Shown here in pieces: positions 1-35,080 of a stretch of 35,080 nucleotides of DNA (position 1 is the stretch's first letter; each line of letters begins with the position of its first letter). The stretch comes from Anaerovibrio sp. (GTDB lineage: Bacteria; Bacillota; Negativicutes; Selenomonadales; Selenomonadaceae), in the NCBI GenBank assembly GCA_017475925.1, contig JAFVER010000205.1, forward strand, positions 1-35,080, written 5' to 3'. The notes beneath the pieces were generated by a model. That model did no database searches. It was not told the DNA's origin and saw nothing but the letters and a program-made list of their open reading frames with translations. The position numbers were made by a program, and so were the translations under genes.

Positions 1-63
1 AATAAATGATAATATTTTACCTATAACTATTATACATTTTTTTGCGAGGGAGGGTCCTTATGT

Positions 64-735
64 ATGTCAGATGAAAAATTTTTGATTATATATTTTATAA
101 TTGCAGTAATATCGCTACTGTTAGGTAAGGGAATGGTGAGCTGGTCCTATTATCTCAGTCAGGAATACCCCCAGGAGGCAGAGCCCTTTATTAAGCTCTC
201 TAATCCGGTTGTTAAATCCAATTTTTTGGTGGCGGCATCCGGGCTTTTGCCGCTGCTGCCGGCAACGGTTGTATTTACGAATAAGCAACTGGATTGGCCA
301 TTAATTTTTTCGATTTATGTAATTGCCCTTTTCCTTTGGCAAGTGGTCATATCTGATTTGCTTTGGCAGCTTATTTTTGATAAACAGCTGGCGTTGCTTG
401 CGGTACTGGGGCTGATTCGGGTATTACTGGGGGATTATAATCTGGTGGACCATATTGGTGCAGGCTTGTTTGTAGGTTTTATTTTTTTCCTTTTGGCAAT
501 AGCGACCAGAGGTGGCTTCGGCGGTGGAGATATAAAGCTGTTAGCGGTTCTTGGCCTGTGGCTGGGCAGTGACCTGTTGTTAAGGACCGTGGTGTTAGGC
601 ATTCTATTGGGAGGGCTTGGGGCCCTTGGGCTGCTTATAGGGAAAAAGAGGAACCGAAAGGACTTTTTTCCTTACGGCCCCTTTTTCGCTATTAGTGCCC
701 TGCTGTGTTTTATGTTCAGGCTTTTGGAACTATGA
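64..735 (+). CDS. Prepilin peptidase (A24 family), short form
   Basis: Membrane aspartic protease predicted to cleave prepilin leader peptides. The 223-residue protein is almost entirely hydrophobic, with about six membrane segments. The second catalytic Asp lies in GGFGGGDIKLLAVLG near residue 155, matching the GxGD motif of the family; the first is probably in SDLLWQLIFDKQLAL near residue 97. The N-terminal CxxC...CxxC methylase-type domain of full-length PilD proteins is absent, so it may cleave without methylating, as other short A24 members do. The start is preceded by GAGGGAGGG; an ATG four bases earlier (position 60) runs into a stop after four codons. It converges on the FIST kinase with only 12 bases between. 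No pilin genes are visible in the window, so the substrate is unknown. Confidence 0.85.
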   Translation: MSDEKFLIIYFIIAVISLLLGKGMVSWSYYLSQEYPQEAEPFIKLSNPVVKSNFLVAASGLLPLLPATVVFTNKQLDWPLIFSIYVIALFLWQVVISDLLWQLIFDKQLALLAVLGLIRVLLGDYNLVDHIGAGLFVGFIFFLLAIATRGGFGGGDIKLLAVLGLWLGSDLLLRTVVLGILLGGLGALGLLIGKKRNRKDFFPYGPFFAISALLCFMFRLLEL

Positions 736-747
736 CATCATGCTACA

Positions 748-3700
748 TCAGGCCAATATTTCCTTTAGCTTATCCCAATCAGGAATTTTAGCAGCCTGCT
801 GTAGGGCGGTTAATTTTTCTTTATCCTTTTCCGCCAGCTTGTACCCATCTAATTCCTCCAGCATATAAACCAGGCTGTCATAATCAAAGGAATGAACGAT
901 GTCAGCCATGGTCTGCCAGGCCTCGGCCAGCTCTTCGGCCGATATTGGTGATTTGCTGTCTTCATCGGTGGCTGGTTTTTCTACCAGTGGGGCCAATGCC
1001 TTAGCACATTCATGACACAGGGCCAGCATTATTGGGGTATCGGTCATAAGCTCATCCAGATAGCAGTTATTGCCGGCATCCTCCAGCCGCCGGGCCCGTT
1101 CAGACAATTCCTCAAAGCCGGCCACTCGTGCGGTGCTCTTTAAGGCATGAACCTTGGTAGTGTAATTGTGACAATCGCAGGTATTATGATATTGCTGTAT
1201 TTCATCGGCGGTGCTTTGAAGTGATTCGGCAAAAACAGTAAGGGCGTTCAGATAGGCTTCTTCACTGCCGCAGTGCTTAATGCCGCTATCAACATCTAAA
1301 CCAGGTACAGAGCGGAGCCAGTCCGGTATCAGGTTTTCTGCTTTTGGTTCATCCGCTTGCTCCGATGCTTCCTGTTCAATGACCTTGTCCTTTGGCAAAT
1401 ATTTCAACAGACATTGCTCCAGCTGTCGGCTGTCGATAGGCTTGGTCAGATAATCATCAAAGCCGGCCTTAAAATATAGCTCCCTGGCCCCGGCAACCGC
1501 ATTGGCGGTAAGGGCTATGATTGGCGTATTGATATTTGGACTGTCAGTACGTTTTTTTAATTTTGCCAGAGTTTCCATACCATCCATACCAGGCATCCGA
1601 TGATCCAGGAAAATGGCATCATAGACTGCTTCATTGGTCAGCTTTAGACACTCAAAGCCGCTGACTGCGGTATCAATCTGTATTTTGGTGCGCTTCAACA
1701 GCCCCTTGACCACGGTAAGATTAATATCTGTATCGTCAACCACCAGTATTTTAGCCTCTGGGGCGATAAAGGAGGTTCCTGCCTGGTGGCGCTCCGCCTG
1801 AGTCCGTCGGTAGGCTTCCTCAAAATTGCCCATAGCTGACCAGTTCAGTACCTTTTGCCGCACGGTAAAGAAGAAGCAGGAGCCCTCACCGTAGGTGCTT
1901 GTGACCTCAAGCTGGCTGCCCATCAGGGAGAGTAGCTTTTGGGTGATATTCATACCAAGTCCAGTACCCTCAATGGTCCGGTTTCGCCTTTCTTCAATTC
2001 GCTCAAAGGCCTTAAAGAGCTTGTGGATGTCCTCCTCCTTTATGCCTATGCCGGTATCGGTCACAGAAACCTTCAGGTCAATTTCGTACTCACTGGCTTT
2101 TTGCCAGCTCATGCTGAGGGTCACACTGCCGTGCTCGGTGTATTTTACAGCATTGGTGAGGATGTTGGTGATAATCTGGCGTAGTCTCAGCTCATCTCCC
2201 TGTAGGGTGCTTGGCAGATTTTCATCAGCCCTCACATGAAGCTCCAGCCCCTTTTTGGCAGCCCTGTTGGCTATCATATTGACCAAATCATTCAGCAGGG
2301 AGCTGGTGGCATATTCGGCAGATATTAATTCCAGCTTGCCGGCTTCAATTTTGGAGAAGTCCAAAATATCGTTGATAAGCCCTAAAAGAGTATTACCGGC
2401 GGTACGGATATTTTCCGCATAGTTTCGGATAGTTTCATCGGTACATTCCCGAAGAATCATTTCATCCATGCCGAGAATGGCATTTATTGGCGTACGGATT
2501 TCATGACTCATGTTGGAAAGAAAATCACTTTTAGCCTGATTGGCAGCCTTGGCCTGTTCGGCCATATCCTTTAAATCCTTATTGGACTGGGTAAGCTCCT
2601 GGGTCATGGCATCCAGAAAGGTTGCCATTCTTGTAGCCAATGGAATGACATTATGCTGCTCCTTCTGTTGAATCAATGGATGACAGACGCAATGCTCCGA
2701 AGCATTACCTTCCCGAAAACCGATGGCAATAAAGGCGCTGTTAAGTATTCCTCCCTGGCCATGATTAAAATAAATTTCTGATGTACCATAATTTGTTATC
2801 AATTGTGGTACAAATCGTCTATAAAAGCCAATCTCTTCATCGGCGGCTTTATGCAGAAACATGGTTCGGTTGCCACAGATAGTCAGAAATATCCCCTCTG
2901 GGGCAAAACCACACATTTTATCGCTGTATTTGGCGGTTTTTTGCAGAAGCTCAGCCGGTACCCCATAGGTAAGACGAACCTTTTCTCCTTTATAAACATC
3001 TCCATTGAAATATATTCGTCCCCGGTCATCATGGACAGGCGGCACTCGGCCAATGAGACAGCCGTTTCGCTCAATGGCTAATGGAAATTCAGCAATATTG
3101 AATATGAAGTTATCATCAGGGACAACCTTTAAATAATGGTAGTATACATCGGTGGCAGGAATATCATCCAGGCGGGCAATACAGTTTATTCCTACTGTTT
3201 CAGTAATAGTCAGCTCTTTGCCTAAAGGCTTCCAGCCAAGCACATAATCTCCCTGAGCGTGTAAATCTTCACCACAGAAAACGGCAATAACAATTCCAAG
3301 AGGAATAACCCTGTTTCCCATAATAAATTGGTTTTCCTGCTTGTTATGCATATCCATCAGAAGAAGGTTTCTTCCCGATGTCTTAACCTCATTTATTTTT
3401 CCAAAGGCTCCGGCAGAAGCACCAAAAAACACAATATCCCTATTTTTGTTTACCATATTGTTAAAAAGCAGGGGAAATTTTGTTCCTAAACAACTGCAAT
3501 AAACAGCAGCTGCTTTGGCATTAGGACATGAGGCAATTAATTCCCCCAAATTGTTCCCCTCCAGCTCGTAATCAGTGGGAGCACCCTCTAATTGAAACAG
3601 CTTTACTTCTGATTTCATGAAAAAATTGGCGCTTATTACTAAAAATTCTGATTCATCGGCATATTCAAAAATGGTTTCTGTCATACCGGTTACAACAGCC

Positions 3701-4140
3701 TGAGGCAGTACCTCTTTCACCAGTCTGAGTATGTGCTCAGCCAGGGCCCGATTCATGCCGTGAAATATAATATGGAGGTATAATGTCTTTACGCTAACGG
3801 TGTTGGACAGATTTTTTATGTCAGTTAGGTTATCATTTAATTCCTTCCACCACTTTTCCCGGTTAAGCTTTTCTCTGAAAAAACGATCTCTAACATCAGA
3901 CATAACTCTGTCAAAATTTTCAATTATTTCCTGTTTGTTAGGGGTGTCCTTTAGAACCTGTTCTCGTACGCGGTTTACAACACTGAGTAGTGTTGTATTG
4001 TCACCTTGCTGTAAGTGTTCACCTGTCGCCTGTTTTTTAAGACGTTCCTCTACATCAGCCAGGACAATATTCAAATCATGCCATTTTTCATCCTTTTCCT
4101 GAATGGCTTCTTTATATACAATATATTTTCGTTGGAGCAT
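748..4140 (-). CDS. FIST-sensor hybrid histidine kinase with receiver and HPt domains
   Basis: Cytoplasmic multi-step phosphorelay kinase, 1130 residues. In order: an N-terminal helical stretch (about 1-110); a FIST_N-like domain (about 120-300) and FIST_C (about 310-470), a sensory pair thought to bind small ligands such as amino acids; a coiled linker (about 500-530); HisKA with MSHEIRTP and phospho-acceptor His546; an HATPase with an N-box (NILTNAVKYT) and G-boxes (DTGIGI, GTGLGM); a receiver with Asp846 in LDHRMPGMDG and the conserved Lys in LTKPID; and a C-terminal HPt with His998 in HALKST. No signal peptide or membrane segment is seen, so it senses an internal signal. An upstream in-frame start exists at 4203, but ATG 4140 has GGGAGG about nine bases upstream. 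The response regulator gene lies 75 bases upstream on the same strand, probably in one operon. Ligand and output are unknown. Confidence 0.9.
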   Translation of the reverse strand: MLQRKYIVYKEAIQEKDEKWHDLNIVLADVEERLKKQATGEHLQQGDNTTLLSVVNRVREQVLKDTPNKQEIIENFDRVMSDVRDRFFREKLNREKWWKELNDNLTDIKNLSNTVSVKTLYLHIIFHGMNRALAEHILRLVKEVLPQAVVTGMTETIFEYADESEFLVISANFFMKSEVKLFQLEGAPTDYELEGNNLGELIASCPNAKAAAVYCSCLGTKFPLLFNNMVNKNRDIVFFGASAGAFGKINEVKTSGRNLLLMDMHNKQENQFIMGNRVIPLGIVIAVFCGEDLHAQGDYVLGWKPLGKELTITETVGINCIARLDDIPATDVYYHYLKVVPDDNFIFNIAEFPLAIERNGCLIGRVPPVHDDRGRIYFNGDVYKGEKVRLTYGVPAELLQKTAKYSDKMCGFAPEGIFLTICGNRTMFLHKAADEEIGFYRRFVPQLITNYGTSEIYFNHGQGGILNSAFIAIGFREGNASEHCVCHPLIQQKEQHNVIPLATRMATFLDAMTQELTQSNKDLKDMAEQAKAANQAKSDFLSNMSHEIRTPINAILGMDEMILRECTDETIRNYAENIRTAGNTLLGLINDILDFSKIEAGKLELISAEYATSSLLNDLVNMIANRAAKKGLELHVRADENLPSTLQGDELRLRQIITNILTNAVKYTEHGSVTLSMSWQKASEYEIDLKVSVTDTGIGIKEEDIHKLFKAFERIEERRNRTIEGTGLGMNITQKLLSLMGSQLEVTSTYGEGSCFFFTVRQKVLNWSAMGNFEEAYRRTQAERHQAGTSFIAPEAKILVVDDTDINLTVVKGLLKRTKIQIDTAVSGFECLKLTNEAVYDAIFLDHRMPGMDGMETLAKLKKRTDSPNINTPIIALTANAVAGARELYFKAGFDDYLTKPIDSRQLEQCLLKYLPKDKVIEQEASEQADEPKAENLIPDWLRSVPGLDVDSGIKHCGSEEAYLNALTVFAESLQSTADEIQQYHNTCDCHNYTTKVHALKSTARVAGFEELSERARRLEDAGNNCYLDELMTDTPIMLALCHECAKALAPLVEKPATDEDSKSPISAEELAEAWQTMADIVHSFDYDSLVYMLEELDGYKLAEKDKEKLTALQQAAKIPDWDKLKEILA

Positions 4141-4215
4141 TTCGTGCCGCCTCCCTGGTGTTCTTACATAAGCATTGATTTTGAAAACGCCCCTGCGTAA
4201 CACAAGGGCGAATAA

Positions 4216-5001
4216 TCATAAAACCTTTGACTCATGGAGCTTTTTGAATTTTTGTTTTTCAAAGAAATCATCTACTGCAGCCAGCAGACGGGTTCGTTCC
4301 ATGTTTTTCAGAAGGTAGCCATCAGGCTTTAGGGCTAATACCTTCATAACACTTTCCTGGTCATCCTTTCCGGTGAGGAAAATAACTGGTATGGAGTCAA
4401 CCTTGGATTCGCTTCTTATCATTTCCAGCACCTGAGGGCCGGAGGTAACGGGCATTTCATAATCCAGCAGGATTAAATCCGGGGTGTTGTCGGCAATGTA
4501 CATAAGGGCCTGGGTGCCGGAGGTAACAATGGTTACCCGATACTTGGTGGAAAGCCAGTCCTTGACCATTTTCAAGAAGGTGCTGTCATCGTCCACCAGC
4601 AAAATACTCTTACGCTTGGCCAGATCATCATTAGCCTCCAGTAGCCAATCCGCCTGAGCCACCAGTTTTTTCATGTCAAAAGGCCGCTCAAAGGAAGCCG
4701 ATACCAAGGCCTGGGGGATGCTTCGGCTGGCAGTATCGATTTCAGCGGCTGTACCAATAAGAATAAGCAGCTTATCCTCCTCAGTACATATATCCTTTAG
4801 ATATACCAATGTGTTGGTAACATCATCAACATATTCTCCCAAATACATTATTATTAGGCTTGCTTCATCCTTGTGGGCACTTATTTCGTCCATGGTGGGC
4901 TGTACAGCAATTACCTCATAATTATTTTCAGTAAGATTTTTTATTATGGTACCGGCCATAAATGACTTTCCCTTGTTTATCAAAAGAATACTTTTTTTCA
5001 T
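4216..5001 (-). CDS. Two-receiver response regulator, no output domain
   Basis: A 261-residue signalling protein. Residues 1 to about 120 resemble a receiver fold but lack a clear phospho-acceptor in the usual place (the third strand reads LIIMYLGEYVDD), so this half may be a pseudo-receiver. Residues about 130-250 form a complete receiver: ILLVDDDSTF with the acidic pocket, Asp180 in LILLDYEMP, a Thr in FLTGKDD, and Lys in GYLLKNM. There is no DNA-binding or enzymatic output, so it probably works by phosphotransfer or protein contact. The adjacent hybrid kinase with its own HPt (His998) is the obvious partner. ATG 5001 has GGACGGAG at good spacing; a longer in-frame start at 5028 has no comparable site. 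Confidence 0.85.
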   Translation of the reverse strand: MKKSILLINKGKSFMAGTIIKNLTENNYEVIAVQPTMDEISAHKDEASLIIMYLGEYVDDVTNTLVYLKDICTEEDKLLILIGTAAEIDTASRSIPQALVSASFERPFDMKKLVAQADWLLEANDDLAKRKSILLVDDDSTFLKMVKDWLSTKYRVTIVTSGTQALMYIADNTPDLILLDYEMPVTSGPQVLEMIRSESKVDSIPVIFLTGKDDQESVMKVLALKPDGYLLKNMERTRLLAAVDDFFEKQKFKKLHESKVL

Positions 5002-5073
5002 GTTACTCGCTCCGTCCAATTTGTGCATTAAATTTTGCGTCTAATTAGTGTAGGTATTCGTGATAATAGATAA

Positions 5074-5093
5074 ATTTTCCTGCTTAGGAAAAT
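5074..5093. promoter_or_regulatory. 8-bp perfect inverted repeat upstream of the response regulator
   Basis: ATTTTCCT, a four-base spacer, then AGGAAAAT, lying about 75 bases upstream of the regulator start at 5001 and just before the dnaB terminator. It could be an operator or a small leader hairpin for the two-component operon. Only the symmetry is seen; no binding protein can be named. Confidence 0.35.
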
Positions 5094-5111
5094 ATTTGAT
5101 GGTGAGTTTTT

Positions 5112-5154
5112 AAAAAGCCCTCAGGGAAATGGTTGCTTCCTGAGAGCTTTTGCA
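5112..5154 (-). terminator. Rho-independent terminator of the yybS-dnaB operon
   Basis: The stem pairs AAAAGCcCTCAGG (5113-5125) with CCTGAGaGCTTTT (5139-5151), with one mismatch. Read on the minus strand it ends in a run of U just past the dnaB stop. It separates dnaB from the response regulator gene. Confidence 0.75.
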
Positions 5155-5160
5155 TCAATT

Positions 5161-6495
5161 TTATTGCATTTTTGATAAATCATTAAAGCGGGTAAATTGC
5201 TTGGTGAAGAACATCTTTATGGTATCAACTGGCCCGTTGCGGTGCTTTGCCACAATAACCTCAGTAATGTTTTTGTTGGTCGTTTCCGGGTCATAATAAT
5301 CCTCACGGTATAGGAACATCACTATATCCGCATCCTGCTCCAGGGAGCCGGACTCTCTAAGGTCACTGAGCATAGGCCGTTTTATCTGTCGGCTTTCCAC
5401 GCTGCGGCTCAGCTGGGAAAGAGCGATGACCGGTACGTTAAGCTCCCGGGCCACAGCCTTTAGGGAGCGGGATATTTCGGAGATTTCCTGCTGACGATTG
5501 TCACTGCCTCCCCTTCCCCGACCCTGCATGAGCTGGAGATAGTCAATGATTATAAGGTCAAGACCATGCTCGGCCTTTAGCCGACGGGCTTTGGAGCGAA
5601 GCTCCATAACGGTTATTCCCGCGGTATCATCAATGTATAGGGGGGCAGAGGAAACCCGGTCAGTAGTCCTTACCAGCTTATCCCAATCCTCGTTGCTTAA
5701 ATCGCCGTTTTTCAGCTTTTGGGAGTCAATGCCCCCTTCTGAGCACAGCATACGCTGTACCAGCTGCTGCTTGGACATTTCCAGGGAGAAAAAGGCAACG
5801 GTTTTTTTGGATTTCAGTGCCACATTGGCGGCAATATTCAGGGTAAAGGCGGTTTTTCCCATACTTGGCCGGGCGGCCACCAAAATCAGATCTGATGCCT
5901 GTAAGCCTGATGTAAGAGCATCCAAATCCCGGAAGCCGCTTGGAATACCTGTAAGCCCTCCCTTTGATTCGTAGAGAAGATTTATTTTATCGAAGGTTTC
6001 AATGACAATATCCTTCATGGGAGTAAAGGCACTTACATTTTGGCGGTTGGCAACCTCCATTATCATTTTTTCTGATTTGTCAATAACATCTGCCACGTCA
6101 TCGGCTGCCTCATAGGCCATTCCGGCTATGTCGGTGGCAGTATTTATCAGATGCCGTAAATCAGCCTTTTCCCGAACAATATTGGCATGATAGATTACGT
6201 TAGCCGCCGTAGGTACAACATTGGCCAAAGCCGTTACAAAGGCGATGCCACCCACCTTGTCCAGCTTGCTTTCATTATTCAGATAATTGGTTACAGTAAC
6301 AATATCTGCTGGCTCGTTGCGGTTAAACAGCGTCAGCATGGCCTCGTAGATGATTTTGTGGGCATCACGGTAAAAGTCCTCCGGGCGCAGAAGCTGGGAG
6401 ACCTCCGCAATAGCTTCCTTTTTTATCAGCATTGCACCTAAAACAGCCTGTTCAGCATCAATATTTTGAGGTGGCAGTCGGTCGATTGTGGGCAT
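5161..6495 (-). CDS. dnaB: Replicative DNA helicase DnaB
   Basis: Hexameric 5'-3' helicase of the replication fork, 444 residues, the usual bacterial length. The N-terminal DnaB domain begins PPQNIDAEQAVLGAMLI (about 10-110). The RecA-like C-terminal domain carries Walker A ARPSMGKTAFT (about residue 208-218), Walker B LDLIIIDYLQLM, and the ALSQLSRSVE and SDLRESGSLEQDAD motifs. The start has AGGAGG about eight bases upstream. It lies three bases downstream of lonC and is the last gene of the operon. No intein or insertion is present. Confidence 0.97.
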   Translation of the reverse strand: MPTIDRLPPQNIDAEQAVLGAMLIKKEAIAEVSQLLRPEDFYRDAHKIIYEAMLTLFNRNEPADIVTVTNYLNNESKLDKVGGIAFVTALANVVPTAANVIYHANIVREKADLRHLINTATDIAGMAYEAADDVADVIDKSEKMIMEVANRQNVSAFTPMKDIVIETFDKINLLYESKGGLTGIPSGFRDLDALTSGLQASDLILVAARPSMGKTAFTLNIAANVALKSKKTVAFFSLEMSKQQLVQRMLCSEGGIDSQKLKNGDLSNEDWDKLVRTTDRVSSAPLYIDDTAGITVMELRSKARRLKAEHGLDLIIIDYLQLMQGRGRGGSDNRQQEISEISRSLKAVARELNVPVIALSQLSRSVESRQIKRPMLSDLRESGSLEQDADIVMFLYREDYYDPETTNKNITEVIVAKHRNGPVDTIKMFFTKQFTRFNDLSKMQ

Positions 6496-6498
6496 ATA

Positions 6499-8487
6499 TT
6501 AGTCCTCCTGTTGCTCTGGTTCAGGGCCCAGCAGAATATCCAAGGCCTCCTTGGCACAGGTCACGGTTTTTATATCAAGACCAAGATGGTGCTGTGGAAT
6601 ATCCTTTTCGTTTTCTTTTGGTATAATAAGGATTTCTATACCGGCCTGCTTGGCTCCATAAGCCTTTTCAAATACGCCGCCTACCGGGCGAACCTTTCCC
6701 TGTAGGGATATTTCTCCGGTGACAGCTGCGTCCTGTCGAATCGGCCGTTTGGTAATGGCTGATATTATAGCAGCCAAAATGGCTGTGCCGGCACTTGGTC
6801 CATCGATATTTCCACCGCCGATAACATTGATATGTATATCATAATCATGCATATCCTTCCCGGTAAGCATACGCACCACCGAGGCGGCGTTAAACACCGA
6901 GTCCTTGGCCATGCTGCCGGCAGTTTCATTGAAGCGCACGGTGCCCTTGCCTTCCTCCCTGGCCTTAAAGGCAATAGCCTCAATTTCAATTACTGAACCC
7001 AAAAAGCCGGATACTCCCAGGCCAAAAATGTGTCCCACCTCCATACGGTGAGAGGCCTTTTTTGTGACGTAGGGACTAAGACGGCTTACCTGGGCTACCT
7101 TGTAGATATCGGCCTTTTCGATGATAATGTCGTCAGCCTCCCGCTCCAGGGCCAGGCTGTAGGCATCTGCCAAAATGTTTATGGCCTTTCTGCCTTCAAT
7201 GGTGTATTCGCTTATGAGCTCCGGCACACCATCCCCCAGCTTGGCTGACAGCTTCCTGGCAGCATTGCTTACTATTTCCTGAATATTAGCCGGAGTAAGG
7301 GGCTCAAAATAAATTTCGGCACACCTGGACCGAAGAGCTGGGTTTATATGGGACGCCTCTCTGGTTGTGGCACCAATAAGAACAAAATCCGCCGGTGCCC
7401 CTTCATCAAATAGCTTTTTTATATAGGGTGGAATTTTTTCATCGGTAGGATCATAATACGCCGACTCAAAAAAAGCCCGCTTATCCTCCAGAACCTTCAG
7501 CAGCTTGTTTTGCAGCATTAAGTCCATTTCACCGATTTCATCAATAAACAGAATCCCCCCATGGGCATCGGTAACCAGTCCCGGCTTTGGCTCTGGTATT
7601 CCAACATCAGCCAAATCCTTTCGGGCTCCCTGATAGATTGGGTCATGGACCGAGCCTAAAAGGGGATTGGTCATGTCCCGGGGATCCCACCGCAGAGTTG
7701 TACCGTCGGTTTCCACGAAAGGGGCCTCTGTGGCAAAGGGTGAAACCTTACGTTTTTTGGCTTCCTCAAGCACCAAACGGGCGGCGGTGGTTTTTCCTAC
7801 CCCTGGTGGCCCATATAGAATGAGATGCTGAGGATAGGGAGAGCTTAGCTTGGCCAAAAGGGAGTGTACAGCTCTTGTCTGTCCAACTATTTCATCTGTG
7901 GAGGCTGGCCGCAGGAGCTCCATTACTGATTGGGTAAGATGGATTTTCTCCAGCTCCTCCAACTGCTCCAGCTTTTTCTTTTCCAGGGGTGACTCAACGG
8001 TTTTCTTATCTTCCTTCAGGATTTGCATTTTTATATCCTTTACATAATCCTGATGATTTTCTTCCAGCCGTTCAGCCACCTTTTTTTCCAAATCATCCTC
8101 AATGGACCGGCGGGCCAGAATATCAGAAAAATGCTCCGTAAGTATGTCGAGGATATCGGCTATTTCTTCATCAGCCGGTATATCCTTGATAGTAGGATTG
8201 TCGTGAATAATCCGTTGTAAAGCCAGCACACGCTCACCCCGTTTAGGTGAGCGTATATATTGCAGAGCATCCATTTTGCCAGCCTTTATTACCAGCTTGT
8301 CTGAACCGTAATAATCCACCAGTAGACTGAACAGGGCATCTATTCGCCGGTCAATTTCATCTCTTGGGGGCATTTCATCAGTTGTGGCATCCTCCGTGGT
8401 GTCATCCTCTGGCTTTGCTTCCGGGGCTTGATTTTCCACCTTGTCCTGAGGATGAAGGTTAAGCAGTTTTGAGAAAAAATCTTTCAT
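6499..8487 (-). CDS. lonC: Lon-family ATP-dependent protease, LonC type
   Basis: A 662-residue AAA+ serine protease for cytoplasmic protein quality control. Order: a charged N-terminal region (1 to about 170) with HTH-like and coiled-coil stretches in place of the long N-domain of LonA; an AAA+ module with Walker A LYGPPGVGKTTAARL and Walker B GGILFIDEIGEMD; and a C-terminal Lon protease domain with the catalytic Ser in DGPSAGTAILA and Lys in GGVFEKAYGAKQAG. This layout matches the family first described from sporulating Firmicutes (spore_lon_C type), though it also occurs in non-sporulating relatives. It sits 11 bases downstream of rplI and 3 upstream of dnaB, so it is probably translated from the same message. 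An AGAGG ribosome-binding site precedes ATG 8487. Confidence 0.92.
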   Translation of the reverse strand: MKDFFSKLLNLHPQDKVENQAPEAKPEDDTTEDATTDEMPPRDEIDRRIDALFSLLVDYYGSDKLVIKAGKMDALQYIRSPKRGERVLALQRIIHDNPTIKDIPADEEIADILDILTEHFSDILARRSIEDDLEKKVAERLEENHQDYVKDIKMQILKEDKKTVESPLEKKKLEQLEELEKIHLTQSVMELLRPASTDEIVGQTRAVHSLLAKLSSPYPQHLILYGPPGVGKTTAARLVLEEAKKRKVSPFATEAPFVETDGTTLRWDPRDMTNPLLGSVHDPIYQGARKDLADVGIPEPKPGLVTDAHGGILFIDEIGEMDLMLQNKLLKVLEDKRAFFESAYYDPTDEKIPPYIKKLFDEGAPADFVLIGATTREASHINPALRSRCAEIYFEPLTPANIQEIVSNAARKLSAKLGDGVPELISEYTIEGRKAINILADAYSLALEREADDIIIEKADIYKVAQVSRLSPYVTKKASHRMEVGHIFGLGVSGFLGSVIEIEAIAFKAREEGKGTVRFNETAGSMAKDSVFNAASVVRMLTGKDMHDYDIHINVIGGGNIDGPSAGTAILAAIISAITKRPIRQDAAVTGEISLQGKVRPVGGVFEKAYGAKQAGIEILIIPKENEKDIPQHHLGLDIKTVTCAKEALDILLGPEPEQQED

Positions 8488-8498
8488 AGATACCTCTT

Positions 8499-8945
8499 TT
8501 AGCCCTTTACTACTTCCACCTTAATGGTGCTGGTGATTTCAGGATGAACCTTGATTACTGCCTCGTAAGTACCAGGGCCGGTTACATCCTCCTTTAAGGA
8601 AATCTTTCGTTTATCCATATCAATGTTATGCTGCTGCTTCAGAACATCGGAAATATCCTTGCCGGTTACTGAGCCAAAAAGACGGCCATTATCACCGATT
8701 TTTACTGGAATTTTTACTGTTACCTGTGATAGCTGGGCGGCCATAAGCTTAGCCTCATCAGTGTCCTGGGCCTTTTTACGGGCAGCAGAGCCAGCCTGTG
8801 CCTTGGCGACATTTATATTGTTGGAATTGGCTTCTACGGCAGCCTTTTTAGGTAACAGGAAGTTACGGCCATAGCCATCTGAAACAGTTACTATATCACC
8901 CTTTTTTCCCAGGTTCTTAATGTCCTTCTGCAATATTACTTTCAT
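8499..8945 (-). CDS. rplI: 50S ribosomal protein bL9
   Basis: A 148-residue ribosomal protein that binds 23S rRNA. The N-terminal signature MKVILQKDIKNLGKKGDIV followed by VSDGYGRNFLLP is diagnostic; a central helix (about 45-75) and a C-terminal domain follow. Two in-frame ATGs lie close together: AGAGGAG is only one base from the one at 8954 and about ten from the one at 8945. The latter also gives the conserved N-terminus, so it was chosen. The gene overlaps the 3' end of gdpP by 29 bases, which suggests translational coupling. Confidence 0.97.
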   Translation of the reverse strand: MKVILQKDIKNLGKKGDIVTVSDGYGRNFLLPKKAAVEANSNNINVAKAQAGSAARKKAQDTDEAKLMAAQLSQVTVKIPVKIGDNGRLFGSVTGKDISDVLKQQHNIDMDKRKISLKEDVTGPGTYEAVIKVHPEITSTIKVEVVKG

Positions 8946-10941
8946 TGTTATCATACTCCTCTATAAAGTTTTGGGTATATTCCAATACCTGATTGTATAT
9001 ATCATCAATACTGCTATCCTTTAATTGGGTACCTGCCACATTCTGATGGCCACCACCGCCGAAATTCTCCATAATAACCTGAACATTTATTTCACAGTTG
9101 GAGCGGGCACTGACCCCTACCGTGTTTGACGTTAGCTGGAAAATTACCATGCTTACCCGAACATTTTCGATGCGAAGCATGGAGTCGGCCACCTGAGCGG
9201 CTACCACCTGAATGTTTGGCATGGTGTCAGGGCACTTGGTTATTATGAGGCCGTTAGGAAACATGGTTGCTGAGGCGATGGCCTTTGCTTCGGCTACCTC
9301 TGTATCAAAGTCGGTGCGGAAAAGCTGTCTCACTGCTACAAGGTCAGCTCCCCAGCGGCGCAGGTATGCGGCTGCTTCAAAGGTACGGACCCCTACCTGG
9401 ACAGCAAAGTTTTTGGTATCAACCAGTATGCCGGAATACAGTGCTATGGCCTCTATACGGCTCAGCTTCAAATCCTCACTGAAATACATCAGCAGCTCCG
9501 TTACCAGTTCGCAGGTGGAGCTGGTGGCGGTTTCCAGATAGGTGATTTTAGGATTTTTTATGCTGTTTTCACTGCGGCGGTGATGGTCAATAACCACAAT
9601 CTGTTCAATCCGGTTCAGCATCTCAGGGGCGGCGGTAAGGTGTGGAATAAAGGTATCAACTACAAAAAGAATCGGATTTTTGGCGGTGATATTCAGCAGC
9701 TGATCATTGGAAATAAACAATCCACTGTATTCTTCCCGGGTGGAAAGCATTTCAATGATTTTGCTGATGCCCTCGTTCATATCACTTAAAATTATATGAA
9801 CAGGCTTATCAAGGCTCTTGGCCATACGGGCAATTCCCATGGAGGCGCCTAAGGCATCAAAGTCCTCATTGTGATGGCCCATGACAAATATTTCATCTGA
9901 GGTCTGCATAAGGGCTTTGATGTTGGAGGCCATTACTCTGGCCTTTACGCGGTTCTGTTTTTCCATAGCCTTGGTTTTGCCGCCAAAGAAGCTGGTCTGA
10001 TTGTTCATCATAATAGCTGCCTGGTCACCACCGCGGCTGAGAGCTAAATCAAGCATGGATTGAGCCTGCTGGCCCCATTCTATATAATTTTGCCGATCCG
10101 CTACTGATATTCCCATACTTAATGTAATAGGCAGCTTGCTGGTGGTGTTAAACAGGTTATGTATTTTGTCCAGAATGGAGAATTTTTCCTCTATGGCCAC
10201 ATCAAGGCTGCGCCGCTCGATTACCGCAATGTACATATCATTGCTGATATGCCGCATATAGCCGTCCAGATGGACTATCCATTCGTCAATAAACTTGTTG
10301 GCTTCAAAGACAAGACTGTTTTTTTCGGCGTCGTTAAGCCCCTTCAATACGTCGTTGTAATTGTCTATCTGGATATACATGAGTACAGAACGGGAATTGG
10401 TGTGAATCCGCTTCAAAAGCTGATATGGGGAATCATCTATGATATAAAGGGCCATCAAGCCACAGGAATCCTCCTTGGTGGCTATAGGTCTGTACTTCAT
10501 TTTGAAGTAAATATTTTCGTGAATAAATACTGTTTCGCCGGTTTTGCCCCATATAGGCTCCAAATCCAGCTCCGGCCAAAAGGCATTGTCCCCCTTGTTA
10601 ACCGATATACCATATTCAGGGATTTCTGTTATGTGTTTTTCCAGCTCCTTGTTAAACCATTGTAGACGTCCGCTTCTGTCCACCAAAATGACAATTTGGG
10701 GCAAATTGTCAATAGCGTAGTTGGAAGCATCATTCACATTGCTGATAACCGTATGGCAATAGTGGTCAAATTCTTCAGTGCGGTAGCGGCAGCGTTCATA
10801 ACCAAAAAACAGGGTGGTAAACCACACCATTAAAGCGGCCGCAGCAATGTATGTGTTGTAGCAAAACAGTACAGCTAATAGCAATAAAGTAGCCAGGTGG
10901 ATAACCAAAATATCAATCCAGGCATTTAGATTTCTTGGCAT
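8917..10941 (-). CDS. gdpP: Cyclic-di-AMP phosphodiesterase GdpP (DHH/DHHA1)
   Basis: A 674-residue membrane-bound enzyme that hydrolyses c-di-AMP to pApA. Two N-terminal membrane helices (about 8-50) are followed by a PAS-like domain (about 75-165), a degenerate GGDEF domain (about 170-305, SGGDQ in place of GGDEF) and a catalytic DHH-DHHA1 module. Metal-site motifs are intact: GHHNEDFDALG, FVVDTF, VVIDHHR and VDTKNF; the DHHA1 GGGGHQNVAG is present. The family controls potassium/osmotic balance and wall stress through c-di-AMP. It starts 28 bases after yybS and overlaps rplI, as in many Firmicutes. GAGG lies upstream of ATG 10941. Confidence 0.95.
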   Translation of the reverse strand: MPRNLNAWIDILVIHLATLLLLAVLFCYNTYIAAAALMVWFTTLFFGYERCRYRTEEFDHYCHTVISNVNDASNYAIDNLPQIVILVDRSGRLQWFNKELEKHITEIPEYGISVNKGDNAFWPELDLEPIWGKTGETVFIHENIYFKMKYRPIATKEDSCGLMALYIIDDSPYQLLKRIHTNSRSVLMYIQIDNYNDVLKGLNDAEKNSLVFEANKFIDEWIVHLDGYMRHISNDMYIAVIERRSLDVAIEEKFSILDKIHNLFNTTSKLPITLSMGISVADRQNYIEWGQQAQSMLDLALSRGGDQAAIMMNNQTSFFGGKTKAMEKQNRVKARVMASNIKALMQTSDEIFVMGHHNEDFDALGASMGIARMAKSLDKPVHIILSDMNEGISKIIEMLSTREEYSGLFISNDQLLNITAKNPILFVVDTFIPHLTAAPEMLNRIEQIVVIDHHRRSENSIKNPKITYLETATSSTCELVTELLMYFSEDLKLSRIEAIALYSGILVDTKNFAVQVGVRTFEAAAYLRRWGADLVAVRQLFRTDFDTEVAEAKAIASATMFPNGLIITKCPDTMPNIQVVAAQVADSMLRIENVRVSMVIFQLTSNTVGVSARSNCEINVQVIMENFGGGGHQNVAGTQLKDSSIDDIYNQVLEYTQNFIEEYDNNESNIAEGH

Positions 10942-10969
10942 TTTAATACCTCGTTTCTAATGTATATGC

Positions 10970-11923
10970 TTATCTTTTTTTGGCAAATCGTCTGCGATAA
11001 TCAAATATCATATCAAAAAGCCCAACAAAGGCCACAATTTGCGCCATAAAACCGTTTAAAAAAACAAATGCTGCAATTAACCAAAACACCCAACGAGAGA
11101 CCCGATGGCGAAGAACGCTGCTCATGATGGCAATTCCCTGGATAAGTCCAGCGAAGGTGGCCAGTATGTTGACGTTTAATGCTGCCTGATACAAGGGGGC
11201 AATCTGTCGGGTGCTTCCCCAATAAAGTCCAACCAGGGAAAGGACAAACAGATAAATAATAATCCTTGGCAGCCGCCATTCGTCAAAATCCGGCAAAGAG
11301 GCTGTTTCATAGCCAAGACGCCGTAAAACCTTGGTACCGATTACAAAATTTATCCATGTTGTAACAATACCTGAGCAGATAATAACCAATGGCATCAGCA
11401 GGGATACCATTTTAAAAACGGTATCAAACTGCTGCTGAGTCTCGGTAATCTGCTCCTGGGACATGCCCATTGCCTCATAGGCCGACAGGGTGGCTGCTAT
11501 GGTTTCCTTCAGCATGTCAAGCTGCATATCGAAGGGATTTATATCTGTGATATAAAACAGCATTGCCATGGCCAGAAGCATGGAAAAAATCGCTGACACC
11601 AGAGAAAGCATGAGATTTTTTGCAGCTGGCAGCCCGTTTCTGAAGCCATAGCCCAAGGCAATAGCTGGAGGGGCAAAGCCTATAACCATTCGTACAGCGG
11701 CCATAGGCTCAATGAGAATGCTCATTATGATGCCAGCCGCCAAAATACTCAATAAGGCCCATTTGATACCGTGACGCACCTCCAGCACCAAAATAGGCAG
11801 TGGCCACAAGAGAATGGCGATTGTTCCCAGAACAGGGACATAGACGCCAATTAAAGCGGTGATAACCGTAATAGCTGCCAGAAGGCCGCTTTCGGTCATG
11901 GATTTTATTTTTACATCAGCCAT
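10970..11923 (-). CDS. yybS: DUF2232 (YybS-type) integral membrane protein
   Basis: A 317-residue polytopic membrane protein with about eight hydrophobic segments. It belongs to the YybS/DUF2232 family by its N-terminus (MTESGLLAAITVITALIGVYVPVLG) and by its constant position upstream of gdpP-rplI. The fold recalls ECF-transporter substrate-binding subunits, but no ligand is established. ATG 11923 is preceded by AAGGAG at seven bases; an in-frame start at 11941 lacks a site. As the first gene of the operon it is likely read from the promoter near 12024. Confidence 0.85.
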   Translation of the reverse strand: MADVKIKSMTESGLLAAITVITALIGVYVPVLGTIAILLWPLPILVLEVRHGIKWALLSILAAGIIMSILIEPMAAVRMVIGFAPPAIALGYGFRNGLPAAKNLMLSLVSAIFSMLLAMAMLFYITDINPFDMQLDMLKETIAATLSAYEAMGMSQEQITETQQQFDTVFKMVSLLMPLVIICSGIVTTWINFVIGTKVLRRLGYETASLPDFDEWRLPRIIIYLFVLSLVGLYWGSTRQIAPLYQAALNVNILATFAGLIQGIAIMSSVLRHRVSRWVFWLIAAFVFLNGFMAQIVAFVGLFDMIFDYRRRFAKKR

Positions 11924-12023
11924 GTTGACACTCCTTACCATACGCTAACTGGTGTTAAGGCTCTTATTGAATAAATAATTTATTTATCAGCCGATATGGG
12001 CTTCACCCCACATCAATATGACA

Positions 12024-12029
12024 TTATAC
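12024..12029 (-). promoter_or_regulatory. Extended -10 promoter element for the yybS operon
   Basis: On the minus strand the sequence reads TGGTATAATG, an extended -10 box about 100 bases upstream of yybS. The hexamer at the -35 position (TAGCAT, 17-base spacer) is poor, which fits an extended -10 promoter. The leader that follows shows only short AT-rich hairpins. Confidence 0.45.
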
Positions 12030-12050
12030 CATTTTATAAAATAACATGCT

Positions 12051-12167
12051 ACCAGAGCGTGTTGATTAATTCCATCCGTCCATCTTCACAGGTCCTGACC
12101 GTCCTTGCGTCATTGACAACCAATCACTGCAAATATGGACGAACTCATTTAATCAACCCGCCCTGGT
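12051..12167. repeat. 117-bp palindromic mini-element with 19-bp terminal inverted repeats
   Basis: The left end 12051-12069 reads ACCAGAGCGTGTTGATTAA. The right end 12149-12167, reverse-complemented, reads ACCAGGGCGGGTTGATTAA, 17 of 19 identical. A second inner pair, CGTCCAT (12077-12083) and ATGGACG (12135-12141), makes the whole piece foldable. It has no coding capacity and no clear target-site duplication. A MITE, a REP-like element or a structured RNA are all possible. Confidence 0.6.
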
Positions 12168-12189
12168 GAGAATTTGTGCATGATTTATA

Positions 12190-12280
12190 TATAACGTGCT
12201 AGTTGCTTTACCAACTATTTCCTGCCTCCCCTGGGGGAGGTGGTTGCCTTGGCAACCGGTGGGGGTAAATCTATAACGTG
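12190..12280. repeat. Triple-hairpin REP-like element bounded by 9-bp direct repeats
   Basis: TATAACGTG occurs at 12190-12198 and again at 12272-12280. Between them lie three perfect hairpins in a row: TAGTTG/CAACTA (12200-12217), CCTCCCC/GGGGAGG (12225-12240) and GGTTGCC/GGCAACC (12242-12257), then GGTGGGGG. The flanking repeats look like a target-site duplication around a small mobile repeat. The CCTCCCC...GGTGGGG style is typical of dispersed intergenic repeats in Negativicutes and other Firmicutes. The rest of the gap up to 12368 is AT-rich with only a weak promoter-like TTGAAG near 12303. Confidence 0.55.
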
Positions 12281-12368
12281 TTATATAAATTATAGTTTGT
12301 ATTTGAAGGAAATTGATATAAAATTAAATACAGAAAAATAATTAGGCGAATTGGACGGAGGTATGAAG

Positions 12369-13877
12369 ATGGATGAAAAGCTTTTGTTGAGGCTGCAAAA
12401 TGGCAGTGATGTTCGGGGCATAGCCATGGAAGGTATAGAGGGGGAAGAGGTCAATCTGCAGCCGGAGGCAGTTAATGTTATTGCAGGGGCCTTTGTGAGA
12501 TTTTTGGCAAAGGAAACGGGAAAGACACCTTCTGCATTGAAAATAGCAATAGGGCATGACTCCCGTCTTAGTGCTCAATCCCTAAAGGAGGCTTCCATAA
12601 AGGGTATTATGGGACAGGGGGCCATGGCAGTGGATTGCTCCATGGCCTCTACTCCGGCCATGTTTATGTCTATTATATTTGATGAAACCAGGATGGACGG
12701 TGCCATTATGATTACTGCCAGTCATTTGCCCTTTAACCGTAATGGAATGAAGTTTTTCACGGCAAAGGGAGGACTGGAAAAAAAGGACATTACAGCGCTT
12801 TTGCAGATGGCTGCAACAATTGACGCAGCTAAAGCCGATATTGCCGGGGCACCAAAGCTGGATTTGATTGAAATTTATGCAAGACACCTGCGGGAAAAAA
12901 TACAGAGTGGGGTCAATAACAGGGAAAATTATGACAGGCCACTGCTGGGAATGCACATTGTAGTAGATGCCGGCAATGGGGCAGGGGGATTTTTTGCTGA
13001 TAGGGTATTAAAGCCCCTGGGGGCTGATACAGAGGGAAGCTGTTTTTTAGAGCCGGATGGTCATTTTCCTAACCATATTCCAAATCCGGAAAATAAGGAA
13101 GCCATGGCTGCCATTAAGGGAGCTGTGCTGTCCAGTAAAGCGGATTTAGGTATCATCTTTGATACAGATGTGGACCGCATGAGTGCAGTGCTGCCGGACG
13201 GCAAAGACATCAGCCGCAATGCCCTTATTGCCATGATGGCGGCCATATTAAGGGCCGATTATCCGGGAAGCACCATTGTTACTGATTCGGTTACCTCTGA
13301 TGAGCTGACGGATTTTTTGGAAAAGCACCTGTCCATGAAGCATCATCGATTTATGCGGGGATATAAAAATGTCATAAATGAGTGCATACGATTAAACAAT
13401 AGTGGAACTGTTTCACCATTAGCCATTGAAACCTCCGGTCATGGTGCCTTAAGTGAAAATTATTATTTGGATGATGGGGCTTATTTGGCGGTAAAGCTGA
13501 TAATTGCCGCAGCCCAGGCCTTTAAAAATGGGGGCTCCTTGGCCAGTCTTATTGCTGACCTGGATTATCCGGCTGAGGCAAAGGAATACCGCCTTTATAT
13601 CCGCGGGGTGGAGGATTTTAAAGCCTATGGGAATGATGTGCTGGAAAAGTTCAAGGAGCGGGCGGCGAAGAAGGGTATCCGCATAGCCTCGCCGTCTTAT
13701 GAGGGAGTTCGGCTGGTATTTCCTAATAAAGGCTGGATTCTTCTGCGATTATCCCTTCATGATCCAAATATGCCGATGAATATTGAAGGAAAACAGCCTG
13801 GGGACTGCGATGAGCTGACACAAATTGCCAAGGAGCTGGTGGCAGGCTTTGATCATTTGGATACAAGTGTAATGTGA
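12369..13877 (+). CDS. Phosphomannomutase/phosphoglucomutase family enzyme
   Basis: Alpha-D-phosphohexomutase, 502 residues, interconverting hexose 6- and 1-phosphates for sugar-nucleotide synthesis. All four family landmarks are present: the phosphoserine loop TASHLPFNRNG with Ser118, the metal loop DTDVDR near residue 265, the sugar-binding ETSGHG near 355, and a C-terminal phosphate-binding stretch around RLSLHDPNMPMN. The ETSGHG form does not by itself distinguish mannose from glucose specificity. Starts are possible at TTG 12351, ATG 12363 and ATG 12369. Only ATG 12369 has the GGAGG (12357-12361) at a good seven-base spacing. It stands alone, followed by the purB promoter region. Confidence 0.9.
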   Translation: MDEKLLLRLQNGSDVRGIAMEGIEGEEVNLQPEAVNVIAGAFVRFLAKETGKTPSALKIAIGHDSRLSAQSLKEASIKGIMGQGAMAVDCSMASTPAMFMSIIFDETRMDGAIMITASHLPFNRNGMKFFTAKGGLEKKDITALLQMAATIDAAKADIAGAPKLDLIEIYARHLREKIQSGVNNRENYDRPLLGMHIVVDAGNGAGGFFADRVLKPLGADTEGSCFLEPDGHFPNHIPNPENKEAMAAIKGAVLSSKADLGIIFDTDVDRMSAVLPDGKDISRNALIAMMAAILRADYPGSTIVTDSVTSDELTDFLEKHLSMKHHRFMRGYKNVINECIRLNNSGTVSPLAIETSGHGALSENYYLDDGAYLAVKLIIAAAQAFKNGGSLASLIADLDYPAEAKEYRLYIRGVEDFKAYGNDVLEKFKERAAKKGIRIASPSYEGVRLVFPNKGWILLRLSLHDPNMPMNIEGKQPGDCDELTQIAKELVAGFDHLDTSVM

Positions 13878-13914
13878 GGCTTTTTTTGAAGCAGTTTGAT
13901 ACCTGTCATAACGG

Positions 13915-13944
13915 TTGACAGTATTTTGTGGCAAATGCTATCAT
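13915..13944 (+). promoter_or_regulatory. Promoter of the purB-purA unit
   Basis: A consensus -35 TTGACA (13915-13920), an 18-base spacer and -10 TATCAT (13939-13944). It lies about 230 bases upstream of purB, leaving a long untranslated leader. Confidence 0.65.
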
Positions 13945-13952
13945 TATAGTTG

Positions 13953-14095
13953 GTGGGTAATGACAGAAATGTGCCTGCTGTTCATGGTTTTTGGGGCTTG
14001 TTTAAGGGTGTATCCTTAAACTTCCCACGTAGATATATTGGTGAAAGCCAGGTGTAATGTCTGCTTATAGGCATTACACATGGCATAGATATATC
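13953..14095 (+). ncRNA. Structured 5' leader of purB, possible cis-regulatory RNA
   Basis: The 296-base gap before purB holds nested perfect stems. GTGGG (13953-13957) can pair with CCCAC (14024-14028), enclosing GTTTAAGG/CCTTAAAC (14000-14021). A long hairpin then follows: GATATAT (14032-14038) with ATATATC (14089-14095), an internal loop, GCCA (14047-14050) with TGGC (14081-14084), and GTGTAATG (14052-14059) with CATTACAC (14072-14079). I do not recognise the purine, PRPP, guanidine or ZTP riboswitch cores in it. No U-rich terminator stem is obvious, so any control would act on translation or through a protein. Function is inferred from structure and position only. Confidence 0.45.
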
Positions 14096-14173
14096 AATTA
14101 TGCATGTGGTAGGTTTGAGGTGTATTGTAATACTCTTTGCCGTGAAGGTTAGTTTTAAGGAGGATGTGCATCA

Positions 14174-15466
14174 ATGATCGAACGGTATACCAATCCAGAG
14201 ATGGGAAATATTTGGACTCTACAGCATGAGTTTGAAGTAATGCTGGATGTGGAAATTGCTGCCTGTGAAGCTATGGCTGAGCTGGGTGAAATCCCTAGGG
14301 AAGCAGCGGTCAATATTCGGGAAAAGGCTCATTTTGAGCTGGACCGGGTGAAGGAGATTGAAAAGGAAACCAACCACGATATTATTGCCTTCCTGACCAA
14401 TGTGGCTGAATATGTGGGTGATGATTCCAAATATATCCACAAGGGCTTAACATCAAGTGATGTGAAGGATACAGCTCTTGGTATTATGATGAAAAAATCC
14501 GCCGAGCTGATTATTGATGATTTAAAAAAATTCCGTGAGGTTTTAAAGCGGCGGGCAGCAGAGTTTAAGCATACCGTTTGTATCGGTCGTACTCATGGTA
14601 TTCATGCAGAGCCTATGACCTTCGGTTTGAAGCTGGCGCTGTGGATGAGTGAGATTGACCGTGATATTGAGCGGGTTGAGCACGCCAAAAAGATTGTTTC
14701 CGTTGGCAAGCTGTCCGGTGCTGTAGGAACCTATTCAAACATCAATCCGAAGATTGAGGAATTGGTATGCAGGAAGCTGGGAATAACACCGGCACCATTG
14801 GCAACTCAGGTAATCCAGCGGGATCGTCATGCCGAATACATGACAACTCTGGCCATTGTAGCCAGCTCCTTTGAGAAATTTGCCACAGAGATAAGAAATC
14901 TTCAACGCACTGATATTCGTGAGGCTGAGGAATATTTTAGCCCAGGCCAGAAGGGGTCTTCGGCAATGCCTCATAAGCGCAATCCAATAACCTGTGAGAG
15001 GATTGCCGGAATGGCCAGACTGGTACGGGGAAATGCCCTGGCCTCCATGGAGAATATTGCCCTTTGGCATGAAAGGGATATTTCACATTCTTCCGTTGAG
15101 CGGGTTATTTTGCCTGATTCAACCATAAATGTGGATTATTGCATAAAGAAGTTTACAAATATCATTGATAAGCTGCTGGTTTATCCTGAAGCAATGATGG
15201 AAAACCTCAATAAGACCGGCGGCCTTATTTTCAGCCAGCGTATACTTATTGCACTTGTTAGCAAGGGAGTCCTCCGGGAGGATGCCTATAAGTGGGTACA
15301 GCGCAATGCCATGAAACGGTGGCTGGAGAAGGAGGATTTTAAGACCAATATCAGTAAGGACGAGGATGTTATCAAATATCTGTCTCAGGATGAGATTGAT
15401 GAATGCTTCAAGGTGGATTATTTCCTTCGTCATGTGGACATGATAATGGCACGCTTTGGACTTTGA
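14174..15466 (+). CDS. purB: Adenylosuccinate lyase
   Basis: Cytoplasmic enzyme of the fumarase/aspartase superfamily, catalysing two steps: SAICAR to AICAR plus fumarate, and adenylosuccinate to AMP plus fumarate. The 430-residue length is typical of the short (Bacillus-like) type. The N-terminus MIERYTNPEMGNIW, the GRTHGIHAEPMTFG region with an active-site His near residue 140, and the signature GSSAMPHKRNPI near 265 are intact. AAGGAGG precedes ATG 14174. purA follows after 29 bases, so two steps of AMP synthesis are produced together. A long structured leader precedes it. Confidence 0.97.
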   Translation: MIERYTNPEMGNIWTLQHEFEVMLDVEIAACEAMAELGEIPREAAVNIREKAHFELDRVKEIEKETNHDIIAFLTNVAEYVGDDSKYIHKGLTSSDVKDTALGIMMKKSAELIIDDLKKFREVLKRRAAEFKHTVCIGRTHGIHAEPMTFGLKLALWMSEIDRDIERVEHAKKIVSVGKLSGAVGTYSNINPKIEELVCRKLGITPAPLATQVIQRDRHAEYMTTLAIVASSFEKFATEIRNLQRTDIREAEEYFSPGQKGSSAMPHKRNPITCERIAGMARLVRGNALASMENIALWHERDISHSSVERVILPDSTINVDYCIKKFTNIIDKLLVYPEAMMENLNKTGGLIFSQRILIALVSKGVLREDAYKWVQRNAMKRWLEKEDFKTNISKDEDVIKYLSQDEIDECFKVDYFLRHVDMIMARFGL

Positions 15467-15495
15467 TTTAAGATTTTTTGAGGGGAGAGACCGTT

Positions 15496-16785
15496 ATGGC
15501 TTCAGTAGTAGTATTGGGAACCCAATGGGGCGATGAGGGTAAAGGAAAAATCGTAGATTATCTGGCCCAACAGGCCGAGACAGTGGTACGATCCCAGGGG
15601 GGCAGTAACGCTGGTCATACCGTATCTGTAGATGGAGTGGCTTACAAGCTGCGGCTTATGCCATCGGGCATTTTGTTCAAGGGAACCTTGAATGTTATTG
15701 GCAACGGTGTAGCCTTTAATCCGAAGATTATGCTACAGGAAATGGACAGCATGGTGGAAAAGGGAATAGATGTCAGTGGTATACGGATAAGCAACCGTGC
15801 CCACGTGGTTTTGCCATATCATTGTGAAATGGACGTTTACCTTGAGGAATTAAAGGGCTCCAACAAGGTTGGAACCACCAAAAATGGTATTGGTCCATGC
15901 TATGTTGACCGTGATGATCGCATTGGTATTCGGGTTTGTGATTTTATTGACAAGGAAGAATTTGCCAAGCGGCTAAAGGAAAATCTTGCAATAAAAAACA
16001 AACAGATTGTGGGTATGTACGGCAAGAAGCCATTTGATTACGAAGCTATTCTGAAGGAATATGAGGGCTATGCCGACAGGCTGCGGCCATATGTATGTGA
16101 CACCATTGCTCTCCTGCATGAGGAGCTAAAAAAAGGGAAAAAGGTGCTCTTTGAAGGGGCACAGGCTACCATGCTGGATATAGACTACGGAACATATCCA
16201 TATGTTACTTCCTCTCATCCGGTGTCTGGCGGAGTGTGTGTTGGTGCCGGGGTGGCTCCCCGGGATATTGACAAGGTGGTAGGTGTAGTAAAGGCCTACT
16301 GCACTCGCGTAGGAGAGGGTCCGTTCCCTACTGAGCAGTTGAATGAGGTTGGGGATAAAATCCGTGAGTTAGGTCATGAATTTGGGACAGTTACCGGGCG
16401 GCCACGTCGTACTGGTTGGTTGGATGCCTGCGTAGTGCGGTATGCCGGGCTTCTGTCAGGTATAGATTACATGGCTATAACCAGGCTGGATATTTTGGAT
16501 ACCCTGCCGGAGATAAAAATGTGCGTTGGCTACAAATACAAGGGTGAGGTAATAAATGAAATTCCGGCTTCTCTAAAGGTTTTGGCAGAGGTTGAGCCGG
16601 TATATGAGACCTTTGAGGGGTGGCAGACGGACATCAGTGGTATCAGAAGCTATGAAAAGCTGCCGGAAAAGGCCAGAAAATATTTGGAGCGGCTTGCTGA
16701 GGTAACGGGGATTGACCTGGGAATTGTGTCCGTGGGGCCTAACCGCGATCAGACAATTATTTTGGCCAAGGATTTGTTTAAATAA
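15496..16785 (+). CDS. purA: Adenylosuccinate synthetase
   Basis: GTP-dependent condensation of IMP and aspartate to adenylosuccinate, whose product feeds PurB. 429 residues, the normal length. The N-terminal GTQWGDEGKGK loop binds GTP and holds the catalytic Asp; GSNAGHTV carries the catalytic His; VGTTKNGIGP and the C-terminal nucleotide-binding SVGPNRDQTI are also present. An in-frame TTG at 15478 would lengthen it, but ATG 15496 has AGGGGAG eight bases upstream and gives the canonical N-terminus. It follows purB and is closed by a terminator. Confidence 0.97.
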   Translation: MASVVVLGTQWGDEGKGKIVDYLAQQAETVVRSQGGSNAGHTVSVDGVAYKLRLMPSGILFKGTLNVIGNGVAFNPKIMLQEMDSMVEKGIDVSGIRISNRAHVVLPYHCEMDVYLEELKGSNKVGTTKNGIGPCYVDRDDRIGIRVCDFIDKEEFAKRLKENLAIKNKQIVGMYGKKPFDYEAILKEYEGYADRLRPYVCDTIALLHEELKKGKKVLFEGAQATMLDIDYGTYPYVTSSHPVSGGVCVGAGVAPRDIDKVVGVVKAYCTRVGEGPFPTEQLNEVGDKIRELGHEFGTVTGRPRRTGWLDACVVRYAGLLSGIDYMAITRLDILDTLPEIKMCVGYKYKGEVINEIPASLKVLAEVEPVYETFEGWQTDISGIRSYEKLPEKARKYLERLAEVTGIDLGIVSVGPNRDQTIILAKDLFK

Positions 16786-16808
16786 ATAACTAAAACTAAA
16801 CATATCAG

Positions 16809-16855
16809 CAGGGGCTGCGGAAAAAGTTATTTTTATCCGCTGCCCCTGTTTTTAT
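16809..16855 (+). terminator. Terminator after purA
   Basis: The stem is CAGGGGC-T-GCGG (16809-16820) with CCGC-T-GCCCCTG (16837-16848), one T-T mismatch, followed directly by TTTTTAT. It is placed 23 bases past the purA stop. Confidence 0.9.
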
Positions 16856-16933
16856 ATTAAGAGGATAAAAATTACAAATGTCGAATTATTGCAATACAGC
16901 TAATAAGTTTATTTTTCCTAGGGAGGAAGGTTT

Positions 16934-19741
16934 ATGGAAATGCGTTTATCCTCGTTCCTTCGTGTTTATATAGTTACAGCCATCTGTTTTTTCCTGTTGC
17001 CGTATCATGTGCTTTATGCTGATAAAGTGCCTGATGACAGGCAACCGGTAGCTGTAGGGGTGGTTCCCCAGGCGGGCATTGCCATGCCTACGGACACTGG
17101 CGTGTATATAGGCTTTGATGCGGAATACATGTATAAGATTGCACAATATGCCAATCTAAAGGTGACATATCATGCATATCCCAATTACACAGAGCTGTTT
17201 AACGGTATAAGAAATGGTGAAATCCAAATGGCCCTGGGCATCGCCCCTACCAAGGAGCGGCAGAAAGAGTTTTTATTTGCCAGTAATGGGTTCTTTACTG
17301 GGCAGGCCAGTATTCGGGTGCGTAGTGATGATAGCCGGTTCAGCTATGGAAATCCAATGGAATATAATGGTAAACGCTTAGGGGTGGTTGGCTCCTCCAT
17401 TATGTATACCCGGGCCAGGGAATGGGCTGAGCAAAGCAATATTTACCCTGTTTTTGTACTATATGAGGATGATACGCAGCTTTATAAGGATATGGATGAA
17501 GGAAAACTGGATGGGGTTATAGCCATTGGTTCAAAGTTTACCAACAGCTACCGTTCATCCTTTAACATTGCCACCAATACCTATTATCCGATTTTTGCCA
17601 GAAATCAGCTGGAGCTGAAAAATGCTGTAGATGCGGCTATGAATCGCATCCTTTTTGAGGACTCTCTTTACCCGGAGAAGCTCTTCGATAAATATCGTCA
17701 TTATCAGATTAGAGGAAATCTGCCTCTGTCAGTAGAGGAAAAGGCTTATATTTCCAATCATCCCGTTTTGAAGGTGGCTCTTTTGGAAAAGCAGGAGCCC
17801 TTTTCCTATAAGAAAAGTGATGGTACAGCCAGTGGTATAGCTCCGGATTTATATCAGGTTATTGCCAGGGAGCTCAATTGGCAGGTGGAATTTAAATTTT
17901 ATAAAACCCGTCAGGAGGTGGCAGAAGCCCTTCATGAAGGTGAAGTAGATGTTTATGGGGTAACTACCCAGGACATCATTGCCAGTGAGGAGAAAAATCT
18001 GGCCCTTACCAAAACTTATTTTACCCTAAACATAGTTTCCCTAAAGCGTCCTGATGTTACGGAAATTCATACTGCGGCCTTTATGGGCAGGGCACCACGC
18101 AATGTAGAGCAGCTGTTGCGCGAAAATTTTGAGGGAGTGGAGTTTCAGGCATACAACAGCTTTGATGAATGTTATGATGCCCTGATGGACAGGCAGGTGG
18201 ATGCCATGTTTTGTAACATGGCTCAGTTGAATTGGCTTTCCGTAAAACGGGGGATCGGCGAATTGGTGGTAGAGAGCGTAGAAAATTTATATACAGAATG
18301 CAGTGGGCAGCTGTTACCGGAAAATAATTTGTTAAATTCCATTCTTAGTAAGACTGTCCAGGGAAACAGTATAGATGTAACGAGCATCGTCAGCCGTAAC
18401 ATTTATACTGAGCCTACTATCATGGATTATTTGCGGTCTATTCCGGCAAGGCTGGTAGCCGGTTTTTTCGCGGTGTTGCTGCTGGTTACCATAATAGTTG
18501 GCTATATGTTTTATGTATCCCACCAAAAGCAGGTTGGTGCAGAGCTTAATGCTAAACAGGCAGCGCTGGAGGCCTCAGAGCAGGCCCGTAAGGCAGAATC
18601 TAATTTTTTGTCTACCATGAGCCATGATATGCGTACCCCGTTAAACGGCATCCTTGGTTATACAAGACTGGCCAAGGGGTCCTTTGATATGGAGGAAATC
18701 CATAAATATCTTGATCGTATTGACAGCTCCGGTAAGCTTATGCTGGCATTGGTGAATGATGTGCTGGATTTATCCAAGCTGGCCAGTGGTAAAATGGAAA
18801 TTCGCGATGACAAAATCATACCGGCGGAGCTGTTTGGTATTATTAAATCAGCCATAAGCATGAATGCTGATACCCAGCATGTAGATTTTAAAGCTACTCT
18901 TCATGCACCGGAAAATCTGATAGTACATTCCGATCGGCTGCGGCTCCAGCAGATAGCTATGAATTTGTTGAGTAATGCCGTAAAATATACTCCGGCCGGT
19001 GGTCATGTGGTATGGGAGGTAAGAGTAGATATTTCCGGTGAGGAGCCCCTATTGATTGAGCGGGTTCAGGATGATGGTATAGGTATGAGTGAAGAATTTC
19101 AAAAGCATATGTTTGAAATCTTTACTCAGGAAAACCGTCGGGAAGTCACAGGACTTCGGGGAACTGGTTTAGGTCTGTCTCTGGTACATAAATTCATCAA
19201 TCTCCTAGGGGGAACCATTGAGGTTAAAAGTCAGCTGAATGAAGGCACTGTGTTTGACTTCCAAATTCCGATAAAAATAAGCTGGGATTCCACCGCAGAT
19301 AATGAATCTATGCCGCAGATAAATGCGGTCGAGAAGCCATCTGTAGCCAAGGATATTTTAAAGGATATTCCTGTTTTGCTGGTGGAGGATAATGAAATAA
19401 ATGCTGAGCTGACTAAGCTGATAATTACTGACTATGGGGCCAATATAATCGATTGGGCTCATAACGGTCAGGAGGCCCTGGAAATGTACAGCGCAAGTGA
19501 GCCATCTCATTATCGGCTGATTATTATGGATTTGCGGATGCCGGTAATGGATGGTCTGACTGCTACCAGAGAAATCCGGCGCCTGCATCGGGTGGATGCC
19601 TCAATTGTGCCTATTATAGCCATATCAGCTGATGCCTACGCGGAGGATATCCAAAATTGTATTGAAGCAGGTATGCAGTGCCATATAAGCAAGCCTATAG
19701 ATGTTGATAAGCTGATGGCAGCCATTAATGATTTGATTTGA
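16934..19741 (+). CDS. BvgS-like hybrid histidine kinase with two periplasmic solute-binding domains
   Basis: Inner-membrane sensor kinase, 935 residues. A signal-anchor (about 8-28) is followed by two tandem SBP_bac_3 (Venus flytrap) domains, about 38-255 and 265-490, the second opening KAYISNHPVLKVALLEKQEP as in BvgS/EvgS. A membrane helix lies near 505-527. HisKA carries MSHDMRTP with His564; the HATPase has NLLSNAVKYT, DDGIGM and GTGLGL. A receiver (about 810-935) has LLVEDNEIN, Asp866 in IMDLRMPVMDG and Lys in ISKPID. No HPt domain is present, so phosphate must pass to a separate HPt; the FIST kinase has one. The ligand is probably a small periplasmic molecule such as an amino acid. GGGAGGAAGG precedes the start. 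Confidence 0.92.
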   Translation: MEMRLSSFLRVYIVTAICFFLLPYHVLYADKVPDDRQPVAVGVVPQAGIAMPTDTGVYIGFDAEYMYKIAQYANLKVTYHAYPNYTELFNGIRNGEIQMALGIAPTKERQKEFLFASNGFFTGQASIRVRSDDSRFSYGNPMEYNGKRLGVVGSSIMYTRAREWAEQSNIYPVFVLYEDDTQLYKDMDEGKLDGVIAIGSKFTNSYRSSFNIATNTYYPIFARNQLELKNAVDAAMNRILFEDSLYPEKLFDKYRHYQIRGNLPLSVEEKAYISNHPVLKVALLEKQEPFSYKKSDGTASGIAPDLYQVIARELNWQVEFKFYKTRQEVAEALHEGEVDVYGVTTQDIIASEEKNLALTKTYFTLNIVSLKRPDVTEIHTAAFMGRAPRNVEQLLRENFEGVEFQAYNSFDECYDALMDRQVDAMFCNMAQLNWLSVKRGIGELVVESVENLYTECSGQLLPENNLLNSILSKTVQGNSIDVTSIVSRNIYTEPTIMDYLRSIPARLVAGFFAVLLLVTIIVGYMFYVSHQKQVGAELNAKQAALEASEQARKAESNFLSTMSHDMRTPLNGILGYTRLAKGSFDMEEIHKYLDRIDSSGKLMLALVNDVLDLSKLASGKMEIRDDKIIPAELFGIIKSAISMNADTQHVDFKATLHAPENLIVHSDRLRLQQIAMNLLSNAVKYTPAGGHVVWEVRVDISGEEPLLIERVQDDGIGMSEEFQKHMFEIFTQENRREVTGLRGTGLGLSLVHKFINLLGGTIEVKSQLNEGTVFDFQIPIKISWDSTADNESMPQINAVEKPSVAKDILKDIPVLLVEDNEINAELTKLIITDYGANIIDWAHNGQEALEMYSASEPSHYRLIIMDLRMPVMDGLTATREIRRLHRVDASIVPIIAISADAYAEDIQNCIEAGMQCHISKPIDVDKLMAAINDLI

Positions 19742-19762
19742 AAATAAAGTCTGGGTGATTTT

Positions 19763-19981
19763 ATGGCTTTAGAACAGGACAGGAAACATATTCCCTACAG
19801 TACGGACAGCTGTCCTGCCTGTGTCAGAATGGCTATGGAGGAAGAGCTGAAAGCTATAGGAAGGATTGAAACACCAGCGGAAAGAGCGGAAATAGCTGCC
19901 TGGGAACGGAAGCATACCGTCCTGAAGCTTTTAGCTTTTGCCGTGTTTCTGGCTTTAATGGGATATTTATGGATGCAATAA
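19763..19981 (+). CDS. Small tail-anchored CxxC membrane protein of unknown function
   Basis: A 72-residue protein I do not recognise. It has a single CPAC motif at about 17-20, a charged Glu/Arg-rich middle (about 24-48) likely to be helical, and one hydrophobic C-terminal segment (about 52-70) ending GYLWMQ, so the CxxC side would face the cytoplasm if tail-anchored. It starts 21 bases after the BvgS-like kinase and may be co-transcribed with it. The ribosome-binding site (GGGTGA) is modest. A metal site or redox pair is possible from CPAC but unsupported. Confidence 0.6.
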   Translation: MALEQDRKHIPYSTDSCPACVRMAMEEELKAIGRIETPAERAEIAAWERKHTVLKLLAFAVFLALMGYLWMQ

Positions 19982-19992
19982 GGCCCATATAA

Positions 19993-20031
19993 CGGGGGAA
20001 AGCTGTCCCCTTTCGCCACAGGTGGGGTGAA
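19993..20031. repeat. Degenerate REP-like palindromic sequence
   Basis: This stretch opens with GGGGGAAAGCTGTCCCC and closes with CAGGTGGGGTGAAT. The outline GGGGGA...CAGGTGGGG resembles the triple-hairpin element at 12234-12268 (GGGGGAGG...CCGGTGGGGG). It could be a decayed member of the same dispersed family. Confidence 0.35.
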
Positions 20032-20032
20032 T

Positions 20033-20061
20033 TTGCATGGTATTTTGTGAAAGGGTATAAT
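20033..20061 (+). promoter_or_regulatory. Putative promoter of sufCB
   Basis: A consensus -10 TATAAT (20056-20061) with a weak -35 TTGCAT (20033-20038) at a 17-base spacing. The tandem 15-bp repeat begins inside the -10 box. Confidence 0.4.
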
Positions 20062-20089
20062 GAAACGAGAGTTAATGAAACGAGAGTTA
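20060..20089 (+). repeat. 15-bp tandem duplication in the sufC leader
   Basis: ATGAAACGAGAGTTA occurs twice in succession (20060-20074 and 20075-20089). Each copy begins with ATG and is in frame with sufC, so a reading frame from 20060 would begin MKRELMKREL. The real sufC start is 75 bases on, with a much better ribosome-binding site. Confidence 0.8.
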
Positions 20090-20134
20090 TCCGGTGGAGC
20101 TGGATATGTTGTGTGCTGTGTTAAGGAGAGAAAA

Positions 20135-20866
20135 ATGTTAGAGCTAAAGGATATAACCTATCAGGTGGAGGAAAATAATGAAATAAAGAAAATTATTGAC
20201 CATCTGGATTTGAGTATTGATGACGGAAAATTTATCGTTATCACCGGGCCTAATGGTGGGGGCAAATCCACCCTGGCGAAGCTTATCATGGGGGTAAAGG
20301 CGCCTACCTCCGGTAAAATGCTTTTTGATGGAGAGGATATTACAGACTGTTCGATTACTGACCGGGCAAAAAAGGGCATAAGCTTTGCCTTTCAGCAGCC
20401 AGTGCATTTTAAAGGAATAAAGGTGCTGGATTTGCTTAGATTGGCTACAGGCAGCAATATTTCTGTCAATAAGGCCTGTGATTATTTGTCCAAGGTAGGG
20501 CTTTGTGCCAAGGAATACATTGACCGGGAGGTAAACGCATCCCTTTCCGGTGGTGAATTGAAGCGTATTGAAATAGCTACTGTATTGGCCAGAGGAACCA
20601 AGTTTTCCATTTTTGATGAGCCGGAGGCCGGGATAGATATTTGGAGCTTCCAAAATCTTATTCAGGTGTTTGAAAACATTCGAAATACTGTTCAGGGAAC
20701 GGTGCTTATCATCTCCCATCAGGAGCGTATTTTGAATATTGCCGATGAAATAATTGTCATAGAGAATGGAAAGGTAAATCGGCACGGAGCGAAGGAAGAA
20801 ATATTGCCTGAACTTCTAGGAACTGCATCGGCAGTAAATATTTCCTGCAGCAAAATGGCTAATTGA
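20135..20866 (+). CDS. sufC: Fe-S cluster assembly ATPase SufC
   Basis: A 243-residue soluble ABC-type ATPase that powers the SufB scaffold. Walker A is GPNGGGKSTLAKL (near residue 39), the signature is SLSGGELKRIEIA, Walker B is FSIFDEPEAGID, and the switch His is in IISHQERIL. GGELKR is the SufC form of the ABC signature, and there are no membrane partners. ATG 20135 is preceded by AAGGAGAG; the longer frame from 20060 is rejected because its extra residues come from the tandem repeat. sufB starts 17 bases downstream. sufA, sufS, sufU and a second sufD are absent here, so this is a minimal two-gene unit. Confidence 0.9.
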   Translation: MLELKDITYQVEENNEIKKIIDHLDLSIDDGKFIVITGPNGGGKSTLAKLIMGVKAPTSGKMLFDGEDITDCSITDRAKKGISFAFQQPVHFKGIKVLDLLRLATGSNISVNKACDYLSKVGLCAKEYIDREVNASLSGGELKRIEIATVLARGTKFSIFDEPEAGIDIWSFQNLIQVFENIRNTVQGTVLIISHQERILNIADEIIVIENGKVNRHGAKEEILPELLGTASAVNISCSKMAN

Positions 20867-20883
20867 ATTAGGAGGCACTATTA

Positions 20884-21804
20884 ATGTTAGATAAAATACA
20901 AAAGCAGCTTTTGACTGAGGTGGCAGATCTTTATGCCATGCCCAAGGGCGCCTATAACATTCGGGCCAATGGTGAAAAGGCTGCCCGTAACACCACGGAA
21001 AATATTGATATTGTAACAAAGACGGATAAGCCGGGAATAGATATTATCATCAAGGACGGCACCAGGAATGAAAGCGTACATATTCCGGTGGTGCTCAGTG
21101 AAAGCGGCATTAAGGAAGTGGTGTACAATGACTTTTATATTGGCGAAAATTGTGATGTGACCATTGTTGCCGGCTGTGGTATTCACAACTGTGGGCCCCA
21201 AGACTCTCAGCATGATGGTGTGCATCGGTTTTTCGTGGGCAAAAATTCCAAAATCCGTTATGTGGAAAAGCATTATGGTGAGGGTGACGGTAACGGAAAG
21301 CGGATACTGAATCCGGTAACTGAGGTTTATCAGAAGGAAAACAGCTATGTTGACATGGAGATGGTGCAGATAAAGGGGGTAGACAATACCTACCGCACCA
21401 CCAAGGCTGAATTGGCCCAGGGAGCTACCATGGTGGTTCATGAACGGCTTATGACCCATGGACAGCAGACGGCCACAAGTGTCTATGAGGTGGAGCTGAA
21501 CGGCGAAGGCTCAAGCACAGATGTGATTTCCCGCTCAGTAGCCAAGGACAGCTCTGAACAGGTTTTTGAAGCGGCTATTGTGGGAAATACGGTTTGTAAC
21601 GGTCATGCAGAATGTGATGCAATTATTATGGATAACGCCCATGTGGTAGCTGTGCCAAAGCTGGATGCCAAAAATGTGGATGCTGCCCTTATTCACGAGG
21701 CTGCCATTGGAAAAATCGCCGGTGATCAGCTGATAAAGCTTATGTCCTTGGGGCTTACCGAGGCCGAAGCCGAGGAGCAGATTATCGGAGGCTTTCTCAG
21801 ATGA
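20884..21804 (+). CDS. sufB: SufB/SufD-family Fe-S scaffold, short form
   Basis: A 306-residue scaffold, much shorter than classical SufB (about 470), matching the compact SufB-like proteins of two-gene systems in anaerobes and archaea. The central part is a beta-helix (repeating short strands, about 60-260). The C-terminal SufBD signature NGHAECDAIIMDNAHV (about 238-253), with its conserved Cys, is followed by IHEAAIGKIAGDQL and GLTEAEAEEQIIGGFL. Extra Cys residues lie in VAGCGIHNCG near residue 100. AGGAGG precedes the start. It probably forms a complex with the SufC just upstream. Calling it SufB rather than SufD rests on the Cys and on there being only one copy. Confidence 0.85.
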   Translation: MLDKIQKQLLTEVADLYAMPKGAYNIRANGEKAARNTTENIDIVTKTDKPGIDIIIKDGTRNESVHIPVVLSESGIKEVVYNDFYIGENCDVTIVAGCGIHNCGPQDSQHDGVHRFFVGKNSKIRYVEKHYGEGDGNGKRILNPVTEVYQKENSYVDMEMVQIKGVDNTYRTTKAELAQGATMVVHERLMTHGQQTATSVYEVELNGEGSSTDVISRSVAKDSSEQVFEAAIVGNTVCNGHAECDAIIMDNAHVVAVPKLDAKNVDAALIHEAAIGKIAGDQLIKLMSLGLTEAEAEEQIIGGFLR

Positions 21805-21869
21805 TATTCAGCCTGATGTAGGCTAAAGGCTATTTGAAGAAGGTCGGTATGTAGATTTGTGGAGGGCAG

Positions 21870-24800
21870 GTGGATGATTTGAGAAAAATAGGAAAAAAAC
21901 TTAACAGAAGCTTGGCCTGTGGGATAGCAGTGGCTCTGACCAGTGCCTTATTAGGGCATTTTTCCGTGGCTTGGGCGGCAGAGCAGCCCAGCTTTTTTGA
22001 CTGGCGGCTTAACAATCCAACCCAGCGGGATTCTGGTACAGATAGTCTCAGCATTGTGCCTGGGATAAAGGATCAGGGGCCTTTAAATACCTGTTGGGCA
22101 TTTTCGGCTGTTGGAACCTATGAGTCCAGCTGGATGCGACAGCTAAAGGAGGCAAAGAACAACGGGGTAAATGTGACTCCACAGATGCCCAATTTTTCTG
22201 AGCGGTATTTGGCTTGGATGACCTATGCTACTGCTACCAAAGAGAAAAACACGGATAAGGTAGCCCGCTATGAGACATCAAAGCCTATATATAATTCTGG
22301 CGGGTATATTCAGTCATCTACAATGACAGCGTTAAACAAAGGGGTTGTGAATAATGCTGATTCACCCTATGCTGATGTAATGATGGCCTTTGAGAAAATG
22401 AATAATGAAGCCGACTCAATCGTGAAGGATTCCGGTATAACGGACACGGACCAGGGAAAGGGAGAATTTTTAAGAAACCAGGTGGCTGCACAATTATGGA
22501 AGAAGTATCAATTTGAAGAAGACTATGCTGCTGTTACCACCTCCATTACTCCAGTAGGGCTACTTCATGATACCTACAGTAATTTTACAAATCACTCAGG
22601 GGAATTGACAGACGCTGAGCTAAAAAAAATAAAAGAAATGATTGTTGACAGGGGGGGAGTTTCTATAGCCCACTGTGCCGATCCTCAGGCAGTCTCGGTA
22701 TATGAAAGATATGGCGAATGGTATGCAACCAATGCTGTTAATCATGCTGAAACCCTAGTGGGCTGGGATGATAATTATAGCTTTAAGATAAAAGATGAAA
22801 ATGGAAATGCTTTAAAGGGTGGATTTATCATGCGTAATAGCTGGGGAACGGAATATTATCCGATATCCAAGGGTTATGGTATGATTTCCTATAAGGACCC
22901 AACAATTACGGACTTATATTTTCACGAGGCTGAACTGGATGGAGCCCGATATACCATAAATGCCAATCATGCCCCTGTTGTTGAATATACCTTGGGGCAA
23001 GTTGGTGATGATGATAAGCTGTATACTGAGCAGCCTATAGCAGCCTCCTTTGAGGCCTCCCAAAATCATTTTCTAAAGGCTGTGATGTTTTATGTCTCCG
23101 GGGAGGGTATGAAGTATGAGATAAATGTAAGAAATGGTGCGACCCCGGGGACAGGAAATGTTCTTTATACTCAGTCAGGAACCTTTGGTGAAAATGGTCT
23201 GGTTAAATATGCCGGCTTTCGTACGATAGATTTGGATAAGTATGTGCTTTTACCTAAGGGACAGCAGTATACTGTGGAGGTAACTACCATCAGTACAGAT
23301 GGACGTGCTGTTGAAACAGCTTTTCAGGTGAAGGAAAATGGGGATACATATAGCTATGAAGGAAATGGAGCCAGTTATTATTACGATTTCGACGAGGATA
23401 GGTGGGTAAGCAACGCTGATATTGAAAACCAAAAATTCACCTCATTGGATAAATATAACATAACTGGTGATGAAAAGCATGGAACTGGCGTTATAGTTGT
23501 GGACGAGGATGATGCAAAGCTGGATGAGGTCCAGATATTTCTTGTGGCAAGAGGTAAGGAGACATCATCAGCTAATGGTGGAGATTTTACTGTAGGTTGT
23601 CTGGATGACAGCACCAGTGATAATTCATCAGTTATTTATCTTGGCAAGAAAAGTGAATTATATGGCAGGGATGCTGCTGACCCTAACCGGAAAACCCTGT
23701 CCAATATGACTGTAGACATAGATGAAAGCTTTGTAGACCAATATGGTGGAACTATTACCGGTGAGGGTGGTGTGACAAAGGCCGGCGCAGGAAGCTTAAT
23801 CCTGACAGGTGATAACACCTATACAGGAACGACCACGGTAAAAGAGGGTTGGCTTACAGTCAATGGCAGTATCGCTGCCGATGTCAGCGTCACAGATAAG
23901 GGGACACTTGGCGGCAAGGGGCAGATAGGCGGTACACTTTATAACCACGGCAACGCTGTGGCTGGCTATGAGGATATCGGCACACTTTCTGTCAACGCAT
24001 TGGACAGCACTGGTGGAACCCTGATGGCGGTGACTGATGAAGCTGGAGGCAATACAAGCTTTTTGGTAAACAATCTGGCTAATGTAACTGATGCTACTGT
24101 TCTGGTGGATAAGGCTATGCCGGAGACCAGCTATAAGGTAGTTGCGGCTGGAAGCATTTCTGGTACGCCAAGCAATATCGAAAGCAATCCGTCGGTGTAT
24201 TCCGGCCTTATGAGTGAATACAGCAAGGTAGTTGATAATAATGTATATGTAAATACCGTATTCAGTGATAATCTGGGGGAAGTCAGCAGTCAACAGCAGG
24301 AGGCCATGCAGGCAATGGCGAGAATGTATCGCAGCCTGCCTGAGGATAAGCGGGGAGAAATGTATTCTCTGTATCAGCTGGATGCGGACGGAGCAAAGGA
24401 AGCACTGTCAGATATATCATCGGTGGATGCTTCACAGCTGGCCAGCTTTTCCCAGCATAGCAGTATTGTATCCCAGGTTATTGGCGAAAGACTGAACACG
24501 GCCTTTGCTACTGCCAATGTACAGGTGCCGTTACCAGCCAGTCATTTGGACAGTGATGGAAGCCAGCAGAAGGGCTTGGTGGCACCAATGAAGCTGCCGC
24601 TGGAGGTTGATAACAATGCCTGGGTAAAGTACACCAAGCATTGGGGCAATCTGAGCAATGATGCCAACTATCACAGCCAAGGCATCAGCGGAGGCTATGA
24701 TTATGCCTTGGGTGCAAACTGGCGGGTTGGTGCCTTTATAAGCTATAACTCCACTGGATATGGTGCTGAAACAGCAGGGGGAAATATCTACGATACACGG

Positions 24801-25400
24801 ATTGGCCTTTATGGCGGCTATCAAAGGGGAGCCGGTTTAGGATATTTATATTTGGACTATGGCAGTCAAAGAAACAGCCTGAGACGAAACGTTATGGGAT
24901 ATACGGCGAATGCCGATTATCGGAGTAATCTTTGGGAACTGGGAGGCGAATATAAATATGATCTCCATGCCATGGATGGTAAAACCTGGCACGTCAGCCC
25001 TTACGTCGGCTGGCAGCTGTCCTATCTTACTCAGGGAGGATATGGCGAGACGGGAGCCGGTATTTACAATCAGCATACTCATGGGTTGAATAACACCTAT
25101 TTTGCGTTACAGACTGGAGTGGAATGTAAGCGTTATTTAGGACGTGGAAGCTATTCTGTGCGCCTTGGGGTGAAGCATGGGCTTAGTGGTGTTGACCCAA
25201 GCCTGGCCTTTCACTACGAGGGGGATGATACCAATCGATACATGCTGAAAAACAGTCAGGATAAGACTCATTTTTTGATGAGCTTGGCTGCTGATACGGA
25301 ATTTGCCCCTGGCTGGCAGCTGGCAGGAGATGTGATGCTGCAAAAGGGCAGTCATGATAAGGATATTACTGCTTCGGTGATGGTAAGAAGAATGTGGTGA
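21870..25400 (+). CDS. Autotransporter with papain-like (C1) cysteine protease passenger
   Basis: An 1176-residue type V secreted protein. A signal peptide (about 1-37, cleavage near AWAA) leads into a C1-type peptidase with the full catalytic set: Gln69 and Cys75 in KDQGPLNTCWAFSA, His292 in VNHAETLVGWDD and Asn323 in MRNSWG. A lectin-like/beta domain common to bacterial C1 proteases follows (about 360-590). Then come a PATR autotransporter repeat (about 626-670, TKAGAGSLILTGDNTYTG), a linker, and a 12-strand autotransporter barrel (about 912-1176) ending in Trp, as the BAM complex requires. Start is GTG 21870 with GGAGGG just upstream. It is monocistronic with its own terminator. Activity is inferred from motifs; substrate is unknown. 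Confidence 0.9.
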   Translation: MDDLRKIGKKLNRSLACGIAVALTSALLGHFSVAWAAEQPSFFDWRLNNPTQRDSGTDSLSIVPGIKDQGPLNTCWAFSAVGTYESSWMRQLKEAKNNGVNVTPQMPNFSERYLAWMTYATATKEKNTDKVARYETSKPIYNSGGYIQSSTMTALNKGVVNNADSPYADVMMAFEKMNNEADSIVKDSGITDTDQGKGEFLRNQVAAQLWKKYQFEEDYAAVTTSITPVGLLHDTYSNFTNHSGELTDAELKKIKEMIVDRGGVSIAHCADPQAVSVYERYGEWYATNAVNHAETLVGWDDNYSFKIKDENGNALKGGFIMRNSWGTEYYPISKGYGMISYKDPTITDLYFHEAELDGARYTINANHAPVVEYTLGQVGDDDKLYTEQPIAASFEASQNHFLKAVMFYVSGEGMKYEINVRNGATPGTGNVLYTQSGTFGENGLVKYAGFRTIDLDKYVLLPKGQQYTVEVTTISTDGRAVETAFQVKENGDTYSYEGNGASYYYDFDEDRWVSNADIENQKFTSLDKYNITGDEKHGTGVIVVDEDDAKLDEVQIFLVARGKETSSANGGDFTVGCLDDSTSDNSSVIYLGKKSELYGRDAADPNRKTLSNMTVDIDESFVDQYGGTITGEGGVTKAGAGSLILTGDNTYTGTTTVKEGWLTVNGSIAADVSVTDKGTLGGKGQIGGTLYNHGNAVAGYEDIGTLSVNALDSTGGTLMAVTDEAGGNTSFLVNNLANVTDATVLVDKAMPETSYKVVAAGSISGTPSNIESNPSVYSGLMSEYSKVVDNNVYVNTVFSDNLGEVSSQQQEAMQAMARMYRSLPEDKRGEMYSLYQLDADGAKEALSDISSVDASQLASFSQHSSIVSQVIGERLNTAFATANVQVPLPASHLDSDGSQQKGLVAPMKLPLEVDNNAWVKYTKHWGNLSNDANYHSQGISGGYDYALGANWRVGAFISYNSTGYGAETAGGNIYDTRIGLYGGYQRGAGLGYLYLDYGSQRNSLRRNVMGYTANADYRSNLWELGGEYKYDLHAMDGKTWHVSPYVGWQLSYLTQGGYGETGAGIYNQHTHGLNNTYFALQTGVECKRYLGRGSYSVRLGVKHGLSGVDPSLAFHYEGDDTNRYMLKNSQDKTHFLMSLAADTEFAPGWQLAGDVMLQKGSHDKDITASVMVRRMW

Positions 25401-25429
25401 ATATTTGAATAATAACTTGATATGCTGTA

Positions 25430-25470
25430 AGGAGCTGACGTGTAGCAAATCGTTTCAGCTCCTGTTTTTT
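25430..25470 (+). terminator. Terminator after the autotransporter gene
   Basis: A perfect 9-bp stem, AGGAGCTGA (25430-25438) with TCAGCTCCT (25455-25463), then GTTTTTT. Confidence 0.9.
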
Positions 25471-25490
25471 ATGGCTGAAAAATAAAATAT

Positions 25491-25546
25491 ATTGATAATT
25501 ATTTTCAATATGCTATAATGTGAATGTATTGAAAATAATTATCAAT
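25491..25546 (+). promoter_or_regulatory. Twin inverted Fur boxes flanking a promoter
   Basis: ATTGATAATTATTTTCAAT (25491-25509) and its exact reverse complement ATTGAAAATAATTATCAAT (25528-25546) face each other across 18 bases. Each holds a 15-mer one mismatch from the 7-1-7 Fur consensus TGATAATnATTATCA. The first covers the -35 TTGATA (25492-25497). An extended -10 TGCTATAAT (25511-25519) lies between them, and the second covers the start-site region. Bound Fur (or a relative) would block RNA polymerase, so the downstream genes should be switched on when iron is low. Confidence 0.85.
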
Positions 25547-25562
25547 TTGGTAGGGGTCATAT

Positions 25563-26129
25563 ATGTTAATCAGCAACTACGAAGAGCAAATGGTTTACCA
25601 TTGTGCGCCAACCTTAAAGGGAATAAAGGCTGGCAGCATGGTAGCTATGAGGGTAAGCAGTCACAAATCCATAGAGGATTTTTTTGCAGAATATCAGGAA
25701 TGCTTCAAGGTACATGGTATTGAATATATGAAGCTGACGGAGCAAAAGCAGCATGTTCTGGTGCTTATTTATCGTCCTGATATGCTAAGCAGAATGCTGC
25801 GTCGTCCTATGGCAAGGGACATTCTGGACAGCTATGGGTATCCGGTGAATGACAGTCTTAAGGCCATGCTAAACCATTTACAGAAAAGAATTGATAGTTG
25901 TTCTGGCTTTCCCCATGAAATAGGCCTGTTTTTAGGCTATCCTCCCCAGGATGTACAGGGCTTTATCCGGCATAAGGGACATAATTTTCTGTTTTGTGGA
26001 TTTTGGAAGGTTTATGCCAATGGTACAGCTGTGAAGAGATTGTTTCGGTGCTACAATGAATGTATACACCGAATGTGTAGGCGGCTGCTGGCGGGGGAAA
26101 GCTTGCAGGAGGTAATAAGGGCTGCATAG
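25563..26129 (+). CDS. DUF3793 family protein, Fur-controlled
   Basis: A soluble 188-residue protein of the DUF3793 family; function not established. Recognisable features are the N-terminal HCAPTLKGIKAGSM segment, a mid-protein HEIGLFLGYPPQDVQGFI (about 119-136) and a Cys-containing C-terminal helix (CYNECIHRMC, about 160-169). The family is often found next to flavodoxin genes, as here (80 bases upstream). Twin Fur boxes lie immediately upstream of its start, so it is probably made under iron starvation. The clustered Cys and His residues could bind metal or haem, but this is only a suggestion. TAGGGG precedes ATG 25563; no membrane segment or signal peptide is seen. Confidence 0.8.
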   Translation: MLISNYEEQMVYHCAPTLKGIKAGSMVAMRVSSHKSIEDFFAEYQECFKVHGIEYMKLTEQKQHVLVLIYRPDMLSRMLRRPMARDILDSYGYPVNDSLKAMLNHLQKRIDSCSGFPHEIGLFLGYPPQDVQGFIRHKGHNFLFCGFWKVYANGTAVKRLFRCYNECIHRMCRRLLAGESLQEVIRAA

Positions 26130-26142
26130 CCCTTTATTTGGA

Positions 26143-26171
26143 AAATTTTTCTTATTTTAGAAGAAAAATTT
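26143..26171. promoter_or_regulatory. 11-bp perfect AT-rich palindrome before the flavodoxin gene
   Basis: AAATTTTTCTT (26143-26153), a seven-base spacer, then AAGAAAAATTT (26161-26171). A TATAAT follows at 26184 but without a good -35. It may be an RNA hairpin in the DUF3793-flavodoxin message that stabilises or punctuates the transcript, or an operator. It lacks the U-run of a terminator on the plus strand. Confidence 0.4.
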
Positions 26172-26209
26172 GAACAATAGAGTTATAATATTGAAAGGAA
26201 GTTGATAAA

Positions 26210-26650
26210 ATGAAGCTTGCTGTTGTGTATTGGTCTGGTACAGGTAACACTCAGGCCATGGCTGAGGCTATGGTGGAGGGGGCACAGGCTGCCGGAGCCG
26301 AGACAGAGATATTTTCTGTTGATGCCTTTGGTGTTGATAAGATGAAGGATTACCAGGGCTTTTTATTTGGCTGTCCGGCTATGGGCTGTGAGGTTCTGGA
26401 GGAAAGTGAGTTTGAGCCGTTTTTTACTGAGGCCGAGGCTCATCTTAATGGAATACCGGTGGGGCTGTTTGGTTCTTATGGCTGGGGTAGTGGTGAGTGG
26501 CTGCAGGATTGGCAGGAGCGGTCAAAAAAAGCAGGTGCCAAGGTGTACAAGGATGGCCTGATGATTAATAACACTCCTGACGATGATGGCCTTGCCCAAT
26601 GTAGGGAGTTTGCCCAGGGGTTTGTGAATGACAGTCGAATTAATCCTTAG
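26210..26650 (+). CDS. Flavodoxin
   Basis: A 146-residue short-chain flavodoxin, an FMN electron carrier that can replace ferredoxin when iron is scarce. The phosphate loop is YWSGTGNTQAMA (about 7-18). The first isoalloxazine-contact loop is FGCPAMGCE (about 52-60) and the second is GSYGWGSGEW (about 87-96). It lies downstream of the Fur-boxed DUF3793 gene and is probably co-transcribed with it. AAAGGAAG precedes ATG 26210. Length and loops are normal for the clostridial type. Confidence 0.93.
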   Translation: MKLAVVYWSGTGNTQAMAEAMVEGAQAAGAETEIFSVDAFGVDKMKDYQGFLFGCPAMGCEVLEESEFEPFFTEAEAHLNGIPVGLFGSYGWGSGEWLQDWQERSKKAGAKVYKDGLMINNTPDDDGLAQCREFAQGFVNDSRINP

Positions 26651-26696
26651 CGCCCGTTAGCGTAGGGTGAAAGACAACTGATATGTGAGAATAATT

Positions 26697-26753
26697 TGGC
26701 TCTTCGGGGTTATGGGCGGATTTTATCCATGATACCACCAAAGAGCCATTTTT
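26697..26753 (+). terminator. Hairpin terminator after flavodoxin, possibly derived from an IS end
   Basis: TGGCTCTT (26697-26704) pairs perfectly with AAGAGCCA (26741-26748), followed by TTTTT. The sequence inside (CGGGGTTATGGGCGG) and the GGCTCTT/AAGAGCC ends resemble terminal inverted repeats of ISL3-type elements, so an old IS end may now serve as a terminator. The loop is long (36 bases), so strength is uncertain. Confidence 0.5.
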
Positions 26754-26782
26754 GTAATATTTTTAATATGAGGAGGCAGGAA

Positions 26783-27625
26783 ATGAAGCTTGCAGGAAAT
26801 ATTTTGCTTTTCGTGGCGGTTGTTATAGCCGTTTCAAACACGGTTTTTGCGAAGCCGTACGAATATGGACTGGAGCTTGTCGGTCTGCAAAACAGCCCCG
26901 TCGTAAATAACATCGACTTTGAGGAGGCGAAAGCGAAAAAGGCCTGCTTCTGTATCAGTGACATGGACGGCAACGGATGGCTGGAATTCACCATCGCGAA
27001 AATGGATGGGACAGGGATGTATCTGGATTATGTGTGCTATGAATATGAACCGGCAAATGAGAACGTGTTAAGTCCAGTGGAGCTCCGGCCACCGGAGGCC
27101 GGGTTCAAGCCAAGGTTCGCCGGGATGGCGGGAGAAAACAGATTGACGGCTTATCGTGTAATTGACGAAAATAATCTCGAAGAGCGTTATTATCATATTG
27201 ATACGTTATACAGAAAAAATAGCATTCCTTGGCTTAAGGACGGGGAATATATTGTGGCACGGCAGCTTATAAACAAGTCGAACCATATGCTGTTTACATA
27301 TCTTGCCGCCACAGAGCAGGGGATAATCAAGGGCTCCGAAACTAGACCAGGAATGCAGGATTTTATGCCAGAAAAGTACAAGGACCCAAATGGTGTGGAA
27401 ATCGACAGGGACACCTTTGAGCATTCGGCAGAGGGTTATATCGTGAACGCGGAGAAAACAGAGGCCACATTCCTTTGGATTTCCATTGGGGAGCTTCAGC
27501 AGGCCATTGATCTTGGAAAGGACGCGACATGGGAGCTGCTCCAGAAATCATGGCAGGGCTTTCGGTTTGGGGATATTCCCCAGGGTCACGACCCAACAGG
27601 TGATGGAGATGGAGTAGTTTACTAA
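26783..27625 (+). CDS. Secreted protein of unknown function
   Basis: 280 residues, not recognised. A clear signal peptide (about 1-25: MKLAGNILLFVAVVIAVSN, then TVFA) precedes a mature part rich in aromatic and acidic residues. A DMDGNGWLEF stretch near residue 55 resembles a calcium-binding or FG-GAP/EF-hand-like loop, and the protein ends in an Asp/Gly-rich tail (DPTGDGDG). ATG 26783 has AGGAGG about seven bases upstream; a longer frame from 26696 begins inside the terminator hairpin and is rejected. Codons look more GC-rich (gcg, ccg, cgg, atc) than its neighbours, a possible sign of transfer. No terminator separates it from the next gene, 63 bases on. Confidence 0.7.
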   Translation: MKLAGNILLFVAVVIAVSNTVFAKPYEYGLELVGLQNSPVVNNIDFEEAKAKKACFCISDMDGNGWLEFTIAKMDGTGMYLDYVCYEYEPANENVLSPVELRPPEAGFKPRFAGMAGENRLTAYRVIDENNLEERYYHIDTLYRKNSIPWLKDGEYIVARQLINKSNHMLFTYLAATEQGIIKGSETRPGMQDFMPEKYKDPNGVEIDRDTFEHSAEGYIVNAEKTEATFLWISIGELQQAIDLGKDATWELLQKSWQGFRFGDIPQGHDPTGDGDGVVY

Positions 27626-27688
27626 TTCACAAGAAAGCCTTTATTTGTTAAAATACATGTTGAAGTGAATTACAGGAGGCTTTTTTAT

Positions 27689-28828
27689 ATGAAATGGGTA
27701 AGATTTTTATTAATCATGCTGGCCATGGTTTCACTCAATATAAATGTGTTGGAAGCCAAGGCTATAACAAGCTATCGGCCGGTGGTTACCTGGGATAAGG
27801 TAGCTGAGGCTGATTTGGTCACTTTATTTGGCCCGGCAACTGTTTCTCAGGAGCAAATGATAAGTTTTATATTGGCGCGCAATCCGGAGCCTAAAATCAA
27901 CTGCTCCATTGAGGAGCTGGTGGCGGCCTACTATAAAGAAGGAGATATTGAGGGCATCCGGCCAGATGTAGCGCTGTGTCAGGCGTTGAAGGAAACCGGC
28001 TTCTTCATGTATGGCAATGATGTCAGCTATCAGCAGAATAATTTCTGTGGCCTTGGAGCCACCGGCAACAAGGCACCGGGCTTTAGCTTCTTTACCCCTC
28101 AGCGGGGAGTGCGGGCCCATATCCAGCACCTGATAGGCTATGCTTCAAAGAATTTGCCTAAGCAGGAGCTTATTGATCCAAGATATGAGGTCTTGGTAAC
28201 GAAATATCCTCAATTCCATGGTACGGCGGTTTATTGGACAGATTTAAACGGTAAATGGGCAGTACCGGGAACCACCTACGGTCAGGATATTATTCGGTTG
28301 TGGCGGGAGGCCCAGTCGGACCGCTATGGTGATAGTCCGTTAAACAATGACCTTAAGGAGGCAGAGGCTAACCCTGATGATATTTCAGCCTGGCAGCGGG
28401 TATATATTACAGCCCGTCAGATGGGTAATTACAAGGAGGCTGTACGGGCCTGTAATGAGATTACCCGGCTGGACAAGTACAACGTAGTTGCCTTTATTAA
28501 TTGTGGTGATATACTCAGAGAATGGGGAAAAAACGAAGAAGCCCTGGCAGCTTATGATGCCGCCTTGGCCTTAAGGCCGAAAAAATATGATGCATTAAAT
28601 GGCAAGGCCTATCTGTTGGCCGCTAATGGATATAGGCAGCAGGCCCTTGAGCTTTATGATAAAATATTGGCCTCCAAGCCGGATGACAGTATTGCACTGT
28701 ATAACCGTGCCTGTCTCCTGGTGGCCTTGGGGAATGCTGAACAAGGCTCTGCTGAACTGAAAAAGCTGGCTAAGGCATATCCAAATAACGAGATTATTCA
28801 GAAAGCCTGGGCAGAGTGCCAGAAATGA
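27689..28828 (+). CDS. Exported glucosaminidase-domain protein with TPR repeats
   Basis: 379 residues. A signal peptide (about 1-24, ending LEAKA) precedes a GH73-like N-acetylglucosaminidase domain (about 45-205): the catalytic Glu is in CQALKETGFFMYG, followed by QQNNFCGLGATG and a RGVRAHIQHLIGYA segment, typical of peptidoglycan hydrolases. The C-terminal half (about 220-379) holds about four TPR motifs (for example EAVRACNEITRLDKYNVVAFINCG). The TPR part may place the enzyme in a complex or control access to the wall. ATG 27689 has AGGAGG nine bases upstream. A strong hairpin terminator follows. It likely acts in the periplasm on the thin murein layer of this diderm. Confidence 0.85.
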   Translation: MKWVRFLLIMLAMVSLNINVLEAKAITSYRPVVTWDKVAEADLVTLFGPATVSQEQMISFILARNPEPKINCSIEELVAAYYKEGDIEGIRPDVALCQALKETGFFMYGNDVSYQQNNFCGLGATGNKAPGFSFFTPQRGVRAHIQHLIGYASKNLPKQELIDPRYEVLVTKYPQFHGTAVYWTDLNGKWAVPGTTYGQDIIRLWREAQSDRYGDSPLNNDLKEAEANPDDISAWQRVYITARQMGNYKEAVRACNEITRLDKYNVVAFINCGDILREWGKNEEALAAYDAALALRPKKYDALNGKAYLLAANGYRQQALELYDKILASKPDDSIALYNRACLLVALGNAEQGSAELKKLAKAYPNNEIIQKAWAECQK

Positions 28829-28832
28829 TGTA

Positions 28833-28870
28833 AAAAAATCATCTGACTGTTTTTTGTCAGATGATTTTTT
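28833..28870. terminator. Strong bidirectional terminator
   Basis: A 15-bp perfect stem, AAAAAATCATCTGAC (28833-28847) with GTCAGATGATTTTTT (28856-28870), ending in T runs on both strands. It closes the glucosaminidase gene. The rest of the gap to 29003 is AT-rich with nothing else recognised. Confidence 0.9.
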
Positions 28871-29003
28871 AATTTCCTTGCTATGAGCAAGCTTTAAAAA
28901 TTATGTAAAAAAACCATATCTCTAAGGGAAATAAGGACTTTTGGGGAAGTATGGGAGATATTTAATTTATTGTTTTGAATTGTTCTGCGATTAATAAATA
29001 ACA

Positions 29004-29104
29004 AGAAAAAAGGCGGCTAATAACCGCCTTCCTGAAGGTCTGTGACGTCCGCCGTAATCAATATATAAGTGCTACAAAACGACGAGGCCACCCTTGACCT
29101 TATT
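29004..29104 (-). ncRNA. Orphan small RNA gene, about 100 nt
   Basis: On the minus strand this intergenic stretch has a complete transcription unit with no reading frame. A promoter at 29111-29139 points into it, and it ends at a terminator hairpin, AAGGCGG (29010-29016) with CCGCCTT (29024-29030), followed by a U-run. Within it AAGGTC near 29096-29101 can pair with GACCTT near 29035-29040, closing a central domain rich in GGC/GCC and GACG/CGUC pieces. No gene follows on this strand, so it should act in trans or as a stand-alone RNA. It is not 6S, SRP RNA, RNase P or tmRNA by size or motif. Rfam families restricted to Selenomonadales would be the first comparison. Confidence 0.7.
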
Positions 29105-29110
29105 GAGTAC

Positions 29111-29139
29111 ATTATAAGGCTATCAAAAGTCGCTGTCAA
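29111..29139 (-). promoter_or_regulatory. Consensus sigma-A promoter of the small RNA
   Basis: On the minus strand: -35 TTGACA (29134-29139), a 17-base spacer, then -10 TATAAT (29111-29116). Both hexamers are perfect, the strongest promoter in the window. Transcription should start near 29104. Confidence 0.85.
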
Positions 29140-29205
29140 GTAATAAAATTAAAAAATTATTAGAAAAACTAATAGGATATAAGGACTACTTTTCGTATTA
29201 TGTTT

Positions 29206-30465
29206 TTATTGTTTATTATTGGTTGCTACAAAGCTGTCCATTAATTTTCCATCTGGCAGGAAGCATTTTACTGTCAGGGTAGACATAGTAGCCTCAAAGG
29301 TAAGATAATTATCAGTTTCCGGCTGGGGCAGCATAATTTTATCAAAGCGCTTGGTACGGGGCACATTGTAACGGCAATTACCAGCTACACCGGTATCTAT
29401 ATAAACCGGGCCATGGTCTGAGGGAGAAAAGTTGAAAATATGGCCATGCCGTCTATATGTATGCTGATGGGCGGTGAATACCAGGTCAATATTCAGCTGG
29501 TCAAAATATGGCATAAAGGTCCTTCCTACAATGTCAATATCTGCAAGGGGCTCATTGCTGTCAAGGCTGTCATAGTTTATTATGTCCTTGTGCATTAAAA
29601 TAACCTTCCATGGCTGAGCGGATTCCTTAATATCATTTTCCAGCCATTGGAGCTGTTCTGGAATCAACCCGGACTGTATAGGGTCAATTTCTTCAAATTG
29701 GGTGTTAAGGACACAGAAATGAACCGGTCCGCAGTCAAAGGAATAATAATAGCCATTAAATTTACTGCTGCCGTTTTCAGGCACAGTGAAATAACCAAGA
29801 TAAGCCTTTGGCAGACGGCATTTCCAATTTAAATCATAGGTTTCGTGATTGCCCATTACTGGTATAAAGGTACGTCCCGGCATGTAATCAGAAATAGCAT
29901 CAAACCATTGTCGCCATTGATAGGCTGCTTCACCGTTGTCAACCAAATCCCCCATGTTTATGAAAAGCCTAGTGTCCGGATTGGCTTCAAAGGCACTGGC
30001 TGCGACATTATGCCAGGTTACATATTCATCTGAACACTGGGAGTCCGGGAAAATAATCGCCTTTATGGAGCTTAAACCTGTGGTATTAAGTGGATACCAG
30101 GCTGTTTTGACTCCGTCCTGGATGATTTGGTATGTGTATTGAAGTGAAGGCTGAAGATTTTCTAATCGTACCTGGTAAATAAATATTTTTTCACCATCAT
30201 CCTCTAAGGCATGGCAATTTGCCTTTTGTATTTTTTCTTCCCCAGAGCTGGTTTTCAATACTATTTCGCAGCTGTTGTGATAATTTCGGGATTGCCACAT
30301 AATAACCCGTGATGTGGCGGGGTCAGTTGTTATGATTTGGCGGGGATAAAATATATCCTCAGCAGCTGGTGCAGCGCCAGCAAAGGAAAATTTTCCCATT
30401 ATGGCAGAAAAAAAGCTGAAGGCGGAAAGCCTTAGAAAAGCCCGTCGGGAAATTGTTTTTAGCAT
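29206..30465 (-). CDS. Tat-exported purple-acid-phosphatase-like metallophosphoesterase
   Basis: A 419-residue exported phosphoesterase. The N-terminus ISRRAFLRLSAF with a hydrophobic stretch and AGAAPA is a twin-arginine signal, so it is probably exported folded with its metals. A fibronectin-like N-domain (about 38-125) precedes the metallophosphatase fold. Metal ligands: PDSQ near residue 140 (replacing the usual GD), MGDLVDNG near 172, GNHET near 206, the LMHKD His near 294, and TAHQHTYRR near 338 (GHxH variant). Substrate is unknown; phosphomonoesters or nucleotides are likely. GGAGG lies six bases before ATG 30465. It is expressed apart from the HAD gene, which lies upstream of it on the same strand with a 94-base gap. 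Confidence 0.88.
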   Translation of the reverse strand: MLKTISRRAFLRLSAFSFFSAIMGKFSFAGAAPAAEDIFYPRQIITTDPATSRVIMWQSRNYHNSCEIVLKTSSGEEKIQKANCHALEDDGEKIFIYQVRLENLQPSLQYTYQIIQDGVKTAWYPLNTTGLSSIKAIIFPDSQCSDEYVTWHNVAASAFEANPDTRLFINMGDLVDNGEAAYQWRQWFDAISDYMPGRTFIPVMGNHETYDLNWKCRLPKAYLGYFTVPENGSSKFNGYYYSFDCGPVHFCVLNTQFEEIDPIQSGLIPEQLQWLENDIKESAQPWKVILMHKDIINYDSLDSNEPLADIDIVGRTFMPYFDQLNIDLVFTAHQHTYRRHGHIFNFSPSDHGPVYIDTGVAGNCRYNVPRTKRFDKIMLPQPETDNYLTFEATMSTLTVKCFLPDGKLMDSFVATNNKQ

Positions 30466-30492
30466 GGTATTCCTCCGGTAAAATGAGACTTT

Positions 30493-30543
30493 TTGAGTTG
30501 GAAATTTAACCTTTCACTGAATGTAGTAGAATAAATCCTGAGC
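30493..30543. repeat. Degenerate copy of the repeat at 34922-34973
   Basis: TTGAGTTGGAAATTTAACC, then CACTGAATG, TAGTAGAATAAATCCTGAGC. Aligned with 34922-34973 it shares most positions along about 51 bases, including an identical TAGTAGAATAAATCCT core. Here the palindrome that precedes the core in the other copy has decayed. It lies between the HAD and phosphoesterase genes. Confidence 0.6.
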
Positions 30544-30559
30544 ACCTGTTAGTTAAGGG

Positions 30560-31195
30560 TCAAAGTAGTTCGCTGAGACAATGGATAATTTGTACTGATG
30601 GAAAGGCAGCCAGCTCCTGGGCCGTGGTGGTACCTGTTAATACACCGGCAAAATCAATACCGGCATTTTGAGCGGCACCGGCGTCATAGATGCTGTCACC
30701 TACGTAAATTACCTGCTGCTTGTTGGCATGGGTTAAATTAAGAGCCATGTTGATGCCCTCTGGATTTGGCTTGTAGGCGGTGGTGTCCTCGCTGCCTATA
30801 ATCAGGTCTATTAGGTGGGAATAACCATCCAGCTGAAATTTTTCGCTTATGCGGTGCCGGGTTTTTGTTGAAATAATGGCAGTTGTACAGCCATCAGCCT
30901 TTATTTTTTCCAGGGCTGCAATAGTATCTGGGAAAAACACAGTGTTTGGTGTCATCAGCTCATCGGCAAATTTTTTATATGTTTTTAGGAAAAGCTGTTG
31001 TTCGGCAGGATTTTTTATTCCGGTAAGGTGTGTAATGGCATCCATCATAGGCATTCCAATGGTCTTTTTTATTTCTTCCTCACCTTTTTGTGGAATATTG
31101 AGCTTTTCCACGGTTTTTTGAAAGCAGACAACTATTCCCTTTTCGGAATTTGCCAGAGTATAATCGAAGTCAAAAAAATAATATTTATATTTCAT
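30560..31195 (-). CDS. HAD-superfamily phosphatase, phosphoglycolate-phosphatase-like
   Basis: A 211-residue soluble phosphatase. Motif I is DFDYTLANS (nucleophile Asp near residue 9), motif II is IISTKTR, the motif III Lys is in AYKPNPEGI, and motif IV is GDSIYDAGAAQNAG. A helical cap between motifs I and II (about 18-85) places it in the Gph/PpaX-like group. Specific substrate is not determinable; phosphoglycolate and pyrophosphate are the usual guesses. GGGAG precedes ATG 31195. It is divergent from the thioesterase gene. Confidence 0.88.
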   Translation of the reverse strand: MKYKYYFFDFDYTLANSEKGIVVCFQKTVEKLNIPQKGEEEIKKTIGMPMMDAITHLTGIKNPAEQQLFLKTYKKFADELMTPNTVFFPDTIAALEKIKADGCTTAIISTKTRHRISEKFQLDGYSHLIDLIIGSEDTTAYKPNPEGINMALNLTHANKQQVIYVGDSIYDAGAAQNAGIDFAGVLTGTTTAQELAAFPSVQIIHCLSELL

Positions 31196-31222
31196 AGTAA
31201 TTCTCCCTGGATGATGTAAAAA

Positions 31223-31251
31223 ATGAAAAATTTGAATGCTTGGGGTATAAT
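31223..31251 (+). promoter_or_regulatory. Putative promoter of the thioesterase gene
   Basis: -10 TATAAT (31246-31251) with a weak -35 ATGAAA (31223-31228) at 17 bases, inside the divergent region between the HAD and thioesterase genes. Confidence 0.4.
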
Positions 31252-31359
31252 CAATAATAACTTAAACTTTCCATATATACAATATATATTCACGTGGCTA
31301 TCAGTAATTTCTATATGGGAGGTTTGAACAATAACATATATTACAGAGGTGGAAAAGAA

Positions 31360-31791
31360 ATGTCCGAAGATATAATCGAAAAACTCACCAGTCATTTACA
31401 GCTTTTTTATCGGCAAAATCCCTATGTGGAGCTTCTGAAAATTCGGATTGATGATATAAAGGAAGGCCGGGTTGTTCTGAAAATGGATATAGAAAAGCTG
31501 CACACAAATTTCTATGAAATGAGCCATGGCGGTGCCCTGATGAGCTTGGCAGACACTGCCATGGGGGCTGCCTGTCTGTCCTGCAATAAAAAGGTGGTCA
31601 CGCTTTCCTTTAACATGAATTTTATAAAAGGGGTGCCGTTAGGAACCAAGCTTGAGGCCACAGGCACGGTGGTGCACAATGGCTCACGGACTATGGTTTG
31701 TGAAACAGAGTTTGTAAATGAAGAAGGAAAAGTGTTTTGTAAGGGAAGTGGAACATTTTTTGTTTTGGGAAAGCTTCTTGAAGGAAATTGA
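31360..31791 (+). CDS. PaaI-type hotdog-fold thioesterase
   Basis: A 143-residue acyl-CoA thioesterase of the PaaI group. The family core is HTNFYEMSHGGALMSLADTAMGAA (Asn/His near 52-58 with the following Asp), then VTLSFNMNFIKGV and VVHNGSRTMVCETEF. It probably hydrolyses aryl- or acyl-CoA thioesters as a tetramer. A frame open from 31294 adds 22 residues, but ATG 31360 has AGAGGTGG upstream and gives the normal length. It converges with the PRC-barrel gene across a shared terminator. Confidence 0.88.
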   Translation: MSEDIIEKLTSHLQLFYRQNPYVELLKIRIDDIKEGRVVLKMDIEKLHTNFYEMSHGGALMSLADTAMGAACLSCNKKVVTLSFNMNFIKGVPLGTKLEATGTVVHNGSRTMVCETEFVNEEGKVFCKGSGTFFVLGKLLEGN

Positions 31792-31798
31792 ATGAACT

Positions 31799-31838
31799 AA
31801 AAAAGCGTTGGCAACAAGTAAAGTGCCAACGCTTTTTT
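31799..31838. terminator. Bidirectional terminator between convergent genes
   Basis: A perfect 15-bp stem, AAAAAAGCGTTGGCA (31799-31813) with TGCCAACGCTTTTTT (31824-31838). T runs on both strands serve the thioesterase gene (plus) and the PRC-barrel gene (minus). Confidence 0.92.
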
Positions 31839-31841
31839 CTC

Positions 31842-32813
31842 TTATTGAACGTTAAGAGTGAGCTGTACGAACATCTGGGACAGGTTAGCCCGCTGGATAA
31901 CTTCATCAGTGATGACGTCACCTTCATTTACAATAACTACACCGGTTGGTGAGGTCAATGTGCGACGGGCAGTCTTGCCTAAAACAAACCGACGCTGACG
32001 GTCACTGGTGGCCTTGTCAGCTGCCTGATGGAGATTGTCACCTGGCTTTTCTTCTGCCGGAGCTTCAGGCTCAGGTTCAGGTTCGGCTTCAATCTCAGGC
32101 TCTGGGGCAGCCTCAGGCTCCTCTGCTGGCTCTACGGTAGGCTCTTCAACCTCCGGCTGGGCTTCCTCAGTCACATCAGCTTCTGGCTCAGCTTCCACCT
32201 CTGGTTCAGGTACTGCCTCCTCCTCAGGCTCGGCAACAGCCTCTTCAGCTACCGGTTCAGGCTCAGGCTCTGGTTCTGCCACAGGCTCAGCTACAGTTTC
32301 AACCGGTGCCGGTGCCTCAACGTCTAATTTTTCAGTTTTTTTTTCCGAGTCAGTATCGGAATCAATAATGGTTACCTGCTTACCAAAAATGGAAATCTGC
32401 TCAGAGGAGATTTCAGACAGGCTGCCATCAGAGGATTCGATTTCGCACTTTTCAATCTTTCCGCCTTCACCAACGTAGATTTCCACAACTTTACCCTGGA
32501 TAGTACCGGATTTTGTAATGGCCTTGGTGTTAATGACTCTGACATTTTCATCCATCATGCCTTCATAGTCACCAGCATCCTCAAGGGTAAGAATGGTTTC
32601 ACTGTTTATTACCGTTACAGCATCGGCACCAATGGCAACTACTGAAGAATATGGCAGTAGCTTTACGCCTCTATACCAATCATCATCTTCGATAATTATG
32701 GCAGCAATGGCACCATTTTTTGCATCAATGAGCAAACTCTTGCTCATGCCTAATTCCCGGCCCTCGGTAATACTGATTATCGGCAGGCCGATGATTTCAA
32801 CACTTTTTTTCAT
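31842..32813 (-). CDS. PRC-barrel protein with a long Glu/Pro-rich linker
   Basis: 323 residues, cytoplasmic. Two PRC-barrel-like domains lie at about 5-72 and 92-152, the second ending in FGKQVTIIDS. A Glu/Pro/Ala/Val-rich tract of about 105 residues follows (about 165-270, units such as EPEPEPEPVAEEAV). A conserved-looking C-terminal block (about 283-323) reads RRFVLGKTARRTL, then VIVNEGDVITDEVIQRANLSQM. PRC barrels bind RNA, photosynthetic subunits or cell-division partners; none can be named here. The acidic tract should be extended and unstructured. GGAGG precedes ATG 32813. It lies 29 bases downstream of the TPR protein with the same tract, so the two likely act together. Confidence 0.8.
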   Translation of the reverse strand: MKKSVEIIGLPIISITEGRELGMSKSLLIDAKNGAIAAIIIEDDDWYRGVKLLPYSSVVAIGADAVTVINSETILTLEDAGDYEGMMDENVRVINTKAITKSGTIQGKVVEIYVGEGGKIEKCEIESSDGSLSEISSEQISIFGKQVTIIDSDTDSEKKTEKLDVEAPAPVETVAEPVAEPEPEPEPVAEEAVAEPEEEAVPEPEVEAEPEADVTEEAQPEVEEPTVEPAEEPEAAPEPEIEAEPEPEPEAPAEEKPGDNLHQAADKATSDRQRRFVLGKTARRTLTSPTGVVIVNEGDVITDEVIQRANLSQMFVQLTLNVQ

Positions 32814-32842
32814 GGAAAATTCCTCCTAAAAATTTATCAAAT

Positions 32843-34372
32843 TCAACGAGACTTTCTGTTGTTGTAGATAGACTCGATTTTTGACATATATTCCTGTGGA
32901 ATATCATAGAACGGGATTTCTCCCTGATTGTTTTCCTGAAGAACGGAATAGGTTGCCTCCAAATAGGCAATACTGTCTTCAAATTCTGCCATCATATCAG
33001 GACTTTCAGCTACAGCAGGCAGGGTCAACGCCTCTTTGAAGCAATCAATAGCCTTTTGGTATTGGCCACTATCCTTGTGAATATTACACATTTCTATTAC
33101 CAGCATTGGTGCATAGGCATCATCTGCGTATTCCTTAAGGGCATATTCATAGGTAGCTAATGCCTTTGTCCAATCATTGGTCCCCTTTAGCTCAAAGGCG
33201 AAATCCAGCATATCATCGAGGTTGGTGAAGCCCACAAGCTTATCCATGATTTCGTCCTGAACGGCTGTTTCGTCAGCTGCATCAGGCTCAGCAGAAGCTT
33301 CATCTGACTCTGCAATAGGCTCTTCTGTTTTCTCATCAGCCACTGGCTCCGGAGCTTCTTCGGATATAGTTTCTGGTTCTGGCTCTGGTACTTCTTCAGA
33401 TACCGCTTCGTCCACTGGCTCTGGAGCTTCTTCGGATACCGCTTCGGCCTCTGGCTCTGGTGTTTCTTCAGATACCGCTTCGGCTTCTGGCGCTGGTGTT
33501 TCTTCAGATACCGCTTCGGCCTCTGGCTCTGGAGCATCTTCGGATACCGTTTCAGCCTCTGGCTCTGGTGCTTCTTCGGATATCTCTTCGGCTTCCGGCG
33601 CTGACTCTGCAGGCTCAGCAGCTGTAGCTGTCAGCTCTGCTGGTTCTTCAGCTTCCAAAGCCTCCTCAGGTTGAAGAACCTCTTCGTATTCAGCTGCAGT
33701 TTCTGGCCTGGACTCAGGCTCTGCTTCAGGTTCAGCCTCATCAGCTTCAGGCTCAAACTCTGGTTCCATACTGCTTTCTCGTTCTGTCTCGGCCATAGAG
33801 ACTGGCTCAGCTTCCATCATTATATCGGAAGTCAGAGGTTCAGGCTCCAACACTTCAGCTGGTTCATCCTCCGCAATCGGCTCATATAACAATTCCGGTA
33901 TTGGTTCAGATGATGGCATGGCAACGGGTTCTTCGTTGATTTCCAAGGCAGCCTCTTCAATTGAAGCTGTAGCTTCGGCCTTGGCTGCTGCCATAGCCTC
34001 AGCTTCCTGGCGTTTTTGTTCAATAGCCCTTTTTCGGCGACTCATGTAATCATTATAATAATTTGTAATTACAGAGGTAAGGGTGGCCTCATCTGTATTT
34101 TGTGCCTCTGCCTGTGCCCGCCGATGAATCATGTATTTGTTGTAGCCGGTTGTTATCAAAGCAGATATGAGAATCATAACACCCAGTACGACAAACCGGA
34201 ACTGATCCAGGAATGGCGATACAGTAATGGACAAAAAATTTATGATTAAGGCAAATATACCACAAAACACCAGGGATGAAAGCTTTAACTGCATCTGAAA
34301 CATATTGGATATTTTATATATTGCCAATATAGCGACAGTCATAATAAGGGCTGTCATTAAGAAAAAAATCAA
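32843..34372 (-). CDS. Membrane protein with Glu/Pro-rich tandem repeats and TPRs
   Basis: 509 residues. Three N-terminal membrane helices (about 3-20, 32-54, 58-79) are followed by a basic helical stretch (about 105-140). A long acidic Glu/Pro/Ala tract (about 150-390) comes next, then a TPR-like C-terminal domain (about 395-480, LGTNDWTKALATYEYALKEYADDA-type units). The tract holds about seven 12-residue repeats of the form SEEAPEPEAEAV. The start is TTG 34372 with GGTGAT upstream; a stop lies just before it, and the alternative ATG 34357 has no ribosome-binding site. It probably anchors at the inner membrane and holds its TPR domain at a distance. It is the first gene of a pair with the PRC-barrel protein. 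Confidence 0.75.
   Translation of the reverse strand: MIFFLMTALIMTVAILAIYKISNMFQMQLKLSSLVFCGIFALIINFLSITVSPFLDQFRFVVLGVMILISALITTGYNKYMIHRRAQAEAQNTDEATLTSVITNYYNDYMSRRKRAIEQKRQEAEAMAAAKAEATASIEEAALEINEEPVAMPSSEPIPELLYEPIAEDEPAEVLEPEPLTSDIMMEAEPVSMAETERESSMEPEFEPEADEAEPEAEPESRPETAAEYEEVLQPEEALEAEEPAELTATAAEPAESAPEAEEISEEAPEPEAETVSEDAPEPEAEAVSEETPAPEAEAVSEETPEPEAEAVSEEAPEPVDEAVSEEVPEPEPETISEEAPEPVADEKTEEPIAESDEASAEPDAADETAVQDEIMDKLVGFTNLDDMLDFAFELKGTNDWTKALATYEYALKEYADDAYAPMLVIEMCNIHKDSGQYQKAIDCFKEALTLPAVAESPDMMAEFEDSIAYLEATYSVLQENNQGEIPFYDIPQEYMSKIESIYNNRKSR
33340..33590. repeat. 36-bp minisatellite inside the TPR protein gene
   Basis: About seven tandem 36-base units encode the 12-residue repeat SEE(A/T/V)PEPEAEAV. 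Units such as GCTTCTTCGGATACCGCTTC recur with few changes (plus strand). Near-identity of neighbouring units suggests recent duplication, so copy number may vary between strains. Confidence 0.75.
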
Positions 34373-34438
34373 ACAACATCACCACTATGTAAAAAGGTAG
34401 GTAACAAAATGCTGCAAAATATTTGTAACTAGTACAGT

Positions 34439-34528
34439 ATTCGACATATTGGTTGATTTATCCTGCGAATATTATATTTTATGTAAATATCATACAATTT
34501 AGCAGGGAAATATATGATTATGTCGAAT
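34439..34528. repeat. 90-bp imperfect palindrome upstream of ptsH
   Basis: ATTCGACATA (34439-34448) and TATGTCGAAT (34519-34528) are perfect reverse complements. An inner pair CCTGC (34462-34466) and GCAGG (34502-34506) lies in the same symmetry. It sits in the divergent region between the TPR protein gene and ptsH. It may be a mini-element, or paired operators for a repressor. The 9-mer ATGTCGAAT also occurs at 16879, upstream of the BvgS-like kinase. Confidence 0.5.
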
Positions 34529-34552
34529 AGATTTATTTGGAAAAATATCTGT

Positions 34553-34581
34553 TTGGCAACATATTGCTCACAGCATATTGT
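34553..34581 (+). promoter_or_regulatory. Putative ptsH promoter
   Basis: -35 TTGGCA (34553-34558), a 17-base spacer and -10 TATTGT (34576-34581), leaving a leader of about 47 bases before ptsH. Confidence 0.4.
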
Positions 34582-34634
34582 ACTATATTAAGCTGTTTTA
34601 TGCAAAGTTTGGTAGATGAAAAAAGGAGTTTTTT

Positions 34635-34910
34635 ATGCAAGAGTTAAACTTAAAGGTATTAAATAAGGTGGGATTACATGCTAGACCAGCCAAGGAACTG
34701 GTTAAATACAGCCGTGGCATTAAATCCCAGGTTACAATCAGCTATAATGGTAAAAGTGCAAATATTAAAAGCATGATGACAGTTATGTCATTAGGGGCAA
34801 AGCAGGGTGCAGAGGTTAATCTGAAGATTGATGGACCGGATGAGGTTGAAGTGGCACAGGCTTTGACGGATATGTTTGCAGCAGGCTTTGGCTTTGCTGA
34901 TGAGTTGTAA
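34635..34910 (+). CDS. ptsH: HPr phosphocarrier protein
   Basis: A 91-residue phosphocarrier of the sugar phosphotransferase system. His15 in NKVGLHARPAKEL accepts phosphate from enzyme I. Ser46 in NIKSMMTVMSLGA is the regulatory site phosphorylated by HPr kinase in Firmicutes, so this is a full HPr rather than a Crh-like protein lacking the His. No ptsI gene follows within the window; the next sequence is a palindrome and a transposon-like tail. AAAGGAG precedes ATG 34635. Confidence 0.93.
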   Translation: MQELNLKVLNKVGLHARPAKELVKYSRGIKSQVTISYNGKSANIKSMMTVMSLGAKQGAEVNLKIDGPDEVEVAQALTDMFAAGFGFADEL

Positions 34911-34920
34911 AATGAAACTC

Positions 34921-34951
34921 ATTCAGTGGGAGCTTTAAACTCCCACTGAAT
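34921..34951. repeat. 12-bp perfect palindrome after ptsH
   Basis: ATTCAGTGGGAG (34921-34932), a seven-base loop, then CTCCCACTGAAT (34940-34951). It lies 10 bases past the ptsH stop and could stop transcription, but it lacks a T run. Such hairpins also mark the ends of IS200/IS605-type elements. A decayed relative is at 30493. Confidence 0.7.
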
Positions 34952-34971
34952 CATAGTAGAATAAATCCTAA

Positions 34972-35080
34972 GCTTTACGGAAGCATCCAAGAGGCAAAGC
35001 CGATTGGATAATGCGCCCTATGCGAAAGTGTCCTGTGAAACAAGACTTTGTTGAAGTTGAACAGTAGACACTCACCGCTA
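34972..35080 (+). mobile_element. Possible 3' tail of a tnpB-type gene and transposon right end
   Basis: After a stop at 34969-34971 one frame stays open to TAG 35065-35067 and ends RPMRKCPVKQDFVEVEQ, which resembles the C-terminal tail of TnpB-like proteins. The following ACTCACCGCTA would be the first arm of a typical right-end hairpin, but the window stops there. No upstream tnpB body is present: ptsH is 60 bases away. This would be a deletion remnant or a small non-autonomous element keeping the guide-RNA-like end. The call rests on motif memory and is tentative. Confidence 0.35.

Follow-up and report, generated by a model that had tools for sequence, protein, structure and literature searches.

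Does the intergenic stretch at 29,004 to 29,139 of this Anaerovibrio contig encode a small RNA of its own, and if so, of what kind? A first-pass annotation of the window (the whole stretch of DNA that was analysed, 35,080 nt) had proposed a stand-alone small RNA gene on the minus strand, running from a perfect promoter to a GC hairpin with a U-run. Both ends of the gene were found as described. The -35 hexamer TTGACA (29134-29139) and the -10 hexamer TATAAT (29111-29116) stood 17 nt apart on the minus strand (29139-29111), and a strong intrinsic terminator closed the RNA on the same strand (29033-29007), with a hairpin of 12 pairs, 5 of them G-C, leading into a T-run. The distance from the -10 hexamer to the terminator was 77 nt. 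From these positions, with the 5' end placed 7 nt past the -10 hexamer, a transcript of about 98 nt was predicted (29007-29104, minus strand).

Apart from the promoter of the RNA gene, the window contained no exact TTGACA-N17-TATAAT. Promoters with up to two mismatches numbered seven, which is no excess over chance, as 25 of 100 shuffled sequences reached this number (shuffle mean 5.05). Across the window's own genome, 20 exact promoters were counted, against a single occurrence of the pattern read backwards, and four of the other 19 directly preceded RNase P, two tRNA loci and a T-box leader. Judging from its sequence, the consensus sigma-70 type promoter at this locus should give strong, mostly constitutive transcription.

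The RNA gene was present as one clear copy per genome in all 16 Anaerovibrio genomes, and its control elements were conserved along with it. The TTGACA hexamer and the 17-nt spacer were kept in 16 of 16 copies, and the -10 hexamer read TATAAT in ten genomes and TATACT in six, so that the promoter scored 12/12 in ten copies and 11/12 in the six TATACT ones. Every copy had, after the core, a G+C-rich hairpin with a T-run behind it. On the window's side of the genus this hairpin read GGYGG...CCGCC, and elsewhere GGGTGGAA...TTCCACCC or GGACGAAG...CTTCGTCC (the automatic cut was placed within the hairpin in G001, G003 and G006 and returned no fold, the hairpin being evident from the sequence). As the hairpin sequence differed between clades and a terminator was found in 16 of 16 copies, termination appears to have been kept despite sequence drift.

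The surroundings of the gene were far less constant than the gene itself. The upstream gene, which shares the strand of the RNA and ends at 29206, encodes a calcineurin-like/purple acid phosphatase-type protein, and the -35 hexamer of the window starts 66 nt past the stop codon of this gene. To the left, a glucosaminidase-plus-TPR protein (27665-28828, plus strand) is convergent with the RNA, and the statement that nothing lies downstream on the RNA strand within the window holds. The phosphatase was found upstream of the RNA in 11 of the 16 genomes, and the nearest upstream gene in the remaining five (G001, G003, G006, G011 and G014) encoded a hotdog thioesterase, on either strand. Downstream, the convergent TPR gene occurred in G000, G008 and G010, a symporter-like gene lay on the same strand about 250 to 470 nt beyond the terminator in six genomes, a LacI-type regulator-like gene followed in G003, and reversed genes were found in others; in G011 and G014 the contig ended downstream of the RNA. 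From their translations, the symporter (AGCS-like) and the LacI-type regulator are presumably what these downstream genes encode. No downstream gene was constant over the 16 genomes. Because the flanking genes changed in identity and strand and the RNA stayed, we read it neither as a leader nor as the 3' product of any one gene, and the earlier view that the RNA is not a leader was borne out by a downstream gene differing by clade. As a separate observation, the glucosaminidase-TPR protein resembled the morphoprotein TftA far below the cut-off (108.4 against 500 bits).

The same comparison bears on whether there is a gene here at all. A chance promoter and terminator could have come to lie in a conserved 3' region of the metallophosphatase gene, as the short distance between the phosphatase stop codon and the -35 hexamer and the phosphatase upstream in most genomes would allow. 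The RNA was nevertheless present in the five genomes with no phosphatase upstream, and promoter, core and terminator occurred together in all 16, leaving this explanation very improbable.

The first-pass annotation had also stated that the RNA holds no reading frame, which was incorrect to the letter, as a 24-codon GTG frame with upstream purines starts inside it, but this frame was broken in 10 of the 16 genomes. A GTG or ATG codon at helix P2 (see below), with purine-rich bases upstream, was found in 16 of 16 copies, and a similar frame continued in six genomes (G000, G003, G008, G009, G010 and G011; for example, MASSFCSTYILIT in G000 and MASPFSRTYSLIAAYVI in G003). These features would fit a short mRNA whose product, beginning MAS[SP]F... 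in most copies, acts as a peptide alone or as part of a dual-function RNA. However, the frame was shifted in six genomes by a loop 7 nt shorter, was cut to 10 residues in three and to 8 in another, and gave peptides of 8 to 43 residues across the 16 copies. Since the RNA was kept where the frame was broken, the peptide is not the conserved product, and we consider a coding function improbable. No peptide was maintained among these sequences.

The first-pass annotation had recognised no family and had proposed a search of Rfam with cmscan, which likewise yielded no family at gathering score. With Rfam 15 at the gathering threshold, there were no matches in the window or in nine relative loci. 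Relaxed scans of three copies returned seven matches, all far below gathering. Just one of them, to wcaG in a single copy, covered the core on the RNA strand (14.5 bits, with gathering at 42; E 1.7). The 6S RNA family (RF00013) is likewise a free-standing small RNA gene and had no match at this locus; its model spans 187 positions, compared with a conserved core of 61 to 77 nt with three helices here. A separate 6S candidate was detected in 15 of the 16 Anaerovibrio genomes (E <=0.001), exceeding the gathering score in five of the 16.

Structured RNAs of the Selenomonadales or Negativicutes offered a second comparison, namely the gltD and ldh2 motifs, which passages of PMC8632094 place, without exception or nearly so, ahead of a single type of gene. 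By these descriptions, the Anaerovibrio RNA is set apart by its lack of a constant downstream gene. The main texts of PMC6429828 and PMC8632094 do not mention Anaerovibrio. In literature searches with most subscription papers and journals outside their scope, the matches listed included neither a description of this RNA nor a small-RNA paper on the genus Anaerovibrio.

All copies shared a structured core (29035-29101, minus strand) composed of three helices and an apical loop, matched in 16 of 16 genomes by two covariance models. The pairing of AAGGTC (29101-29096) with GACCTT (29040-29035), pointed out in the first-pass annotation, is real and forms the outermost helix, P1 (5' strand AAGGUC at 29096-29101, 3' strand GACCUU at 29035-29040), with changes on both sides in four of its six pairs. 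P2 joins GUGGC (29087-29091) to GUCAC (29042-29046) and contains one G-U wobble, identical in all 13 distinct sequences. P3 joins CGUCGU (29079-29084) to ACGGCG (29050-29055), with all of its cells paired (100%) and both-side changes in two of six pairs. The apical loop (29056-29078) carries an invariant UUU and an invariant AUU adjoining P3, around a middle variable in sequence and in length. Stacked on P3, the UUU and AUU strands might form U-U mismatches with a U-A pair closing them. Averaged over columns filled in at least half of the rows, conservation was 95% in P2, 92% in P3, 88% in the P2-P3 junction, 83% in the P1-P2 junction, 80% in P1 and 66% in the loop. A CU/NAC junction in the core was nearly invariant.

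The helices were supported by the way in which the copies differ. Over the 13 distinct sequences, 94.6% of 221 cells were paired in a count alignment (A6) that was fitted to the structure of the model and thus favours it, compared with a shuffle mean of 87.9, and none of 500 shuffles reached the observed value. Changes on both sides were found in 7 of 17 pairs over the same sequences (reached by 2 of 500 shuffles) and spanned 15 cells (0 of 500). Covariation scored 0.275, compared with 0.156 in shuffles (0 of 500). When partner columns were slid by 1 to 3 positions, pairing fell to 27-64%. The number of further pair types was not above shuffles, 92 of 500 reaching it. Three false matches (L051-L053) were excluded from the covariation counts, and P1 of G004 was set one place off in the count alignment.

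The phylogeny of the genus qualifies how many independent events these changes represent. Two deep groups within the genus emerged from the trees of a pair of neighbouring genes (14 rows in one, 11 in the other). G004 grouped with G001-type genomes against the rest and carried a long-branch warning in one tree. Changes in P1 fell mostly on one deep split of the genus. The P3 pairs at columns 22-63, 23-62 and 26-59 also varied within a group, which suggests more than one change event.

The window copy folded alone gave a z of -1.59, and 13 of 200 shuffles folded as well; its own fold is thus unexceptional, and structural support comes from the relatives. Minimum-energy folds of single transcripts contained P1-P2-P3 in six of ten copies, the other four differing inside P1. 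RNAalifold on ten copies recovered P2 and P3, with no pair showing both-side change, from an input alignment that misplaced P1. The first covariance model (R1) was built from ten copies, and its alignment misplaced the P1 3' strand in two rows; the second (R2) was rebuilt from the 16 Anaerovibrio copies.

Covariation across the Negativicutes had been suggested as a check on the proposed RNA, and a lack of conserved stems in relatives as grounds to refute it. The stems proved to be conserved, with both-side changes, among relatives within Anaerovibrio and not Negativicutes-wide, so that the proposal passes this comparative part of its own test. Of the 15 other Anaerovibrio genomes among the 60 searched with BLASTN (the window's own plus 59 relatives), nine gave clear copies (E <=2.4e-9); the remaining matches were 17 to 29 nt long. 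A search of 189 genomes of the family with R1 gave one match in each of the 16 Anaerovibrio genomes and three weak ones elsewhere (E 0.009-0.07), which were rejected as DNA with no promoter or terminator. A search of 380 Negativicutes genomes with R2 returned the same 16 copies and nine weak matches outside the genus (E 0.0019-0.046); eight of these lay within or started open frames and the ninth (L069) had a terminator-like hairpin inside an 80-codon frame, so that no convincing copy was found in the 364 Negativicutes genomes outside Anaerovibrio. Laxer filters on 40 genomes again gave the same 16 copies. They also let through nine more weak matches (E 0.009-0.95), two of which came from within the genus (G005 and G011); all nine were rejected, each falling entirely within an open frame of 206 codons or more.

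A contig scan with an exact pattern, too strict for more diverged copies, found nine stretches, all from Anaerovibrio, including A. lipolyticus DSM 3074, LB2005 and the strains RM50 and JC8. The stretch past the PRC-barrel gene was also searched in a further 17 genomes from the family, with some loci shortened by contig ends or by the range chosen; R2 had no match there at E up to 5. With filters off, R2 gave four matches of 10.3 to 10.5 bits on 13 of the 17 loci, and a promoter-plus-terminator scan gave four pairs, all unconvincing. This search is partial, because the RNA is not always beside the PRC-barrel gene even within the genus. As for mobile elements, the exact pattern had no match in IMG/VR and BLASTN against phage or plasmid records had none at E 0.01. 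The RNA family appears to be confined to Anaerovibrio as far as searched.

On this comparative evidence, the locus is probably a genuine, uncharacterised stand-alone bacterial regulatory RNA gene of about 100 bases. The proposal of a stand-alone small RNA gene agrees with its own promoter and intrinsic terminator, a frame that is not maintained and the absence of a fixed downstream gene. Lineage-specific small RNAs are common in bacteria, and such a gene is ordinary as a kind; what stands here looks like a real, new lineage-specific member of a familiar sort.

The compact core with conserved junctions directly before a terminator invites the thought of an orphan ligand-sensing RNA, in which a riboswitch-like aptamer would control its own termination and the short transcript itself would be the regulated product. 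However, P1 and the terminator did not overlap in predicted folds, so that no switch was apparent, and there was neither a constant downstream gene nor an Rfam riboswitch at gathering score. We give this explanation little probability.

The default reading is instead a free-standing, non-coding RNA acting in trans, because of the consensus promoter, the small size, the U-tail and the presence of Hfq in the genome. Hfq (PF17209) was detected above the cut-off in all 16 Anaerovibrio genomes, one of the hits being a 34-residue fragment at a contig end. The locus resembles Hfq-associated trans-acting sRNAs in being a free-standing intergenic gene of about 100 nt with its own sigma-70 type promoter and an intrinsic terminator with a T-run, in a genus that encodes Hfq; it differs from them in that no long conserved open seed, target or Rfam sRNA family was found. 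Under this reading, the strong and mostly constitutive promoter would yield a ~98-nt RNA folding into a three-helix rod (P1-P2-P3) and a terminator hairpin with a U-tail. Hfq would plausibly bind this tail and assist pairing between the RNA and mRNAs, and the RNA, acting by such base pairing in trans, would regulate post-transcriptionally. We consider the chances of an Hfq-assisted, mRNA-pairing regulator to be about even. If so, comparative evidence would define an sRNA family in the genus Anaerovibrio, and since this is an Hfq-encoding Bacillota genus, a universally kept sRNA would offer a convenient entry to Hfq-sRNA regulation in this branch.

The 12-letter complement of the 5' half of the RNA had 13 sites outside the RNA gene in the 16 genomes, compared with 22 for the reversed control, and the 14-letter complement of the 3' half had no site outside the RNA gene in these genomes. 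Twelve of the 13 sites fell within or beside an open frame of 80 codons or more. The only genes that recurred were one that we take to encode an Obg-like GTPase (two genomes) and one for a large repetitive protein (three sites in two genomes), the latter sites lying far inside the gene. Within these narrow exact-complement scans of 12 or 14 letters, no site recurred at a translation start. A seed would usually sit in the unpaired stretches, here the 5' tail and the middle of the apical loop, and these are what varies in this RNA; its most conserved letters lie in helices and not in an open seed.

The location of the conserved letters and the lack of a recurrent target in narrow scans make a protein-binding RNA the main rival. 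Such a structured RNA would work through its P2-P3 core, by titrating a regulator or as an RNP scaffold, rather than by pairing with mRNA. The high conservation of P2 and P3, the unvarying G-U wobble of P2, the nearly invariant CU/NAC junction and the UUU and AUU strands beyond P3, next to a loop of variable middle, are all consistent with it, as is the absence of a recurrent complementary site. Yet helices of five to six pairs could open for target pairing, the conservation may reflect folding alone, and the test for targets was limited to exact matches of 12 or 14 letters. We regard protein binding as less likely than the mRNA-pairing reading, yet as the likeliest of its rivals. That the RNA represents a new genus-specific class of structured RNAs, serving as a protein scaffold or decoy via its P2-P3 core and not by antisense pairing, is about as probable.

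Other features were noted at the promoter and elsewhere in the genome, beside the preferred reading as a trans-acting sRNA. A palindrome, GTATA-ATG-TATAC, occurred at the -10/start region (29117-29105 in the window, and the equivalent region in relatives) in 9 of the 16 copies, although neither the window's own copy nor any of the six with TATACT has it; it is possibly an operator in part of the genus. Among the other exact promoters of the window's genome, four (L133, L134, L140 and L143) were followed by 175 to 432 nt before the longest downstream ORF, had no Rfam match there and are possible further structured leaders or RNAs. Another (G000:C228:316-344) was followed, in the next 120 nt, by what is apparently only the 3' part of a tRNA, presumably of tRNA-Lys; ARAGORN called no tRNA at this locus, which may be what remains of a tRNA or an effect of the contig edge. 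The one at G000:C214:7283-7311 led into sequence resembling a dispersed repeat. On G000:C144 (1540-2093), a single perfect promoter lay upstream of an RNase P RNA and, farther along that strand, a c-di-AMP riboswitch.
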